64,000 bases of DNA. Origin: Thermodesulfobium narugense DSM 14796. Lineage in GTDB: Bacteria > Thermodesulfobiota > Thermodesulfobiia > Thermodesulfobiales > Thermodesulfobiaceae. The stretch's first letter is position 1, and every line of letters starts with the position of its first letter. Below the pieces are notes generated by a model, which did not search any database, had not been told where the DNA came from, and saw only the letters and a program-made list of their open reading frames with translations. Below are positions 1-64,000 of this stretch, piece by piece. The DNA lies in assembly GCF_000212395.1 (NCBI RefSeq), contig NC_015499.1, positions 337,501 to 401,500 of the forward strand, written 5' to 3'. The position numbers were made by a program, and so were the translations under genes.

Positions 1-1312
<1,312 letters not shown>

Positions 1313-1352
1313 GTAACTTTTCCTCTAGAAGAAGAGAGGAGAAATCTTCTTC

Positions 1353-1459
1353 TCCCGGTGACCATAGCAAAGGTGCCCCACCCGTTCCCATTCCGAACAC
1401 GGAAGTGAAAGCCTTTAGCGCCGACGATACTATTGGGGAAAATAGGACGTTGCCGGGAG
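1353..1459 (+). rRNA. 5S ribosomal RNA
   Basis: About 107 bases beginning TCCCGGTGACCATAGC and ending GTTGCCGGGA; the two ends pair as helix I. The conserved internal stretch CCGTTCCCATTCCGAACACGG (loop B/C region) lies at about 1381-1401. It starts some 40 bases after the 23S end, and the spacer contains a short stem TCCTCT/AGAGGA (1321-1340) that may be a processing site. A run of eight T follows immediately (1461-1468) and probably ends rRNA operon transcription. Confidence 0.96.
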
Positions 1460-1486
1460 ATTTTTTTTGCTTTATAAAAGATTGTG

Positions 1487-3403
1487 TTAATTGTTTTTTA
1501 ACCCTTCGATTCTTTCTATAGTTATTTCTTTAGATTGTTCGTGATGATGCTGTTTGTCTAAATACATATAAGAGTCAGCTTCCCTGAAGATTTCTATCTT
1601 ATTAAAAGGTCCTTCTTTGGTGGCATAACCAATTGACATGCTCAAATAAAGATTATCCTTTTCTTGATTAGCTTTTTCTATATTTTCTTTTAGCCTCTTA
1701 ATTAGCTCTTTTGTGCAGTCCTTTGTGCACATAGGTAAGAGAATTGCAAATTCATCTCCTCCAATTCTTGATACTGTGTCTGTGCTCCTAAAAGTTGATG
1801 ATAAGATTTTTGCTGCCTTTTTTATCAAAAGATCGCCCTTTTCATGTCCTAGCTTATCGTTAACTAACTTTAAGTTGTCTAGATCTACTATTATCAATGA
1901 CGTGGGGCTAAACCTTCCTGAAGAAAGTTTTTCGAGCTCTTCTTCAAAATATGCCCTGTTAAAAAGTCCTGTAAGACTATCGTGAAAACTTTGATATCTA
2001 AGCTCTTCTTCAAGTCTTTTTATTTCGCTTATGTCGTGTCCAGTGCACTGAAACTCTTTAACGTCGTCTTTATATATAATCCTAAACGTCCAGTCGAAAT
2101 ATCTTTTTATGTTATCCTTTTCGAAGGATAATTCTATACTTTTATGAGGATTTTCAATACTTAGACTTTCTATTAAGTTCTTTATATTATCCTTATTGCT
2201 GCCAAAAAGATCAAAAAAATTATATACTTTTAGGTCTTCCAAGCCGAAGAACTTCTTAAACTCTTCATTTGCAAAACTAATTGTTCCATCATGAGAAAAT
2301 CTGCACAGTAAGTCAGTTTGATCTTCTACTACAGCCTTATATCTTGCTTCGCTCTTTTCAAGAGCTTTAGTTCTTTCATTTAGCATTGAAACGTAATTTT
2401 CGATTGATGAACTCATTTGATTATATAGTATTAATAGAGGTTTAAACTCTTCTGGAAAGCTATCTATAAAGCTTTTTTCAACTCTTATTTTATAATTTCC
2501 GTCTTTTATTTGTTTGGAGAGGCTCTGAAGAAAGATTATTGGCTCATTAAGCTTTTTGATCATAATTATTGAAATAATTAAAGACGTTATAAATATTATC
2601 AAGAATGTAAATAGTATTATTGCAAAGTCCTGTTCAAACTCCTGAAATATATATCCCTCGTCAACTTGAGATGCAATTGCAAGGTTTATGTTAGGAATAT
2701 TTTTCCAGAACAAAATAAAGTTTTTTCCAGAGTCACCTCTATAATTTACTAGACCATAACCGCTAGAAAAGTTTATTTTTTTATAAAGATCTTCTGGCAT
2801 TTTTTTTGTTTTGTTTCCGAGTATTATAAAATCGTTTGAAAATAAAAAAGTGGATCTAGTGACAATTGAATTTTGGACGTTTAAAAGGCTTTCTAACTTT
2901 GTTAACTTTACTACGGCAAGAACCACTCCAGAAATTTGATTCGCATTATTATAAACGGGTTTTGAGAGGTATAAATAGCTGTTTAAGCCGTCATTTTGTA
3001 TTAAAAAGTCTTCATTTCCCCCTATTGCCTTTTTGAAGAGATTATTGTTGTTAAAAGAAACGTGATGTGGACCACTAATCTCTACCATGCTGTAGCCGTC
3101 AGGGTTAATAAAAAAGAGGTTTTCTATTTCATCATCTGTTGACAGGCCTCTAAATAGATAGCTTATCCTTTCGTAATTGTTGTTGGCAAGAGAAATATTT
3201 GCCGATAAAATATTAAGAAGGTCTATATATTTTTTTAAATAACTTTGCAGGGTAAATTGTTTTAAACTTGTCTCTTGAATGAGTTCGTTAATTGTTCTAT
3301 TTCTGGTTTCATTGTATAAGTTTGTGCCAACTAATGTAAGAACTATTAATGGAGTAATGATTAAAAAAATTATTATTACTTTAAGATAATTTTTTATGCT
3401 CAA
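1487..3403 (-). CDS. Membrane diguanylate cyclase (sensor, HAMP, PAS, GGDEF)
   Basis: A 638-residue signalling protein expected to make cyclic di-GMP. Order: membrane segment about 7-27, an extracytoplasmic sensor region of about 230 residues (Cache-like by position), second membrane segment about 260-282, HAMP-like linker about 285-345, PAS domain about 352-462, and GGDEF domain about 470-625. The catalytic GGDEF motif is at 548-552. An inhibitory I-site RSTD lies at 539-542, exactly five residues before it, so product inhibition is expected. It is convergent with the rRNA operon and divergent from the next gene. The ligand sensed cannot be told from the sequence. Confidence 0.93.
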   Translation of the reverse strand: MSIKNYLKVIIIFLIITPLIVLTLVGTNLYNETRNRTINELIQETSLKQFTLQSYLKKYIDLLNILSANISLANNNYERISYLFRGLSTDDEIENLFFINPDGYSMVEISGPHHVSFNNNNLFKKAIGGNEDFLIQNDGLNSYLYLSKPVYNNANQISGVVLAVVKLTKLESLLNVQNSIVTRSTFLFSNDFIILGNKTKKMPEDLYKKINFSSGYGLVNYRGDSGKNFILFWKNIPNINLAIASQVDEGYIFQEFEQDFAIILFTFLIIFITSLIISIIMIKKLNEPIIFLQSLSKQIKDGNYKIRVEKSFIDSFPEEFKPLLILYNQMSSSIENYVSMLNERTKALEKSEARYKAVVEDQTDLLCRFSHDGTISFANEEFKKFFGLEDLKVYNFFDLFGSNKDNIKNLIESLSIENPHKSIELSFEKDNIKRYFDWTFRIIYKDDVKEFQCTGHDISEIKRLEEELRYQSFHDSLTGLFNRAYFEEELEKLSSGRFSPTSLIIVDLDNLKLVNDKLGHEKGDLLIKKAAKILSSTFRSTDTVSRIGGDEFAILLPMCTKDCTKELIKRLKENIEKANQEKDNLYLSMSIGYATKEGPFNKIEIFREADSYMYLDKQHHHEQSKEITIERIEGLKNN

Positions 3404-3474
3404 ACTTTATCTCCATTACGATTTTTAGTCTATAATACTATAATATATAGGATCTGTAAAAGAAGGGAGATGTG

Positions 3475-4974
3475 ATGCTTCGATCTCTTGAGCCTTCTAA
3501 TATTGTGATTGAGCGGAAGGGGTCGCATATAATCTCTTCTGATGGGAGGGCTTATGCGCTAAAGGACAATATCTCTCATATAGAGTGGGTTGAAGAAATA
3601 ATAGAAAAAGAGAAACATTTCCTACCTTTTTTAAAAAAGAACGTCAAGACCTTTGTGTTTAGGATTTACTTTCTGGATCAAACAAGTATGCTCCTTCAGG
3701 CCGATGAAAAGTCCTATCTGGACATACTTGCTTTTGCACCATATGTAACAAAATCTGGCGTAGACATTTCTGAAATTAAAAAGTCAAGTGAGAATTTGGA
3801 AGAGAAGCCGTCCTCTAATGAAAGTGTGCAAACTCTTGATGAAAAAAACTCTGAAGAAGATAAATCTGAAAAATTACATGACGAAGAAGAGGTTCTAAAA
3901 ACACAACCAGAGCCTTCTCAAATTGAAAGCGATCTTTATGAAGAGAGGAAAAAGAGGGCACGTACTTGGATCAGGAAGGTTTACGAGTCAAAGTTTGTTA
4001 TAAAATTTCCTGCTTTATTCCAAAAGCTCGAAGAAATCCCTAGATCTTTTAGGAAAATTAATTTTTCAAGTCTTGTTTTTTTTCTAAAATTTAAGAAAGC
4101 TAAACCTAAAGAGCCAAAGATTGAAAGCCTTCATCCATCAAAGGCTGTTAGTTACATAATACCTCTTGTTGCCTTTTTCGTTTCTTTGATGTTAACCTTT
4201 GGAACTTTTATGTTCTTTCAGATTACTACTGCCCATGAACCACCTGATATCGCACCTCCAAGGGTCTCAATTCAAAATCCTCCTAACAATACTGTAATAA
4301 AGGGTTTAAACAATCCTATTGAAATAAGAGTTGAAGCTGTTGATAAAGGAGGTTTGGATAAAGTGAGACTCCTTTTGAATAATCTTACGCTGAGAGTGTG
4401 GTATCCAGGAGAAGATACTGTTTATAAATGGTACCCTGAAAAGATTGGAACTTTTATATTCCAGGCGATAGCTATAAATAAAGCAGGTAATTATGCGGAG
4501 TCTACTCCTGTAAAGGTAATTGTTGAACCGGGAAGTCCTAACGAAAAGAATCTAAGTGACAATCAAGACAATAATGTAGATATGTATGGAAAGGCGTTTA
4601 TAATAAGATATCAGGTACACTTAAAAGAAGCCCCCTATGAATCAGCAAGTAACGTTTCAAATTTGTCATATGGAGATGAGGTTGAGGTATTAGAAAAGAT
4701 AGACCCTTCGCAAGTCAAAGAGGGTGTAGTAATGAGAGACACTGTCGTTAAGAGCGTCGATGGAAATAAAGAAATAAAAGTTTATGCAGGAGAAGGATTT
4801 TCAATTAAAGACAACGTAGGATTGATGTATCAGGCGAAACTTAATAGGGAGAACATTGAAGTTTATATACCTAAATCAGATTCGCGTCTTGCCAATGATA
4901 GCGTGTGGTACAAAGTAAGGACTAAGGATGGAGTTCAAGGTTATATTTCTTCACAATATATTAGATTTTATTAG
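3475..4974 (+). CDS. Membrane-anchored Ig-like / SH3b-domain protein
   Basis: About 499 residues. Residues 1-100 form a cytoplasmic region without recognised motifs; 100-155 are a Glu/Lys/Ser-rich linker; one membrane segment is at about 226-250; an Ig-like (Big/cadherin-type) beta domain covers about 260-350; and an SH3b-like domain ends the protein (about 375-500, closing with the pattern WYKVRTKDG.QGYI.SQYI). The arrangement suggests an anchored protein whose outer part touches the cell wall or another envelope polymer; that role is inferred. ATG at 3475 is preferred over GTG at 3472 because AAGGGAG lies at proper distance. Its last four bases overlap the convergent TPR gene. Confidence 0.8.
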   Translation: MLRSLEPSNIVIERKGSHIISSDGRAYALKDNISHIEWVEEIIEKEKHFLPFLKKNVKTFVFRIYFLDQTSMLLQADEKSYLDILAFAPYVTKSGVDISEIKKSSENLEEKPSSNESVQTLDEKNSEEDKSEKLHDEEEVLKTQPEPSQIESDLYEERKKRARTWIRKVYESKFVIKFPALFQKLEEIPRSFRKINFSSLVFFLKFKKAKPKEPKIESLHPSKAVSYIIPLVAFFVSLMLTFGTFMFFQITTAHEPPDIAPPRVSIQNPPNNTVIKGLNNPIEIRVEAVDKGGLDKVRLLLNNLTLRVWYPGEDTVYKWYPEKIGTFIFQAIAINKAGNYAESTPVKVIVEPGSPNEKNLSDNQDNNVDMYGKAFIIRYQVHLKEAPYESASNVSNLSYGDEVEVLEKIDPSQVKEGVVMRDTVVKSVDGNKEIKVYAGEGFSIKDNVGLMYQAKLNRENIEVYIPKSDSRLANDSVWYKVRTKDGVQGYISSQYIRFY

Positions 4975-5798
4975 ATATTTATAATTTCTCCAATCTTGTT
5001 TAGCCAATATCTTACTTCCTCATTTGCTCCAAATTTAGCTATAAGAGATCTTGTTTCTGTTAGAATTTGAGTTATAGAGTTTTGATTTTTGCCTGATGCA
5101 AGGGTAGCTATGATTATATAGTAAATTAATCTCATATGGGTGCCTAAAATTTTTAAGTTATCTGAATTTAGCAATTCTCTTGACTTTGAAAGCGCTATGT
5201 TGAAGTTATATGCGGATTCAAAAAATTTTTCTTCTTCCATGAGAAAAAGTCCTTTTTCAATTAACGCGTTAATAAGTGCAAACGCGTGTTTTGGGTTGTT
5301 TTCCTTGTTTAGCAGAGAAATTGCTCTATTTATATCTTCTAACGATTCATTCTTTAGACCTTGTTTCTTGAACAGTGCGCTTCTGTTCAGAAAAGTTTGA
5401 GAGAGCTTTATCGAATTATCGTTACTTTGTAAATTCTGTAGGATCTCAATAGCTGTGTTAAAATCTTTTAAAGATGAGTCAAAATTTTCAAGATAAAAAT
5501 AATTTAATCCTCTGTGAATTAAAAGTTTGGCAATTTGTTCATCATTGTTTGCTGATATACTACTTTTTTCTTCAATAGCTCTATTTATGTCCTCGAGTGC
5601 CTCTGTATTTTTCCCCATAACAGTTAGTATAAAACTTCTTGTATCAAGTAGATCTATCAAAAAATTTGAAGTAATTTCTATTTGATTAGCATCTACCAAG
5701 TTAAAGATATAGTTAATTTTGTCCAGCGCTTCTTGAAAGTTATTGGACTCAATATCCTTATTAATTTCTTTGAAAGAATTTTCTAGATTAAATTCCAT
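4971..5798 (-). CDS. TPR-repeat protein
   Basis: 275 residues, almost entirely helical, without signal peptide or membrane segment. Several 34-residue TPR-like units can be followed, for example the ALEDINRAIEE, SLKDFNTAIEIL and SLEDINRAISLL helices spaced through residues 70-170. TPR proteins are binding scaffolds; the partner is unknown. It is the last gene of the minus-strand polyphosphate array, 11 bases after the WD40 gene, and very probably co-transcribed with it. The convergent overlap with the upstream SH3b gene leaves no room for a separate terminator. Confidence 0.8.
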   Translation of the reverse strand: MEFNLENSFKEINKDIESNNFQEALDKINYIFNLVDANQIEITSNFLIDLLDTRSFILTVMGKNTEALEDINRAIEEKSSISANNDEQIAKLLIHRGLNYFYLENFDSSLKDFNTAIEILQNLQSNDNSIKLSQTFLNRSALFKKQGLKNESLEDINRAISLLNKENNPKHAFALINALIEKGLFLMEEEKFFESAYNFNIALSKSRELLNSDNLKILGTHMRLIYYIIIATLASGKNQNSITQILTETRSLIAKFGANEEVRYWLNKIGEIINI

Positions 5799-5809
5799 TT
5801 AGAACCTCG

Positions 5810-7663
5810 TTAAGAATAAATATAGTCAACCACCATCCAAACACACAGTCTTTCATCATCTGACGAGGATATTAGAAATTTATCGTCTTCCGATATATAT
5901 ATCTTTCTAATAATATCGTAATGTCCATTAAGAATTTTTACGATCTTATTTTTTCTTAGATCTAGAACGTATATCTTTTCATCAGATCCGCCAAAGAATA
6001 GATGTGTGCCATTTGAGCTTATACACATGTCGTTTATGTCAATAAAGTCTGTTTGATACGAAAATACAAGATTTCCACTATCAATTGAATATGCTCTTAT
6101 TGTAGGATCCTTTTTCGTTGATCCCACGAACAAGAACTTACTATTTGGAGAAAATAATAAAGAATTTATATGGTTTAATCCTTCTAATTTTCTCTTTATT
6201 TCTTTTGAATCTATATCTATTATCTTTAGTATAAGATTGTCATTAATCCTTTGAGTGAAAGCTATCAGTTCGCTATTAGGAGATACTGCAACGCGATCTA
6301 CGGTCAATTCGGGTGAAACTGACTTTACAAACGACTGTTTATCAATTGACCAAAGTTTTAACGTGTTTGACCCTATTACGAGATATCTTAGATCAGGAGA
6401 AAAGGTGAAAGTATTAACTTGATCATCTTTAATTGCAAATTCTTGTATTGTGCTGTTCGATTGTGTGTTAATAATTTTTATTTTATTTTTATCCTTTAAA
6501 GTAGCTAGAAGTTTAGAATTAAAAGACAATGTTGAAAAGATTATCAGGGATTCTTTAAGTGTGTTTTCATAAGTTATATTCATTTTATTATATAAATCAA
6601 ATTTTACTAACTTTGACTCCCACCTTGGTTTTACGAAAAGGCAAACTGCTTCGTTTTTTTCTGTAAAAGAGGCAGAGCTCAGAAAATATCCGTTGTGTGA
6701 GAATGAATCCCTTTCATCTGATTTGAAGCTAATAGAAATATTAAGCCTATCTATTTTAGATGCAGGAAGCCAAATTTTCAAAAAACCATTTTTATATGTA
6801 ATTAAAGATGATAGGTTTCCATTATTGCTAAAGGTTAGATTAACTAATTGGCCACAAATTTTTTGTTTGAAAATAGGTTCGTTGTTTGCATTAAGTTCTT
6901 TGTTTGTCCACCAAAAACTTATGTATTCGTCGAAATCTTCTATTACTAAAAGAGTTTTGTCTTTGGAGAAGAAAGCGCTTTTTGGTTTCGAATCTACAAG
7001 AGGGAGACTGCAAGATTTTGATGGATCAACTGTATTTATTATGCTTAGGCCTAAGTTTTCGGATCTAAGAGCTATGTATTCAAGGTCATCAGAAGAACCT
7101 ATAAGATAGCTATTAGTTGGGAGGATCTTTGGTAGTGATAGGCTGTTTGAATGAATTGAATATATCATAAAAGAATAATGATCTTCTAGTTTTCCGGTTA
7201 AAAGGATGTCATTTTTTAATACGATCTCTTCTAAGACAAAGTTTTTTGGAAGAGGAATATCTAAAATTGTGTCTTTTTTCTCAAGACTGAAAATCGATAT
7301 TTTATCTTGGGAAGAAAGTCCAACTATAAATTTATCGTTAAAATCAGCTAAGTATATATCAGATGCAATAATTTCTGGTTTTGATTTATCAAAATCTATA
7401 ATTTTTACTTGGTTAGATAGGGTTTTATAAACAACAAAATTTTTAGAGCTTATATATATTTTTGTAGAAGGGGTGTCTTGCCAGGTTTTTAGTATTTTTT
7501 CTTCGTATGTAGAAAATATATTATAGTAACCCCTCAACGAGAAACAGACAAGTTTGTTGTCGTCAGAGCAGGATAAGAGGTCTATCTTCCCAATGTCAAA
7601 TTTACCAGACAGAAATAGAGATCTTTGATTTGATAGTTTCAAAAAATATGAAGCTGCATCCAT
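5810..7663 (-). CDS. WD40-type beta-propeller protein
   Basis: About 617 residues made of repeated beta-strand blades. Typical WD40 endings occur towards the C-terminus (LKLWSID, IYVLDLR, DDERLCVWMV), each about 40 residues apart; the N-terminal half is more diverged. The length would suit two seven-bladed propellers. There is no signal peptide, so it is probably a cytoplasmic scaffold. ATG at 7663, six bases after the CYTH-CHAD stop, is preferred over the in-frame TTG at 7669. The tight spacing shows co-transcription with the polyphosphate genes. The function is unknown; a polyphosphate-related scaffold is inference from gene order only. Confidence 0.82.
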   Translation of the reverse strand: MDAASYFLKLSNQRSLFLSGKFDIGKIDLLSCSDDNKLVCFSLRGYYNIFSTYEEKILKTWQDTPSTKIYISSKNFVVYKTLSNQVKIIDFDKSKPEIIASDIYLADFNDKFIVGLSSQDKISIFSLEKKDTILDIPLPKNFVLEEIVLKNDILLTGKLEDHYSFMIYSIHSNSLSLPKILPTNSYLIGSSDDLEYIALRSENLGLSIINTVDPSKSCSLPLVDSKPKSAFFSKDKTLLVIEDFDEYISFWWTNKELNANNEPIFKQKICGQLVNLTFSNNGNLSSLITYKNGFLKIWLPASKIDRLNISISFKSDERDSFSHNGYFLSSASFTEKNEAVCLFVKPRWESKLVKFDLYNKMNITYENTLKESLIIFSTLSFNSKLLATLKDKNKIKIINTQSNSTIQEFAIKDDQVNTFTFSPDLRYLVIGSNTLKLWSIDKQSFVKSVSPELTVDRVAVSPNSELIAFTQRINDNLILKIIDIDSKEIKRKLEGLNHINSLLFSPNSKFLFVGSTKKDPTIRAYSIDSGNLVFSYQTDFIDINDMCISSNGTHLFFGGSDEKIYVLDLRKNKIVKILNGHYDIIRKIYISEDDKFLISSSDDERLCVWMVVDYIYS

Positions 7664-7669
7664 AAACAA

Positions 7670-9190
7670 TCACTCGATGAAAAGTTTTGCCTGGTCTTTG
7701 AACTTTTTCCATTGTTTTTCCAGATCGCTTTTAAGGCTTTGATCGCTGTGAAGCCTGTAACCCAATAACCAGCCACTTTCTTTGTGTATTTCAGGCTCGC
7801 TTGAAGATGAGATCAAGTTTTCTAAATAAACCGAAAAGGTTTGGGTGTCATGAATATAGCCTAAAATGTCCTGAATCTTCTTTAACCTTGAAATCATATC
7901 TTTTGTGCTGGGCTTTAATGCAAAAGAAAAGGTTTCAAGAGCATATCTTAGATTTTTTGACGCTATTCTTAGTTTGTGTAGATCGCTTTCATTGTTAAAG
8001 TCAGTTTTTTTCAATCTTTTTAAAGTTTTTCTAATCCATGTGCTCAATCTTTCTTTAACAAATTTTTTCAGTTTTAAATTTACAGAATCGTCTACAAGAA
8101 AGGCTCCTTCTAACAACCAGTACCAAAAACCTAAAAATAAACTGGTAAATTTTCCTTCTGAGAAAAATGGATAGATCTGATTTAACTTATTTTGCCTTTC
8201 TTCTAATAGCTTTATGGTAAGAGTAGAGTTTTTCAAATTTTCCTGTTTTGTTGTGGAAAGAAAACTTCTCCATTCTTCTATTAATACATCCGTTTCTCTA
8301 AGAGAATTAGTCAGCTCAGTAATGCGATCGAATTCTTCCAACCAATGGTCAAGATGTTCTTGTTCTATTAGAGGTTTACCAAATTTCAACAGTGTCCTTA
8401 TTTTTCTGATGGATACCCTAAAGTCATGAAGATTGTCAAAGTTTTCAGGGTTTTCGACAAATTTATTGTGATATAAGATTAGGTCTTGAAGCTTTTCTAT
8501 CAATTCGTTTTGGAACCCTTCTTCAGCTATTACATCTGGGTCTCTTTCTTTTTGAAGTTCGAATTTCGGTTCAAGGTTTGCAAGCATCATGCCTCTACAA
8601 AATTTACTCCTTGGCTCTAACAAGAAATTAAATGATTTTGAAAGCTCTTCTGCAAGTTTTAAAATACAAGATATATTCCCTTCTTTAAGCTCTATTTCCA
8701 CTTCACAAAAATCTTCTGTTTTTTCTTTTGCAATAATCTTGCCCACGTCAATTGCTACCTCAAGTACACTCCTATCTTCATATGTATAAATAGCTACGCT
8801 CCTGTCAAAAACTGTCTCAAATATAGGCATTAATTCAAACTTTGATTTTGTATCCTTGATGAAGCTCTTTAAATGTGAATTTCTGAGGACTGCAAGATCT
8901 GGTTTTTCGTCTTGAAGCTCAACGTTGTATTCCTTTCTTCTTGAAAAACCTCCATGGGAGTTTCCTGTTACTTTTACTGTCTGAACCCAGGTTCCATCTT
9001 CTGATCTTGTTCTAAAAATTATTCCTGAATTTAACAGGGTGTTTTCTTCAGTATCATAATATATTGAATGGATTTTCTTTCTTTGCCAGTCGTTTTTTAA
9101 AGAGTTAAATATTGGAAGCGAATATATGTCATCTATTTTTTCAGGAAAAATGCATCTTAGCTTTAACTCAATTTCTATATTTGTATTCAT
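7670..9190 (-). CDS. CYTH-CHAD domain protein (triphosphate tunnel / polyphosphate-binding)
   Basis: 506 residues. The N-terminal CYTH domain (about 1-205) starts with the signature ExExK (E6, E8, K10) that binds triphosphate and metal in triphosphate tunnel enzymes; relatives hydrolyse inorganic triphosphate or act as class IV adenylate cyclases. The C-terminal CHAD domain (about 225-506) has its two helical repeats with conserved basic faces (HDFRVSIRKIRTLLK and LHKLRIASKNLRYALE); CHAD domains bind polyphosphate. A strong AAGGAGG precedes the ATG. It sits between an exopolyphosphatase-like gene and the WD40 gene, fitting a polyphosphate role. Confidence 0.93.
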   Translation of the reverse strand: MNTNIEIELKLRCIFPEKIDDIYSLPIFNSLKNDWQRKKIHSIYYDTEENTLLNSGIIFRTRSEDGTWVQTVKVTGNSHGGFSRRKEYNVELQDEKPDLAVLRNSHLKSFIKDTKSKFELMPIFETVFDRSVAIYTYEDRSVLEVAIDVGKIIAKEKTEDFCEVEIELKEGNISCILKLAEELSKSFNFLLEPRSKFCRGMMLANLEPKFELQKERDPDVIAEEGFQNELIEKLQDLILYHNKFVENPENFDNLHDFRVSIRKIRTLLKFGKPLIEQEHLDHWLEEFDRITELTNSLRETDVLIEEWRSFLSTTKQENLKNSTLTIKLLEERQNKLNQIYPFFSEGKFTSLFLGFWYWLLEGAFLVDDSVNLKLKKFVKERLSTWIRKTLKRLKKTDFNNESDLHKLRIASKNLRYALETFSFALKPSTKDMISRLKKIQDILGYIHDTQTFSVYLENLISSSSEPEIHKESGWLLGYRLHSDQSLKSDLEKQWKKFKDQAKLFIE

Positions 9191-9268
9191 TTTTCCTCCT
9201 TTTGAAAATCATTAATAAACTAAGAGAGCGGATGTTCAACTCAAACATTATACATTATCAAGCTTTAA

Positions 9269-10801
9269 TTAGGCTTCTCTTACAATCCTAAGATCTTTGC
9301 CAAATAGTTTTTTAAATAGCTTTGCAGATTTTGAGAGTTCTAATATTTCGGTTTCTAAATCGTAATTCTGGTTGTTACTGATTATCTTAAAAATTACATC
9401 ACTATTTTTTATTTTTATTTTTACAGAATTTATGGCAAAACATTCACAAGTTTCTAATTGTTCGGCAAGTCTTAAAAACATCGAAAGCTTTATCAAATCC
9501 TTGAATTGTTTGCTGGTTATAAAAGATTCGTTGGGAAGTTGTTGGAATTTTATTTTATTCTCATGAAAGAGACAGATGTATGAACATCTCACAAGGTCTT
9601 TAGGTGATATTCCATATATAGGTAAATTCTGGATCAGATAGGCGCCATGTTTTGCGTGGTTATATGGATCCACATACTTTCCAATGTCGTGTAAGAAGGA
9701 AGCAATTTCTAATATTTTTCTGTCTTTGTCTTCAAAGTTGTGGAGCGGTTTTAACTGATCGAATATTGAAAGGCTGTGTTCTGTTACCTTTTTTGCGTGA
9801 TTTACATCTAAGAAATACAAGTTTGCAATATTTTCTAAACTGGCCTTTAAAATATCATCATATATTAGAGGAAAAGCTTTGAAGTCTTTGTGCAGTGAGC
9901 TAAATATTATCCCTTCCTTAAGGCCGTTTCCACTGACTATAAAGTTATTAGAATCTGTAATGTCAAACAGGACCTTTAGAGGTGCCATGCCAGCTAAAAT
10001 TATGTCAGATCGTTGTTTTGAAAGACCTTCAATGTTTTTTCTATTTTTTGAACTTAGGCTTGCTATATATGAATAAATCTGAAAAACTTCATTTTTTGTA
10101 AGTTCGTAATGGTGCAATTTTAGTGAAAACCACTTATGAAGAGCCCTGTGTATTTTTGCAAAAGTTCTGTTTGATCCGCCTATGCCCACAATTGGTAATT
10201 GAGACATTTTAAGACTTTTAAGCCAAGGGACATTTTGGAATTCTCTTATTAGAAAACTTTCTATATTTCTTGTATCGCAAATTTCTTTTGTTTCAGGAAA
10301 GATGTCTGTAAGGTTTACGCTTCCATATGGAAGTGAAACGAAATTCTCTATTTTTCTGTTTAAAACGTAAGTGATTTCTGTGCTTGCTCCTCCTGTATCT
10401 ATAAGGATAAAATCTTTCAAGTTTACTGTATTTAGAACTCCAAGATAACCGTAGTATGACTCTTCTCTTTCAGATATAGTCTTGAAAGGTATAAAGGTTT
10501 CCTTAAAAATAAGATCCAGAACGTCTTTGCCATTCTTTGAATTTCTTATACATGCGGTAGCTACTGCAATAATTTTTTTTACGTTATAGAATTCTATTAT
10601 CTTTTTAAAGGTCTTGAGCGTTTGAATGGCTCTTTTAGTAGGTTTTTCCTGTATTATATTATTTTTATTAAAGCCTTCAGAGAGCCTTACTTGTTCCTTT
10701 TTTTCCTCTATTATTCTAAAACTATTATTTTCGTTAACCTCTATAATTCCAAGTCTTATGGAGTTTGAACCAAGGTCTATAACAGATAGTTTTTCTCCCA
10801 T
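9269..10801 (-). CDS. Ppx/GppA phosphatase with C-terminal HD domain (exopolyphosphatase-like, copy 1)
   Basis: 510 residues. It has an ASKHA-type ATPase fold with phosphate motifs VIDLGSNSIRLG (7-18) and LIDTGGASTE (133-142), the acidic ISEREES segment near 109-115 where the family's catalytic glutamate lies, and the conserved QRSDIILAG block near 263-271. A C-terminal HD-type domain carries FLHDIGKY (H371, D372). Family members release phosphate from polyphosphate ends or hydrolyse pppGpp; which one applies here cannot be seen. It starts one base after the ppk1 stop, so synthesis and breakdown enzymes are co-expressed. It keeps more of the family motifs than the second copy at 12972. Confidence 0.9.
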   Translation of the reverse strand: MGEKLSVIDLGSNSIRLGIIEVNENNSFRIIEEKKEQVRLSEGFNKNNIIQEKPTKRAIQTLKTFKKIIEFYNVKKIIAVATACIRNSKNGKDVLDLIFKETFIPFKTISEREESYYGYLGVLNTVNLKDFILIDTGGASTEITYVLNRKIENFVSLPYGSVNLTDIFPETKEICDTRNIESFLIREFQNVPWLKSLKMSQLPIVGIGGSNRTFAKIHRALHKWFSLKLHHYELTKNEVFQIYSYIASLSSKNRKNIEGLSKQRSDIILAGMAPLKVLFDITDSNNFIVSGNGLKEGIIFSSLHKDFKAFPLIYDDILKASLENIANLYFLDVNHAKKVTEHSLSIFDQLKPLHNFEDKDRKILEIASFLHDIGKYVDPYNHAKHGAYLIQNLPIYGISPKDLVRCSYICLFHENKIKFQQLPNESFITSKQFKDLIKLSMFLRLAEQLETCECFAINSVKIKIKNSDVIFKIISNNQNYDLETEILELSKSAKLFKKLFGKDLRIVREA

Positions 10802-10802
10802 T

Positions 10803-12968
10803 TTATATAGCTATCTCGTCATCAAAATTCTGAATTGGGACGAATTCAAGACTTTTTATTGCCTTTATCTCCTTATTTTTTAATTCAGCGTTCTTTAATA
10901 TGGTTTCGTACAAAAGTATCTGACTGTCAATTTTATTCTGTGTGCTTTGTATAACTCTTACATACGTCCCATCTTCCCTAAGCTCTCTGGCTTTTGTATT
11001 ATCTTTAAGCATAATATTTAAACATCTTTTTATTCGCTCTTTCAATTGCTCGTTTTCAACAGGAAATATTGTTTCAATTCTTCTATCAAGATTTCTGGGC
11101 ATCCAATCAGCGCTGGAAAGATATACCTCTTCGTTTGAATCGTTTTTAAAGTAAAATATTCTGCTGTGTTCTAAAAACCTTCCCACTATGCTGATTACCC
11201 TTATATTTTCACTAATGCCTTTAATACCAGGTCTCAAACAACATATTCCCCTTACAATAAGGTCTATTTTAACCCCTTTTGAGGAGGCATTGTATAATTC
11301 TTCTATAATTTCGTCGTCAACTAGAGCGTTCATCTTGGCAATAATATGACCGTTTGATTTGTACTTTGCCTCTCTTCTTATTAATCTAACTAGCTTTTCT
11401 CTTAAATTAATGGGGGATACGCCTATTTTGTACCAATGACTTGGCTGCGAAAGACCTGTTAAGGTGTTAAAAAGATTTGATACGTCAGTTCCAAAGTAGA
11501 CATTACTAGTAAATAGGCTAACATCTGTGTATAGCTTTGCAGTATTTTCGTTGTAATTTCCAGTCGAAAGGTGCACGTATCTTCTTATTGTGCCTTCTTC
11601 CTTTCTTACTACAAGGATAGCTTTCGAATGAACTTTTAAATGAGCTAGTCCGTATACTACATGACATCCTGCCTTTTCCAGCTTTTTTGCCCAATTTATG
11701 TTATTTTCTTCATCAAAGCGTGCTTTTAGTTCAATTACTACTGTGACTTGTTTGCCATTATCTGCTGCTTCTTCTAAGGCCTTTACTATAGGAGAATTTT
11801 TGGTAACCCTATATAAAGTCATTTTTATTGCTAAAACGTCAGGGTCTTGAGCTGCAGTGCGGACAAATTCTATGATTTTTTCAAAACTTTCAAAAGGCGT
11901 GTGTATTAAAATATCTTTTTCTTTAATAAGATCAAATATTGATTTTTCTTCAGCAACCAAAAAGTCAATAGGTTTTACTGGTGGTAAGGGTTTATCTTTG
12001 AGGTGCCTGAAGGCAGGATTTTCTTGATTGGCAAATTTCATTAAGAACGTATAGTCTAAAGGACCTTCTATCTTGTACACGTCTTCTTCGTCAAGCTCGA
12101 AATTTTCTTTCAAAAAATCTTCTAAAATTTCTGGGCAATCTCTGCTTATTTCAAGTCTTACTACTTCACCGTATCTTCTTCTCTTCAAGGACTTTTCAAT
12201 CTCTTCTAATATGTCTTCAGCAATTTGTTCGTCAATAGTCAAATCTGCATCCCTTGTAATTCTGAAAATAGAACTGTGAATTATTTCTTGATTGTTAAAT
12301 AGATCGCTTAAGTGATGAATTATAATGTCTTCCAACATTATAAAGCAATAATTATCATTTTCGGATGGTAAAGCAATAAACCTATCTAAGACGCTGGGAA
12401 CTTGGATTATTGCAAAAACATCTTCTCTCTTTATTTTTTGATTCTTGTTTTTTACCAAATAATTGGAGTTAGCTCTCAGTAGGACAAATATATTTAGCGT
12501 TCTATTTTGGATAAAAGGGAAAGGTCTTGAATTGTCTACTGCCATAGGGGTAAGAACGGGATAAATAATGTTTTTATAATATTTCTGTACAAAATTTAAC
12601 TGATTTGAATTTAGCTCGTTAATTTTTAGTATGTGTATATTGTTTTGCTTTAAAAGCGGGATAAGCTCTTCTAAAAAGAGTTTTTGCTGATCTTTAGAAA
12701 TCGTATGTGCCTTTAGAGTTATTTTTTTATAAAGTTCTTTTGGCGTTAGCCCTGATGAGTCCTGAAAAATAAAGTCATCTAATACCTTGTCTATAATCGA
12801 ACTGACCCTGATCATAAAGAATTCATCCATATTAGAGCTAACTATGGAAAGGAATTTTAATCTCTCAAAAAGCTTATTATTAGGATCTTGTGCCTCCTCT
12901 AAAACTCTCTTGTTGAATTCCAGAAGAGACAGTTCACGATTTATGTTGTATATTCGTTCTCTGATCAA
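10803..12968 (-). CDS. ppk1: Polyphosphate kinase 1
   Basis: 721 residues, full length for PPK1. It transfers the terminal phosphate of ATP reversibly to inorganic polyphosphate. The opening YNINRELSLLEFN is the classic N-domain start. The two histidines of the phospholipase-D-like catalytic domains are present: H447 in LKVHSK (the position of the phosphorylated His435 in E. coli) and H466 in YVHLSTGNYNE, separated by the usual 19 residues. A TTG start at 12968 lies just after the upstream stop, suggesting coupling. It is flanked on both sides by Ppx/GppA-HD genes. Confidence 0.97.
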   Translation of the reverse strand: MIRERIYNINRELSLLEFNKRVLEEAQDPNNKLFERLKFLSIVSSNMDEFFMIRVSSIIDKVLDDFIFQDSSGLTPKELYKKITLKAHTISKDQQKLFLEELIPLLKQNNIHILKINELNSNQLNFVQKYYKNIIYPVLTPMAVDNSRPFPFIQNRTLNIFVLLRANSNYLVKNKNQKIKREDVFAIIQVPSVLDRFIALPSENDNYCFIMLEDIIIHHLSDLFNNQEIIHSSIFRITRDADLTIDEQIAEDILEEIEKSLKRRRYGEVVRLEISRDCPEILEDFLKENFELDEEDVYKIEGPLDYTFLMKFANQENPAFRHLKDKPLPPVKPIDFLVAEEKSIFDLIKEKDILIHTPFESFEKIIEFVRTAAQDPDVLAIKMTLYRVTKNSPIVKALEEAADNGKQVTVVIELKARFDEENNINWAKKLEKAGCHVVYGLAHLKVHSKAILVVRKEEGTIRRYVHLSTGNYNENTAKLYTDVSLFTSNVYFGTDVSNLFNTLTGLSQPSHWYKIGVSPINLREKLVRLIRREAKYKSNGHIIAKMNALVDDEIIEELYNASSKGVKIDLIVRGICCLRPGIKGISENIRVISIVGRFLEHSRIFYFKNDSNEEVYLSSADWMPRNLDRRIETIFPVENEQLKERIKRCLNIMLKDNTKARELREDGTYVRVIQSTQNKIDSQILLYETILKNAELKNKEIKAIKSLEFVPIQNFDDEIAI

Positions 12969-12971
12969 TTT

Positions 12972-14540
12972 CTAAACCACCTTAAGTATAGGAATAAGAC
13001 CAAAAATCCTTCTAAAAAATATGGCTTCATTATTAAAGTGCCACTTTTCAAGCAATATATCTTCTCGAGTCATGGCTCTAAATATTAAATAGTGATCCTC
13101 AATGTCAAGTTTTATGTCGTGAATCTTCCCTTTTTGTGAGGAATCGAGGGCATTTGAAAGTTTTAGTATGGCCGCGATTTTAGTAATCGTTAGCCTATCT
13201 TTGATTGTCTTGCAATTAAATGAACAATCCTTTTCATCTGGGTCTTTCTTTTGGTATATTTTCACTGAGTTTGCAATAATATCTCTTTCCTCACAGCTAA
13301 GTCCTGGAATTTTTACAGAATTTATAATGCTGTATGAGTGTTCTCCTGGATCGTTTACGTCAATGACTTTACCTACATCGTGTAAGATACATGCCACCTT
13401 TAGAAGAAGCTTTTCTTTTTCTCCCATTGCATGGTAATCTTTAGTGTGTTCAAATATTGAAACCGCGAACCTTAACATCCTTTTTGATATATTGACGTCC
13501 CTTGAGTATTTTTTTGCGATGCTTTCTGAAACGCTTAAAATATCGTCTTCATATAAGTCCTCTTCATCTATTAGTATTGAGTTTGCTACTGCACTTCTGA
13601 AAGAAAAGCCCATTATTCCTACTTCTTCAAGTTCTAAGATGTCTATTATCTTTTTGAATATTATTGTTGAGGGCAAGAGTACGTTTGCTACCGGAGGTAT
13701 CAGATTGTAATCTTCTACAAGATTAATTGTTGTTTTGTCCTTTATTTCGCTATAAAATTTTAGCAATTTTTCTTTACTGATATTGCTGATATCTCTTGGT
13801 GGTTCTTCTTTGAAAATTAGATTGTAAATTACTTTGCTTTCTCCTCCAAGTCCAATTGCAAAGTCTATCTTGTAGTTTTTAATTTCCTGAGAAATGGTAT
13901 GCATCTTGCTTTCAATAAATTCATCCAATATGTCAGCAAAATCGAGAGTCTCTCTTTCGAGGTTAGAAAGCAACGCTCTTAGTTTAAGAGATCCAATTTC
14001 AAGATTAGAAGCATATTTGAGCCTATCTCCATCCACTATCATCAACGACAAACCGCCAGAACCAATATCAAAAATTAAAACAGATTTGTTACCAAATAGT
14101 CTTAGATAACAATCATGCCTTTTCATGTACTGATATTTATAAAACGATTCTTCGATTGTCTCTATTAATTTGATATCCAAATCTGTGGCTATTTTTATTC
14201 TTTCTATTACCAGATCGCAATTTTTTGCCTCCCTTATAGCTGTGGAAGCAAAAACCAACGTTTCCTGAACTTCGTAGGTCTTAAATACTTCTTTTAGTTC
14301 TTTGAGAATCTTTGTTAATTGAAGTAGTATTGTATTAGAGATTCTACCTATTGAAAATGTATCCTTTCCGATTGAAAGAGGTTTTTTTATATCTTCTATA
14401 GTTTCAAAAAGTCTATCTTCTTTCCTTTGGGCTATATGTGCTTTAACAAAGTTTGCCCCAATGTCAATAATGCCAATTATTTTTTTTTCTAATTTTGACT
14501 CTTCTTTAAGACATAAGTGACTGTTGTCATTGTTATCCAT
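12972..14540 (-). CDS. Ppx/GppA-HD protein, divergent copy 2
   Basis: About 522 residues with the same architecture as the gene at 9269: an ASKHA N-half with IIDIGANFVKAH and LIFDIGSGGLSLMI phosphate loops, then an HD domain with CILHDVGKV. It departs from the family at several places (for example IDIGAN for the usual IDxGSN, and ETIEESFYKYQY in the catalytic glutamate region), so activity may differ or be regulatory. The open frame extends to a TTG at 14564 inside the upstream gene; ATG at 14540, four bases after that gene's stop, suits translational coupling better. It is followed by ppk1 with three bases between. Confidence 0.85.
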   Translation of the reverse strand: MDNNDNSHLCLKEESKLEKKIIGIIDIGANFVKAHIAQRKEDRLFETIEDIKKPLSIGKDTFSIGRISNTILLQLTKILKELKEVFKTYEVQETLVFASTAIREAKNCDLVIERIKIATDLDIKLIETIEESFYKYQYMKRHDCYLRLFGNKSVLIFDIGSGGLSLMIVDGDRLKYASNLEIGSLKLRALLSNLERETLDFADILDEFIESKMHTISQEIKNYKIDFAIGLGGESKVIYNLIFKEEPPRDISNISKEKLLKFYSEIKDKTTINLVEDYNLIPPVANVLLPSTIIFKKIIDILELEEVGIMGFSFRSAVANSILIDEEDLYEDDILSVSESIAKKYSRDVNISKRMLRFAVSIFEHTKDYHAMGEKEKLLLKVACILHDVGKVIDVNDPGEHSYSIINSVKIPGLSCEERDIIANSVKIYQKKDPDEKDCSFNCKTIKDRLTITKIAAILKLSNALDSSQKGKIHDIKLDIEDHYLIFRAMTREDILLEKWHFNNEAIFFRRIFGLIPILKVV

Positions 14541-14544
14541 AGGA

Positions 14545-14760
14545 TTATAGCTTTTCTTTTTCAAGTTCCTTTAATTTTGAATCAATATTTTTCAGTAAGT
14601 CTTTTGGATCTTTGTTCTTTTTGGTTATCTTCTTAAGCGCTACGTTTGTATTAAATTGTTCTGGGTAAAGCATATAACAGATAATCAAGAGAGCCAAGCT
14701 TCCTGTGAGAGTTCCTAGTAAAAAATATCCAATATTCTTATTTTGTTTCAAGAACAACAC
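14545..14760 (-). CDS. Small single-pass membrane protein, first gene of polyphosphate array
   Basis: 71 residues from a GTG start. One hydrophobic segment (about 10-31, GYFLLGTLTGSLALLIICYM) is followed by a highly charged Lys/Glu-rich helix ending ELEKEKL. The pattern of a glycine-containing membrane segment followed by a charged amphipathic tail recalls YtxH-type small proteins. I do not recognise a specific family. It begins only 17 bases after the tRNA-Ser gene and ends where the second Ppx/GppA gene begins, so it may be the leading cistron of the polyphosphate operon and could help place its products at the membrane (inference). Confidence 0.6.
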   Translation of the reverse strand: MLFLKQNKNIGYFLLGTLTGSLALLIICYMLYPEQFNTNVALKKITKKNKDPKDLLKNIDSKLKELEKEKL

Positions 14761-14776
14761 CTCTTGTTATATTTTT

Positions 14777-14868
14777 TGGCGGAGAGGGTGGGATTCGAAC
14801 CCACGAGCCGAAATTAATCAGCTAACCGCTTTCGAGGCGGTCTCCTTCGGCCGCTCGGACACCTCTCC
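14777..14868 (-). tRNA. tRNA-Ser (anticodon CGA)
   Basis: On the minus strand, 92 bases including an encoded CCA. The acceptor stem GGAGAGG pairs with CCTCTCC; the anticodon arm has loop CTCGAAA giving anticodon CGA; a long variable arm (class II) is present, and GGTTCGAATCC forms the T arm. It lies in the 118-base gap between the secreted-protein gene and the polyphosphate array. It may be transcribed together with the genes downstream. Confidence 0.97.
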
Positions 14869-14878
14869 AAAATTAGGT

Positions 14879-15310
14879 TTAAAAGGTAAAGAATAAGAAT
14901 CTCTTTTTCTTTTTATTAGACTTCTTTGGTATGGGAACGAGATCAAATGAATCAATCTGATTATAGGTTCCTGCTTTAACCTCTATAGTCCTTTTTAACG
15001 GTTTGTATCCGGGTGCGCTGACATATAGTTTGTATTTGCCGGGTTTAATGCCCTGTACGGTAAAAAATCCTCTATCAGAAGAGAATATTTCTTCATTATC
15101 AAATTTGATGGTTGCGTTTGGTATGGGGTCAAAAGTTTCTTTGCTAAGCACAAAGCCGAAAAATCCAGTATCGGAAAGTTGAGCAGGTGTGAGCTTTTCT
15201 ACCTTTTTGTGACTTTTTTTAAAAAAAGGCAATTCAAATGCTCTTACATCAGATATGAATAAAGAAGAAAGAAATACAAATATCATCATTATTGAAATTA
15301 ATTTTTTCAT
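14879..15310 (-). CDS. Secreted carboxypeptidase-regulatory-like (PEGA/CarboxypepD_reg) protein
   Basis: About 143 residues. A signal peptide (KKLISIMMIFVFLSSLFIS, cleaved near the VRA site) is followed by a basic linker and a small beta-sandwich with the pattern G.V......PIPNATIKFDNEE...S...GFFTVQGIKPGKYKLYVSAPGY, typical of carboxypeptidase regulatory-like domains. It ends in a Lys-rich tail and FLFFTF. The start is taken at 15310 because GGAGGAAA sits just upstream; an in-frame extension to 15364 has no such site. The function is unknown; such domains usually mediate binding in the envelope. Confidence 0.8.
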   Translation of the reverse strand: MKKLISIMMIFVFLSSLFISDVRAFELPFFKKSHKKVEKLTPAQLSDTGFFGFVLSKETFDPIPNATIKFDNEEIFSSDRGFFTVQGIKPGKYKLYVSAPGYKPLKRTIEVKAGTYNQIDSFDLVPIPKKSNKKKKRFLFFTF

Positions 15311-15433
15311 TAAATTTCCTCCTAAAATAAATTCGGATTTATGATTTAGCTTACACTGCTTCAAGCTACAACAGTCACATTATAACATTAACATATAGCA
15401 AAATATGATTTTTACCTGTTTTTTATAATTGTA

Positions 15434-16579
15434 TCATCTTTTTATTACTAGTATTTTACCAATTGTTTTTAGAAAAAGGTTTAAGACAATATTAGAGGAT
15501 AAAAATCTGGATATAAGAAATGATGTAATCGGAAGAGTTACAAAAAGAACTATTATTGCTATAAAAGATCTTGCAATTTCTGTTGCTACCACTTCAAGAC
15601 TAAAGACTCTAAACCATGAAAGAGTTGGTCCTTGTATAGACACTAAGAGTATTAAGGGTAGGTAGCAGCCTATATAAGCAAAGTAAAGAGTTTGAAGTAG
15701 TTCTGGGAGACTTTCTCTGCCAGAGTTAAAAGAAGAGTTAAAGATCTCTTTCCAACTTGAAGTAGGAAAGAGCATTTTATACTGTTGCGCTGTAGAAACT
15801 ATACTTGTCGACAGTTTTATTGCGGCTCCAGTAGATCCAATTAGCATTGCAGATGATAAAAGATTTGTAAAATTGATATTTAAGTTTATATCTTTTAAAA
15901 ATAATCCCTCCTCGCTTATTATGCCTGTAACGTTTAGAAAGTTGTTAAGATGATAGGAAAAGATTGATGCAATTATAATACCCGAAAAAGTACCTATAAT
16001 TGCGGCCAAAGCCTTTTGTGAGAAGCCACACATTAGAACTGTTTGAATAACAACTCCCATAAACAAAACTGCAATTGTTACAAAAAGGATATTTAAATTT
16101 GTTATCAAAGCAGGAATAAGCCATAACCATAAAAAGAAGATAAAGCACATAAGGCCCAGCATCAAATATATTCCTCTTAATCCGCTTGCAATAAAAATTA
16201 ACAAAAAGAATGCCAAAAGAAGCCATGGATATTTGTTGCACCTTGCTATATCTGAAATGAAAAAAGTTGGCTCTTTGTTTGGCATTATTTGTTGGTAAAC
16301 TATTACATTTTCTCCAGGTGAGAGTTTCAGATCATACGGAGAGTTGATCTGGTGGATGTAGTCGGTTATAAATTCTTTATCTTTAAATACTCCAGTTAGC
16401 AGTCTGATTTTAGTTTTTAAGATCTCAATATTGGGATTTTCTTTGTTTACTTCTTTCGAGATAGAAACTATTTTTGCCTCTTCATAAGATTGATTTTGGG
16501 GATCAGAGAAAGCGTTGTTAACAAAAAAGATTGAGAGATAAAAAGACAGAAAAAAGAAAATAAATAAGGTTTTTTTCAT
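15434..16579 (-). CDS. YibE/F-like multipass membrane protein
   Basis: 381 residues. A signal-like first segment is followed by a soluble region of about 100 residues, then at least seven hydrophobic segments, including the glycine-rich run GSTGAAIKLSTSI and the basic segment before SLPELLQTLYFAY. This layout and sequence feel match the YibE/F family, whose biochemical function is unsettled. ATG at 16579 lies six bases after the disA stop without a clear ribosome-binding site, so translation is probably coupled to disA. Confidence 0.82.
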   Translation of the reverse strand: MKKTLFIFFFLSFYLSIFFVNNAFSDPQNQSYEEAKIVSISKEVNKENPNIEILKTKIRLLTGVFKDKEFITDYIHQINSPYDLKLSPGENVIVYQQIMPNKEPTFFISDIARCNKYPWLLLAFFLLIFIASGLRGIYLMLGLMCFIFFLWLWLIPALITNLNILFVTIAVLFMGVVIQTVLMCGFSQKALAAIIGTFSGIIIASIFSYHLNNFLNVTGIISEEGLFLKDINLNINFTNLLSSAMLIGSTGAAIKLSTSIVSTAQQYKMLFPTSSWKEIFNSSFNSGRESLPELLQTLYFAYIGCYLPLILLVSIQGPTLSWFRVFSLEVVATEIARSFIAIIVLFVTLPITSFLISRFLSSNIVLNLFLKTIGKILVIKR

Positions 16580-16585
16580 TGGAAG

Positions 16586-17674
16586 TTATAAAATCTTATT
16601 TATGTTTCTTGAAGAAAATGTTTTTGTGATTTCTTTCATTCTCATAAGGCAATTTACAATTTGATGGGCCCTGATTTTCCCAACTCCTTCAATCTTGTCC
16701 AATTCCTCTTCTTTGGCTCCCAAAAGTTTGTTTAGATTTTTATAATTTCCAACTATCTTTTCTACTATAGGAGAGGGGAGTCTTGGTATATTGTCTAACA
16801 CCCTGTATCCTCTTGGTATAAGAGGTTGGTCGGGATTATTGAATCCAAGGTGTTTCATAACGACAAATTGATCTAATATGTCTTGTTCTGATTTGAGCTG
16901 TTTCAAGGTTTCGAGCAATTTTGGTATATCTGCTAACTTCTCTTCGCTAAGATAGTCTTTTAAGATTAAAACTTCGATCTCTTCTACTCCAGACATAAGT
17001 TCTAATAACTGCCACTTTGTTAGAAGACCGTCCTTACCAAGTTGGATGATGTATGTGTCTATTTCTTCCTCTATGAACTTCAGCATCTCAGCTCTTGTAA
17101 TAATATTTGCAATATCCGATGCAGTAACACTGTCTGTGAACTCTAATACAGATAAATGTTCAAGAGATCTATTAAATACCTGTTTATAACTATCAAGAGT
17201 AGTCAGCGCTTGATTGGCTCGACTCATAATGGACGCGCTGCTTTTCAACGGATAGGTTAGATCTCCCTTATAAAGCGTTACTACGCCTCTCCTTTCTGAA
17301 ATTGCTATTATCAATTCTCCAGTTTGTTTTGCAAATCTTTCAGCGGCTTGGTGTCTTGAACCCGTGTTTACGGTGGGTATATTTGGATTGGGGATTAATA
17401 GCGCGTTTGCTCTTAGAATTGTTTTTGCATCAGCATTTAATATTATTGCTCCGTCCATCTTTGATAGTTCAAACAGTCTGGCAGGAGTAAATTCTATGTC
17501 AAGTGGGAATCCTCCTACTGTAATGGGAAGCGTTTTTTCGGGATTTCCCACAACAATAAGTGCCCCGCCTCTTGCGTCTAAAATTAGGTCAACGCCGTCT
17601 CTAAGCGGGTTTCCAGGTGATATTAATTTTAAGGATTTTATCCAATCTTTTCTTTTGAATACTGAATTTTCCAT
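16586..17674 (-). CDS. disA: DNA integrity scanning protein DisA (diadenylate cyclase)
   Basis: About 362 residues, standard DisA length. It condenses two ATP into cyclic di-AMP and scans DNA for damage. The DAC domain (about 5-140) has the DGA motif (74-76, in KMDGAIIL); the second motif, usually RHR, reads RHQ here (107-109, in TGSRHQAAER). A helical linker follows, and the C-terminal HhH DNA-binding region is clear (LDKIEGVGKIRAHQIV). ATG at 17674 is chosen; a TTG at 17686 overlaps radA further. The clpC-radA-disA order is the one known from many Firmicutes. The altered motif is discussed in the findings. Confidence 0.94.
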   Translation of the reverse strand: MENSVFKRKDWIKSLKLISPGNPLRDGVDLILDARGGALIVVGNPEKTLPITVGGFPLDIEFTPARLFELSKMDGAIILNADAKTILRANALLIPNPNIPTVNTGSRHQAAERFAKQTGELIIAISERRGVVTLYKGDLTYPLKSSASIMSRANQALTTLDSYKQVFNRSLEHLSVLEFTDSVTASDIANIITRAEMLKFIEEEIDTYIIQLGKDGLLTKWQLLELMSGVEEIEVLILKDYLSEEKLADIPKLLETLKQLKSEQDILDQFVVMKHLGFNNPDQPLIPRGYRVLDNIPRLPSPIVEKIVGNYKNLNKLLGAKEEELDKIEGVGKIRAHQIVNCLMRMKEITKTFSSRNINKIL

Positions 17675-19008
17675 TTTTTTATCCAATCTTTTAAGTCTTT
17701 TAGTTTTTTTATAATGTATAGATTAATATTCTTAAAATTCATTCCTTCATCACTGACAAATGCATTTTCTATACCAAGTTTTGCTGCTTCATTAAGCCGT
17801 TTTTCAATTTGATAAACAGTTCTAATTTCTCCAGATAAAGAGCACTCGCCTATAAAAATAGTGCTCTTTGGTATTATGATATCATAATAAGACGAAATTA
17901 AAGAAGCTGCAATTGCTAGGTCAATACCTCTATCTTCAGTATTTATGCCTCCTGTAATGTTCAAATAAATGTCTTTATCATACAATTTCATATTCAAGTG
18001 CTTTTCCAATATTGCAATTATGAGCATAAAATGATTGAAATTGATTCCATGAGAAAGTCTAGTAGGGCTAGTTTTGAAGGACTGATTGACCAGGGATTCA
18101 ACTTGTACCAGAAGAGGCCTTGAGCCCTCGATGGTAATACAAAAAGTTGTACCAGACAAATCGCTACTTTGTAAAATTAGCTGTGATATATTTTTCGGTT
18201 TTATTAAGCCCTCTTCTTTCATCTCGAAGATAACCAATTCATTGGTAGATCCGAAACGATTCTTAAGCGATCTGAGAGTCCTAATTGCACTCGATCTATC
18301 CCCATGAAAAAATAGGACGCTATCAACCAGGTGCTCTATGAATTTTGGCCCAGCAATTGATCCTTCTTTAGTTATGTGACCAATTAATAGAAAGGGGATA
18401 TTTGACTCTTTGGAAAATAGATTTATCTTTGATGCGCATTGCTTTATCTGTGACAGAGAGCCTATGGTAGAGCTGTCTTCAGAATCGTAAAGCATTTGTA
18501 TTGAGTCTATTATAATCATAGAAAAATTGTGATTTTTTAGAGTTTTAAGGATTTTGTTTAGATCTGAGCACGATATGATTTTGATCTTTTTTTCGTTGAG
18601 TTTTAACCTTTTTGCCCTTGATGCGACCTGGCTTGCAGATTCTTCACTGGATATATATAACACGTCCTGATATTTGCTGGCTATTTGGTCTGCCATTTGA
18701 AGCGCTAATGTGGATTTCCCTATGCCTGGTTCCCCAGAAAGCAAGGTAACGGAGCCTTTTACGACTCCGCCACCAAAAATGTCATTTAGGTCTCTAAGAT
18801 CAAAGAGTAGCCTTTCTTCTTCAACATAAGTTAAATTTTCTAGATCTAAAATATCCTTTTTTTCTAAAATGTCTCTTTTGCTTTGGAAACTGTTCCAGGA
18901 ACCACAATTTGGACACTGTCCTCTCCAGACAGCGCTTTCATATCCACACTCTATACATATAAAATTGTCTTTATTTTTATTTGCTATTGCTGCTCCTCGT
19001 TGATACAA
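17638..19008 (-). CDS. radA: DNA repair protein RadA
   Basis: About 456 residues. An N-terminal zinc finger has C-x2-C and C-x2-C pairs (CIECGYE...CPNCGSW), then a RecA-like ATPase with Walker A GEPGIGKST, the RadA-specific KNRFG motif (LKNRFGST), and a C-terminal Lon-protease-like domain (GIDLAIAASLISSYYD...FIGECSLSGEIR). It promotes branch migration in recombinational repair. The start is uncertain: TTG at 19008 or 19053 are possible and both overlap clpC. A GAGGAG site also stands five bases before an in-frame ATA at 18987, which would nearly remove the overlap. Its end overlaps disA. Confidence 0.94.
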   Translation of the reverse strand: MYQRGAAIANKNKDNFICIECGYESAVWRGQCPNCGSWNSFQSKRDILEKKDILDLENLTYVEEERLLFDLRDLNDIFGGGVVKGSVTLLSGEPGIGKSTLALQMADQIASKYQDVLYISSEESASQVASRAKRLKLNEKKIKIISCSDLNKILKTLKNHNFSMIIIDSIQMLYDSEDSSTIGSLSQIKQCASKINLFSKESNIPFLLIGHITKEGSIAGPKFIEHLVDSVLFFHGDRSSAIRTLRSLKNRFGSTNELVIFEMKEEGLIKPKNISQLILQSSDLSGTTFCITIEGSRPLLVQVESLVNQSFKTSPTRLSHGINFNHFMLIIAILEKHLNMKLYDKDIYLNITGGINTEDRGIDLAIAASLISSYYDIIIPKSTIFIGECSLSGEIRTVYQIEKRLNEAAKLGIENAFVSDEGMNFKNINLYIIKKLKDLKDWIKKWKIQYSKEKIG

Positions 19009-21415
19009 GTTCTTGAGTATTTTTAAATACAAATTCGCACGAATCAAAGTCAACTTCTATAGAATCACACTGCTTGATTGAGCCCTCTATAATCTTGTCA
19101 GCAATTGGGTCTTCAATTTTCTTTTGGATCAATCTCTTTAGAGGCCTAGCTCCAAACTTTGGATCATATCCTTCCTTTGCCAGTTGATTAACTACTTTTT
19201 CTGAGAAGGTTATGTCTATTAGATTGACTTTTAGTTTTTCTTTTACGTTTTCTAGCATCTTTTTGGTAATGTTTATCATATCTTCTTGTGTTAGAGAATT
19301 GAAAATGATTATTTCGTCTATTCTATTTAAGAATTCTGGTCTAAAAGTATCCTTTAACTCTCTTTGGATTTGGCTCTTTAGCTTTTCATAATCAAGCGAA
19401 TTAGAGCTTGCCAGAAAACCAGGGGAGCCTTCCTTAAGCATATGAGTCCCTAAATTTGAAGTCATTATAAGTATAGTATTCTTGAAGTTAACTGTTCTGC
19501 CCTTGCCGTCAGTTAGTCTTCCGTCATCTAAAATTTGCAATAAGAGATTGAATACATCTGGGTGAGCTTTTTCTATTTCATCAAACAAAATAACTGATGA
19601 AGGTCTTCTTCTAACTGCATCTGTTAACTGGCCTCCCTCAGTATATCCTACATAACCAGGAGGAGCACCGATTAGTCGTGACACAGTATGTTTTTCCATA
19701 TATTCAGACATATCAAATCTGAGGAGAGATTCTTCGCTGCCAAAAAGATATTCTGCAAGCGTTTTGGCAAGTTCTGTTTTCCCAACGCCCGTTGGTCCCA
19801 AAAATAAGAAAGAGCCCAGCGGTTTTTTGGGATCTTGAAGCCCCGCTCTTGTTCTTCTTAAAGTTTTTGCAATTGAGACAACAGCTTCATGTTGTGAAAC
19901 AATCCTCTTGTGTAGGGCTTCTTCAAGGTTTAATAACTTTTTCATTTCAGATTCTGTAAGCTTCTTTAGCTCAATACCAGTCCACTCGCTAACTACTTCA
20001 GCTATGTCCTCTTCTGTCACCACTTTGACTTCAAGAGCATTGACTTCTTCCTGATTGGTAAAACTGGATATTTCGTTTCTTATCTTTTGTTCGTTGTCCC
20101 TCAACACTGCCGCTTTTTCAAAATCTTGCATCCTTATAACGTTTTCCTTTTCTTCAATAACGTTTTCCAATTTTTTATAAAGTTCTTTCCACGCTTCTGA
20201 CATTACTGGCTCTTTGAGTTTAACTTTTGCTGAGGCTTCATCAAGAATGTCAATTGCCTTGTCTGGCAAGAATCTATCGGAGATGTATCTTTTGGCAAGC
20301 TTAACTGATGAAGTTATTGCATCTTCAGTAATTTTTACTCCATGGTGTGCTTCGTACTTTTCTTTTAAGCCGAAAAGTATTTGGATAGCTTCCTCTTGAG
20401 TAGGTTCTTCTACATGTATTGGATGAAACCTTCTTTCAAGTCCTGCATCCTTTTCAAGATGCTTCCTGTAATCTTCTACAGTAGTAGCTCCAATGCATTG
20501 GATTTCTCCCCTTGCAAGGGCGGGTTTTAGTATATTTGCCGCATCTACTGCACCTTCTGCTGCTCCTGCTCCGACAATTGTGTGTAATTCATCTATAAAG
20601 AGTATTATGTTGCCAGCATTTTTTATCTCTTCGGTTATCTTTTTTAGCCTATCTTCAAACTCGCCGCGATATTTTGTGCCAGCTATTAGTAGTCCCAAAT
20701 CAAGAGAGATCAGGCGCTTTTTTCTTAGCATTGGTGGAACGTTGTTGTCTACAATTGCTTGTGCTAGTCCTTCTACTATTGCTGTCTTTCCAACGCCAGG
20801 ATCCCCTATAAGTACAGGATTATTTTTTGTCCTTCTGCACATTATTTGGATTAGTCTTCTTATCTCTTTATCTCTACCTATTACAGGATCAAGTTTTTTC
20901 TCTCGGGCTAACGCTGTAAGATCTCTTCCAAATTCGTTCAAAAGAGGTGTACGTCCGGACTCTTTACTCTTTATTACAGAACCGCCCGAAATTATTTGGA
21001 TGATTTGGCTTCTAACCTTTCCAATGTCCATGTTGAAAGATTTTAAGACCCTTGCGCCTATTCCTTCTCCCTCTCGAAGTAGTCCTAGAAGGATGTGTTC
21101 AGTACCGATGTGATTATGTCCCAGGAGCCTTGCCTCCTCCCAGGAAAGCTCTAGTACTCTCTTTGCCCTTGGCGTAAAAGGAATTTCTGATATAAGTGTG
21201 CCGCCGCCGCGGCCTATAAGCCTTTCTACTTCACGTCTTATATCTTGAGGTTCAATGTCCATTGAATTGATAACTTTGTTAGCTATTCCTGTTCCTTCAG
21301 CCAAGAGACCTAAAAGTATATGTTCAGTACCGACAAAATTATGGCCTAAGCGCTTGGCTTCTTCCTGAGCAAGGATTATAGCCTTGGCTGCCTTTTCGGT
21401 AAACTTTTCAAACAT
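18977..21415 (-). CDS. clpC: ATP-dependent Clp protease ATPase subunit ClpC
   Basis: 812 residues, full length. It unfolds proteins and feeds them to ClpP. Two Clp_N repeats (about 1-145) are followed by AAA1 with Walker A GDPGVGKTA (204-212), a UVR-type coiled segment (near 425-455, MQDFEKAAVLRDNEQKIRNE), AAA2 with GPTGVGKTE (about 543), and the ClpB_D2-small domain. The UVR segment between the AAA domains marks ClpC rather than ClpB. No ctsR, mcsA or mcsB gene precedes it, unlike the classical Firmicutes operon. Transcription runs on into radA and disA. Confidence 0.97.
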   Translation of the reverse strand: MFEKFTEKAAKAIILAQEEAKRLGHNFVGTEHILLGLLAEGTGIANKVINSMDIEPQDIRREVERLIGRGGGTLISEIPFTPRAKRVLELSWEEARLLGHNHIGTEHILLGLLREGEGIGARVLKSFNMDIGKVRSQIIQIISGGSVIKSKESGRTPLLNEFGRDLTALAREKKLDPVIGRDKEIRRLIQIMCRRTKNNPVLIGDPGVGKTAIVEGLAQAIVDNNVPPMLRKKRLISLDLGLLIAGTKYRGEFEDRLKKITEEIKNAGNIILFIDELHTIVGAGAAEGAVDAANILKPALARGEIQCIGATTVEDYRKHLEKDAGLERRFHPIHVEEPTQEEAIQILFGLKEKYEAHHGVKITEDAITSSVKLAKRYISDRFLPDKAIDILDEASAKVKLKEPVMSEAWKELYKKLENVIEEKENVIRMQDFEKAAVLRDNEQKIRNEISSFTNQEEVNALEVKVVTEEDIAEVVSEWTGIELKKLTESEMKKLLNLEEALHKRIVSQHEAVVSIAKTLRRTRAGLQDPKKPLGSFLFLGPTGVGKTELAKTLAEYLFGSEESLLRFDMSEYMEKHTVSRLIGAPPGYVGYTEGGQLTDAVRRRPSSVILFDEIEKAHPDVFNLLLQILDDGRLTDGKGRTVNFKNTILIMTSNLGTHMLKEGSPGFLASSNSLDYEKLKSQIQRELKDTFRPEFLNRIDEIIIFNSLTQEDMINITKKMLENVKEKLKVNLIDITFSEKVVNQLAKEGYDPKFGARPLKRLIQKKIEDPIADKIIEGSIKQCDSIEVDFDSCEFVFKNTQELVSTRSSNSK

Positions 21416-21454
21416 TTTAGACCTCCAGAGTGAGATTAAATTTTCTTGATATAT

Positions 21455-21476
21455 ATTATACTATGTTTATTAACAT
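21455..21476 (-). promoter_or_regulatory. Putative clpC promoter -10 with adjoining inverted repeat
   Basis: On the minus strand a perfect TATAAT stands at 21460-21455, about 40 bases before the clpC ATG. An inverted repeat ATGTT-N4-AACAT (21463-21476) falls directly upstream, inside the -35/-10 spacer, a place where a repressor would act. It is not a CIRCE element or a CtsR heptamer pair. The -35 box is weak. Confidence 0.5.
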
Positions 21477-21581
21477 TTAGTTAGAAAATTGCCTTTATTT
21501 TTTTGTAAGATAATTTTTAAATCTTGCCAATAACCTTTATTTTTTACTGTTCTGGTAATTTTTTGCTGCAATAATATTTCA

Positions 21582-21605
21582 TAATATTACATTTAATATT
21601 ACATT
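21582..21605. repeat. Tandem 12-base repeat TAATATTACATT
   Basis: Two exact back-to-back copies of TAATATTACATT lie in the 325-base AT-rich gap between the divergent clpC and hldD-like genes; a weaker relative (CAATACATTAAA) follows near 21616. No gene is seen in 21416-21740. The copies may bind a regulator of either neighbour or may be simple drift in AT-rich DNA. Confidence 0.6.
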
Positions 21606-21740
21606 AAATTCTTTACAATACATTAAATAAAGTTTCCAAACGGGTAAATTGCCAGATTCTACCAACATGTGATATATTACTTTTAATCAACATTATAAAA
21701 AATTAAATTTTTAATTTAAAATTGAAAAGAGGTTGATACT

Positions 21741-22661
21741 TTGAGGATTCTAGTTACTGGAGCAGCTGGTTTTATAGGTTCTAACTTGGTTAAGGCTCTT
21801 GAAAATCACTTTCCTACTTATGAAATATATGCCTTAGATGATTTTTCAAGCGGTCATTTTAAAAATCTTTTGGGATTTAAGGGAGAAGTAATAACTGCTG
21901 ATATATCTTGCAAAGAAGTTTGGGAGAGATTAAAAGACTATAGATTTGACGTTATATTTCATGAAGGTGCCATATCTGACACAAGGGTCTTAGATCAAGG
22001 TCTAGTGATGAGGGTAAACACGGAGTCTTTTAAATATTTGCTCGATCTTGCAAAGTGCTCTAAATCAAAGGTAATCTATGCTTCTAGTGCTGCAGTTTAT
22101 GGGAATTCGCCTGCGCCGCAAAAAGAAGATGAAGGCTTAGTGCCAGAAAACGTTTATGGCTTCTCAAAATATGCAATGGACATGATAGCGCTCAAGTTTA
22201 TGGAAATAAACCCTGATATCCAAGTTTGTGGTATGAGATATTTTAACGTGTATGGTCCCGGTGAGGATTTTAAAGGTGAATATGCGAGTATGATAAGACA
22301 GATGTTTATGAGAATTAAAAAAGGACAAAATCCAAGACTTTTTAAATATGGCGAGCAAAAAAGGGATTTTGTGTATATAAAAGACGTAATTAATGCAAAC
22401 ATAAAGGCAATGGAAAGTGACGTATCTGGCATATTTAACATAGCTACTGGAGTGGCAAGGTCATTTAACGATATTGTAAAGATCATTTCTGATGTTACGA
22501 AAAAAGATATCAACGTAGAGTATTTTGATTGTCCGTATGACTTTTATCAGAATTTGACTCAAGCTGACATTTCAAGAGCAAAATCTTTTTTGGGGTATAT
22601 CCCTGAATACGATCTTGAGACAGGCATAAAAGAGTATATAAATTACTTAGAGAAGTTCTAA
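21741..22661 (+). CDS. hldD: NAD-dependent sugar epimerase, HldD-like (ADP-glyceromanno-heptose 6-epimerase)
   Basis: 306 residues of the extended short-chain dehydrogenase family. The NAD loop GAAGFIG is at 7-13 and the catalytic Tyr-xxx-Lys at 139/143 (YGFSK). The FHEGAISDT segment (73-81) is the one seen in ADP-L-glycero-D-manno-heptose 6-epimerases, as is the FNVYGPGED block. The expected role is epimerising ADP-heptose for the lipopolysaccharide inner core, implying an outer membrane. The start is TTG with AGAGG upstream. It stands alone; other heptose genes are not in this window, so a GDP/UDP-sugar epimerase remains possible. Confidence 0.85.
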   Translation: MRILVTGAAGFIGSNLVKALENHFPTYEIYALDDFSSGHFKNLLGFKGEVITADISCKEVWERLKDYRFDVIFHEGAISDTRVLDQGLVMRVNTESFKYLLDLAKCSKSKVIYASSAAVYGNSPAPQKEDEGLVPENVYGFSKYAMDMIALKFMEINPDIQVCGMRYFNVYGPGEDFKGEYASMIRQMFMRIKKGQNPRLFKYGEQKRDFVYIKDVINANIKAMESDVSGIFNIATGVARSFNDIVKIISDVTKKDINVEYFDCPYDFYQNLTQADISRAKSFLGYIPEYDLETGIKEYINYLEKF

Positions 22662-22840
22662 ATTTTTAAAGTTTTAAAAAGCATTTTATCCAAGTTTTTA
22701 AGAAAGCGATTGAGATTAAATGAAAGTATACTTTATTTGTTAAATGTATTAATTATGGTTATTTCAGATATAAATACTTAAGTATATATAAAAAGAAAAA
22801 TTATTTGAATTATCAGAATTTATAAAAAATTCAAATTTTG

Positions 22841-23009
22841 TGTTACAATACCTATCAAGGTAATCACTCTTGGGTAAGTCTTATGAAGGGATTTACCTTA
22901 CAAGATTTTTTTGGTGACTCTTCACAAAAAGAGAGGAGGGGTAACAGGAAAACAACGTTTTTGTTATTTGTTTTAAGAATTCTTACCTTCATGAAGGGGG
23001 TGTTGTTTT
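22841..23009 (+). promoter_or_regulatory. Extended -10 promoter and structured leader of the hydrogenase operon
   Basis: The 348-base gap 22662-23009 holds no certain gene. An extended -10 (TG-T-TACAAT, 22841-22849) predicts an RNA start near 22856. The leader then begins with AAGGTAA (22857-22863), which can pair exactly with TTACCTT (22893-22899). A competing stem GGTAAGTC/GATTTACC (22873-22880 with 22890-22897, one G-U) uses part of the same right arm and is followed by GATTTTTTT. Near the end, the palindrome CCTTCATGAAGG (22986-22997) covers the hydrogenase ribosome-binding site. This suggests post-initiation control; no known riboswitch class is recognised. Confidence 0.45.
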
Positions 23010-23020
23010 TTGTTATCTAG
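22883..23020 (+). CDS. Possible 45-residue leader peptide ORF upstream of hydrogenase
   Basis: An ATG at 22883 opens a 45-codon frame: a polar first half (MKGFTLQDFFGDSS, then KERRGNRK) and a hydrophobic second half (FLLFVLRILTFMKGVLFFVI) that would make one membrane segment. Its stop (23018-23020) overlaps the TTG start of the hydrogenase small subunit by eleven bases, the geometry of translational coupling. The ribosome-binding site is weak and the ATG lies in the loop of a leader hairpin. It could be a regulatory leader peptide, a small membrane protein, or chance. Confidence 0.35.
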   Translation: MKGFTLQDFFGDSSQKERRGNRKTTFLLFVLRILTFMKGVLFFVI

Positions 23021-24080
23021 TTTGGCTAAGAATAAGGTTAGTAGAAGGGATTTTATGAAAGCCTGTGCGGCTATGGCCGTATATCTGGGCTTGAGCGAGT
23101 CTTTTGCTCCAAAGATTGCTGATGCAGTTGAAAATGCAAGCAAAAAAGCTCCTGTAATATGGTTAGAGGCTCAAGACTGTGCCGGTTGTTCAGAAGCCTT
23201 CCTCAATCTTACAGAACCCACTCCTACGCAGATTATTCTTGATACCATTAGCTTGAAGTATCACGAGACCATTATGTTTGGAAGCGGATATGTTGCCGAC
23301 AAGGCTTTGGATGAGGCTATGAAGACTCCGGGATACGTTTTAGTAGTTGAAGGCTCAATACCCACTGCGGATCCTCTATTTTGCACAGCAGGAACTATGA
23401 GCGATACCAATCCTGCAAGAAGACCAGTGGTTGAGACGCTTAAAGAAGCTTATAAAAACGCTGCTGTAGTCATAGCGCTTGGATCTTGCGCTAGCTGGGG
23501 CGGTGTAGTGCAGGCTACTCCTTCAAAGGGTAGAGGAGTAAGCGATATTGTTGGGAAAGAAAAGGTTATAAACCTTCCAATGTGTCCATGCAATCCCGAT
23601 CATCTTGTAGGAACCCTTGTTTATTATCTTACTTTCAAGAAAGCTCCGCCGCTTGACATTCACCAGAGACCTTTAATGTTCTTTGGGACTCTCATTCATG
23701 ACAATTGCCCAAGAAGGGGACATTTTGAGAGAGGCGAATTCGTAACCAATTATGGTGATCCAAGTCAGGCTGAATACTGCTTGTACTTAAAGGGTTGTAA
23801 GGGACCATTTACTTTTAGCGATTGTCCGTCAAGAGGTTTCAATGACAACGTAAACTGGTGTATAAAGTCTAATGCTCCTTGTGCTGGTTGTTCGCAGCCA
23901 GAATTTTATGCTGGGTTCTCTCCTCTTTATGAGAAGTCTAATGACGTTAATTTGCCAGGTATTGGTGGAGTGCCATCTGAAACTGTAGGTACGGTAGCTG
24001 CAGCTGTGACTGCACTGGGAGTCGCTGCCCACCTTGTTGGCCGCTCTGTATTTGGCAAGAAGAAGGAGGGAGATAAATAA
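23010..24080 (+). CDS. hyaA: [NiFe] hydrogenase small subunit, membrane-bound uptake type
   Basis: 356 residues. A twin-arginine signal (SRRDFMK, R12-R13, then a hydrophobic stretch) directs Tat export with the large subunit as passenger. Cysteines for the three Fe-S clusters are present: DCAGCSE, GSCASWGG and CPCNPDHL (proximal), then HDNCPRRGHFE, LKGCKGPFTF..CP and NAPCAGCSQP (distal and medial). A C-terminal hydrophobic helix (TVAAAVTALGVAAHLVG) anchors it in the membrane, a mark of group 1 respiratory hydrogenases. TTG at 23010 is the start; GAAGGGGG lies about nine bases upstream. Confidence 0.95.
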   Translation: MLSSLAKNKVSRRDFMKACAAMAVYLGLSESFAPKIADAVENASKKAPVIWLEAQDCAGCSEAFLNLTEPTPTQIILDTISLKYHETIMFGSGYVADKALDEAMKTPGYVLVVEGSIPTADPLFCTAGTMSDTNPARRPVVETLKEAYKNAAVVIALGSCASWGGVVQATPSKGRGVSDIVGKEKVINLPMCPCNPDHLVGTLVYYLTFKKAPPLDIHQRPLMFFGTLIHDNCPRRGHFERGEFVTNYGDPSQAEYCLYLKGCKGPFTFSDCPSRGFNDNVNWCIKSNAPCAGCSQPEFYAGFSPLYEKSNDVNLPGIGGVPSETVGTVAAAVTALGVAAHLVGRSVFGKKKEGDK

Positions 24081-24082
24081 CT

Positions 24083-25645
24083 ATGGCGAACAAAATTGTT
24101 ATAGACCCAGTTACAAGAATTGAAGGGCATTTGAGAATAGAAGTTGAGGTTGAAAATGGTGTAGTCAAAGATGCATGGTCATCAGGCACTATGGCAAGAG
24201 GATTTGAGGCCATGCTTGTTGGTAGGCAACCAATGGATGCTATTTATGTGACAGAGAGATCTTGTGGCGTATGCACTATGGTGCATGGGCTATGTTCTTC
24301 GAGGGCTTTAGATATGGCATATGGTTGTAAGGTTCCAGAGGCAGGCATACTTCTTAGGAATCTTATGCTTGCAGCTTTGTATATGGGAGATCATATACAG
24401 ATCTTTTACAACTTAAATGCACCTGATTATATAGATATAACTGCAGTTGCAGGATATAAAGGTAACGATCCAAAACTACTTGCCATAAAAGATAAGATCG
24501 TAGCGCTCGTAAAGGCTAATGATACAGCTCCCTTTACGCCAGCATATAAAGGAGATCAATATACTCTTACCGATCCAGAAATAGTTACAACGCTTGTTTC
24601 CCACTATATACAGGCTATTGAGGCAAGAGCCATTGCTCAAAAGTGCATTGCAATATTTGGCGGAAAGTCGCCTCACCAGGCAGGAGTCATTCAGGGCGGT
24701 GTAACGTATCATCCGAATCTTGAAGATTTGGTGAAGTACAAAGAGTATATTGCAAAGGTAATTGATTTCGTGCAAAACGTTTACTGGAAAGATATACTCT
24801 TCCTTGGGTCAGGGCCGCTTCTTCCTGTTGGCCAAGCAGGTCTTGGAGGAGGGTATAACAATTATCTTTCAGGCCCAGAATTTCCTCTAGACAACAGCGG
24901 AAAGAATTTCTTGTGGAAGGGTGGAGTAGTTACAGATGGCAATCTTGGCGCAGTACAGCCTCTAGATGGCCAAAAGATTGCTGAATCAGTTGCTCACTCC
25001 TGGTATGACTATTCAAATAACCAGCCACTTTTACAGCCATTTGAGGGAGAGACTAAGTTCAACCTCAAAAAAGAGGGGGCATACAGCTTCTTAAAGGCTC
25101 CACGTTACGACGGCAAGCCCTATGAAGTAGGTCCACTTGCTTGGGCTATGACGGTTCAGCCAAAGGAATTTATGGATATTGTTACAAAACTAAACATTAA
25201 ACCAGGATTTTTGGCTCGTCATGCGGCAAGAGCTTATCAGGCTGTAGATGTGTCAAAGAACGTTATGAAATGGGTAGATGAACTTGCCTCGCTAATGGGC
25301 AAGGGGCCATTAATTGTAAATGATGACAAGCCTACACCAGATAGCGCAAAAGGATTTGGCTTTGTTGAGGCACCAAGAGGATTTTTGAGTCACTGGGCAG
25401 TAATTGAAGGAAAGAAACTAAAGAATTATCAACAAGTCGTTCCTACTACCTGGAACGCATCTCCTAGAGATGCCAACAACGTTCGCGGACAATATGAACA
25501 ATCTCTGATAGGAATTCCTGTTCCAGACCCAGAAAATCCAATAAATGTTGTAAGAAATATCAGGTCGTTTGACCCGTGTCTTGCGTGTGCAGTTCACATT
25601 ATCCATCCAGAGAGCAACCGCATCTTGAAGTTTGTTGTGGAGTAG
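24083..25645 (+). CDS. hyaB: [NiFe] hydrogenase large subunit
   Basis: 520 residues, carrying the Ni-Fe(CN)2CO site that splits H2. The N-terminal ligand motif is RSCGVC (C61, C64); the C-terminal motif is DPCLACAVH (C499, C502, H505). The last 15 residues after H505 are the extension removed by a maturation protease once nickel is in place; a matching protease gene lies 1.4 kb downstream. The gene starts two bases after the small-subunit stop. It has no signal peptide, being exported with the small subunit. Confidence 0.97.
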   Translation: MANKIVIDPVTRIEGHLRIEVEVENGVVKDAWSSGTMARGFEAMLVGRQPMDAIYVTERSCGVCTMVHGLCSSRALDMAYGCKVPEAGILLRNLMLAALYMGDHIQIFYNLNAPDYIDITAVAGYKGNDPKLLAIKDKIVALVKANDTAPFTPAYKGDQYTLTDPEIVTTLVSHYIQAIEARAIAQKCIAIFGGKSPHQAGVIQGGVTYHPNLEDLVKYKEYIAKVIDFVQNVYWKDILFLGSGPLLPVGQAGLGGGYNNYLSGPEFPLDNSGKNFLWKGGVVTDGNLGAVQPLDGQKIAESVAHSWYDYSNNQPLLQPFEGETKFNLKKEGAYSFLKAPRYDGKPYEVGPLAWAMTVQPKEFMDIVTKLNIKPGFLARHAARAYQAVDVSKNVMKWVDELASLMGKGPLIVNDDKPTPDSAKGFGFVEAPRGFLSHWAVIEGKKLKNYQQVVPTTWNASPRDANNVRGQYEQSLIGIPVPDPENPINVVRNIRSFDPCLACAVHIIHPESNRILKFVVE

Positions 25646-25656
25646 GGAGGCATACT

Positions 25657-26238
25657 ATGGCGCGTTTAGAAGATCATCCACTGCCACAAAGAGTTATGCA
25701 CTGGATTAATTTGCTGTGCATGTTAGGACTCATTATATCTGGCTGGTATATCCATAGCCCATTTGCACCAGGATGGATGGGTGCTCTAAGATGGCTTCAT
25801 TTTTCATTGGCATACATCTGGATCTTGAATGCGATATTTAGAATTTACTTTGCGTTCGCTGGTTCAGATAAGGATTGGAGAGAATTTGCATATACTGGAG
25901 AAGACTTCAAAAATATCATTCCACAGATCAAGTACTATCTTTTCTTAGGTCCTCATCCTCATACAGGAAAGTACAACCCACTTCAGAAAGTAGCTTATAG
26001 TTGGCTTTTGATTGTTCTTTTCATCTTTCAGGCAACTACGGGTTTTGCTCTCTTGTGGCCAACAGGCGCTTTTGCTGGAGTAGTACACTTTTTTGGCGGT
26101 TTGTATTATTTAAGATTGTGGCACTATTTTGGCATGTTTGCGTTCATCATATTTATAATTGGTCACGTTTATCTTTCTGTTACAGAAGCATGGGATCAAG
26201 TACCGCTTATGTTTTTTGGTATTGCTAAAAAGGATTAA
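25657..26238 (+). CDS. hyaC: Hydrogenase cytochrome b subunit (Ni/Fe-hydrogenase b-type)
   Basis: 193 residues with four hydrophobic segments and histidines suited to bind heme (PQRVMHWINLLCM, LRWLHFSLAY, LRLWHYFGMFAF, IGHVYLSV). This is the HyaC/HupC pattern of di-heme cytochromes b, which take electrons from the small subunit and pass them to quinone or another membrane carrier. The open frame extends upstream to 25576 within hyaB; ATG at 25657 with GGGAGG before it is the proper start. A strong terminator follows at 26261. Confidence 0.94.
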   Translation: MARLEDHPLPQRVMHWINLLCMLGLIISGWYIHSPFAPGWMGALRWLHFSLAYIWILNAIFRIYFAFAGSDKDWREFAYTGEDFKNIIPQIKYYLFLGPHPHTGKYNPLQKVAYSWLLIVLFIFQATTGFALLWPTGAFAGVVHFFGGLYYLRLWHYFGMFAFIIFIIGHVYLSVTEAWDQVPLMFFGIAKKD

Positions 26239-26260
26239 TTTTAAATTTAGTTTTTATTTG

Positions 26261-26292
26261 CCCCGGATTTGATTAATGAATCCGGGGTTTTT
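26261..26292 (+). terminator. Rho-independent terminator after hydrogenase operon
   Basis: A perfect nine-pair stem CCCCGGATT/AATCCGGGG (26261-26269 with 26279-26287), a nine-base loop and a T run. It lies 22 bases after the cytochrome b stop and ends the small-large-cytochrome transcript. Confidence 0.92.
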
Positions 26293-26333
26293 AGTATATA
26301 ATTAAATTAGTTAAATTTCTTTGGAGGAGTAAG

Positions 26334-26864
26334 ATGTCTGAGGCGAATAACGTTTCGGTATCTGGTGCTGTAAGTTCCTCGGGAAATGGTGTTTCTAGTA
26401 TAACCAATTCGAAGAACAGTTCGAACTCTAATATAGTTTCTTCATTGAAACAGAAATTTTCAGCTCAGGTTGAGTTACAAATAGAGCAATTGAGAAAAAC
26501 AGATCAAGAAGTCAGAGCTCATGAGCAGGCTCATATTGCCGCATCGGGTGGATTGGCTACATCTGGCCCAAATTATATATACGTTACTGGACCTGACGGC
26601 AAGCTGTATGCTGTTGGTGGGGATGTTACAATAGACGTTTCTCCTGTGCCGAATAACCCGGACGCTACAATACAAAAGATGCAAACGGTTATTAGGGCTG
26701 CTTTAGCACCTGCTCAGCCTTCTAGTCAGGATTATACAGTGGCCTCTCAAGCACAGATGGTTATTATACAGGCTCAAGAGCAAAAGGCTATTATTGAAAG
26801 CCATAAATTGCAATCAGCTATTTCAGGAAATCAAAATAAAGGTAAGATAAATACCATTTTATAA
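26334..26864 (+). CDS. SprA-related putative metalloprotease-like protein
   Basis: 176 residues. A low-complexity Ser/Asn-rich N-terminus (1-40) is followed by a conserved core with the HExxH-type zinc motif HEQAH (in VRAHEQAHIAASGG), then GPNYIYVTGPDGKLYAVGGDVTIDVSPVPNNP and a helical A/Q-rich end. This is the signature of the SprA-related family (PF12118), assigned as putative metalloproteases from the motif only. There is no signal peptide. It has its own short promoter region after the hydrogenase terminator and stands as a single gene. Confidence 0.85.
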   Translation: MSEANNVSVSGAVSSSGNGVSSITNSKNSSNSNIVSSLKQKFSAQVELQIEQLRKTDQEVRAHEQAHIAASGGLATSGPNYIYVTGPDGKLYAVGGDVTIDVSPVPNNPDATIQKMQTVIRAALAPAQPSSQDYTVASQAQMVIIQAQEQKAIIESHKLQSAISGNQNKGKINTIL

Positions 26865-26938
26865 GTACCAAATACAACATATATTCGAACTTATTTATAA
26901 CTTTTACGCATTTAATTAAAGCTATTAATTTAACTTAT

Positions 26939-26967
26939 TTGACAAAAATAAAAAACCAATACATAAT
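26939..26967 (+). promoter_or_regulatory. Sigma-70-type promoter for the protease/ACD/Kor operon
   Basis: TTGACA (26939-26944), a 17-base spacer and CATAAT (26962-26967): a perfect -35 and a five-of-six -10. It lies about 50 bases before the maturation protease ATG and would drive the run of eight genes to 32897. Confidence 0.8.
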
Positions 26968-27016
26968 AATTTTGTTTGTATTTGTTAGGGGTTAAATCTT
27001 AATTTAAGGGGAAGGT

Positions 27017-27499
27017 ATGAAGATACTGGTAATAGGAATTGGAAATGAGTTACAGGGAGATGATGGATTAGGGATTCATGTAATAAAAGAATTGGAAAAA
27101 GTTTCTTTGCCAAGTGAAGTGAGCCTTTTGGCGGGAGGTACAAGCGGTCCTGATTTGATATTTTATTTCGAAGGGGTAGATTATGTAATATTCGTGGATG
27201 CTGTCAGGGGAGGAAATAAACCTGGCACGATTTACAAATATAACCCTGAAGAGATGAAGTATCAAAAGAGCATTGCATTGTCTCCTCACCAAATAGGGAT
27301 ACCTGAGACGTTGAGTCTGGCTGAATTTGTTGGCAAAAAACCAAAGAAAAGCATTTTTTTTGGTATGGAACCAATGAATTTGGACTATTCAATGGAACTT
27401 AGTGAGTCAGTAAAGAAAAAACTCCCGAGATTAGTTGAGCTTATAGTAGAGGAGATTGATAACTTTTTAGCTTCTAACAAAGATCAAAATATACTGTAA
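27017..27499 (+). CDS. hyaD: Hydrogenase maturation protease (HyaD/HoxM family)
   Basis: 160 residues. It cuts the C-terminal extension from the hydrogenase large subunit after nickel insertion. Motifs: the opening ILVIGIGNELQGDDGLG with the metal-sensing glutamate and aspartate, then FVDAVRGGNKPG with a second conserved aspartate, and SPHQIGIPE with a conserved histidine. The substrate is presumably the large subunit at 24083. It lies in a separate transcript, eight bases before the acyl-CoA synthetase gene, and so is probably co-expressed with carbon-metabolism genes. No hypA-F genes are present in the window. Confidence 0.93.
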   Translation: MKILVIGIGNELQGDDGLGIHVIKELEKVSLPSEVSLLAGGTSGPDLIFYFEGVDYVIFVDAVRGGNKPGTIYKYNPEEMKYQKSIALSPHQIGIPETLSLAEFVGKKPKKSIFFGMEPMNLDYSMELSESVKKKLPRLVELIVEEIDNFLASNKDQNIL

Positions 27500-27507
27500 G
27501 AGAGGAA

Positions 27508-29643
27508 GTGGACACTGTAGTGTACTCATCTAATGGAAACAGGGAGAAAAACTTAGAACTTGATTTTTTCTTTAATCCAAGAAACGTAGCAGTACTTGGT
27601 GCTTCAAGAAAACCTGGGTCGGTAGGCTACACTATTCTGGAAAATCTTCTGGATTTTAAAGGTCAAGTTTTCCCTATCAATCCTAATGCAACGGAAATTT
27701 TGGGAATGAGAGCATATGCTAGTCTTCAAGATCTTTTTGAACCAATAGATCTTGCAATAATTTCTGTGCCCAGAGAAATTGTACCAATTGTTCTGGAAGA
27801 TGCTGGTAGAGCTGGATGTTTAGGCGCTGTTATTGTAACCTCAGGTTTTAAAGAAGTTGGAAGGAAGGATTTAGAGGATCAACTACTGGAAATTGCAAGG
27901 AAATACTCCATGAGGATTATTGGTCCAAATTGTCTAGGTATTTATGATGCCAAATCCAGACTTGATACTTCATTTCTTTCTAAACAAAAACAAGCAAGGC
28001 CTGGTCCTGGCAACATTGCTTTTCTGTCACAAAGCGGTGCGTTTCTTGCAGCTATAATGGACTGGGCTGCGTCAGAAAAGATTGGCATTTCTAAAGGCAT
28101 TTCCTATGGTAATAAGGTAGACGTTAATGAACTTGACTTGATTGACTATCTTATTGAAGACGACGATACAGAGGTAATTTGTCTATATATAGAAGGCGTA
28201 GATGAGCCTAGAGTTTTCTTTGAAAAGGCGAGTATAGCGTCTAAAAAGAAGCCTATTTTAATTATGAAATCAGGCCTTACTGAAGAGGGCACAAAGGCTG
28301 CAGCATCTCATACTGGAAGTATGGCCGGAAGTGGCTTGCTTTTCAAAAGCGCCTGCAAACAAGCGGGACTGATTATGGTTAAAGACTATAGAGAACTCTT
28401 TAACGCCGCTAAGGCTTTAGTAAAATCTGGTCCAGTAACGGGAAATAGAATAGCTATTTTGACAAATGGCGGCGGTGCCGGAGTTATGACAACTGACTAT
28501 GCTATGGAAAAGTCTTTTAAGATGGCTAATTTGTCAGATTCTACGAAAGAGAAACTAAAAAGCTTTTTGCCAGTTTTTGCTAGCGTAAACAATCCTGTAG
28601 ACATTACAGGCTCAGGAACTGAAGATGACTTCGTTAAATCTTTAAAGGTTATTCAGGCAGATGAGAATGTAGATGCCGTATTGGGAATAAATCTTATACA
28701 GGTTCCCGGTATGGATGAAAAGATAGTAAACGTTCTTCCAGCAGAAATTGTTACGAGTTCCAAGCCTTATTATTCAATTATGATTGGTGGAAATTATACA
28801 AATAAAGTGAAATTAAAGTTAGAAAAAAAGGGAATGCTAGTTTATAACAATATTATTGATTGTGTTGATTCGTTGTATATATCGTCTTTGTATACAAGCC
28901 TTAGAGAAAAGGATAGTTGGAGCGCTACAGATTCATCCCTAAAAGTTTCTAAAAAGGCAAAAGCTATAACTTCAAAGGCCCTAAAATCTAAAGAAACTTC
29001 TTTGATAGAGCCAAATCTCTCTGAATTTTTAAACGATTATAAAATGCCCTTATCACAGAGTTATTTTTTTGCTAGCGTTGAAGACATACTTAATTCTAAA
29101 GGAATTATATTTCCTGGCGTTGCAAAAGTTGTGTCTTGTGAGATAATACACAAAACTGATGCTGGTGGAGTGATCTTGGGGATCAAGTCTAAAGAGGAAT
29201 TAGTTGATGCGTATAAAAAGATCGTTGAAAATGCAAAAAAATATGATCCCACTGCAAAGGTGAGGGGAATATCGTACCAAAAAATGGAAAAGAAGGGCGT
29301 AGAACTTATTGTTGGTGGCTTTAATGATAAGTACTTTGGTCCTGTAGTAATGTTTGGTCTTGGTGGCATTTATGTAGAAGTCTTAAAAGACGTGGTTTTT
29401 GCAATTGCACCAATAACAACGCAGATAGCAATGTCTATGATGAAAGAGTTAAAATCATACAAGATTTTGACTGGAGTCAGGGGAGAAGATCCTGTTGATC
29501 AAGAAAAAATAGCTGAATTGCTTGTAAGGTTTTCGCAAATATTGTATTTGCATCCTGAAATTAAAGAAATGGAATTTAACCCTGTGTTTGCATACAAAGA
29601 TTCTGTGGTTATAGTAGATTCCAGAATACTTTTGTCAAAATGA
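27508..29643 (+). CDS. acdA: ADP-forming acyl-CoA synthetase (acetate/succinate--CoA ligase), fused alpha-beta
   Basis: 711 residues. The alpha half (1 to about 470) has a CoA-binding Rossmann domain (NPRNVAVLGASRKPGSVGY), ligase-CoA domains and the phosphorylatable histidine in AASHTGSMAGS. The beta half (about 500-711) is an ATP-grasp domain (GVAKVVSCEIIHKTDAGGV, MVGLGGIYVEV-like segments, MEFNPVFAY). It converts acyl-CoA, ADP and phosphate to acid, CoA and ATP. Being next to the 2-oxoacid oxidoreductase genes, it may act on succinyl-CoA as well as acetyl-CoA (inference). GTG at 27508 abuts AGAGGAA; GTG at 27520 is a likelier start by spacing. Confidence 0.9.
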   Translation: MDTVVYSSNGNREKNLELDFFFNPRNVAVLGASRKPGSVGYTILENLLDFKGQVFPINPNATEILGMRAYASLQDLFEPIDLAIISVPREIVPIVLEDAGRAGCLGAVIVTSGFKEVGRKDLEDQLLEIARKYSMRIIGPNCLGIYDAKSRLDTSFLSKQKQARPGPGNIAFLSQSGAFLAAIMDWAASEKIGISKGISYGNKVDVNELDLIDYLIEDDDTEVICLYIEGVDEPRVFFEKASIASKKKPILIMKSGLTEEGTKAAASHTGSMAGSGLLFKSACKQAGLIMVKDYRELFNAAKALVKSGPVTGNRIAILTNGGGAGVMTTDYAMEKSFKMANLSDSTKEKLKSFLPVFASVNNPVDITGSGTEDDFVKSLKVIQADENVDAVLGINLIQVPGMDEKIVNVLPAEIVTSSKPYYSIMIGGNYTNKVKLKLEKKGMLVYNNIIDCVDSLYISSLYTSLREKDSWSATDSSLKVSKKAKAITSKALKSKETSLIEPNLSEFLNDYKMPLSQSYFFASVEDILNSKGIIFPGVAKVVSCEIIHKTDAGGVILGIKSKEELVDAYKKIVENAKKYDPTAKVRGISYQKMEKKGVELIVGGFNDKYFGPVVMFGLGGIYVEVLKDVVFAIAPITTQIAMSMMKELKSYKILTGVRGEDPVDQEKIAELLVRFSQILYLHPEIKEMEFNPVFAYKDSVVIVDSRILLSK

Positions 29644-30305
29644 ATGACTATCCAATATACATTCTTTGTGGCGAAGCTGGTTCAGGCAAATCAGAAATTG
29701 TTTTGAAATTAGGCGAGATATTTTCAAAAGATATGCCTGTTTCAATTGTAGATCTTGATAATGTCAAGATTATGAGGACAATTAGACATGTAAGAGTGGA
29801 AAAAAAGCTTGATCTGCCTTTTGAGGTAATCAGTATCCCTGAGGAATTTATCAACATAGACATACCAATTGTTGCTTACAAAATTAGAAGCGTGATTGAA
29901 GAAAAAAGCAATTTTTTAATTGTAGATGTTGGTGGAAATAGCGATGGAGCTATTGTTCTTGGATCGTTGAACGACGTTCTAGTAAAGAGAAATACTGTTC
30001 CTATTTTTGTTTTAAACCCCTTCAGACCTTTTTCGAACTCTTTTGAAGCAGTAAGGGAGACGATTAATTCCATTCAAAGATCTAGTAAACTTGTTTTTAA
30101 AAACCTGATAATAAATCTCTATTTAGGTGAAGGATCTACGTTGGAAGAGATGGTCTTTGGGGAGAGGTTGGCAAATGAAATTGCAAAAAAACTGGAACTT
30201 GATGTACTTTTTAGATTTGTTCAAGAAGATTTTATAAAATATTTCAAAGACTATATTCCTATAAGTCCTTTGTTATTCTATCCATGGGAAGAAGGGAGGA
30301 TCTAA
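29640..30305 (+). CDS. P-loop NTPase associated with 2-oxoacid oxidoreductase genes
   Basis: 221 residues, starting with a four-base overlap (ATGA) with the synthetase stop. Walker A is GEAGSGKS (11-18). A Walker-B-like LIVDVGGNSDGAIV segment at about 97-110 and the early DLDNVKIMRTIRH segment recall SIMIBI-class ATPases of the MinD/CobQ type. It lies between the acyl-CoA synthetase and KorD without gaps, so a role in assembling or regulating the oxidoreductase is likely but unproven. I know no defined function for it. Confidence 0.75.
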   Translation: MNDYPIYILCGEAGSGKSEIVLKLGEIFSKDMPVSIVDLDNVKIMRTIRHVRVEKKLDLPFEVISIPEEFINIDIPIVAYKIRSVIEEKSNFLIVDVGGNSDGAIVLGSLNDVLVKRNTVPIFVLNPFRPFSNSFEAVRETINSIQRSSKLVFKNLIINLYLGEGSTLEEMVFGERLANEIAKKLELDVLFRFVQEDFIKYFKDYIPISPLLFYPWEEGRI

Positions 30306-30308
30306 ATA

Positions 30309-30533
30309 ATGGCAAGGGTGGTAATTGATGAAGAAAGATGTAAGGGTTGTGGTCTATGCGTAGCAGCTTGTAATTTTGGAAACTTGAGAATTGGAGAGAA
30401 GTTTAACTCTAAAAGCTACAAAGTAAGCGAGTTTGTTGGAGAAGAGTGTAAAGGTTGCGGTTTTTGCTATATGGTGTGTCCTGATACTGCAATAACAGTT
30501 TTTAGAGATGAAAAAGTAGAAGTAGAAAAATAA
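30309..30533 (+). CDS. korD: 2-oxoacid:ferredoxin oxidoreductase delta subunit, 2[4Fe-4S] ferredoxin
   Basis: 74 residues with two four-cysteine motifs: CKGCGLCVAAC (first cluster) and CKGCGFCYMVCP (second cluster), separated by about 30 residues. This is the delta-type ferredoxin subunit that carries electrons from the TPP subunit. It is three bases after the P-loop gene and 24 before korA. Small size and position leave little doubt. Confidence 0.94.
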   Translation: MARVVIDEERCKGCGLCVAACNFGNLRIGEKFNSKSYKVSEFVGEECKGCGFCYMVCPDTAITVFRDEKVEVEK

Positions 30534-30557
30534 ATTGCACTGTAAAGGAGGGATATT

Positions 30558-31610
30558 ATGAGAGTTTTAATGAAAGGAACAGAAGCTATGGCTGAGGCTG
30601 CTATAAGGGCTGGATGCAACGCTTATTTTGGATATCCTATTACTCCACAAACAGAATTAATTCACTATATGTCAAGGAGAATGCCAGAAGTAGGAGGAGT
30701 CTTTTTGCAGGCTGAAAGCGAAGTATCAGTTATAAATATGGTTTATGGCGCTGCAGCTGCTGGAGTGAGGGTTATGACTTCGTCTTCTAGCCCAGGGGTT
30801 AGTCTGATGCAGGAAGGCATATCTTATCTTGTAGGAGCTCAGCTTCCTGCTGTATTGATAAACGTGATGAGAGGCGGTCCTGGTCTTGGAAACATTCAGC
30901 CGTCTCAGAGTGATTATTTTCAATCTACAAAAGGCGGAGGACACGGAGATTATAAGTTAATTACCTTTGCTCCTTCGTCCGTTTCAGAGGCGGCATCTTT
31001 GGTTTACGGTGCTTTTGATATAGCAGAAAAGTATAGACATCCAGTGATGATTTTGGCAGATGGAGCACTTGGTCAGATTATGGAGCCAGTAAATCTTCCA
31101 GAGCAGGGTTTAAGCAAACCTTCTACTAAGAGTTGGGCGCTTACTGGAGCCAAAGGCAGACCAGCAAATAAGGTGCTTTCATTTTATCTTGATCCAAAGA
31201 CCTTGGAGGAACACAATCTAATTTTGCAAGAAAAGTTTAAAAGTATTAACGATGAAGTAAAATTCGAAGAGGATATATCTGATGATATGGACGTTTTAGC
31301 GGTGGCTTATGGCACAGTAGCAAGAATATTAAAAAATGCTGTCCAAAGACTAAGAAGTGAAGGAAAAAAAATAGGATTTTTCAGACCAATCTCCCTTTGG
31401 CCATTTCCTGAAAGCGCTCTTAGGAGCGCGTCTGAGAAGTCAAAAATAGTTTTTGTTAGCGAAATGAGTTACGGACAGATGCTTGAGGATGTAAGGCGCG
31501 TAGTAGCAGACGATATTGAAGTAAAGTTTTATGGAAGAGCTGGTGGAGTAGTTCCATCGCCAAATGAGCTTTATCTTAAACTAAAATCCCTTCTGGAAGG
31601 GGGCGTCTAA
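30558..31610 (+). CDS. korA: 2-oxoacid (2-oxoglutarate):ferredoxin oxidoreductase alpha subunit
   Basis: 350 residues. The start MKGTEAMAEAAIRAGCNAYFGYPITPQTEL is the pyrimidine-binding domain of the 2-oxoacid oxidoreductase alpha chain; the transketolase C-type domain follows from about 240. It oxidises (or reductively forms) a 2-oxoacid with ferredoxin and CoA. The separated alpha, beta, gamma and delta subunits match the KorABCD/VorABCD group; 2-oxoglutarate is the commonest substrate, but branched-chain 2-oxoacids cannot be excluded. GGAGGG precedes the ATG. Confidence 0.92.
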   Translation: MRVLMKGTEAMAEAAIRAGCNAYFGYPITPQTELIHYMSRRMPEVGGVFLQAESEVSVINMVYGAAAAGVRVMTSSSSPGVSLMQEGISYLVGAQLPAVLINVMRGGPGLGNIQPSQSDYFQSTKGGGHGDYKLITFAPSSVSEAASLVYGAFDIAEKYRHPVMILADGALGQIMEPVNLPEQGLSKPSTKSWALTGAKGRPANKVLSFYLDPKTLEEHNLILQEKFKSINDEVKFEEDISDDMDVLAVAYGTVARILKNAVQRLRSEGKKIGFFRPISLWPFPESALRSASEKSKIVFVSEMSYGQMLEDVRRVVADDIEVKFYGRAGGVVPSPNELYLKLKSLLEGGV

Positions 31611-31612
31611 AA

Positions 31613-32362
31613 ATGTCCAATCAAATTCTTGAGAGACCAAAGTCTTTAACAGAAAAGCAGTTTCACTATTGTCCTGGGTGTCACCACGGCATAATTCACA
31701 GGCTAATAGCCGAGACGATTGATGAGTTTGACTTGAGAGAGAAGACAATTGTTGTTCAACCTGTGGGTTGTGCTGTATATATTTATGAATATTTTGATAC
31801 AGACGTTTCTGAAGCCGCTCATGGCAGAGCTCCTGCTGTGGCAACAGCAATAAAAAGAGTTTCGAAGGACAAATTCGTCCTTACTTATCAAGGAGATGGA
31901 GATCTTGCTGCTATTGGCACAGCTGAAATAATTCATGCTGCTGCAAGGGGCGAAAATATATGTGTATTTTTTGTTAACAATGCAATTTACGGAATGACTG
32001 GAGGTCAGATGGCGCCAACTACCTTACCTGGTATGAAAACTGCTACTACTCCATTTGGAAGAGATGTGAAAAAACAGGGTTATCCTATAAAGGTTTCTGA
32101 AATGCTTGCGCCTTTTGATGGTGTGGCTTACGTAGAAAGGGTGATGGTGTCTTCTCCAAAACACGTTATTAGAGCAAAGAGTGCTGTAAGAAAAGCATTT
32201 AAGTATCAGCTTCAAGAAAAAGGTTTTTCTTTAGTTGAATTTTTGAGTGCCTGCCCAACTGGTTGGGGGATGCCACCTGTAGAAGCTGCAAAGTGGGTAG
32301 AAGAAAATATGGCAAAGCAATTCCCGCTGGGCGTTTATAAGGAGGTAGGTTTGGATGACTGA
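31613..32362 (+). CDS. korB: 2-oxoacid:ferredoxin oxidoreductase beta subunit (TPP-binding)
   Basis: 249 residues. It carries a cysteine near the start (YCPGCHHG), the TPP/metal motif GDGDLAAIG followed by NNAIYGMTGGQ, and later ACPTGWGMPP. These are the features of the TPP-binding beta chain. Cysteines in CPGCHHG and the C-terminal ACPTGW probably hold the [4Fe-4S] cluster. It begins two bases after korA and overlaps korC by eight bases. Confidence 0.93.
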   Translation: MSNQILERPKSLTEKQFHYCPGCHHGIIHRLIAETIDEFDLREKTIVVQPVGCAVYIYEYFDTDVSEAAHGRAPAVATAIKRVSKDKFVLTYQGDGDLAAIGTAEIIHAAARGENICVFFVNNAIYGMTGGQMAPTTLPGMKTATTPFGRDVKKQGYPIKVSEMLAPFDGVAYVERVMVSSPKHVIRAKSAVRKAFKYQLQEKGFSLVEFLSACPTGWGMPPVEAAKWVEENMAKQFPLGVYKEVGLDD

Positions 32363-32897
32363 AGAGTTGATTATTGCAGGGTTTGGCGGACAAGGAGTTA
32401 TGACTATGGGTCAGGTTCTCGCGTATGCAGGACTTAATTTTGGCAAAGAAGTAAGCTATCTGCCCAGTTATGGACCAGAACAAAGAGGTGGTACTGCAAA
32501 CTGTATGGTGGTCATATCTGACGAAGCTGTATCTTCACCGTACATAGATGAGCCTACTTCTCTAATAATTATGAATCAACCTTCACTTGATAGATTTGCT
32601 CCTACGTTGAGAGATAACGGTATTCTAATGTACAACGCTTCTTTGATAAAAGAAAAAGTAGTCTCTGACAAGGCTTCTAAGGTGGTTGGAATTGAAATAA
32701 ACCATCTTGCAAACCAGTTGGGGAAACCTCAACTAGCAAATATGATTATGCTTGGGGCTTATTTGGGCGTTTCCAACATCATGCCTGTAGACAGCATAAA
32801 GGAAGTTCTCCCAAAGGTTTTTTCCAGCAAATATCATCACTTATTGCCGCTAAACTATCAAGCACTAGACCTAGGATTAAAAACTGTAAAGGGTTAA
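32355..32897 (+). CDS. korC: 2-oxoacid:ferredoxin oxidoreductase gamma subunit
   Basis: 180 residues. The opening EELIIAGFGGQGVMTMGQVLAYAG and SYLPSYGPEQRGGTANC are the hallmarks of the gamma (catalytic small) domain, which contacts the alpha/beta core. It is the last gene of the operon; a bidirectional terminator starts eight bases after its stop. Confidence 0.93.
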   Translation: MTEELIIAGFGGQGVMTMGQVLAYAGLNFGKEVSYLPSYGPEQRGGTANCMVVISDEAVSSPYIDEPTSLIIMNQPSLDRFAPTLRDNGILMYNASLIKEKVVSDKASKVVGIEINHLANQLGKPQLANMIMLGAYLGVSNIMPVDSIKEVLPKVFSSKYHHLLPLNYQALDLGLKTVKG

Positions 32898-32904
32898 AAA
32901 TTTT

Positions 32905-32942
32905 GAGCGGCTAAAAGTGTTTGGTTTGGCCGCTCCTTTTTT
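32905..32942. terminator. Terminator between korC and the convergent glycerate kinase
   Basis: Stem GAGCGGCTAAA/TTTGGCCGCTC (32905-32915 with 32925-32935; ten Watson-Crick pairs and one T-G), then CTTTTTT on the plus strand. The glycerate kinase stop codon lies inside the left arm, so the hairpin can also end the minus transcript. Confidence 0.87.
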
Positions 32943-34083
32943 CTATAAGCATTCCTACATTCAAAGTTCTTATAAGCCTTTTTGTAGCGGATTTTAATAG
33001 ATTTGAGCCATTTAACATACATTCTTCTAGTGACAGGGGTCCCGTTGATATGCTGATTATTGCATCAATTCCACTCTCATAAACTGATTCGTAGCCCTCT
33101 GAAAGCCCTCCCGAAATACATACTACTGGTATATTGTACTTTTTGGCTGCTTTTGCAACGCCTATTGGTGCCTTTCCGAAGACAGTTTGAAAATCTGTAT
33201 TGCCCTCTCCCGTGATGACGAGATCTGCATCTTTTACAATGTTGTCAAAATTAGTAATTTCAAGAACTAACTTTACCCCCGGAATAAGAGATGCACCAGT
33301 GAAAAGTATCAACCCTGCGCCAAGTCCTCCTGCTGCTCCTGAACCTGGTATGTCCCTGACGTCTTTTCCTGTTGCTTCTTGAGCTACTTTAGCAAAGTTT
33401 GAAAGAGCAACGTCTAACTCTTTTACCATATCAAAAGTTGCGCCTTTTTGAGGGCCATAAACAGCTGATGCTCCACGAGGGCCACACAAGGGGTTGTCAA
33501 CGTCACATGCTACAAGAATCTCGGTGTTTTTTATGCGGGGATCTATCTTAGAAATATCTATTTTTGCTAATTTTTGAAGTGCATATCCTCCCTCTTCTAA
33601 TTCATTGCCAAATGTGTCGTAGAATTTTACCCCCAGTGCCTTTGCCATTCCAGCTCCACCATCGTTTGTAGCGCTTCCACCAATTCCAATAACAATTTTT
33701 TTACAATTTGCATCTAAAGCTGACAATATAAGTTGACCTGTGCCAAATGTGGAAGTAATATAAGGGTTTCTCTTTTCCTTTGGAACCAGTGGAAGTCCTG
33801 AAGCTGAAGCCATCTCGATAACAGCAGTGCTGCCATCTCCTAATATCCCCCATTTTGCAACTATTTTTTGACCTAAAGGGTCTAAGACCTCGCTATACAT
33901 AAACTTTCCATTGGTAGCTGTGACCAATGCATCTACCGTGCCTTCACCGCCATCTGCAATTGGAACCTTTGCTATATTTATCTTTGGATAGAATTCTAGA
34001 AAAGCGCTTTCTATCGCTTTAGAAACTTCAAGTGCACTAAGACAACCTTTGTATGAATCGGGAGCAATTACAATTTTGTTCAT
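32911..34083 (-). CDS. glxK: Glycerate kinase (GarK/GlxK family)
   Basis: 390 residues. It phosphorylates D-glycerate, giving 2- or 3-phosphoglycerate. Motifs: the opening IVIAPDSYKGCLSALEV, IADGGEGTVDAL, IGIGGSATNDGGAGMAKALG, VTGEGNTDFQT and a long PGSGAAGGLGAGL loop, all usual in class II glycerate kinases. It may link serine/hydroxypyruvate breakdown (glyA lies 5 kb away) to gluconeogenesis. The gene stands alone. The ATG is preceded by a GGAGGAAA site. Confidence 0.94.
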   Translation of the reverse strand: MNKIVIAPDSYKGCLSALEVSKAIESAFLEFYPKINIAKVPIADGGEGTVDALVTATNGKFMYSEVLDPLGQKIVAKWGILGDGSTAVIEMASASGLPLVPKEKRNPYITSTFGTGQLILSALDANCKKIVIGIGGSATNDGGAGMAKALGVKFYDTFGNELEEGGYALQKLAKIDISKIDPRIKNTEILVACDVDNPLCGPRGASAVYGPQKGATFDMVKELDVALSNFAKVAQEATGKDVRDIPGSGAAGGLGAGLILFTGASLIPGVKLVLEITNFDNIVKDADLVITGEGNTDFQTVFGKAPIGVAKAAKKYNIPVVCISGGLSEGYESVYESGIDAIISISTGPLSLEECMLNGSNLLKSATKRLIRTLNVGMLIEKRSGQTKHF

Positions 34084-34211
34084 GTCTTATAAAGAGAAAA
34101 AATCTCTTTCCTCCTTAAGTCTTAAAATTTTATTTTTTTCTTAGATAAATCATAACACATGTTGGCTTTAGTTAATAAACTATATTATTATTGCTTTTTT
34201 AAAAATTCGAG

Positions 34212-35240
34212 ATGTTTACAACAGCATTTCTTATCTGTAAAATTAATTTTATGTTTTTGTGCGCAAACGAATTTGTTGATCAGGTTAACGCCTTATCCTT
34301 AGAATCAATTCCGTTTTTTTTCATTGTAGATTTTGAGGTAGACGAATTTAAACTTTTTTATGGGAATAAGCTTTTTTCAAAGGATATCTATTTTAATATC
34401 AATAAATTTAGAAACTATGAAGACAGTTTTCGAGACATTAAACTACGTAGTAAAAAAATAATTTTTGAAAGCTATCCAGTTTCTTTAGCAGAATACAAAA
34501 AGGCTTTTGAGTCAGTTCAAAAATATGAAAGAGATGGACATTCATACTTAATAAATTTAACTTTTCAGACTGAGATTAATACAAATCTTAGCCTCTTTGA
34601 AATATTTTTGAGGAGTAAATCTGCTTTTAAACTTTATGTTGATGATTCGTTTATATGTTTTTCGCCTGAGATATTTATCAGAATTAAAGACGGGCTTATA
34701 TTTGCATACCCTATGAAAGGAACGATAGATGCAAGGATACCAGATGCAAGGAAAATTTTAAAGAATGACGAAAAAGAGCTAGCAGAACACGCTACTATTG
34801 TAGACCTAATCAGAAATGATCTTGGAATAGTTGCTGATAACATAAAAGTTAAAAGATTCAGATTTTTTTCCAAAGTAAAAAACATTAAGGGTGAAATTTA
34901 TCAAACTAGTTCTGAGATATGCGGTTATTTGGGAGATGATTATAAGAAGAGATTGGGCGATATAATAGTTTCTTTGCTTCCTGCAGGTTCAATCAGTGGA
35001 GCCCCAAAGGAAGCTACTATAAAAAAGATAAAAGAAGTAGAGACATATAAAAGGGGATATTATACAGGGATAGGCGGATATTTCGATGGGAGTAATTTAG
35101 ACAGTTATGTATTGATAAGATTCATTGAAAAAACAAACGATAAGTTGTTCTTTAAGAGTGGTGGCGGCATAACAATATATAGTGATGTTAATAAAGAATA
35201 TAATGAAATGATTGAGAAAATATATGTGCCAATTTATTGA
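34212..35240 (+). CDS. pabB: Aminodeoxychorismate synthase component I
   Basis: 342 residues. The chorismate-binding core is clear: SYLINLTFQTEI (about 112-123), AYPMKGTIDARIPDA, HATIVDLIRNDLG, PAGSISGAPKEATIKKI and the closing FKSGGGITIYSDVNKEYNE. It makes 4-amino-4-deoxychorismate for p-aminobenzoate and folate. It is shorter than the usual 450 residues because the N-terminal region is reduced, a known form in fused or small PabB proteins. The true start may be downstream (MFLCANEF). No pabA glutaminase is adjacent. It overlaps pabC by 17 bases. Confidence 0.9.
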   Translation: MFTTAFLICKINFMFLCANEFVDQVNALSLESIPFFFIVDFEVDEFKLFYGNKLFSKDIYFNINKFRNYEDSFRDIKLRSKKIIFESYPVSLAEYKKAFESVQKYERDGHSYLINLTFQTEINTNLSLFEIFLRSKSAFKLYVDDSFICFSPEIFIRIKDGLIFAYPMKGTIDARIPDARKILKNDEKELAEHATIVDLIRNDLGIVADNIKVKRFRFFSKVKNIKGEIYQTSSEICGYLGDDYKKRLGDIIVSLLPAGSISGAPKEATIKKIKEVETYKRGYYTGIGGYFDGSNLDSYVLIRFIEKTNDKLFFKSGGGITIYSDVNKEYNEMIEKIYVPIY

Positions 35241-35826
35241 AACCATAAAATTATACAATTCAAATTATTTTAATCTCGAATATCACCAAAGAAGAGTTGA
35301 CTTAACGCAGAAAAAATTTTTTGGAATTTCTAATTTAGATCTTGAAAGGATTTTGCCTGATCCGGAAGATTTTGCAAGAGGGGTTTATAAGTTGAGGATC
35401 GTTTATAGTGAAAAACTAGAAAGTGTAGACATTAGTAAGTATAACGTTAAAAGTCTGAAAGCCTTGAGATTAGTATTCTCTAATGAGATAGATTATAGTT
35501 ATAAATTTTCTGACAGAGGAATCTTTGATAATTTAAAGAAATGTTGCAAAAGTTTTGAAGAAATCTTGATAATTAAAAACAATTTAGTGACTGATACATC
35601 TTTTTCTAATATTGCATTATACAAAAATGGAATATGGTATACGCCTGAAAGTTACTTGTTGAATGGAACTAAAAGACAGAGTTATTTAGACAAAGGCATC
35701 TTAAAGGAAGCAGAAATTACTTTGGAGAAAATTTTTCTCTACGAAAAGATATCTTTGATCAACGCAATGCTTGATTTGGGGGATATTTGTATAGATGTGA
35801 GAGACCTGATATTTGTGTTAAAATAG
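35224..35826 (+). CDS. pabC: Aminodeoxychorismate lyase-like class IV aminotransferase
   Basis: 200 residues from an ATG inside the end of pabB (an in-frame TTG lies at 35212). The conserved LEYHQRRVD start, the KLRIVYSEK strand and the VTDTSFSNIALYKNGIWYTP segment are typical of PabC-like PLP enzymes. It releases pyruvate from aminodeoxychorismate to give p-aminobenzoate. Overlap with pabB implies coupled translation and a shared pathway. The protein is on the short side for the family. Confidence 0.87.
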   Translation: MCQFIETIKLYNSNYFNLEYHQRRVDLTQKKFFGISNLDLERILPDPEDFARGVYKLRIVYSEKLESVDISKYNVKSLKALRLVFSNEIDYSYKFSDRGIFDNLKKCCKSFEEILIIKNNLVTDTSFSNIALYKNGIWYTPESYLLNGTKRQSYLDKGILKEAEITLEKIFLYEKISLINAMLDLGDICIDVRDLIFVLK

Positions 35827-35856
35827 CTATTACATTTAGAACTTATAGGAGAGTTA

Positions 35857-36837
35857 GTGCAGCAGATATTTCTAACTTTATTTTACATAAATATAGCAAT
35901 ACTACTTTTATCTAGAGCAAAGTTAAAGCCCTTTCTTTCACTTGCTCTGGTTGTTTCTCTGATACTTGCCACTAGAAGCTATCAGGTTTTGCCAATATAT
36001 TATCTATATGATCTAAATTTTTTGCTTGCGCTTTTTGCTTTGCCTTTTGTAAGGACATTTATTGAAAACTTTGCAAACGGTAAAGAAAGTGTTTTATCCT
36101 TAGCGAAAATATTTATAGATATGGGAGATTCTGACAACAAAATAGTCAATTTATTTTCCAAATGGTTTTTTCCATTTTCTTCTATTCCTATGTTATATTT
36201 CTTTTGTGTATCTGGAGTAAATTATTTTTCTTATCTACAATTTTTTTATCCCCTGATAATTCTAAGTTTGATTTTCTATTTAATCTACCTTTTAAAAAAT
36301 CATAAATTTAATGTAATAAAGATTTTAAGAGAAAAAGAATTCTTGTTTTATATGACTCTTTTTACTGTTCTCTCGATTGTTTACACATATGTGGATCAAG
36401 TTATAGGCTTAGCAGCCCTAATTTTTGTTATTATTGGGTTTTTAAGGTACAAGACTAATGTAAATTCTGTAAAGATAGATATGTATTCTACAGGTAGCGG
36501 AGTATTTTATTTTTTGCTTCTTTGCGTGCTGTTGGGATACATAGCACATTATGGATACGTTGAGATGTTTTCTGATTTTGTTATGAACGTTACAGGCGCT
36601 TATTATCCATATTTATATATAGCCTTTTCAGTTATTTCATTTTTTGTTGGGATCTTTTTTGGGGATTTGTTTTTCTCGATATCAACCTATCTTATATTCA
36701 AGTACATTGGAGAGATGTATTTTTTTGACTTTAGGACTGTTTTAGTTTTTTGCTATCTATTCTACTTTATAGGAGATCTGGTTTACAAAAGATACCTCTA
36801 TGGGCGGAGGTTTATTTGGAAAGAGAAGTTGTTTTAA
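35857..36837 (+). CDS. Multipass membrane protein of unknown function
   Basis: 326 residues from a GTG start, with about nine hydrophobic segments spread from 5 to 310 and very few charged residues between them. No catalytic motif is visible. It lies directly upstream of a CPA2 antiporter and its last 22 bases overlap that gene, so the two may work as one transport unit. I do not recognise the family. Confidence 0.72.
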   Translation: MQQIFLTLFYINIAILLLSRAKLKPFLSLALVVSLILATRSYQVLPIYYLYDLNFLLALFALPFVRTFIENFANGKESVLSLAKIFIDMGDSDNKIVNLFSKWFFPFSSIPMLYFFCVSGVNYFSYLQFFYPLIILSLIFYLIYLLKNHKFNVIKILREKEFLFYMTLFTVLSIVYTYVDQVIGLAALIFVIIGFLRYKTNVNSVKIDMYSTGSGVFYFLLLCVLLGYIAHYGYVEMFSDFVMNVTGAYYPYLYIAFSVISFFVGIFFGDLFFSISTYLIFKYIGEMYFFDFRTVLVFCYLFYFIGDLVYKRYLYGRRFIWKEKLF

Positions 36838-37979
36838 GTTTTCTGCCGACCTTTGCTCTTATACTGTTTTTGTCAAAATTATCTGGAAATATAAGTGCAA
36901 GATTTGGTCAACCTGCAGTGTTTGGTGAACTTCTTGCAGGGCTTATATTTGGTCCTGCAATATTAAACGTTGTTCATATGAACGAATTTATAGCTTTGTT
37001 CTCTGAGATAGGAGTAATATTTCTAATGTTTCTTGCAGGCTTGCAGACCGATCTAAAGGAATTAAAAAGGGTTGGGTTGGCTGCCTTTTCTTCTGCAAGC
37101 TTTGGCGTGATACTGCCTCTTTTTTTTGGAGCCATCTTTTCTTTGTATTCTGGTTTTGGGATTTCAGAATCTGTTTTTGTTGGGGCTGTTTTGACAGCTA
37201 CTTCTGTTAGCATTTCTGCACAAACTTTGATGGAGCTTGGGAGATTAAGAAGCAAGGTTGGTATGACTATATTAGGTGCTGCTGTTATTGATGACGTTTT
37301 AGGCATAATCATTCTTTCTCTGGTAATAGCGTTTGAACTTGGGAGAGGAAATATCTATTTTTTGCTCTTTAGAATCTTTAGCTATTTGTTTTTAGCTATA
37401 CTTGTTGCCAAAGTTTTTCTCAAGCGATATCTGGATTTTTTCTCAAGACTAAAAGTTTCAAGACCTTTGATCGCTGGTAGCATAGTTCTAATATTAATAT
37501 ACTCTTGGTGCGCTGAAGTCTTTGGGTCTCTTGCCGCTATTACAGGATCGTATCTAATTGGCACTATGATTTCCTTTACAGAATATAGTGAGAGGATTTC
37601 TGACAGGATGAGCACGCTAACTTATTCCATCTTTGCGCCTTTATTCTTTTTCAGCGTAGGTTTATATGTTGAAAGGGGAGGATTAGAAAGCGCTCTTTAC
37701 CTGTATGCGATTGTGATATTTTTAATTGCAGTTTTTACAAAGATTGTTGGCTGCGGTTTTGGCGCTTTGATAACCAGATTTAACTTTATGGACTCTTTAA
37801 GGGTAGGCACAGGAATGATTTCAAGAGGAGAAGTGGCTATAATAGTAGCTACTATTGGACTGACCAGCTCTGTTCTTTCAAGACCAGTTTTTTCTGTATT
37901 GATTGTTGTTGCCATACTTACAACTGTAATTACGCCTATTCTTCTAAGAGCTTTATACAGGACTGAGCGAGATTTATAA
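36816..37979 (+). CDS. CPA2-type cation/proton antiporter (KefB/NapA-like)
   Basis: About 387 residues and 11-13 membrane segments. The conserved features FGQPAVFGELLAGLIFGPAILN, FLMFLAGLQTDL, GAAVIDDVLGIIILS (the ion-binding acidic pair region) and FFFSVGLYVE identify a monovalent cation:proton antiporter of the CPA2 family. TTG at 36816 is the chosen start because GGCGGAGG stands five bases before it; an upstream in-frame ATG at 36750 lies well within the previous gene. No RCK/TrkA-N domain is attached; a PII-like gene follows 28 bases downstream and may supply control. Confidence 0.92.
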   Translation: MEREVVLSFLPTFALILFLSKLSGNISARFGQPAVFGELLAGLIFGPAILNVVHMNEFIALFSEIGVIFLMFLAGLQTDLKELKRVGLAAFSSASFGVILPLFFGAIFSLYSGFGISESVFVGAVLTATSVSISAQTLMELGRLRSKVGMTILGAAVIDDVLGIIILSLVIAFELGRGNIYFLLFRIFSYLFLAILVAKVFLKRYLDFFSRLKVSRPLIAGSIVLILIYSWCAEVFGSLAAITGSYLIGTMISFTEYSERISDRMSTLTYSIFAPLFFFSVGLYVERGGLESALYLYAIVIFLIAVFTKIVGCGFGALITRFNFMDSLRVGTGMISRGEVAIIVATIGLTSSVLSRPVFSVLIVVAILTTVITPILLRALYRTERDL

Positions 37980-38007
37980 TAAATATTAGGATTATAGGAG
38001 GTTAAAT

Positions 38008-38337
38008 TTGAGTCTGGTTGCTATGTTTTTGGTGGTTGACAATAGAGAACTTTTGCCTGAATTCTTACAAAGAATATCAAAGCTTGGAATTTCTGGGGCG
38101 ACCTTTTTTGATTGCAGTGGTTTCGGAAGGTCAACTCTTCTTTCAGAAGAGTCACTTTTTCAATCCATTGAAAAAATTATGTCTGCAGATGAGGTTAAAG
38201 AGAAATCGTTTTTATTTTTTGTCTTAGAGGACTCAAAGCTTAAAGAGGTTAAGGAAATAGCTGAAAAGATCTTTGGCAAAGCAAATAATCCTGATACATT
38301 TTTTGCCTTTGCTACTGATATAAAGTGGATGGCATAA
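38008..38337 (+). CDS. PII-like ferredoxin-fold regulatory protein
   Basis: 109 residues from a TTG with AGGAGG upstream. The beta-alpha-beta pattern VAMFLVVDNRELLPEFLQRISKLGISGATFFDCSGFGRS recalls PII-like proteins, in which the sequence GATxxDSxGxGR leads into the T-loop. The classical PII uridylylated tyrosine is absent. Such proteins often lie beside the transporter they regulate; here the CPA2 antiporter is directly upstream. The ligand is unknown. It overlaps tsaC by 13 bases. Confidence 0.62.
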   Translation: MSLVAMFLVVDNRELLPEFLQRISKLGISGATFFDCSGFGRSTLLSEESLFQSIEKIMSADEVKEKSFLFFVLEDSKLKEVKEIAEKIFGKANNPDTFFAFATDIKWMA

Positions 38338-38951
38338 ATTTGAAAGATTACCTTTATAAAAGAATTTCTGACCAAATTAAGAATCAAAAAATTGGTATAG
38401 TCCCTACTGATACGCTTTTTGCTCTAACAGGAGATGCAAGATCTGAAGAAGTTGCTTCGCGTATCTTTGACGTAAAAAGAAGATTGCCTGACAAAAGCTT
38501 TCCAGTCTTTGTTCCCTCGCTGAACTGGTTACTTGAAAAGGCCAATTTTAAATATGTTGATTTAGAAATTTTCCTAAGGCTTTCTTCTATCTTTTGGCCT
38601 GGTCCTTTGACCATAGTCTCAAGAGTTTTTTTTGACTTTAAACTCTCTGAGAAAGTTGTGCTTGATAACTTTTTGGCTCTAAGAGTAGTTTCTCATCCTG
38701 TAATAAATAAGATTTTTGAAGACATAAATTTTCCTATTATAGGGACAAGTGCGAATATAAGTGGTAAAATCAATCCATTATCACAGGACGAGTTTGATAA
38801 AACGTTATTAAAAGGGATAGACTTTTTCGCACAGGGTGAGCTTATCTACTATGTTCCTTCTACAGTAGTAAAGCTAGACAGCAATGTTGAGGTTTTAAGA
38901 GAAGGAGTTATAAAAAAGGGCGTTTTAGAGAAGGTTCTTTCGAGGAAATAA
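38325..38951 (+). CDS. tsaC: Threonylcarbamoyl-AMP synthase (Sua5/YciO/YrdC family)
   Basis: 208 residues. It makes the threonylcarbamoyl-adenylate used for t6A at position 37 of ANN-decoding tRNAs. Motifs: KIGIVPTDTLFALTGDA, RIFDVKRRLPDKSFPVFV, FWPGPLTIVS and PIIGTSANISG, all standard for the YrdC fold. The length fits the short TsaC type without the Sua5 C-terminal domain. Start GTG 38325 or TTG 38340. It probably shares a transcript with the PII-like gene and with glyA. Confidence 0.93.
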   Translation: MDGINLKDYLYKRISDQIKNQKIGIVPTDTLFALTGDARSEEVASRIFDVKRRLPDKSFPVFVPSLNWLLEKANFKYVDLEIFLRLSSIFWPGPLTIVSRVFFDFKLSEKVVLDNFLALRVVSHPVINKIFEDINFPIIGTSANISGKINPLSQDEFDKTLLKGIDFFAQGELIYYVPSTVVKLDSNVEVLREGVIKKGVLEKVLSRK

Positions 38952-38973
38952 TTCTTAATGGGAGGTTGTTGAA

Positions 38974-40224
38974 TTGCTTAATTTTTTGAGGATGACAGAT
39001 GAGGAAGTCTTTAAAGCAGTAATGTGTGAACTGGGAAGACAAAGAAATGGTCTTGAGTTGATTGCTTCAGAAAATTTTACTTCGATTGCAGTGCTTGAAG
39101 CTATGGGCACTGTTTTGACAAACAAATATGCAGAAGGCCTTCCAGGGAAAAGATACTATGGTGGTTGTGAGTGCGTAGATATTGTTGAAGACCTTGCAAG
39201 AGAAAGAGTAAAAAAACTTTTTGGCGCACAGCACGCAAACGTTCAACCTCATTCTGGGACCCAGGCAAATCTTGCAGTATATTTCGCACTTTTAAACCCT
39301 GGAGATACCTATATGGGCATGAGGCTCGATCAGGGTGGACATCTCTCTCACGGGAGCCAGGTGACAGTTTCTGGAAAGTGGTTTAATGTAATTCACTATG
39401 GGGTAAGAAAGGATACTGAGACTATTGATTATGATGAAGTTTTAGACATGGCAAAGAAAAACAAGCCAAAACTTATTGTTGCAGGAGCAAGTGCCTATCC
39501 TCGTATTATTGATTTCGAAAAATTTTCCCAGATAGCGAAGGAAGTAGGAGCTTTTCTTATGGTTGATATGGCACACATTGCTGGACTGATTGCAACAGGT
39601 TTTCATCCTTCTCCGGTACCATATGCAGACGTGGTAACTTCTACGACCCACAAGACCCTCAGGGGACCCAGATCTGGCTTCATCCTTTGCAAAGAAGAAC
39701 TTAAAGATAAGATTGATAAATCGGTTTTTCCCGGAAATCAAGGTGGTCCTTTGATGCACATAATAGCGGCAAAAGCTGTGGCTTTTAAAGAAGCTATGAC
39801 TCCAGGATTTAAAAAATATGCAGAACAAATAGTAAAAAATGCTAAGGCCTTGGCTGAAACTCTGAACTCTCGCGGGTTGAGACTGGTAAGTGGTGGAACG
39901 GATAATCACCTTATATTAATCGATATGAGGGCTTCAAATATTTCTGGAAAGGATGCCGAGGCGCTATTTGCCAAAATTGGCATCACTGTAAACAAAAATA
40001 GCATACCCTTTGACCCTGAACCTCCATGGAAAGCAAGTGGCATTAGAATTGGCACACCTGCTCTAACTACCAGGGGGATGAAAGAGGCTGAAATGATAGA
40101 AATTGGCAATATAATGTCGGATGCCCTAGATTTTAGGGATGATGAGCAAAAATTAGACGAACTAAAGAAAAGGGTAAGTGAACTTTGCCTTAATTTCCCA
40201 TTATATCCGGAGCTTGATAGATGA
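38974..40224 (+). CDS. glyA: Serine hydroxymethyltransferase
   Basis: 416 residues, standard length. It interconverts serine and glycine with tetrahydrofolate. [26 protein letters not shown], the HSGTQAN block and the PLP lysine in [14 protein letters not shown] are all intact. The start is TTG at 38974 with GGGAGG before it. It overlaps the HD-domain gene by four bases (ATGA). metF lies 1 kb further on, so one-carbon genes are grouped here. Confidence 0.97.
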
Positions 40225-40775
40225 GTGAACGCGACAAAAATATTGAACTCTTAAAAAAATATCTCAAGAAAGATTATATGATAAAGCACTCCATTGCGGT
40301 TGAGGCCGTAATGGAGGCTATTGCACTAAGATTTAACAAAGATGTAAATCTATACGCGACTGCAGGTTTGATGCATGATATTGACTACGAGATGACCCAA
40401 AATGCTCCTGAGAATCACGCAATAGTTGGTGCGAAGATATTAAGAGAAAACGGGTTTGCCGAAGAAGTTTGCAAAATAGTTCAGGCTCATAGAAAAAGTA
40501 GGATTGATGACATAGAGTCGTTTGATGAAGCGGCCATCGTTTGTTCGGATGCAATAAGCGGTCTTGTGGTTGCTAGCGCGCTAATACACCCAGACAAGAA
40601 ACTTAGTTCTATTGACGCTGAATTTATTTGCAGGAGATTTTATGAGAAAGGTTTTGCAAAAGGCGCAAATAGGGAGAAGATATTAATTTGCAAATACCTG
40701 CCTCTTGAATTAGAACAATTTGCTGAACTGGCACACTCTGGGATGCTAAAGCATTCAGAAGAGTTGGGGTTATAA
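40221..40775 (+). CDS. HD-domain phosphohydrolase-like protein
   Basis: 184 residues. HD motifs: [14 protein letters not shown] (first His), GLMHDIDYE (His-Asp), [10 protein letters not shown] and an [11 protein letters not shown] segment. It resembles the small YedJ/YpgQ-like HD proteins that act on nucleotides, but the substrate cannot be read. Translation is coupled to glyA through the ATGA overlap. It is convergent with the DUF1858 gene. Confidence 0.87.
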
Positions 40776-40798
40776 AAAAGGGCAGGAAAAACCTGCCC
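40774..40798 (-). terminator. Terminator of the DUF1858 gene
   Basis: Seven-pair stem GGGCAGG/CCTGCCC (40780-40786 with 40792-40798), loop of five A. On the minus strand six T follow (complement of 40774-40779), so it ends the minus transcript; on the plus strand there is no T run. Confidence 0.85.
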
Positions 40799-40804
40799 TG
40801 AAGT

Positions 40805-41017
40805 TTATTTTGAGACCTTCTTGCTTATAACTTTATTTAATTCTTCTACAAGGGCATCTGCGTTTATTCCGTGGCCATTTGCTCCCTGTTCAACCGTTTC
40901 GTATTTAGCAACAGCACATCCTATGCAACCTAAACCGAATGACATAAATACCGGGATGGTTTCGGGAAATTCTTTCACAACCTGTAAAAGATTAGAATCC
41001 TTTGTTATCTGATCCAA
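40805..41017 (-). CDS. DUF1858 small redox-disulfide-type protein
   Basis: 70 residues. It matches the DUF1858 / hybrid-cluster-protein-associated redox domain: TKDSNLLQVVKEFPETIPVFMSFGLGCIGC, with a CIGC pair (C31 and C34), then ETVEQGANGHGINADALVEELN. The two cysteines may form a reversible disulfide or bind metal. Such proteins occur widely in anaerobes; no partner is next to it here. GGAGGAATT precedes the ATG. Confidence 0.88.
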   Translation of the reverse strand: MDQITKDSNLLQVVKEFPETIPVFMSFGLGCIGCAVAKYETVEQGANGHGINADALVEELNKVISKKVSK

Positions 41018-41191
41018 GATAATTCCTCCTTAAAATTTGATTAACTGTTAATTATTATAGCATACAAATATACTATTTCGATGGAGAAAATGCTATCAAA
41101 GAAAATAGTAAACCTTTTAAAGCTTTAAGTTCGTTTATATGATATAAATAATATAAATCAAAACATAAAATTTAAAAAATTATCCTTATAT

Positions 41192-41200
41192 GATAAAATC
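41192..41200 (+). promoter_or_regulatory. Extended -10 (TG-A-TAAAAT) upstream of metF
   Basis: TGATAAAAT at 41192-41200, 37 bases before the metF ATG, fits an extended -10 (TGN then TAAAAT). The same nine bases occur upstream of two other genes in this window (62492-62500 and 63515-63523). No convincing -35 is seen. The rest of 41018-41236 shows nothing recognisable. Confidence 0.5.
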
Positions 41201-41236
41201 TAACTATTTTAGTAAAGGGCTTAGAGCCAAGAAAGG

Positions 41237-42103
41237 ATGAACGAATTGAGGATAAAAGAAAGGTATAAGAATGAAAGAACAGGTTTTTCTCTCGAATTTT
41301 TCCCTCCTAAAGAAAAAGAACATGAAGAGAAATTTAAGGAAACAATGAGAAAATATATTGAACTTAAGCCTCTTTTTGCCTCAATAACATATGGGGCAGG
41401 AGGGACAACGCAGGATAAAACCTTTGAAATTGTAAAGTTTGTCAACTCTCTAAAAGCCTTCGCTGTTATGCCACATTTGACCTGTATCGGCGCAACTAAA
41501 GATTCTGTAAACTTTCTGATAAAAAAGTATGACGATCTTGGCGTTTTTAATATTTTGGCTCTAAGAGGAGACCCACCAAAAAATGTTGAAAATTTTGATA
41601 TTAGTAAAGGGGAGTTTAAACACGCTATTGATTTGGTAAAATACGTTAGGGAATACTTCGATCACTTCTCAATAGGGGTAGCCTTTTATCCTGAAGGGCA
41701 TGCACAGGCAAGCAGCTTTGAAGAGGATTTTGAACACTGCATTGAAAAGATGAAGCTTGCTGACTTCGCAATAAGCCAGATGTTTTTCGAAAACTCATAC
41801 TTTTTGAGATATAGAGATCTTGTTGCTAAAAGGGGAGTTGATATAACACTTGTTCCAGGTATAATACCTATTGGAAACTTTGAAAAGATAAAAGAATTTG
41901 CCAAGTTTTGTAAGGTAGAGATCCCAAAAAGATTAGAGGATATAATGTCAAAAGCTTCTTCTCATGAAGATATGAAAAAAGCTGGTATAGACTTCGCTAC
42001 CCAGCAGTGCGCTGAATTGATAAAAGAAGGGGTTAAATTTTTTCACTTTTATACTTTGAATCAATTTGATTTGTGTTCAAAGGTTATAAAGAACTTTTGG
42101 TAA
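41237..42103 (+). CDS. metF: Methylenetetrahydrofolate reductase
   Basis: 288 residues, the usual bacterial MetF length. It reduces 5,10-methylene-THF to 5-methyl-THF, the methyl donor for methionine and for the methyl branch of the Wood-Ljungdahl pathway. TIM-barrel motifs: TGFSLEFFPPKE (active-site Glu), SITYGAGG, PHLTCIG, NILALRGDPP, VAFYPEGH and FFENSYF. It stands alone without MetV or another partner gene nearby. Confidence 0.95.
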   Translation: MNELRIKERYKNERTGFSLEFFPPKEKEHEEKFKETMRKYIELKPLFASITYGAGGTTQDKTFEIVKFVNSLKAFAVMPHLTCIGATKDSVNFLIKKYDDLGVFNILALRGDPPKNVENFDISKGEFKHAIDLVKYVREYFDHFSIGVAFYPEGHAQASSFEEDFEHCIEKMKLADFAISQMFFENSYFLRYRDLVAKRGVDITLVPGIIPIGNFEKIKEFAKFCKVEIPKRLEDIMSKASSHEDMKKAGIDFATQQCAELIKEGVKFFHFYTLNQFDLCSKVIKNFW

Positions 42104-42165
42104 TTTCGAAAAAATGATAAAGTAAGTAATATGATTAAGGGCATCGAATAGGTCACAAGGAGGTC

Positions 42166-42603
42166 TTGAATTTGATTGAGATTAGAGAAAGAGACCTTGT
42201 TAGAGATATATCAAATGAAGAAGAAATTGGTATTTCAAAGGTAAGAAGGATAATAGCTACCTTTTTGGCTTCTATAAAAAATCAAGTTTTGCTTGGTAAA
42301 AGAGTTCGAATAAAGGGGCTTGGAACGTTTTATTTACAACAGGGTTTTGAAGGAAGACCAAAGATTTTTTTTGTTGATACTTCTGATGAATTTGATTTAG
42401 ACATAGAGCTTTTAAGATCAGATCTGGTTAATCTTGTATCTCTTAAGGAAAATCTTTCTAAGAGTATAGTCGATAGAGTTATAAAATCTTTTATTTACAA
42501 ACTTCATAAGTTTGACAACTCGACCGAAACTAAAATATCTTTTAAAGATTTTGGTTTTTTTATAATTAAGGATCGCCACATTCAATACGTGCCTTTTGAT
42601 TAA
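42166..42603 (+). CDS. HU/IHF-like DNA-binding protein, apparently two HU-like halves
   Basis: 145 residues from a TTG (42166 or 42172) with AGGAGG upstream. Residues about 18-60 match an HU-type helix pair and strand (SKVRRIIATFLASIKNQVLLGKRV, then RIKGLGTFYLQQ). A second similar unit follows at about 98-143 (SKSIVDRVIKSFIYKLHKF, then KISFKDFGFFIIKDRH). The long proline-tipped DNA arms of true HU are missing or shortened in both. It may be a single-chain HU-like fold. Rhomboid follows 31 bases later. Confidence 0.7.
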   Translation: MNLIEIRERDLVRDISNEEEIGISKVRRIIATFLASIKNQVLLGKRVRIKGLGTFYLQQGFEGRPKIFFVDTSDEFDLDIELLRSDLVNLVSLKENLSKSIVDRVIKSFIYKLHKFDNSTETKISFKDFGFFIIKDRHIQYVPFD

Positions 42604-42634
42604 AGTCAAAAAATTTCAAATTTGGAGGCAATAG

Positions 42635-43276
42635 ATGTTTCCTCTCTGGGATAACGTATATTCGTGGTCTTTTCCTTGGGTTACATATATTTTGATTATG
42701 ATTAACTGTATAGTTTACGTTGTTGACAACATGACCAACCATCAGCTAAATAGCCTTTTTTCGTATAACTTATCAAGCGATTCAATTAGTATAAATTTAA
42801 TTACCTATCAATTTTTGCACGCTAATTTTTTGCACATTTTTGGAAATATGTGGTTTTTGCACGTGTTTGGCAACAACGTAGAGGACAAAATGGGTCATTT
42901 TAAGTTTTTGTTTTTCTACCTTTTGTTTGGTGTATTTGCTGCCCTTGGTCAGGCTGCAGCTTTAAGTTCCAATTCTGCTATAATTGGAGCATCTGGTTCT
43001 ATTTCAGGAATTTTAGGCGCTTATCTTGTCTTTTTTCCTCGCGCTAAAATAAAGACGCTTTTGATATTGGGGATTTTTCCTTTTATATTCTCTATGCCTG
43101 CCTTTATCTGGCTTATTTTGTGGTTTGTTGGGCAGTATATATCAGCAATATTTGGACTTTTTATCCAGTCAACAAACGTAGCCTTCTTTGCGCACCTTAC
43201 AGGCTTTTCTGTTGGAATTATTGTTGGCTTTATGTTTAGAAACTTTGAACCTAGAAGAATTAGAAGAGTAGTGTGA
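42635..43276 (+). CDS. Rhomboid family intramembrane serine protease
   Basis: 213 residues with about six membrane segments. The catalytic serine lies in GASGSISG (GxSG, about residues 111-118), the catalytic histidine in AHLTGFSVG near the end, and the HANFLHIFGNMWFLHVFGNNVED block of the second segment is typical. It cleaves membrane proteins within the bilayer; the substrate is unknown. It is preceded by the HU-like gene in the same direction and convergent with the CBS gene. Confidence 0.94.
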   Translation: MFPLWDNVYSWSFPWVTYILIMINCIVYVVDNMTNHQLNSLFSYNLSSDSISINLITYQFLHANFLHIFGNMWFLHVFGNNVEDKMGHFKFLFFYLLFGVFAALGQAAALSSNSAIIGASGSISGILGAYLVFFPRAKIKTLLILGIFPFIFSMPAFIWLILWFVGQYISAIFGLFIQSTNVAFFAHLTGFSVGIIVGFMFRNFEPRRIRRVV

Positions 43277-43284
43277 TTGTAAAT

Positions 43285-43656
43285 TTATAAATTATATAAA
43301 ATATCAATATTAGATATTATCCCAACCAGTTGATTTTTGTCTATTACAGGTAGATGTGTGATTTTTAAGTCTGCCATCATGCCTACTGCATCTTCAATGC
43401 TTGAGTTTGAATTAATAGAGATAGCTGGCTTAGTCATTATTTCCCCAATTTTAACTGATTTTAAGTTTTCTTTCTTACCAACAGTCTTAAAGATAATATC
43501 GCTTGTTGTTACTATTCCATAGCTATCTTTATCGTTATGTCTATCGACTATTAACGATCTGACTCTCTTTTCCTTCATAAATTCTATGGCATCTGCTACT
43601 GTAGCAGATTCGCCTACCATCAGGACATCAGTAGTCATAATGTCTTTTACTTTCAT
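43285..43656 (-). CDS. CBS-domain pair protein
   Basis: 123 residues made of two CBS motifs: KVKDIMTTDVLMVGESATVADAIEF... and KIGEIMTKPAISINSNSSIEDAVGMM..., each ending with a regulatory strand. Such stand-alone pairs bind adenosine nucleotides and sense energy state. Nothing nearby shows the target protein. GGAGGAG precedes the ATG. Confidence 0.92.
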   Translation of the reverse strand: MKVKDIMTTDVLMVGESATVADAIEFMKEKRVRSLIVDRHNDKDSYGIVTTSDIIFKTVGKKENLKSVKIGEIMTKPAISINSNSSIEDAVGMMADLKITHLPVIDKNQLVGIISNIDILYNL

Positions 43657-43701
43657 TTTTACTCCTCCATGAGAATTTTATAAACTAATTAAGATCGTAA
43701 T

Positions 43702-44403
43702 CTATTCGCCAAGGTAAGATTTGTATATTTGGCCAATCATATTGGCAAGTTCTTTTGAAGAATATTTTTCAGGATAAATTGGCCTTTCAACTATTATCTC
43801 TACTGTTCCAGAATTTGGGAAAATGCTTTTTTTTGGATAAATTTTGAAGCCGTCATTAATAATTACAGGCACAATGGGAATATTTGAGTTCTTTGCTAGA
43901 ATTATTCCACCTCTTTTTATTGTCCCAATCTTGCCGTCAGAGGTTCTGGTGCCTTCTGGAAAGATTACAACGTTTACGTTACTTTTTAATAATTTAGCCG
44001 TTTCCTTCAAGGATTCTATAGCATTTTTTGCGTCTTCCCTCTTTATGGGGATAGAAGCTATGGTGTCTAAAATGATATTTAAAATTGGCACAGAAAAGAG
44101 TTCTTCCTTTGCTAAGTACGTTACTCCCCCTGGAAGAGAATATGATAAAAGGGGTATATCTAAGTTTCCTCTGTGTGTGGCAAAAAATAATACGGGGGCA
44201 GGAGGAATTTTCTCTTTTACTACCAATTTAACTTTTATTCCAAGTATAAAAAAAAGTGGCTTAAACCAATATTTTGGAACATCAATCGCAAGAGAAACCA
44301 TTTTTATTTTTGGGTATCTGTGTAGGTAAATGGCGAACAATACTACTAAGAAAGTGCTAATTATCATGTATAAAAATGCAAATATTCCTCTTATATATTT
44401 CAT
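43702..44403 (-). CDS. plsC: 1-acyl-sn-glycerol-3-phosphate acyltransferase
   Basis: 233 residues. An N-terminal membrane segment (about 4-25) leads to the acyltransferase motifs: HRGNLD (the HX4D catalytic motif), then VIFPEGTRTSDGKIG (motif III) and VPVIINDG (motif IV). It adds the second acyl chain to lysophosphatidate in phospholipid synthesis. It is divergent from the YtxH gene with only about 50 bases between the starts. Confidence 0.94.
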   Translation of the reverse strand: MKYIRGIFAFLYMIISTFLVVLFAIYLHRYPKIKMVSLAIDVPKYWFKPLFFILGIKVKLVVKEKIPPAPVLFFATHRGNLDIPLLSYSLPGGVTYLAKEELFSVPILNIILDTIASIPIKREDAKNAIESLKETAKLLKSNVNVVIFPEGTRTSDGKIGTIKRGGIILAKNSNIPIVPVIINDGFKIYPKKSIFPNSGTVEIIVERPIYPEKYSSKELANMIGQIYKSYLGE

Positions 44404-44451
44404 AATTATAAATTATAATATAATTTATAAACCTTGAAAGGAGGTTTTAAA

Positions 44452-44871
44452 ATGAAACGTTCTAACAATGTTGTTAGTTTTTCTTTGGGAATGATTTTTG
44501 GCGCTTTATTGGGTTCAGTGGCTGCGCTATTTATTGCTCCAAAGTCAGGTGAAGAAACGAGAGCTTATGTCGTTGACGAACTTACAAGGCTAAGGGATCA
44601 GGCAGAAGAGGTTTTGTCTGACCTTTCTGAGATCTCTGAGCAGTGGGCTACAAAGGCAAAACAAGTAATTCAAGAAAAAATAGATTCAATAAACGATATT
44701 CTTAAAAATGCAAGAGAGGCACAGGAGGAGCTAAGTTCTGAAATTGATGAGGACTACAGCGAATTCTTAGGAGAAGATACTGCATCTGTTGAAACTAAAG
44801 AAGATAAGGCCGAAGAGAAGAAAGAAGACCCTTCTAGCTCCCAAGAAGAGAAAGTATCGAAGGTTGAATAA
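44452..44871 (+). CDS. YtxH-domain small membrane protein
   Basis: 139 residues. One membrane segment (SFSLGMIFGALLGSVAALFIAPKSGEETR) is the YtxH signature, followed by a long amphipathic helix and an acidic, Glu/Lys-rich tail. ATG at 44452 is chosen because AAAGGAGG directly precedes it; an in-frame TTG extends to 44434. It is coupled by a TAATG junction to the DUF948 gene; YtxH and DUF948 pairs are common in Gram-positive genomes, with no clear function. Confidence 0.88.
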   Translation: MKRSNNVVSFSLGMIFGALLGSVAALFIAPKSGEETRAYVVDELTRLRDQAEEVLSDLSEISEQWATKAKQVIQEKIDSINDILKNAREAQEELSSEIDEDYSEFLGEDTASVETKEDKAEEKKEDPSSSQEEKVSKVE

Positions 44872-45329
44872 TGAGCTTATTTGAATTTCTTATTTTTGTT
44901 CTTGCTGCTATCCTTGTAGGGCTGATAGGGTGGTGGATTTATAACGTTGTAGGCCTGATTAAAGAATTGAAGAAATCAGTCGTAACTCTCGATCAAGTTC
45001 TTGTTGAGACGAGAGATACTATTGGGTCTTTTAGAAAGTTTTCCGATGATATGTATCCTGAGATCAAAAAATCCATGGAATGCCTTTCGGACAACTCTGT
45101 TTCAATTTTGAAAAAAATTGACAACATTATAGGGGTTTTTTCTGATTCTTTAAATGCTTCCAGAAGGTTTATGGAAGAATTAAATAGGTATAAGCTTAAA
45201 ATAAGCCTTTTAACAAAAATTATCGATGCAGTCTTTAGTAGAAACAGACCTTCTGAGCCTGACAAGAAACGCTCTAGAGTAAGAAAAGCTGCTTCTTTGG
45301 TGGGAGATCTTTTAAAAAAATTTGTTTGA
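44871..45329 (+). CDS. DUF948-like membrane protein
   Basis: 152 residues. An N-terminal membrane segment (about 4-27) is followed by a coiled-coil-like region (KELKKSVVTLDQVLVETRDTIGSF and on) and a basic C-terminus. This matches DUF948 proteins, which commonly follow YtxH genes. The start overlaps the YtxH stop by one base. The function is unknown; a membrane or division-linked role is guesswork. Confidence 0.8.
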   Translation: MSLFEFLIFVLAAILVGLIGWWIYNVVGLIKELKKSVVTLDQVLVETRDTIGSFRKFSDDMYPEIKKSMECLSDNSVSILKKIDNIIGVFSDSLNASRRFMEELNRYKLKISLLTKIIDAVFSRNRPSEPDKKRSRVRKAASLVGDLLKKFV

Positions 45330-45347
45330 GAACTACTATCTAAATAA

Positions 45348-45719
45348 TTAGCTCTTAAAGATTTGTGGGAGTGCATATTTGTGCGTTCCCACAATTACTT
45401 CTACTCCTGATTTTTCTTTTGCTGTTGCTATTATTTCATCCCTATATGGGCAAAAGTTCATTATGCATGTGGCTATAAACAGCGTATCAATGTTTTCTTT
45501 CAATGCGTCAAGCTGCATTTTTAATAGAGTAAGTGCGCACACTACCCTATCACCAGTGCATCCACCGCAATCCATTATTCCAAGAAGATGAACTTCTTCA
45601 TCCTTGTACCTGTCAAACCAACCCTCTCTTCTCATAAGAGCTGTCAAGCACTTTGTGTCAGCAGGACAAAGATTTTGACTCCTAATCATTTGACATGATA
45701 AAATAGCGATTTTTTTCAT
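45348..45719 (-). CDS. CGGC-domain protein (putative metal-binding)
   Basis: 123 residues matching the CGGC family (PF08821): ILSCQMIRSQNLCPADTKCLTALMRREG, GIMDCGGCTGDRVVC, LFIATCIMNFCPYRDEI. The eight cysteines are arranged to bind metal, perhaps iron-sulfur or zinc; the family has no established reaction. It stands alone on the minus strand just downstream of a long perfect palindrome (45743-45774) that may control it. Confidence 0.88.
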   Translation of the reverse strand: MKKIAILSCQMIRSQNLCPADTKCLTALMRREGWFDRYKDEEVHLLGIMDCGGCTGDRVVCALTLLKMQLDALKENIDTLFIATCIMNFCPYRDEIIATAKEKSGVEVIVGTHKYALPQIFKS

Positions 45720-45742
45720 TTTTCCCTTCCTCCAAGTAGTAT

Positions 45743-45774
45743 TTTACATTAAAACATTAATGTTTTAATGTAAA
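45743..45774. promoter_or_regulatory. Perfect 32-base palindrome upstream of the CGGC gene
   Basis: A flawless inverted repeat without spacer (left arm TTTACATTAAAACATT, right arm its exact complement) lies 24 bases upstream of the CGGC ATG. Within it ACATTAA occurs twice per arm, so it may hold two overlapping operator half-sites for a dimeric repressor (TetR, ArsR or MarR type). It lacks a loop and GC content, so it is not a terminator. Confidence 0.75.
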
Positions 45775-45879
45775 TTTTAGCACGTATTAAAGTTAATTAA
45801 AAATAAATGTTTTATAAAATAATTATTTGTTTTTACATATAAAATCTTTTAAGGTTCGTAAAAAAATAAGATTTGTTGT

Positions 45880-45907
45880 TTGAGATTTTGTGTTAAAATC
45901 ATATAAT
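45880..45907 (+). promoter_or_regulatory. Sigma-70-type promoter of the Cys-rich membrane protein gene
   Basis: TTGAGA (45880-45885), a 16-base spacer and TATAAT (45902-45907), 24 bases before the GTG start at 45932. GGGGG at about 45919-45923 supplies the ribosome-binding site. Confidence 0.7.
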
Positions 45908-45931
45908 GTGAAGAATTAAGGGGGTTTAATT

Positions 45932-46213
45932 GTGAAACTGTCAAACGTTTTATTATACATAGTTATCTTTTTGTTGTCTGTTGTGCTTGCTTTTTTTCTT
46001 TATCAAGTTAATTCAGTTAGAAATACGGCCAACGAATTCTTTGCTGTTACGAAAAGCGAATACGATAGATGTCTAATGGGATGTCATCTTCACTGGAACT
46101 GTAGAACAATTTGCAGCTTTGCGCCCGTTGATGAGCGCGAAAGCTGCAAGAGCGATTGCGAATTAGAACTTTCTAACTGCCTGAGAAGGTGCAACGAAAA
46201 ATATGGCAGATAG
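45932..46213 (+). CDS. Membrane-anchored protein with four CX3C motifs
   Basis: 93 residues from a GTG. One N-terminal membrane segment (about 6-24) is followed by a Cys-rich domain: C47/C51, C57/C61, C72/C76 and C83/C87, each pair spaced CX3C, in predicted helices. No other family mark is seen. The domain is probably outside the cytoplasm and cross-linked by disulfides between helices, or may bind metal; both are inference. I do not recognise the family. It is convergent with the MFS gene. Confidence 0.72.
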   Translation: MKLSNVLLYIVIFLLSVVLAFFLYQVNSVRNTANEFFAVTKSEYDRCLMGCHLHWNCRTICSFAPVDERESCKSDCELELSNCLRRCNEKYGR

Positions 46214-46215
46214 AT

Positions 46216-47520
46216 TTATTCAGGCAAAGACCTCCCCTTTGTCTCTGGAGCAAAAAGAAGCGTTATTATGCCAATCACATATACGCTCATTATTGTGGCT
46301 GCTGCATAAGAGAAGTTTCCATGATAGATTCCAATGAGTAAACCTGTGAAAAAAGGACTAAGTATTGTTACCAGTCTTGCCCCATTGTAACATGTCGTTT
46401 GAGCGGTAGCTCTCATCTTGGTGGGAAAGAGCTCAGGTAGGTATATTGGAAATCCTGAAAATACTCCGTTGCCTATGAAGCCTATTATAGGTACTAGCAT
46501 AAGAAACAAATTAAAATCTTTAGCGTTGATGTAAATAGGCGGTATTAAAATTAATCCTGTAAGAAAGTAAAACAAAAATGCGCCTTTTCTGCCAAACTTG
46601 TTTGCAATTGGCCAAAAACATAAGGCCCCAATTATTGCTCCAATATTTAATAAAGTAATTGCGAGAAATATTCTGCCATGAATTGCGCTTTCAGCAACGC
46701 CTGCAGATCTCGCGAGAGTTTCAACAATTGCTGGTATCCAATAAGTAGCACCCCACACGCCAAATAGTGCAACTGCTGAAAGTAGAAAGCCTATAATTGT
46801 ATATTTTATGTATTTTGGACTAAAGAGAAGTCTGAAAGTAAAATGACAATATTCCTTATCTTCTTCTGTTTCATACTTGTTAGTAAGCTTTAGTTCACAT
46901 CTTCTGGCATGATCTCTTACCCACTTTTCTGGTTCTTTAAGCTGAGTTCTCAAGAACACGGTTAATAAAGCTGGAAGGGCGCCTACGAAGAAGACTACTC
47001 GCCATCCGTGTGTGCCTACCAAAAAATTTATTGCAGCAGCAAGAAAGAAACCAACTGGCCATCCCATTTGCATAAAGCTACCTGCAAATGTCCTTCTTAA
47101 ATCTGGCCATGTTTCAGCAAGCAAAACTGCTCCTACAGCCCATTCTCCTCCTATTCCAAAGCCAGTGAGGCCTCTGTATAGAGCTAGTTCCTGCCAGCTG
47201 TGTGCAAATCCTGAAAGCCCTGTCATAAGCGAGTAAGTGAGTATGGTGAGCAGAAGTACTTTTACTCTGCCAATGTAGTCAGCAAGTATGCCAAACAAAA
47301 TACCTCCAAGTGCTGCGCCTAAGAGCGTGCAGGACATAACAAGCCCACCATAGTAACCAATCTGTGCTTTTGTGGCGCTAACACCTAAAAGATCGTGGAT
47401 TGCTGGGTACATTACAATGTTGTAAAGCATTGCATCCATTCCGTCGAAAACCCATCCTAACCAGGCAGCAATAAGAACGAGATACAGGTAACTGCTTTTT
47501 TGTTCTAATACCTTTTCCAT
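46216..47520 (-). CDS. MFS transporter, SHS/NanT-like (organic acid symporter)
   Basis: 434 residues with 12 membrane segments. The A-motif GILADYIGRVKVLLL and the opening WLGWVFDGMDAMLYNI resemble the sialate/hydroxybenzoate/lactate (SHS) transporter group. A central cytoplasmic loop (about 205-240) is rich in charged residues. It probably takes up a carboxylate by proton symport; the substrate cannot be read from the sequence. It is transcribed alone, away from tRNA-fMet. Confidence 0.88.
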   Translation of the reverse strand: MEKVLEQKSSYLYLVLIAAWLGWVFDGMDAMLYNIVMYPAIHDLLGVSATKAQIGYYGGLVMSCTLLGAALGGILFGILADYIGRVKVLLLTILTYSLMTGLSGFAHSWQELALYRGLTGFGIGGEWAVGAVLLAETWPDLRRTFAGSFMQMGWPVGFFLAAAINFLVGTHGWRVVFFVGALPALLTVFLRTQLKEPEKWVRDHARRCELKLTNKYETEEDKEYCHFTFRLLFSPKYIKYTIIGFLLSAVALFGVWGATYWIPAIVETLARSAGVAESAIHGRIFLAITLLNIGAIIGALCFWPIANKFGRKGAFLFYFLTGLILIPPIYINAKDFNLFLMLVPIIGFIGNGVFSGFPIYLPELFPTKMRATAQTTCYNGARLVTILSPFFTGLLIGIYHGNFSYAAATIMSVYVIGIITLLFAPETKGRSLPE

Positions 47521-47712
47521 ATTTTCCCCCTTATCATGTAAGAATTTTTTATGACATCTAAATTATATATTTAAGAGAGAGGTTTATAAAATAAGATAAA
47601 TTTATATCATATATAAAGGTGACTTAATTGGAAAAAAAATAATTTTATTTGGTTGTCAATGTAATTTTTGTAACTTTTTTGAAACAAATTTTATTAGACC
47701 TTTAAAAAACAC

Positions 47713-47741
47713 TTGCAAAACGTAATATTTTGTGGTTAAAT
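47713..47741 (+). promoter_or_regulatory. Promoter of tRNA-fMet
   Basis: TTGCAA (47713-47718), a 17-base spacer and TTAAAT (47736-47741), placed 12 bases before the tRNA. The rest of 47521-47712 is AT-rich with nothing recognisable apart from the MFS start region. Confidence 0.6.
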
Positions 47742-47753
47742 ATTATGTGTTGA

Positions 47754-47830
47754 CGCGGGGTAGAGCAGTTTGGAAGCTCGTCGGGCTCATAACCCGAAGG
47801 TCGGAGGTTCAAATCCTCCCCCCGCAACCA
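47754..47830 (+). tRNA. Initiator tRNA-fMet (anticodon CAT)
   Basis: 77 bases with an encoded CCA. Acceptor stem CGCGGGG / CCCCGCA leaves the C1-A72 mismatch of initiators, and the anticodon stem has three G-C pairs beside the loop (GGGCTCATAACCC), the second initiator mark. D arm, AGGTC variable loop and GGTTCAAATCC T arm are normal. Confidence 0.97.
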
Positions 47831-47950
47831 GGAACTTGTGTTTTCTTCTTGCTTTTTTGTTTAGATTCTTAATCTCAATTTCTCCTCGCTTAGAAAATCG
47901 AAATCCGAGACATTGGTTTCCATTTTAACAAGCTTTCATTAAAATAACTA

Positions 47951-47979
47951 TTGACATCGTGACTAAATAGTCATAAAGT
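47951..47979 (+). promoter_or_regulatory. Promoter with inverted repeat in the spacer, upstream of the SurA-N gene
   Basis: TTGACA (47951-47956), a 17-base spacer, TAAAGT (47974-47979). The spacer contains TGACTA-AA-TAGTCA (47960-47973), a 14-base inverted repeat exactly between the two boxes, a classic place for a repressor. The gene starts 35 bases later with GGAGG. Confidence 0.65.
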
Positions 47980-48014
47980 TATAGGAAGAATTTAATCTTT
48001 TTGGAGGTTTCTTA

Positions 48015-48551
48015 ATGAAACGTATTGTTCTTTTGTGTTTTGTATTGGTTTTTGTGGTAATGGTTAAGCCATCTTTTGCAGATGACAAGGTTTTAGCTAC
48101 TGTTAATGGGACGAGTATTACCCAGAGCCAGGTGGACGCAATTTATAACAATTTGCCGCCTAACGTGGACAAAACCAATCCAGATCTTAAAAAGGAGATC
48201 TTGAATCGTTTGATTGAAAATCTCGTGTTACTCGATGAGGCAAAGAAAGAGGGTTTAGAAAACGATCCAAAGGTAATTGAGGCTATTAATAACGCAAAAA
48301 ATGAAATTTTGATTAACTATCTTTTACAAAAGCACTTCGCAGGTCAAAACTTTGACGTAACCGATGCAGACGTTACAAACTTTTACAATCAAAACTCAGA
48401 TAAATTTAAGGATAAAAATGGCAACTTGGTTCCAATAGATAAGGTTAAAGATTATGTGAAGCAGTATCTAATCAGCCAAAAAGAACAACAGGCAATACAA
48501 GCTTATGTGGATTCCTTGAAAAAACAAGATAATATAGTAATAAATCAATAA
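48015..48551 (+). CDS. Secreted SurA-N-type chaperone domain protein without PPIase domain
   Basis: 178 residues. A signal peptide (about 1-22, ending SFADD) leads to the SurA N-domain pattern: VLATVNGTSITQSQVDAIYNNLP, then LKKEILNRLIENLVLLDEAKKEGL and the helix-turn region to the C-terminus (VKDYVKQYLISQKEQQAIQAYVDSLKKQDN). The parvulin isomerase domain that usually lies between these helices is absent, replaced by a short turn (about residues 125-140). It is probably a periplasmic chaperone rather than an isomerase. Confidence 0.85.
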   Translation: MKRIVLLCFVLVFVVMVKPSFADDKVLATVNGTSITQSQVDAIYNNLPPNVDKTNPDLKKEILNRLIENLVLLDEAKKEGLENDPKVIEAINNAKNEILINYLLQKHFAGQNFDVTDADVTNFYNQNSDKFKDKNGNLVPIDKVKDYVKQYLISQKEQQAIQAYVDSLKKQDNIVINQ

Positions 48552-48574
48552 TCTATTCAAGAGCAAAGAAATAC

Positions 48575-48610
48575 AATCCCACAGTTGAATAAAGTACTGT
48601 GGGATTTTTG
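48575..48610 (+). terminator. Terminator after the SurA-N gene
   Basis: Eleven-pair stem AATCCCACAGT/ACTGTGGGATT (48575-48585 with 48596-48606), ten-base loop, T run overlapping the right end. Confidence 0.9.
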
Positions 48611-48679
48611 CTATAATAATAAATTATGATATTTTTAATTACTTTATCAAATAATTTGGCAGAAGCGAGGTGAATTCGT

Positions 48680-49546
48680 ATGGATCTTATTAATTACCTG
48701 CTTCACAGCCATATAGAGCTTACAGTTCCTATGATAATTCTCTTTTCTTTTGTTCTTGGAGTGATTCATGGCTATACTCCGGATGAACATACTTGGCCAA
48801 TTACCTTTAGTTATGCTGTTGGGAGTTATTCAGCTAGAAAGGGACTAATCATAGGCTTTGCCTTTTCCCTTGCCTTTACGGTTCAAAGGGCACTTGCAAG
48901 CGAGCTTGCCAACCTCGCTCTCTTTCCTCTGACATCCTCAGACCTATTTGAATATGGAACATACGTTCTGGTTGGACTTGCTATGATGTTTGGTGGATTT
49001 TATGTATTTAAGACTAACAATGTATTTCACCTTCACTTTGGCAAGATTGACAGCGATCACCACAGAATGGCAGTTAGTGGCAAAATAGATAGAGAACACA
49101 AACTTTCTGTAAGGATAGCCTTGCTTCATGGTTTTATTGCAGGATGGGGATTTGGAGCTTTTGCTTTAGTATTATATACCGTGCTAGCCCCCCAGATGCC
49201 ATCTCATCTTTTGGGCTGGGTTCCAGGGGCATTTTTTGGACTTGGCACCATGATCACGCAAGTTATACTGGGTGCATTTTTTGGTTTTATCACGACAAAA
49301 ATTGGTTTTCCAATAGAGGTGGCACGTTTTGCAGCGCAAAGAACTGCAGCTAGAACTTTGATCTTTGGCGGTGCAGCTTTTTTTGTAGTAGGTTTTTTAG
49401 GACTTTTTGATATGGTATACAATCCACCATTTCTAAACGTGACAAAATATGATCTGGGATTTGTGCTGGTTGTGTTTTCTGTTTTTGTAGTAGGTTTATT
49501 GAGTCTGTTTTATGAGTATTACTACTACAAAATTCGTTATAGATAA
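48680..49546 (+). CDS. NicO/RcnA-like (LysE superfamily) membrane transporter
   Basis: 288 residues with about six to seven membrane segments. GVIHGYTPDEHTWPI early in the protein resembles the histidine/acid motif of NicO/RcnA metal exporters and uptake proteins. A hydrophilic, His-containing loop (HLHFGKIDSDHHRM) follows the third segment, and HGFIAGWGFGAF echoes the first motif. The substrate could be nickel or cobalt (useful for the hydrogenase) or a small anion. It heads a three-gene set with a cupin and a small sulfite reductase. Confidence 0.68.
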   Translation: MDLINYLLHSHIELTVPMIILFSFVLGVIHGYTPDEHTWPITFSYAVGSYSARKGLIIGFAFSLAFTVQRALASELANLALFPLTSSDLFEYGTYVLVGLAMMFGGFYVFKTNNVFHLHFGKIDSDHHRMAVSGKIDREHKLSVRIALLHGFIAGWGFGAFALVLYTVLAPQMPSHLLGWVPGAFFGLGTMITQVILGAFFGFITTKIGFPIEVARFAAQRTAARTLIFGGAAFFVVGFLGLFDMVYNPPFLNVTKYDLGFVLVVFSVFVVGLLSLFYEYYYYKIRYR

Positions 49547-49583
49547 TTTTTTATATTAAAAAATTAAACTTCGGGAGGACTTT

Positions 49584-49931
49584 ATGGTTAAGAAATTTGA
49601 TACTTTAGAAAGAGTAAAGCGCCTTGATCCTATTGGAGGCAAGGGAGAACTTGAGAGCATTGCCCTTTTGAGTCTTGAAGAGTTCAAAGGAAAGGGAAGA
49701 ATGTTTGCTCACAATTTTTTGAAGCCAGGGTCTACTATAGGCCTTCACACTCACAAGGGAGATTTTGAGATATATTACATATTAAACGGAGAAGGAATTT
49801 TTGTAGACAATGATAAAGAAGTTCAGGTTTCAAAAGGAGACGTTTTGATTACTTACGATGGAGAAAGTCATTCTTTAAAGAATACTGGCGATAAGGACAT
49901 AGAGTTTTTAGCCTGTATTATTTATACTTAG
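49584..49931 (+). CDS. Cupin-domain protein
   Basis: 115 residues. Cupin motif 1 is GSTIGLHTHKGDFEIYYILNGEG (metal ligands H, H, E) and motif 2 is KGDVLITYDGESHSLKN (ligand H). It is a small single-domain beta barrel that probably binds a metal; the substrate is unknown. It lies 37 bases after the transporter and nine before the sulfite reductase-like gene, so all three are likely one transcript. Confidence 0.92.
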   Translation: MVKKFDTLERVKRLDPIGGKGELESIALLSLEEFKGKGRMFAHNFLKPGSTIGLHTHKGDFEIYYILNGEGIFVDNDKEVQVSKGDVLITYDGESHSLKNTGDKDIEFLACIIYT

Positions 49932-49940
49932 GGGGATTTT

Positions 49941-50618
49941 ATGGACAAAATACATCCAAGAGCAATAGAACAAAGAGATGGAAGCTGGGCCATAAAATTA
50001 AAGTCGACGAGTGGACTTGTTACGCCTGAATATTTGGAAGAGGTTGCAAGAGTTGCAAAGAAATACAACGTTCGCCAGTTAAAGATCTTGACTGGCCAAA
50101 GGTTCTTTTTGATTGGAATTAAGGCCGAAGACGTAAACAAGATCTTAGAAGAGATATCAAAAGATATGGGATTTAACGTTGAGCCTTCACTTCACTACGT
50201 TCAGGCATGTGTTGGCAATACTACTTGCAAGTATGGAACCCTTGACAGTTTGAGCCTTGGGAAAAAGATAGAAGAACTTGTATATTTTGAAAAGGTTCCT
50301 GCAAAATTGAAAATTGGAGTATCGGGATGCACCTTAAACTGTGCAGAGGCTTTTGTGAGAGATATAGGAGTCTTTTCAGGGGGAAAGGGATGGGTTTTAG
50401 TGATTGGGGGAAATTCTGGGAGGAAACCAAGAATTGGAGACATTGTAGCTGATGAGCTTGATGACGATCAAGTTCTTGACATCATAAAGAAATTTCTAAA
50501 GCTATACAAAGAAAAGGGAGATTATAGGGTTGAGGGAAGATATGGCATGAGCGAGAGAGTTGCAAGATTCGTTGAGAGATTGGGGATTGATGCCATCAAA
50601 AATGAGATTTTAGCGTAG
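49941..50618 (+). CDS. Small siroheme sulfite/nitrite reductase-like protein
   Basis: 225 residues. The siroheme-[4Fe-4S] motif is intact: C90-x5-C96 (ACVGNTTCKYG) and C130-x3-C134 (GCTLNCAEAF), with a basic patch LKILTGQRFFLIGI near the N-terminus that would bind siroheme and anion. The size matches the low-molecular-weight assimilatory-type sulfite reductase known from Desulfovibrio (about 23 kDa), which is one domain half of ordinary sulfite reductases. It may reduce sulfite to sulfide for biosynthesis or detoxification. A strong terminator follows. Confidence 0.88.
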   Translation: MDKIHPRAIEQRDGSWAIKLKSTSGLVTPEYLEEVARVAKKYNVRQLKILTGQRFFLIGIKAEDVNKILEEISKDMGFNVEPSLHYVQACVGNTTCKYGTLDSLSLGKKIEELVYFEKVPAKLKIGVSGCTLNCAEAFVRDIGVFSGGKGWVLVIGGNSGRKPRIGDIVADELDDDQVLDIIKKFLKLYKEKGDYRVEGRYGMSERVARFVERLGIDAIKNEILA

Positions 50619-50627
50619 ATTTTTTCT

Positions 50628-50667
50628 AAAAGCTACCCCTCTCAAAATTCAACGAGGGGTAGCTTTT
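50628..50667. terminator. Bidirectional terminator between sulfite reductase and UspA genes
   Basis: Perfect 14-pair stem AAAAGCTACCCCTC/GAGGGGTAGCTTTT (50628-50641 with 50654-50667), twelve-base loop, symmetric A/T tracts serving both convergent genes. Confidence 0.93.
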
Positions 50668-51079
50668 ACTTTTCAACGCTTACAAGCGTAGTGTTCTTCA
50701 GATTAAATCCTGTGCTAAATTCTGAGAATAGCCAATTTCTAATCCCCTTTAGTTTTCTATTTCCTAGTACTATGTTAGAGGCGTTCAATTGTTTTGCAAG
50801 TTCTGATATTCTCTCCGAAGGCCTGCCAACCTTTACTACCTTTATTGCATCTACGTTATTTTTCTTTGCAATATCAATTGCCTCTTCGAGCATTCTTTCT
50901 GCCTTATATACCAAAGCTGCTTCAGCTGCAGGGTTAAAAACACCAAGATCTTCGGATCTATTGATAACGTGACATATTACAAGCTTTGCTCCTTCATCCT
51001 TGGCAAGATCTATAGCCATTTTCAGAACGCTTCTATCAGACATTACGTCTCTTATAGCTGCAAGAATAGTCTTTGACAT
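50666..51079 (-). CDS. Universal stress protein (UspA family)
   Basis: 137 residues with the usual alpha/beta fold: start KTILAAIRDVMSDRSVLKMAIDLAKDEGAKLVICHVI, central KNNVDAIKVVKVGRPSERISELAKQLNASNIVLGN. The nucleotide loop that is normally Gx2Gx9G(S/T) reads LGNRKLKG...SEFSTG, so the consensus is broken and ATP binding is doubtful. It probably belongs to the non-ATP-binding UspA type. Confidence 0.9.
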   Translation of the reverse strand: MSKTILAAIRDVMSDRSVLKMAIDLAKDEGAKLVICHVINRSEDLGVFNPAAEAALVYKAERMLEEAIDIAKKNNVDAIKVVKVGRPSERISELAKQLNASNIVLGNRKLKGIRNWLFSEFSTGFNLKNTTLVSVEK

Positions 51080-51288
51080 TTTGAGCCCCTCCTTAGTCTT
51101 TTATATGCTTAATTCTAATCTTGCTATAAAGCCTTTGAAAGTCAGGAATAAATACTCTTTATGTAAGGACAATTGCTTATTGGGTAAAGAAAAAAGGATT
51201 ACATATATCTTTTTATACTCTCGCTTTTTAATCAATATAAATTTGTAGTACAATTAATCGTATTAATCTATTAGGGGAGCGCTAATTT

Positions 51289-52158
51289 ATGGGTAGACTT
51301 ATTTCTTTGTTTTTAATTTTAGCTATATTTTTATCTCTTACATGTCGTATTTCTTCTGCTGACGAAAAAGATATTTTTGACAGGCTCTCTCTTTATTTGC
51401 CACTAAATAAGATTCTTGAAATATATCCAATTGAAGAAAGAGATGGCAGTAAATATTGGATTGTAGCTTCTGTTGATGAAAATAACCATCTTGACCTGGA
51501 TCTTTTTACTACTGTGGGTGACGGAATAATATTTAAGAGCTTAGACCACAAAGTTTTGGACTATCAAAATCCAAATTTTAAGCTCTTTTCTCTTGGGAAA
51601 GACAATCCTGATGCCTTGTTAGTATGGGACAGAGAGGGAAGCGGGGCATTTTTAAGTTATGAGGTATTCATGGTAAAGGATGATGAGCTATATATTCCGG
51701 AAAAGGGAAGCTCTTTTTATCAAGGAGATATTAAGACATTTGATGGAGGATACGAACTTACCTCTTCTGATAAGAGGTGGTTTTTCGTTTGGGACGGCGA
51801 AAAGTTTGAAAAAAATATAGAGGGCGATTTTCTTAGCTATCCTGACAACTTTGTTTCAAATGATAACTCACTTGATGAAAATACCCAACTAGTAACGTAT
51901 AGGGTTGAGAAAGACGAAATATCGTGGCTTTCAAGTGATAATGTGGATCTTAAGGTTGGCCAGAAACTGCTTTTGAGAAGGCTTAATCCCTTAGAAGATG
52001 CCACTTGTAGAATTGTTTTTAGTTCAGGAAACATCTCCTACGAGGGCAATGGCCTCTTCCTGGCGAAAAAGCAAGGAAAAGCCATTATAACCCTCGTCCC
52101 AGGAGGATATGATTGGAGCAAAGCTAAAACTCTAAGTGTTACTATTTCAGCTTCTTAG
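51289..52158 (+). CDS. Secreted protein of unknown function, C-terminal Ig-like domain
   Basis: 289 residues. A signal peptide (about 1-24, ending ISSADE) is followed by beta-rich sequence with many Trp/Asp/Gly motifs and no catalytic pattern. The last 80 residues (SWLSSDNVDLKVGQKLLLRR...GNISYEGNGLFLAKKQGKAIITLVPG) look like a bacterial Ig-like (Big_2) domain. It is expected to be exported, perhaps to the cell surface. Its end overlaps the convergent flavoprotein gene by 17 bases. Confidence 0.75.
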   Translation: MGRLISLFLILAIFLSLTCRISSADEKDIFDRLSLYLPLNKILEIYPIEERDGSKYWIVASVDENNHLDLDLFTTVGDGIIFKSLDHKVLDYQNPNFKLFSLGKDNPDALLVWDREGSGAFLSYEVFMVKDDELYIPEKGSSFYQGDIKTFDGGYELTSSDKRWFFVWDGEKFEKNIEGDFLSYPDNFVSNDNSLDENTQLVTYRVEKDEISWLSSDNVDLKVGQKLLLRRLNPLEDATCRIVFSSGNISYEGNGLFLAKKQGKAIITLVPGGYDWSKAKTLSVTISAS

Positions 52159-52714
52159 CAAGCCAACTGATGTTGTGAGCAAGGTCTATCATGGTTTTTA
52201 TGCCTTCTTCATCCTTTTCTACTTCTCCCTTGTTTCTGCCAATGCCAATGTTCCAGTAACTGGATCCAACCACAATCATCTGCTCAATTAGGAAAAAGTG
52301 ATTGACGCTATCAAATCCGTGGATTCCTCCGGCCCTTCTGTTTACTATTACAGCAGCGCCTATCTTTCTCTTTAAAAGAAAGTCGTTAGCTCTGGCTACC
52401 ATCCCAGCCCTGTCTATCAGACACTTTAGCTCTGGGGTGATATCTGCAAAGTATATGGGAGAGCCAAGAAGTATGATGTCAGAGTTGACCATCTTCTCAA
52501 AACACTCGTTGAATATGTCATCGTCTACCGCACAGCGTTTGTCTTTGTTGGAAATACACTTATAGCATGCTGTACATCCGTGAATCTTTTTCCCTGCCAT
52601 CTGATAAAGTTCCTTTTCAATTCCATCCTTTTCTAACTCGCTCAAAACTTTGTTAAGCATTATTGCGGTATTAGAGTCTTTTCTTGCGCTTGCATTGATA
52701 GCTAATGCCTTCAT
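52142..52714 (-). CDS. Iron-sulfur flavoprotein (NADPH-dependent FMN reductase family), copy 1
   Basis: 190 residues. A flavodoxin-like fold begins KALAINASARKDSNTAIML (FMN phosphate loop). A compact cysteine motif CTACYKC, then a fourth cysteine eight residues on (KRCAVDDD), binds a [4Fe-4S] cluster as in archaeal/clostridial iron-sulfur flavoproteins. A typical GSPIYFADITPELKCLIDR block follows. It passes electrons between ferredoxin and an unknown acceptor. It is a close paralogue of the next gene, 20 bases upstream of it. Confidence 0.9.
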   Translation of the reverse strand: MKALAINASARKDSNTAIMLNKVLSELEKDGIEKELYQMAGKKIHGCTACYKCISNKDKRCAVDDDIFNECFEKMVNSDIILLGSPIYFADITPELKCLIDRAGMVARANDFLLKRKIGAAVIVNRRAGGIHGFDSVNHFFLIEQMIVVGSSYWNIGIGRNKGEVEKDEEGIKTMIDLAHNISWLAKKLK

Positions 52715-52734
52715 AATTTTCCCTCCTAAGTAAG

Positions 52735-53328
52735 TTATTGATATTTTTCTTTAGCAAGCCAGGCGATATTGTGAGCTAAATCGATCATCGTCTTCACGCC
52801 TTCTTCGTCTATCTCCTCTTCTGAAACGCTAACTGCTTCTGAGCCTCTTCCTACGCCTATATTTAAGTAATTTGAACCGACGACAATCATCTGTTCTACC
52901 AAAAAGAAGTGATTAATCGAATCAAGACCGTGGATTGCTCCTGCTCTCCTGTATCTTACTACTACTCCTGCCCCAATTTTTCTTCTTAAAAGATATTTGT
53001 TTGCAATTGAGACCATTCCACACCTTTCCATAAATGCAATAAGTTTTGGTGTGATGTCTACCAGATATACTGGAGAACCAAGGATGATAATGTCTGACTC
53101 TATCAATTTTTCAATATATTGATTTAGATTGTCGTCCTTTATAACACACTTTTTATCTTTATTTTTAAAGCATTTATAGCAGGCAGTGCAGGGTTTTATT
53201 TCTTCGTCGGCAAGTTCTATAAGCTCTGTTTGTATCTTTTCTCTATCTAACTCTTCTAAAACTGTTTTTAGCATAAAAGCAGTATTTCCACCTTTTTTTG
53301 CACTTCCACTAAAAGCTATAGCCTTCAT
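52735..53328 (-). CDS. Iron-sulfur flavoprotein, copy 2
   Basis: 197 residues, same family as copy 1: FMN loop AIAFSGSAKKGGNTAFML, cluster motif CTACYKC with a fourth cysteine at KKCVIKDD, and GSPVYLVDITPKLIAFMERC. The pair is an obvious tandem duplication; the C-terminal halves (HFFLVEQMIVVGS and following) are almost identical, whereas the N-terminal halves have diverged. Copy 2 has an extra short acidic insert (SEAVSVSEEEIDEE). ATG at 53328 with AAGGAG is preferred. Confidence 0.9.
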   Translation of the reverse strand: MKAIAFSGSAKKGGNTAFMLKTVLEELDREKIQTELIELADEEIKPCTACYKCFKNKDKKCVIKDDNLNQYIEKLIESDIIILGSPVYLVDITPKLIAFMERCGMVSIANKYLLRRKIGAGVVVRYRRAGAIHGLDSINHFFLVEQMIVVGSNYLNIGVGRGSEAVSVSEEEIDEEGVKTMIDLAHNIAWLAKEKYQ

Positions 53329-53413
53329 CACTTGCTCCTTTCTAAAAATTTACAATATAGTGTATTATTTTATTATAATTTATTTTTAGCACAATTATCT
53401 TTGGAGGTAATTA

Positions 53414-53824
53414 ATGAACGATATATATCCGTCCAAAAAGGATGACAGTAACTTAAAAGAAGTTGAAGATTTTCAGTATGAAGATGAATATGGCAGGCTG
53501 AAATTTAAATACATAGTAGTAAATAGACTAAACGGAAGGATAAAGCTCTTTTTCTTTGAACTTTTAATTTTATTTTTTTTGCCGCTTGTATTGAGTATGC
53601 TTTTAATTATAAAAGGTAATTTTTTAATTGTTTTTTGGGCGTGGTCAATTTTGACATCGTTTGTAATTTTTTTAGCAAACAAATATTACAAGATAAGCAA
53701 GTTTTTTACAATTGCTCTTTTTTCAATTTTTTATTTTACAATCTCTCTTTTTTCAATTTTTTATCTTGTATTTAGCTCCTTTTTTTACCTGATAACCAGC
53801 CTTATAACTTTGTTTTTTAAATAG
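53414..53824 (+). CDS. Small membrane protein with repeated hydrophobic tail
   Basis: 136 residues. A charged first 45 residues with two YGRLKFKY-type turns is followed by three to four hydrophobic segments. The last third contains a ten-residue repeat (TIALFSIFYF / TISLFSIFYL) encoded by a 30-base tandem DNA repeat. GGAGG precedes the ATG. No family is recognised. It is convergent with the next gene, three bases between the stops. Confidence 0.65.
   Translation: MNDIYPSKKDDSNLKEVEDFQYEDEYGRLKFKYIVVNRLNGRIKLFFFELLILFFLPLVLSMLLIIKGNFLIVFWAWSILTSFVIFLANKYYKISKFFTIALFSIFYFTISLFSIFYLVFSSFFYLITSLITLFFK
53708..53767 (+). repeat. Tandem 30-base repeat inside a membrane-protein gene
   Basis: Two consecutive 30-base units differing at only a few bases (first from 53708, second from 53738), each encoding ten residues of the hydrophobic tail (TIALFSIFYF and TISLFSIFYL). 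It keeps the reading frame, so it probably arose by recent slippage. Confidence 0.8.
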
Positions 53825-53826
53825 TT

Positions 53827-54333
53827 TTAATAGCCAATAATTAGTAAGCCGTTTAGATTGATATTTTGTTTTGAGCTGTACAAAACGTCTAAAAATTCTT
53901 TTATCTTTAAAAATTGTGACGGATTAGATGGTTTGTTTGGCAGAGCCATTATTAGATATTCTACTGCCGGGATAATGGATGATTGAAGAAGGACTCTATA
54001 GCACCTGTTTATTGACTTGTTGTCATTCCCGCTTATATCTATAACGCACTTGTAATCTTTTTGATAGGATTCAGCAAAAAAGGATAACTCAGGCTTTCCA
54101 TTGAGGCCGTAGTAAACAGGAAGTTCTATTTCTCCTTCGCTATTTCTACTATCTATTTTTATTTCGAAACCGAGTTCTTTTAATTCGTTTTCTATTATGG
54201 AAAAGATGTTTTGACGTGTAAGGCTATTTTTTGATGAATCTATTTTTTCTTCGTTAAATACAAAGGCTTGCAATACCTGATCTACAAATTCTGGTAAATT
54301 TGAGAACTTTGGATAATATTGCCAGTTTATCAA
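53827..54333 (-). CDS. Hypothetical protein, possibly nuclease-like fold
   Basis: About 168 residues. TTG at 54333 has AGGAGG at the correct distance, better than the TTG at 54363. The segment IELPVYYGLNGKPELSFFAES...CVIDISGNDNKSINRCYRVLLQSSIIPAVEYLIMALP recalls the strand-helix layout of PD-(D/E)XK-type restriction-like proteins, but a clear catalytic triad cannot be pointed out. No signal peptide. I do not recognise the family with confidence. Confidence 0.6.
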   Translation of the reverse strand: MINWQYYPKFSNLPEFVDQVLQAFVFNEEKIDSSKNSLTRQNIFSIIENELKELGFEIKIDSRNSEGEIELPVYYGLNGKPELSFFAESYQKDYKCVIDISGNDNKSINRCYRVLLQSSIIPAVEYLIMALPNKPSNPSQFLKIKEFLDVLYSSKQNINLNGLLIIGY

Positions 54334-54423
54334 ACCAAATCGCCTCCTGTAATCTTTTTGCAAATTATAACAAAAATTACTGATAATAGAAATGGCCGAT
54401 AGTCTGATAGAAACGACTAATTC

Positions 54424-54452
54424 TTGAAAATTTGGATTTATTTTGATATTCT
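54424..54452 (+). promoter_or_regulatory. Promoter of the GH18 gene, seven bases from the start codon
   Basis: TTGAAA (54424-54429), a 17-base spacer and TATTCT (54447-54452) preceded by an extended TG. ATG at 54460 is only seven bases after the -10, so the message would have almost no 5' leader. Confidence 0.6.
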
Positions 54453-54459
54453 ACTCTTA

Positions 54460-55866
54460 ATGTATAAATTTATACTTTCTCTTATTTTTATTTTTCTCTT
54501 CGCTTCCCTGGGGCAAATTTGTGCCTTTGACAAAGACCTTTATGTGGTAAGCTATCCTAATAATTTTGCAGGCGAGGCCTTAAAAAACAACGACGGCCTC
54601 TTTATGCTAGCAAATAACATAAAGCTGGTTACCAAAAAGAACTTTTTGATAAACCCGAAAGAGAAAAGAGTTTATATCTTTGACGTAAAGTTTACTTTGC
54701 CTGACAAAGAGGTAGTTTCTCTTGAGTCGGTGAACTTTCCACTAAAGAGTATTAATAAAAATTATTATGTAGACCTTAATTCGCTTTCAAATCTGTTTGG
54801 TTTTGATATATTGGACGAAAATGATTATTATCTTTTAAAGCAGGGCAAGGAATTAGGAGTGCCCTTTCAGAAAGAGAAGCCCAAAGGCATTGTTGGTCTG
54901 GGATTTAGCACAGCTAAAGACTTTTCTGACATTAGAAAAATTGACTTGAATTCAGATGTCAATACCATCTCTTTCACCTGGTTTTCTCTGGAAGACAGCT
55001 TTGGAAATTTTAGCAATAACGCTGATATTGGAGTAGTAGACTATCTTCATGAAAAGGGTTATAAGGTGTGGGGGTTATTTAACAACAGATTTAATCCTGA
55101 TCTAACCCATAAGCTGTTAGAAAATAAATATAGCATAGAGAATGCAATTAATCAGATCGTCATGTACGCTATTGTATATCATCTGGATGGGGTAAATATT
55201 GATTTTGAAAATTTTAGCGACCTTGATAAAACTAAATTTAATTATTTTGTAAAAAAGTTATCTGAAAAATTAAAGAAAACAAACATTCTTTTGTCTGTGG
55301 ACGTAACAGTCCCAGATAACAACTCCTCCTGGTCTTTGTGCTATGACAGAAAAACGATTTCAGAACTAAGTGACTACCTCGTTTTGATGACGTATGACGA
55401 GTTTACTAAAGGTTCTGAGAGAGCAGGTCCTACAGCATCTCTTTTTTGGGTAGAAAAGGGATTAAAAAATACTTTGAAAGAAGTAGAGCCTACTAAAGTA
55501 TTGCTGGGCATACCGTTTTATACAAGAGAATGGATAGAAGAACCATCAGGAAAGATAGTAGGCGTTAAAGCGCTTGACAACAAGGATTTGAAAGGATTTA
55601 TTGAAGAAAACAAACTTAGTCCGCAATTTGACAAAAAGTATGGTCTTTATCATGTTAGCTTTTACAGGTATAATTTAAAGCATGAAGTTTGGTTTGACAA
55701 CAGTGAAACTATGTCAAACAAGCTTGAGCTTATTAAGAAATATAAACTGGGTGGGTTTGCAATATGGAAACTGGAGTCAGCAGGGGACTCTAGCTGGATC
55801 TCTTTTTCTAACGCCTTTGGGGACAAATTATTAATAAATATAGGAGGAACAAAAAATGGAGAATAG
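54460..55866 (+). CDS. Secreted glycoside hydrolase family 18-type protein
   Basis: About 468 residues. A signal peptide (MYKFILSLIFIFLFASLGQICA) leads to a copper-amine-oxidase-N-like region (about 25-135) and a GH18 TIM barrel (about 145-460). The catalytic motif is DGVNIDFEN (acidic D and final E), and later LVLMTYDEF and GIPFYTREW are usual in YaaH/SpoIVA-type peptidoglycan hydrolases. It may cut cell-wall glycan. ATG at 54460 is preferred as start (see the promoter entry); a TTG at 54424 would lie in the -35 box. Its end overlaps the next gene by eleven bases. Confidence 0.87.
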   Translation: MYKFILSLIFIFLFASLGQICAFDKDLYVVSYPNNFAGEALKNNDGLFMLANNIKLVTKKNFLINPKEKRVYIFDVKFTLPDKEVVSLESVNFPLKSINKNYYVDLNSLSNLFGFDILDENDYYLLKQGKELGVPFQKEKPKGIVGLGFSTAKDFSDIRKIDLNSDVNTISFTWFSLEDSFGNFSNNADIGVVDYLHEKGYKVWGLFNNRFNPDLTHKLLENKYSIENAINQIVMYAIVYHLDGVNIDFENFSDLDKTKFNYFVKKLSEKLKKTNILLSVDVTVPDNNSSWSLCYDRKTISELSDYLVLMTYDEFTKGSERAGPTASLFWVEKGLKNTLKEVEPTKVLLGIPFYTREWIEEPSGKIVGVKALDNKDLKGFIEENKLSPQFDKKYGLYHVSFYRYNLKHEVWFDNSETMSNKLELIKKYKLGGFAIWKLESAGDSSWISFSNAFGDKLLINIGGTKNGE

Positions 55867-56236
55867 CGATCTTGAATATATGGAAAACTTTGAAAGCGAT
55901 TTTGGCTCTTATATTGTAGACAATGAGGAAAATGAGGTTAAGGTCTGGCTGCTTGATTCTGACAGGGAAGAGGATCCAGATATTAGCATCTTTTACGAGT
56001 TAAGCGATGAAAATGAGCCCTGGATTACCGAAGTTAGCTTCTCTTTTCTCCCTCAAGTTCTTGACTTTGTGGGAATTTGGCGAGATAGGTATTTTGATGA
56101 GCTGGACGCATATTCTGAAGACGAGTTTGACGAAAGCTATGGCAATCTGATGGTAAATCTTGAAATAATTCAGGACCTCTTGTCTGAACCATCAGAGTGG
56201 AGCGATAACTGGTACGAAGAAATAGATATAGACTAG
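55856..56236 (+). CDS. Strongly acidic hypothetical protein
   Basis: 126 residues with 40 acidic and only four basic residues, no cysteine and no signal peptide. AGGAGG stands just before the ATG, and the gene starts inside the end of the GH18 gene, so the two are co-expressed. No family is recognised. The charge pattern suggests a binding partner that is basic or a metal (inference). Confidence 0.72.
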   Translation: MENSDLEYMENFESDFGSYIVDNEENEVKVWLLDSDREEDPDISIFYELSDENEPWITEVSFSFLPQVLDFVGIWRDRYFDELDAYSEDEFDESYGNLMVNLEIIQDLLSEPSEWSDNWYEEIDID

Positions 56237-56290
56237 CCCTGACTCTTTCTCTCTAGATTAATATATCTTATCCAACATATGGACTTTCTT

Positions 56291-56301
56291 TATGATATAA
56301 T
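56291..56301 (+). promoter_or_regulatory. Extended -10 promoter next to the start codon of a membrane/TPR gene
   Basis: TG-A-TATAAT (56293-56301) stands eight bases before ATG at 56310. A transcript beginning at the usual distance would start at or within three bases of the ATG, making it leaderless. There is no ribosome-binding site upstream of the ATG. Confidence 0.6.
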
Positions 56302-56309
56302 TTCTAATT

Positions 56310-56984
56310 ATGGGAGGAAAAAGATTTCTTAGGGTCTTTTTATTGGTTTATAACCTTGTCTGTGCGCTGTGGGGAGTTTCATTTTTTCTTTTGTTTAGTA
56401 GGCTTGACAGAGTTATAGATAACTCTTCATTTCACAGATTTAGGTATTTTCTTCACCAATTGCCGCCAATAAGTTTGATAATCTTAGCGATATGTATAAC
56501 CATATACATCCTTGAGAGAGTTCGCATAATGTTTTTTGAAAAAGAAACAAGGGATTTTGTGATCAATAAAAAGGATCACAAGTTTTTAAAAATTCTTCAC
56601 TATTTTTTTATAATTTTTACCTTGTTGTTATTATCTTTTGATATATATGATATACTTACCAGCAAACTTGCCTGGCACACTATATTTAACATGATTGACT
56701 CTCCTTCTATGATACTTCTCTCACTGTTAGTTAGCTTTTTTGTTCTTAGATGGTTGGAATCTCAAAGCATAAAGGCGGTATATGAGGAGGCATCTGGTAA
56801 CAGCGAGATTTTTAAAAATCTAATGCTTGTGAGAAGGGGACAGGATCTTGCAAGGGCATACTTTAACCTGGGAAACATATACTTTGAGAACAAAAACTTT
56901 TCAAAGGCGCTTAAATACTTTAAAAAGGCTTATAAGCTTGGGAATAAAGCTGCCTTGAGCAAGATTAAAGAATTAAATATTTAG
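56310..56984 (+). CDS. Membrane protein with short C-terminal TPR/Sel1-like unit
   Basis: 224 residues. Four hydrophobic segments (about 8-28, 50-68, 94-115, 133-152) are followed by a soluble tail with one TPR-like pair (ARAYFNLGNIYFENKNFSKALKYFKKAYKLGNKAAL). The tail is probably cytoplasmic. Translation seems to begin at the RNA 5' end (see the adjacent promoter). No precise family is recognised; the gene stands alone after the acidic-protein gene. Confidence 0.72.
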   Translation: MGGKRFLRVFLLVYNLVCALWGVSFFLLFSRLDRVIDNSSFHRFRYFLHQLPPISLIILAICITIYILERVRIMFFEKETRDFVINKKDHKFLKILHYFFIIFTLLLLSFDIYDILTSKLAWHTIFNMIDSPSMILLSLLVSFFVLRWLESQSIKAVYEEASGNSEIFKNLMLVRRGQDLARAYFNLGNIYFENKNFSKALKYFKKAYKLGNKAALSKIKELNI

Positions 56985-57199
56985 ACCAAATGCACTTGTC
57001 TAACAAGAGAAGAAATAGATAGTGAATTTTTATCCAAAATCTGAATTAGCTTTTATTTGCTAAGTTAGCATTGCTTTTTCTTAAAAAAACATGAACGAAA
57101 TTTCTAATAAGTTTATAACAAGTTCTCAAAACTCCTCTAATGATAATTGTCTATGCTTATTTTAGTTAAATCAATTTCAGGAAGAGGAGGATTAAACAA

Positions 57200-58051
57200 A
57201 TGGGCGAAAACTTGAAATCTGAAAGTGAATCTTTTGCTAAAAGGATTTTTAACAAAGTTCCAGAAGTTACTATCTTTTTTTGGATTATTAAGATTCTGTG
57301 CACTACGGTAGGGGAGACTGCTGCAGATTTTCTGAACGTTCATATGGGCTTTGGCCTTACAAAGACAAGCATCGTAATGAGTGCCTTGCTTTTAGTTTTT
57401 CTATACTTTCAGTTCAAGGCGAGAGAATACGTGCCAAAAATATATTGGATGGTTGTCGTCTTAATAAGCGTAGTGGGCACGCTCATAACAGACAATTTGA
57501 GCGACAATTTAGGTGTTCCTTTAGAGATCAGCACATTTGTATTCACCATATTGCTAATCGCGACATTTTTAATCTGGTATTACAAAGAAAGGACTTTGTC
57601 TATTCACAGCATATTTACTATAAGGCGTGAAGCATTTTATTGGCTAGCAATTCTTTTTACATTTTCTTTAGGAACAGCTGCAGGAGATCTGATAGCTGAG
57701 ACTTTAAAGCTGGGTTATTTTCTATCTGCAATAATGTTTGGTTCAATGATTGCAATTATTACTTTGCTGTATTATAAGTTTAACTTAAATTCAGTGTTAG
57801 CGTTTTGGTTGGCATACATATTAACCAGGCCACTTGGTGCGACTATAGGAGATTTGATGTCTCAAGCTAAAAATTTAGGCGGACTTGGGCTGGGTACTGT
57901 AACGACAAGTGCAATATTTTTAACGCTTATCCTAATGCTGGTTATTTACCTTGCGAAAACGGGAATTGATAAAAAAGTAGTTCCTGCAGAAGAGGTAACA
58001 TTTGAAGAATTTATTGCGACTGAAGAGGCTATGGAAAGAGAAGAAATATAA
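57200..58051 (+). CDS. DUF347 (COG4705-type) repeat membrane protein
   Basis: 283 residues with about nine membrane segments formed by four repeats, each with the core Gxx(A/I)xDxL: GETAADFL, GTLITDNL, GTAAGDLI and GATIGDLM. This is the DUF347 pattern of COG4705 membrane proteins, which are suspected metal or ion carriers but lack a proven substrate. GAAGAGGAGG precedes the ATG. The 215 bases before it (56985-57199) show only a short TTAGC/GCTAA stem and no gene. Confidence 0.85.
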   Translation: MGENLKSESESFAKRIFNKVPEVTIFFWIIKILCTTVGETAADFLNVHMGFGLTKTSIVMSALLLVFLYFQFKAREYVPKIYWMVVVLISVVGTLITDNLSDNLGVPLEISTFVFTILLIATFLIWYYKERTLSIHSIFTIRREAFYWLAILFTFSLGTAAGDLIAETLKLGYFLSAIMFGSMIAIITLLYYKFNLNSVLAFWLAYILTRPLGATIGDLMSQAKNLGGLGLGTVTTSAIFLTLILMLVIYLAKTGIDKKVVPAEEVTFEEFIATEEAMEREEI

Positions 58052-58080
58052 CAACACCTGGTTTCAGGTTTGACATAAAT

Positions 58081-58109
58081 GAAGTGGCCAGTTAATATCT
58101 GGTCACTTC
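58081..58109 (+). terminator. Hairpin after the DUF347 gene
   Basis: Eleven-pair stem GAAGTGGCCAG/CTGGTCACTTC (58081-58091 with 58099-58109, one G-T), seven-base loop, followed by TTGATTTT. The T run is weak. Confidence 0.7.
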
Positions 58110-58582
58110 TTGATTTTAACGCTCATGGCGATCGTAAATTTTCTTTTTAAATACCTTTGTATATTTGAAACCTTTGCGAAAATGACGTCAGGTTCTAACA
58201 TAGATTCTGCCATTGAGTATATTTTGTTCTTGAGACCTTCTTGCTATTTTTAGGTTATCATATTCTTTGAGCGTTCTGAGAAAAAATTCATTGTAAACAC
58301 TATCATTTATCACCCTCTTTTTAATACCTACATCTTTATTATTGGCGATGCAAAATTTAAGATAACTATGTCGGTATCCCTATCTGTAATTTCAGTTATA
58401 CCGCTCTTGATCTTATTTAGAGATTTGAAATCAGGCATGCTACTAAAAAGGATTGCAAAGTCTATATCGCTTTCATCTGTGAGTCTATTTTCGATAAATA
58501 AACCAAAGATAAATGGCAGCAAAACTTCATCAATTTTGCTGAGAAATTCTTCTATTTTCACAATCGACTCTTCAATATTCAT
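58103..58582 (-). pseudogene. Decayed MNT nucleotidyltransferase / HepT toxin-antitoxin module
   Basis: An MntA-type frame starts at ATG 58582 (an in-frame extension reaches 58642) with a degenerate Gx..DESDIDFAI active-site region, where FIFGLFIENR replaces the usual GSFARG. The frame meets a TAG (complement near 58330) where family members continue; VLKRG follows in the same frame. A shift then restores VYNEFFLRTLKEYDNLKIARRS...NILNGRIY, the family's C-terminus. Next, a HepT start (ATG at 58201, LEPDVIFAKVSNIQRYLKR) runs about 20 conserved residues and then turns into unrelated sequence to a stop at 58103. Both genes are therefore dead. Confidence 0.8.
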
Positions 58583-58652
58583 AAAATTTATTTTAGCCCA
58601 GTAAATTACAAGGCTTATGAAGTATATCGATATGAGTATCAAGTTTCAATAT

Positions 58653-59414
58653 TTAGTGTACGAAATAATCAAAGAGCATCTTAGCAGCTACCATGTATAA
58701 GACTATTCCTATCATAACCTTTACTGTTTTGTTGCTAAGCTTGTATTTCATAAGATACGATCCAAAGAGAGCTCCTAATATAGCAGCTATGATAGTGCTG
58801 AAAAGTAGCTTTATGTCAAGGCCACCTATGGCTAATTTTCCCAAAAATCCTCCAAAAGATGAGAAGAGCACTATAAAGGATGTGGTGGCTGCGGCAAACC
58901 TTGCAGGGACTCCTATAAATATAAGTATTGGAATTATCATATTTCCTCCGCCAATTCCAAGAAGCCCGGCTACAAATCCAGCAAAGGCACCAATTGGCAC
59001 TCCAATAGTAAGCATCTGAACCTTGTTTATTTGGAAATCTTCTCCTGAGTTGTTCTTTTTTTGCTTGTAAAATATCATCATGGAAGCGGCAAATAGCAAA
59101 AACAAAGCAAAGAGGAGCAATAAGGTCTCTCTTGGGACAAATTTACTAAGATATGCGCCCAATGGAGACGTTATAAGGACAGCTATTATAATTGGGAACG
59201 CAAGCTTATACTTTATTAAGCCAATTCTTGAATATGAATACGAGGCAAACGCCATAGCAACTACGTTTAAAAGTAGAGCAGTGCTCATTGATTGATGAAG
59301 GTCAAAACCAAGAGCATAGAACGCTGGTATCAGAATAAAGGCTGCTCCTGCTCCAGTGATGACCATAATTGACTTTGCCACAAAGGTAATGAGTGCAGCT
59401 AATATATACGCCAT
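58653..59414 (-). CDS. TauE/SafE-type sulfite/anion exporter family protein
   Basis: 253 residues with seven to eight membrane segments. The two related halves each open with a glycine-rich signature: VITGAGAAFILIPAF (N-half) and GLLGIGGGNMIIPILIF (C-half), the TauE/SafE pattern. It probably moves a sulfur oxyanion or small organic sulfonate across the membrane; the direction is unknown. It is 73 bases downstream of the FmdE-like gene, with a strong hairpin between. Confidence 0.9.
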   Translation of the reverse strand: MAYILAALITFVAKSIMVITGAGAAFILIPAFYALGFDLHQSMSTALLLNVVAMAFASYSYSRIGLIKYKLAFPIIIAVLITSPLGAYLSKFVPRETLLLLFALFLLFAASMMIFYKQKKNNSGEDFQINKVQMLTIGVPIGAFAGFVAGLLGIGGGNMIIPILIFIGVPARFAAATTSFIVLFSSFGGFLGKLAIGGLDIKLLFSTIIAAILGALFGSYLMKYKLSNKTVKVMIGIVLYMVAAKMLFDYFVH

Positions 59415-59444
59415 TTCTTTCTCCTTAAAAAATTTATTGTTTAG

Positions 59445-59475
59445 AGTAACAGCCGTAAACTTTACGGCTGTTACT
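59445..59475. terminator. Strong hairpin between FmdE-like and TauE-like genes
   Basis: Perfect 15-pair arms AGTAACAGCCGTAAA/TTTACGGCTGTTACT (59445-59459 with 59461-59475) around a single central base, so the top pairs must open into a small loop. On the minus strand it is not directly followed by a T run; it may be a terminator, attenuator or RNA-stabilising hairpin in the fmdE-tauE transcript. Confidence 0.65.
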
Positions 59476-59487
59476 TACTTGTTTTAT

Positions 59488-60102
59488 TTACTTTTGAGCT
59501 ATCTTGTCAGAACAGGGTATGCAAACTTGTTTTCCGTCAATAAATTTTAGTTTGTCTATATATACTGCTTCGCCGCAAACGTCACAAAAATCTGCTTCCA
59601 TTACTCCTGGTATCTTTTTGAAGTCGTAGTCAAAAACTGGACTTATATCAAGAAAATCTTCCTCTTTAAGGTTTAAGACTTTTTCTATTAATGGATCAGT
59701 AATCTTTGGATCAACGTCCTGAGGAGGTATGCCTTTCTTTCTCTCGGCTATAAACGGCGATTCAGTAAGCATCTTATCAACAAATTTTGGCTTCAAAGAT
59801 ACCCTTACAGCTTTTTTGCTTTTTGTATCTATAAGAGTAAATGCCATCTTACCATAGTAGAGCTTTTTTATATTGCTCTTTCCGTAAGTACAACCCGTAA
59901 CAGTCATAAGGCCGTCCACAAAACAGCCCATTGCGTGATTGTCTGCAGTTTCAGCAAGTAGCATTAATTCCTTATCCTTTGACCTCTCTACTCCAAGGGC
60001 GTTCATGGCAGCACAAGCGGCTTTAAGTCCTAAAGGCATTGCAGGACATTTGTGGCCGTGAAATTTTAGTCCTAAATCAAAAAAATCTTTTGCTTCAAAC
60101 AC
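59488..60102 (-). CDS. FmdE-family protein with C-terminal zinc ribbon
   Basis: 204 residues. The FmdE domain (1 to about 125) has LGLKFHGHKCPAMPLGLKAACAAMNALGV and the conserved C-containing ETADNHAMGCFVDGLMTVTGCTYGKSN; family members accompany formylmethanofuran/molybdenum enzymes. The C-terminus carries C-x2-C pairs (FCDVCGE...CIPCSDK), a zinc ribbon. It may deliver or sense a metal. GGAGGAG precedes the ATG. Confidence 0.88.
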   Translation of the reverse strand: MFEAKDFFDLGLKFHGHKCPAMPLGLKAACAAMNALGVERSKDKELMLLAETADNHAMGCFVDGLMTVTGCTYGKSNIKKLYYGKMAFTLIDTKSKKAVRVSLKPKFVDKMLTESPFIAERKKGIPPQDVDPKITDPLIEKVLNLKEEDFLDISPVFDYDFKKIPGVMEADFCDVCGEAVYIDKLKFIDGKQVCIPCSDKIAQK

Positions 60103-60121
60103 TTTATCTCCTCCTTATATT

Positions 60122-60170
60122 CTTTACTAAATTAATAAGTATATTATAAATTACTAATTTATTAATGTAA
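60122..60170. promoter_or_regulatory. Inverted repeats upstream of the FmdE-like gene
   Basis: The AT-rich promoter area contains TAAATTA-C-TAATTTA (about 60147-60161) and a wider pair ATTAATAA/TTATTAAT (from about 60131 and 60159). Together they look like operator half-sites. It shares only the short TAATGTAAA with the palindrome at 45743. Confidence 0.4.
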
Positions 60171-60189
60171 AGTAGGAAATTTTTAGAAT

Positions 60190-60281
60190 TTTTTATTCTA
60201 TTAGACTATCGGAGCTTAAGGTATATATTGCCTATCAAAGATTGTGAAGCTCTAATTGACAGTTTAGAAGATTATCAATAA
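60190..60281 (+). pseudogene. Possible antitoxin C-terminal remnant
   Basis: On the plus strand the frame reads RYILPIKDCEALIDSLEDYQ and stops (60279-60281). Small antitoxins of the RelB/Phd/AbrB kind often end with such a PI.DYE.LI..LED pattern. No start codon or DNA-binding half precedes it. It may be chance; listed because the neighbourhood is full of toxin-antitoxin debris. Confidence 0.25.
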
Positions 60282-60295
60282 AGTTTGCATTTATT

Positions 60296-60571
60296 TCAAT
60301 AATAGACATCATCATGAGCCCCTATATCAACTAAAATAATCATTTTGTCTTTTATGATGAAGTCCAAAATTATTCTGTATTTTAAATCTATTGATAGGGA
60401 ATATAACTCTTTGAGATTGCCTTTTAATTTATGCAGTTTCAAGGAAGGATGATCAGGATTGCTTTTCATGATATAGAGTACTTTTTGATAGCGTTGGATT
60501 AATTCTGGGTATAATTTAAAAAACTGCTTTGCTCTTTTTTCATAAGATTTGCTAAATACAATTTCATACAT
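60296..60571 (-). CDS. RelE/ParE-family toxin
   Basis: 91 residues. MYEIVFSKSYEKRAKQFFKLYPELIQRYQKVLYIMKSNPDHPSLKLHKLKG..KELYSLSIDLKYRIILDF..KDKMIILVDIGAHDDVYY is the complete RelE/ParE fold with the conserved basic LKYRI segment and the terminal aromatic/His residues (GAHDDVYY). It should cleave ribosome-bound mRNA (RelE/YafQ type) or, less likely, inhibit gyrase (ParE). It begins 11 bases after the antitoxin stop. Confidence 0.9.
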   Translation of the reverse strand: MYEIVFSKSYEKRAKQFFKLYPELIQRYQKVLYIMKSNPDHPSLKLHKLKGNLKELYSLSIDLKYRIILDFIIKDKMIILVDIGAHDDVYY

Positions 60572-60582
60572 AATCTGTGCTG

Positions 60583-60825
60583 CTAAGAAATATTTTTAAT
60601 GTGGGCTTCTATATCAGTGTGATAGTCTTTTTCTTTAAAATCTTTCATGGCTTCAATATAGGCAAGCTCTATTTCACTGTCTTTGAGTTTTTCATACTTG
60701 TCAATATCAACAATTACATACTTTTGTTTACCCCTTACGCTTATTATTATATCGTTGCCTTTTTTGATTAGCTCGTCTATTAGTTTTACGCCTTTTTTCT
60801 TTAAATCATTTGCAGCAACAATCAT
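60583..60825 (-). CDS. Phd/YefM-type antitoxin
   Basis: 80 residues. IVAANDLKKKGVKLIDELIKKGNDIIISVRGKQKYVIVDIDKYEKLKDSEIELAYIEAMKDF is the Phd/YefM pattern (N-terminal DNA-binding dimer, then a toxin-binding helix). AAGGAGG precedes the ATG. It forms a complete module with the toxin downstream and should repress its own promoter; CTTAA/TTAAG half-sites lie just upstream (60850-60872). Confidence 0.9.
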   Translation of the reverse strand: MIVAANDLKKKGVKLIDELIKKGNDIIISVRGKQKYVIVDIDKYEKLKDSEIELAYIEAMKDFKEKDYHTDIEAHIKNIS

Positions 60826-60933
60826 TTTTACAGCCTCCTTTAAAAAGCTCTTAACAGTATTATTAAGCAGCTTAACTAAGATGTCAATGAAATTTATCTT
60901 TGTAAAAATTCTTGGAAAGTATAGATAACCTTC

Positions 60934-61092
60934 TTAGAACTGCAAAAAGAATTTGTAGGAATGAATGGGTTTAGTGAAAGAAATCTTTGGAATATGCAGC
61001 ACTTTTAGTTAGAATATAAAGACAACGAAAAACTGCAGACACTGTCTAGAGAAATTGGATGGTCTAAACGCACTTATCAAAAAGTGTTTTAA
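60934..61092 (+). pseudogene. DUF1016 (YhcG N-terminal) remnant
   Basis: The frame reads LELQKEFVGMNGFSERNLWNMQHF, a TAG, then LEYKDNEKLQTLSREIGW and a stop. This matches the DUF1016 N-terminal region (LQKEF.G..GFS..NLW.MRQFYL.Y.....L..EI.WS), with the TAG replacing the usual Tyr of FYLEY. The rest of the protein, including the PDDEXK nuclease half, is gone. It is a fossil fragment of a nuclease gene. Confidence 0.72.
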
Positions 61093-61096
61093 AAAG

Positions 61097-61327
61097 CTAA
61101 ATCGCAATACTAATTTCTTTGCCTGAATTTTCACCTACAATGGTTAGCTTGTCATTTAGAATCTTCATTTGTTCATTGGCATTAAGCAATTCTATGCTAT
61201 ATATTTTGCCATCTGGCGATATATCTATATTTACTTCGTCGCTTATTTTTATTGTTTCAACTTCTTCAGTTGAGTCTCTGAATTTTATATATGAGATATT
61301 ATATTTTGGATCGTAAGTTATCTTCAT
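61097..61327 (-). CDS. DUF2283 family protein
   Basis: 76 residues. KITYDPKYNISYIKFRDSTEEVETIKISDEVNIDISPDGKIYSIELLNANEQM is a clear DUF2283 sequence: a small beta-rich protein of unknown function found near toxin-antitoxin genes. GGAGGTCAAAG precedes the ATG. It stands alone, convergent with the DUF1016 fragment. Confidence 0.85.
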   Translation of the reverse strand: MKITYDPKYNISYIKFRDSTEEVETIKISDEVNIDISPDGKIYSIELLNANEQMKILNDKLTIVGENSGKEISIAI

Positions 61328-61439
61328 CTTTGACCTCCTAAAAATATTTGTTTTGTAATTTTATTTAAACATAAAAAACTTTTTGTAAAGAGAAGAGGAT
61401 GCAAAGGGCGTTAAGGATGCACATGATAAGTTCTTTAAG

Positions 61440-62402
61440 ATGGTTTTTTCAAATGAATTGGATACAAGAACTTTTATAGACAAGTTCTTTCCAAAAGATA
61501 TAAGAGAGCACATTGACTTAGATTCTGTAAAGCTAATAGACAACGAAAAGCTGACAAAGGGATATAAGAAGTATCAGTTAGATCTGTCCTTTGATTGTAA
61601 GTTCAAGGGAAAAGAGTCTAAATTTTATCTGATATTTGAACACAAATCAGCTTTAGATAAATTTGTACTTCTTCAGATACTAAGCTACATGACAGTTACA
61701 TGGGAGACAAACCTAAAACAAAACAAAGATATGATACCTATAATTCCTGTAATCTTCTATCAAGGAAAAGAGAAGTGGAATATGTCTGATGAATTTTCAG
61801 ATCAGTTTAAATCGATAAAGTCAGATAAAGACTTGTCTTTCTTGTCTAAATACCTGCCAAAGTTCAAACACATACTATTTGATACAAAGAATTTATCAAA
61901 TAGTATGATAGAAGAGGGATTAAGGAAAAATATAAGCCTTTATTTTAAGCTTGCAGCTTTAAAGTACTGTAAAGATAGTTTTGAAGAATTGAAAAAAATA
62001 TTTGCATTAGTGTATCATATTATTAAAGAGCAAGGTCTTGATTTATTAAACGAAGATATTTTAATTGTAATAAACTACGTTTCCATAAATTATGGTCCAG
62101 AAAGAACACAAGATTTAATATCAGAGATAGGAGGCGAAGAAGAGTTGATAACCTTAACTAAGAAGTGGAAGATGGAAGGAAAAGAAGAAGGCAGGATGGA
62201 AGGAAAGTTGGAAGGTAAGATGGAAGGCATGCTGCTTGATGCTCAGGATATGGTATTAAACGCTATTGAGGCAAAATTTGATGCTATTTCGCCTGAAATA
62301 GAGAAGAAAGTTAAAAGTATCTCAGATAGAGAGAGACTGAAAAATATAATGAAAGCAATATTTAAGATTAACAGCATAAGCGAGCTTGAGGATTTGCTAT
62401 AG
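61440..62402 (+). CDS. Rpn-family PD-(D/E)XK nuclease-like protein, 5' end probably lost
   Basis: 320 residues from the first ATG. Core: TFIDKFFPKDI, YQLDLSFDC (acidic), FYLIFEHKSALDKFVLLQILSYM (E-x-K of the PD-(D/E)XK triad) and PIIPVIFYQGKEKW, the Rpn/PDDEXK family of putative recombination-promoting nucleases. The C-terminus has the usual xxEGxxEG repeats (KMEGKEEGRMEGKLEGKMEG). Conserved family sequence (DAHDKFFKMVFSN) continues upstream of the ATG in the same frame to a TAA at 61386, but no start codon exists there. It is thus truncated or uses an unusual start. Confidence 0.78.
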   Translation: MVFSNELDTRTFIDKFFPKDIREHIDLDSVKLIDNEKLTKGYKKYQLDLSFDCKFKGKESKFYLIFEHKSALDKFVLLQILSYMTVTWETNLKQNKDMIPIIPVIFYQGKEKWNMSDEFSDQFKSIKSDKDLSFLSKYLPKFKHILFDTKNLSNSMIEEGLRKNISLYFKLAALKYCKDSFEELKKIFALVYHIIKEQGLDLLNEDILIVINYVSINYGPERTQDLISEIGGEEELITLTKKWKMEGKEEGRMEGKLEGKMEGMLLDAQDMVLNAIEAKFDAISPEIEKKVKSISDRERLKNIMKAIFKINSISELEDLL

Positions 62403-62490
62403 GGTTTGGTAAAAGTATAAGATCGCGCTCCAAAATTATAAAAGTTTTATCAACCCATGTTCTTGAAATGCTTAATTTTTCATCGTAATT

Positions 62491-62500
62491 TTGATAAAAT
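62491..62500 (+). promoter_or_regulatory. Extended -10 (TG-A-TAAAAT) before the MntA-HepT module
   Basis: TGATAAAAT at 62492-62500, 41 bases before the MntA start, identical to the elements before metF and the terminal ABC gene. No clear -35. Confidence 0.5.
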
Positions 62501-62540
62501 GAGCTATTAATTAACTTAGGCAGCTATTTAGGAGAAAAGA

Positions 62541-62966
62541 GTGGAAAAACTTAACAGAATAGATAAAGTTGGCAAGGTTGCTATTGAGGAGTCTATAAGA
62601 AACCTGCTTTTAAAGCGTGAGGAGATTTCGTTTGCCTATCTTCATGGTTCTTTTGTTAAAGAAGATTACTTTCACGATATAGACATAGCAGTTTATCTGG
62701 AAAATGTACCACCTTCTATCTTAGAGTATGAGCTTCAATTAGAAGCAGAGTTAGCTCTATCTATTGGTAAATATATATTTGACGTAAGGGTTTTAAATAG
62801 TGCGCCGCTTTCTTTTAAATACAATGTAATAAAAAATGGCGTTATCCTTTTGGCAAAAGATGATGATAAACGATGTGATTTTCAGGAAACAACTATCACT
62901 AATTACTGTGATTTTTTACCATATAGAAAAGCGTATATGAAGGAAAATATTGGCATTGAAATTTGA
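62541..62966 (+). CDS. mntA: MntA-type nucleotidyltransferase antitoxin
   Basis: 141 residues. The minimal nucleotidyltransferase motif is intact: G36-S37 (LHGSFVKEDYFHDIDIAVYL) with the acidic pair D46/D48; RVLNSAPLSFKYNVIKNG follows. In the characterised MntA-HepT systems the antitoxin transfers AMP to the toxin's tyrosine. The next gene starts within its end (17-base overlap). Unlike the pseudogene at 58103, the full C-terminus is present. Confidence 0.88.
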   Translation: MEKLNRIDKVGKVAIEESIRNLLLKREEISFAYLHGSFVKEDYFHDIDIAVYLENVPPSILEYELQLEAELALSIGKYIFDVRVLNSAPLSFKYNVIKNGVILLAKDDDKRCDFQETTITNYCDFLPYRKAYMKENIGIEI

Positions 62967-63378
62967 TCGGGATAAGGTAAATAAGATAGCCTCAGAGATC
63001 TTGCTCTCTCTTGGATTACTTGAGGATCTAAGGAAGCTTGCTAAAGAGGATTTTATTTCAGATCCGCACAAAATTAGTAGTGCTAAATACAGTTTTATAG
63101 TAGCGATTGAAGGTATAATAGATCTTTGTAACCATGTAATTGCAAAAAATAGCTATAGAACGCCTGAGGATTATGCTGACACTTTCAGAGTCCTGGCTCA
63201 AGTGAAAATGATTGATGAGGACTGGGCCAATAGATTGGTTCAAATGGCGCGCTTTAGAAATAGGTTGGTTCATATCTATTGGGAAGTTGATAATGACGAA
63301 CTATATAGAATAATGCATAGCCACCTGCAAGATATAAGAGATTTTCTTAAGAAATTCGGGGAAATATTAAGAAAGTAG
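62950..63378 (+). CDS. hepT: HepT-type HEPN ribonuclease toxin
   Basis: 142 residues, all helical. The HEPN active-site motif is present: R103-x4-H108-x-Y110 (RNRLVHIY), with the tyrosine that MntA-type partners AMPylate. The rest (SSAKYSFIVAIEGIIDLCNHVIAKN, then YADTFRVLAQ) is typical DUF86/HepT. It starts at TTG 62950 or 62956, overlapping mntA. The toxin is expected to cleave RNA unless modified. Confidence 0.88.
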   Translation: MALKFDRDKVNKIASEILLSLGLLEDLRKLAKEDFISDPHKISSAKYSFIVAIEGIIDLCNHVIAKNSYRTPEDYADTFRVLAQVKMIDEDWANRLVQMARFRNRLVHIYWEVDNDELYRIMHSHLQDIRDFLKKFGEILRK

Positions 63379-63385
63379 GTAATAA

Positions 63386-63496
63386 ATGGATAGAAATTTC
63401 ATTATTAATACTTTAAAATCAAATAAAGGCTATATTAAAAGCACTTTTCCTATTAAAGATATGGCATTATTTGGTTCTTATAAAACCTTTTTTTAA
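63386..63496 (+). pseudogene. Truncated nucleotidyltransferase (MNT) N-terminal remnant
   Basis: 36 codons from ATG 63386: a helical start (MDRNFIINTLKSNKGYIKSTFPIKDMALFGSY) then KTFF and stop. MALFGSY is the strand and glycine-serine loop that opens MNT nucleotidyltransferases, normally followed by ARGE....SDID. The frame breaks right after the loop, so no active site remains. It lies eight bases after hepT. Confidence 0.6.
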
Positions 63497-63514
63497 TCTT
63501 ATTTTAATTTTCTA

Positions 63515-63523
63515 TGATAAAAT
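63515..63523 (+). promoter_or_regulatory. Extended -10 (TG-A-TAAAAT) before the ABC permease gene
   Basis: TGATAAAAT at 63515-63523, 36 bases before the TTG start; same element as at 41192 and 62492. Confidence 0.5.
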
Positions 63524-63559
63524 TAATGTTCGTTGATTTTCACAAACTAAGGAGATATC

Positions 63560-64000
63560 TTGATCAAGAAAATTATTGAAATATATCGCTATAGAGAGAT
63601 GCTGAGAAACCTGATATCCAAAGAGCTTCAAGTAAGATATAAAAATTCAGTTTTAGGATTCTTCTGGACGTTCTTAAACCCTCTCTTGATGCTGGTTGTA
63701 TATTCATTTGTCTTTTCTACCATTATGAAATCTGATATAAAGGACTTTAGCGTGTTTTTGTTTATTGGACTTCTTGCGTGGAACTACATTGCAGGTTCGG
63801 TGATTCAGGGGACAGGGTGCTTGGTGGCGAACTCATCCTTACTTAAAAAGGTCTATTTTCCAAGGGAGGTAATCCCTCTTTCCATAGTCTTTGCAAATAT
63901 GATTAACTATATTCTGAGCATGATAATACTCCTGGTAGCCCTTCTTATTTCAGGAATTGGCATTCATCACTATATACTCCTTTATCCTGTAATATTACTT
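63560..64000 (+). CDS. ABC-2 polysaccharide/O-antigen export permease (partial, runs off the window)
   Basis: 147 codons to the window edge, from TTG at 63560 with GGAGATAT upstream. Start IKKIIEIYRYREMLRNLISKELQVRYKNSVLGFFWTFLNPLLMLVVYSFVF is the Wzm/RfbA/TagG type permease signature; FPREVIPLSIVFANMINYILSMI follows. It should form the membrane channel that exports lipid-linked polysaccharide, with an ATPase gene expected beyond the window. Together with the HldD-like gene it supports a complex outer surface. Confidence 0.93.
   Translation, partial: MIKKIIEIYRYREMLRNLISKELQVRYKNSVLGFFWTFLNPLLMLVVYSFVFSTIMKSDIKDFSVFLFIGLLAWNYIAGSVIQGTGCLVANSSLLKKVYFPREVIPLSIVFANMINYILSMIILLVALLISGIGIHHYILLYPVILL

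Follow-up and report, generated by a model that had tools for sequence, protein, structure and literature searches.

The Ppx/GppA-type protein encoded directly upstream of ppk1 in Thermodesulfobium narugense, termed PpxA here, has a degraded phosphatase site and belongs to a single clade of ppk1-coupled pseudo-Ppx proteins. From sequence comparison and structure prediction we favor, with a probability of about 0.55, the interpretation that PpxA is a non-catalytic polyphosphate (polyP)-binding (or nucleotide-binding) sensor or regulatory partner of Ppk1 within a polyP module. A wider proposal, which we put forward only tentatively, is that these monophyletic pseudo-exopolyphosphatases serve Thermodesulfobiota, Clostridia, Calditrichota, and further lineages as a dedicated non-catalytic regulatory or polyP-sensing Ppk1 subunit, which would explain how polyP levels are set. 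To our knowledge, the tuning of Ppk1 is poorly understood in bacteria other than Escherichia coli, and PpxA offers a concrete candidate partner of Ppk1 across a large group of bacteria, many gut Lachnospiraceae among them. The new part of this picture is the ppk1-coupled pseudo-Ppx clade, whereas the CHAD/Ppx/ppk1 cluster was already known; no earlier description of an inactive ppk1-linked Ppx was found in the open-access literature searched, and a prior description elsewhere is possible.

The window analyzed here is a stretch of 64,000 nucleotides of the complete T. narugense genome (1,898,865 bases). Open reading frame calls together with Pfam/NCBIfam searches confirmed, at 4971-14751, the seven minus-strand genes that a sequence-only reading had described, with the identities given there (Table 1). 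Its further description, gaps of 1-12 bases except one of 78, was true in substance: the small gene and ppxA overlap by 20 bases if ppxA starts at the alternative TTG 14564 or are separated by 4 bases if it starts at ATG 14540, and the remaining gaps, read 5' to 3' from ppxA, are 3, 1, 78, 0, and 11 bases. This spacing suggests that the array forms a single transcript; promoter- and terminator-like sites in the array were no more numerous than in shuffled sequence, that is, at chance level. For the small gene, TTG 14751 is the more likely start, because the upstream GTG 14760 falls within the ribosome-site-like AGAGGTG, and ATG 7663 is a possible start of the WD40 gene. Both catalytic histidines of Ppk1 (H435 and H592 in E. 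coli) are kept, and the CYTH-CHAD fusion has the features of a ygiF-like protein as judged from its sequence, with a CHAD domain and a CYTH domain carrying the ExExK motif (EIELK) at residue 6. The only Ppx/GppA genes of the T. narugense genome are the two of the array; PPK2 and a single RelA/SpoT gene are located elsewhere. In every congener examined, the array is immediately preceded by the tRNA-Ser(CGA) gene, which the sequence-only reading did not mention and which may share the array promoter. At the other end, the TPR gene overlaps a convergent SH3/Big-domain gene (3472-4974) by 4 bases (4971-4974), an overlap also seen in congeners.

Table 1. Genes of the array and the adjacent tRNA gene, with window positions.
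Feature	Position	Strand	Evidence or remark
Small single-pass membrane protein, 68 aa	14545..14751	-	transmembrane segment at about residues 10-28, basic tail; no Pfam family
PpxA, Ppx/GppA-HD protein with degraded ASKHA phosphatase site	12972..14540	-	Ppx-GppA 5.5e-19; domain III/HD 1.3e-18
Ppk1 polyphosphate kinase	10803..12968	-	all four PP_kinase domains; NF003920 3e-282
PpxB, canonical Ppx/GppA phosphatase with HD-type domain III	9269..10801	-	Ppx-GppA 9.6e-53
CYTH-CHAD fusion	7670..9190	-	CYTH 4.3e-16; CHAD 3.1e-35
WD40 protein	5810..7669	-	WD40 1.2e-16
TPR protein, 275 aa	4971..5798	-	TPR_2 3.7e-10
tRNA-Ser(CGA)	14777..14868	-	25 bases upstream of the array

The residues of the two Ppx paralogues, which are only 22-24% identical, were scored at 11 catalytic positions in E. 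coli Ppx numbering, with the reference sequence taken from NC_000913.3. PpxB, like E. coli PPX and E. coli GPP, keeps all 11 positions, whereas PpxA keeps six and carries the changes E150S, S148G, G146S, R267V, and S22F. Thus, of the catalytic set R93, E121, D143, E150, S148, and R267, which PpxB combines with the expected fold, PpxA retains only the first three; the other three are missing from PpxA of all four congeners. In Mycobacterium tuberculosis PPX, the equivalents of D143 and E150 are predicted metal ligands and those of R93 and E121 are the catalytic pair (PMC3411833). By alignment, E150 corresponds to the residue replaced in the Helicobacter pylori E143A structure 6pc1, and the PDB also lists loss-of-function mutants at such Glu residues from Deinococcus radiodurans (E114A) and Zymomonas mobilis (E137A). 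PpxA additionally lacks the first HD histidine (IHDD). The predicted fold of PpxA is confident over its full length (pLDDT 88.6, pTM 0.85); the best Foldseek matches are PPX/GppA structures (E 8e-27), and the model has the Ppx-GppA ASKHA fold together with domain III. H. pylori GppA (6pc0-6pc3) and E. coli PPX (1u6z) share domain architecture and fold with PpxA, but identity to them is only 17-21%, and PpxA lacks the catalytic Glu mutated in 6pc1. The view of the sequence-only reading that the array holds two candidate breakdown enzymes is therefore not borne out for PpxA, which has lost metal- and substrate-binding residues and groups with other catalytically degraded Ppx proteins in one clade.

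Linkage of such proteins to ppk1 recurs in unrelated bacteria. In 71 of 74 ppk1 loci that extend 1.7 kb or more upstream, the gene directly preceding ppk1 belongs to the Ppx family, and in 70 it is of PpxA type. The median gap between the PpxA-type gene and ppk1 is 2 bases, and the two genes overlap in 25 loci. A PpxA-type gene also precedes ppk1 in eight additional families. Because sampling relied on a PpxA profile and on the ppk1 loci closest to this one, the estimate of breadth is biased towards relatives. Among Ppx proteins encoded directly upstream of ppk1, 82 of 86 rows lack at least one of R93, E121, D143, and E150, and four are intact; all four residues are present in 38 of 44 rows for Ppx encoded elsewhere. 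These 86 and 44 rows are not independent, since a few genes are represented twice and many rows come from related Lachnospiraceae, a matter that is handled by the tree. In a Ppx tree built after removal of the catalytic columns and thinning of near-copies, the degraded proteins and a Calditrichales protein that keeps nine of the 11 positions form one clade (bootstrap 100, SH-aLRT 98, present in 200 of the 200 bootstrap trees checked), and another tree in this analysis agrees on it. One member, L181, is not linked to ppk1. The sister group (L174, L180, and L182) keeps the catalytic residues and comes from genomes without a detected Ppk1; on this tree, degradation and coupling to ppk1 therefore have a joint origin. 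On these comparisons, many ppk1-adjoining proteins annotated as exopolyphosphatases are probably not exopolyphosphatases.

In the scheme that we propose, Ppk1 would make polyP from ATP, the intact PpxB would shorten polyP or hydrolyze pppGpp, and the CYTH-CHAD protein would bind polyP through CHAD and hydrolyze short chains through CYTH. PpxA, its own activity presumably lost, would use the retained Ppx/GppA-HD fold to bind polyP or a nucleotide but leave it uncut, and would in this way regulate Ppk1 or act on polyP handling. When domains 1 and 2 are missing, E. coli PPX still binds polyP but does not degrade it (PMC5025862), and binding and hydrolysis are therefore separable in this family. 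Domains III/IV of PpxA have a pI of 6.4 and are not basic, which is of no help to the polyP-binding part of the claim.

It seems to us rather unlikely that PpxA is still an enzyme, be it a slow exopolyphosphatase or pppGpp phosphatase acting via R93, E121, and D143, or a phosphohydrolase acting via its HD domain. Retention of these three residues in T. narugense PpxA makes weak activity possible, and 23 of the 86 degraded members (including L057, L059, L099, and L167-L171) have a complete HD quartet and could thus have some other enzymatic activity. Against an enzymatic role stand the loss of E150, S148, and R267 throughout the congeners, the missing first HD histidine of T. narugense PpxA, and, in Lachnospiraceae PpxA, the missing HD aspartate together with E121Q/E150Q. 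Because the HD and E121/E150 losses vary among members, the clade as a whole has no active site in common. The paired E121Q and E150Q replacements (motif RQDQ) are isosteric Glu-to-Gln changes and occur in 42 of the 86 rows, namely in L062, L063, L087, and other Lachnospiraceae ppk1 loci.

The core of the array consists of Ppk1, the intact PpxB, the CYTH-CHAD protein, and PpxA; the array as a whole represents a known type of polyP cluster in an arrangement specific to the genus. CHAD-containing polyP gene clusters are said to have been described by Iyer and Aravind in 2002. In the available text of a later study (Lorenzo-Orts 2019, PMC6537752), CHAD proteins are encoded with polyP enzymes and CHAD binds polyP; those clusters share CHAD and polyP enzymes with the array, but in that part of the text PpxA is not singled out and WD40 is absent. 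We found CHAD, canonical Ppx, PpxA, and Ppk1 together and co-directional in four unrelated families (G114, G238, G237, and G162), the gene order in Thermodesulfobium being PpxA-Ppk1-PpxB-CHAD. A linked set for polyP synthesis (Ppk1), breakdown (PpxB), and binding (CYTH-CHAD), as first proposed from the sequence, thus recurs outside the genus. In the E. coli ppk-ppx operon (L187), ppk1 and an exopolyphosphatase gene are likewise adjacent and co-directional, whereas the array has two Ppx paralogues, the upstream one degraded, plus CYTH-CHAD, WD40, and TPR genes; E. coli Ppx, unlike PpxA, keeps all catalytic residues. M. tuberculosis resembles T. narugense in having two Ppx-GppA paralogues in one genome, PPX1 and Rv1026, one of which is without detectable exopolyphosphatase activity (PMC3411833). 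However, Rv1026 shows no loss of the predicted metal and catalytic residues, and its alignment to E. coli PPX covers only the N-terminal part of the latter, whereas PpxA has lost such residues and kept all domains.

Comparison with three congeners showed all seven genes in the same order, with G002 having them split across two contigs. Omega ranges from 0.04 to 0.16 across the seven genes, which indicates purifying selection throughout; Ppk1 (0.039) and PpxA (0.047) are among the tightest, PpxB is at 0.052, and WD40 (0.13-0.16) is the most relaxed of the array. Identity within the genus is 86-94% for PpxA and 59-90% for the small membrane protein. Given this conservation and selection, all seven are real genes.

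The WD40, TPR, and small membrane proteins were initially read as scaffolds and an anchor of an organized polyP body, the seven genes making up one functional system. The common strand, the short gaps, and linkage maintained in the genus at 67-89% identity under purifying selection agree with this reading, but we consider it unlikely, since both flanks of the array are equally syntenic in the genus (ClpC, RadA, DisA, YibE/F, PEGA-like, and tRNA-Ser genes at one end, SH3/Big and GGDEF genes at the other) and the WD40/TPR linkage there is thus uninformative about function. The WD40 protein, which probably consists of two beta-propellers (model of medium confidence, pLDDT 65.6), is genus-restricted: among 241 genomes, 237 of them outside the genus, its N-terminal half matches only the genus, apart from one weak 66-residue match. 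Scanning ppk1 neighborhoods with all seven proteins and a WD40 profile, in 80 stretches (mostly Clostridia, one Calditrichales) and 20 further ones, gave no WD40 gene adjoining ppk1 outside the genus, only unlinked hits. A WD40 gene in L182 was rejected as a linked case, as it lies on the opposite strand in a genome without detected ppk1. The sole TPR gene found beside ppk1 elsewhere, in L177, was likewise set aside as support, as it is absent from the congener L178. Linkage of WD40 and TPR genes to ppk1, the check suggested with the initial reading, therefore extends to the genus only and not beyond the synteny of close relatives, and the two genes are genus-specific additions with a putative link to polyP. 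Least probable is an ordinary ppk1-ppx-CHAD housekeeping cluster in which PpxA is decaying to a pseudogene and the WD40 and TPR genes are bystanders: CHAD-ppx-ppk clusters are indeed known (PMC6537752), but the low omega of PpxA, its high identity within the genus, its full-length confident fold, and its linkage kept across phyla argue against decay.

Several variants of the polyP array were observed, with a His-phosphatase and a ParA/MinD-type ATPase (L167 and L168), with PPK2 (L169), or with a ROK kinase (L171 and L176). In L171, the place between CHAD and PpxA that a canonical Ppx would take is occupied by a fusion of a metallophosphatase-like N-terminus with a Ppx/GppA domain III (HD) (L171:8485-9804); this locus was consequently rejected as a fifth CHAD-Ppx-PpxA-Ppk1 array, and PpxA is retained next to ppk1 there despite the replaced canonical Ppx. 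The ParA/MinD-type ATPase lies between CHAD and Ppx in two unrelated genomes (L167:7566-8312 and L168:2084-2854). McdA positions carboxysomes, and by analogy the ATPase could position polyP granules. In L174, whose genome is without detected Ppk1, a thymidylate-kinase-like gene (L174:12586-13335) adjoins the Ppx/CHAD/His-phosphatase set.
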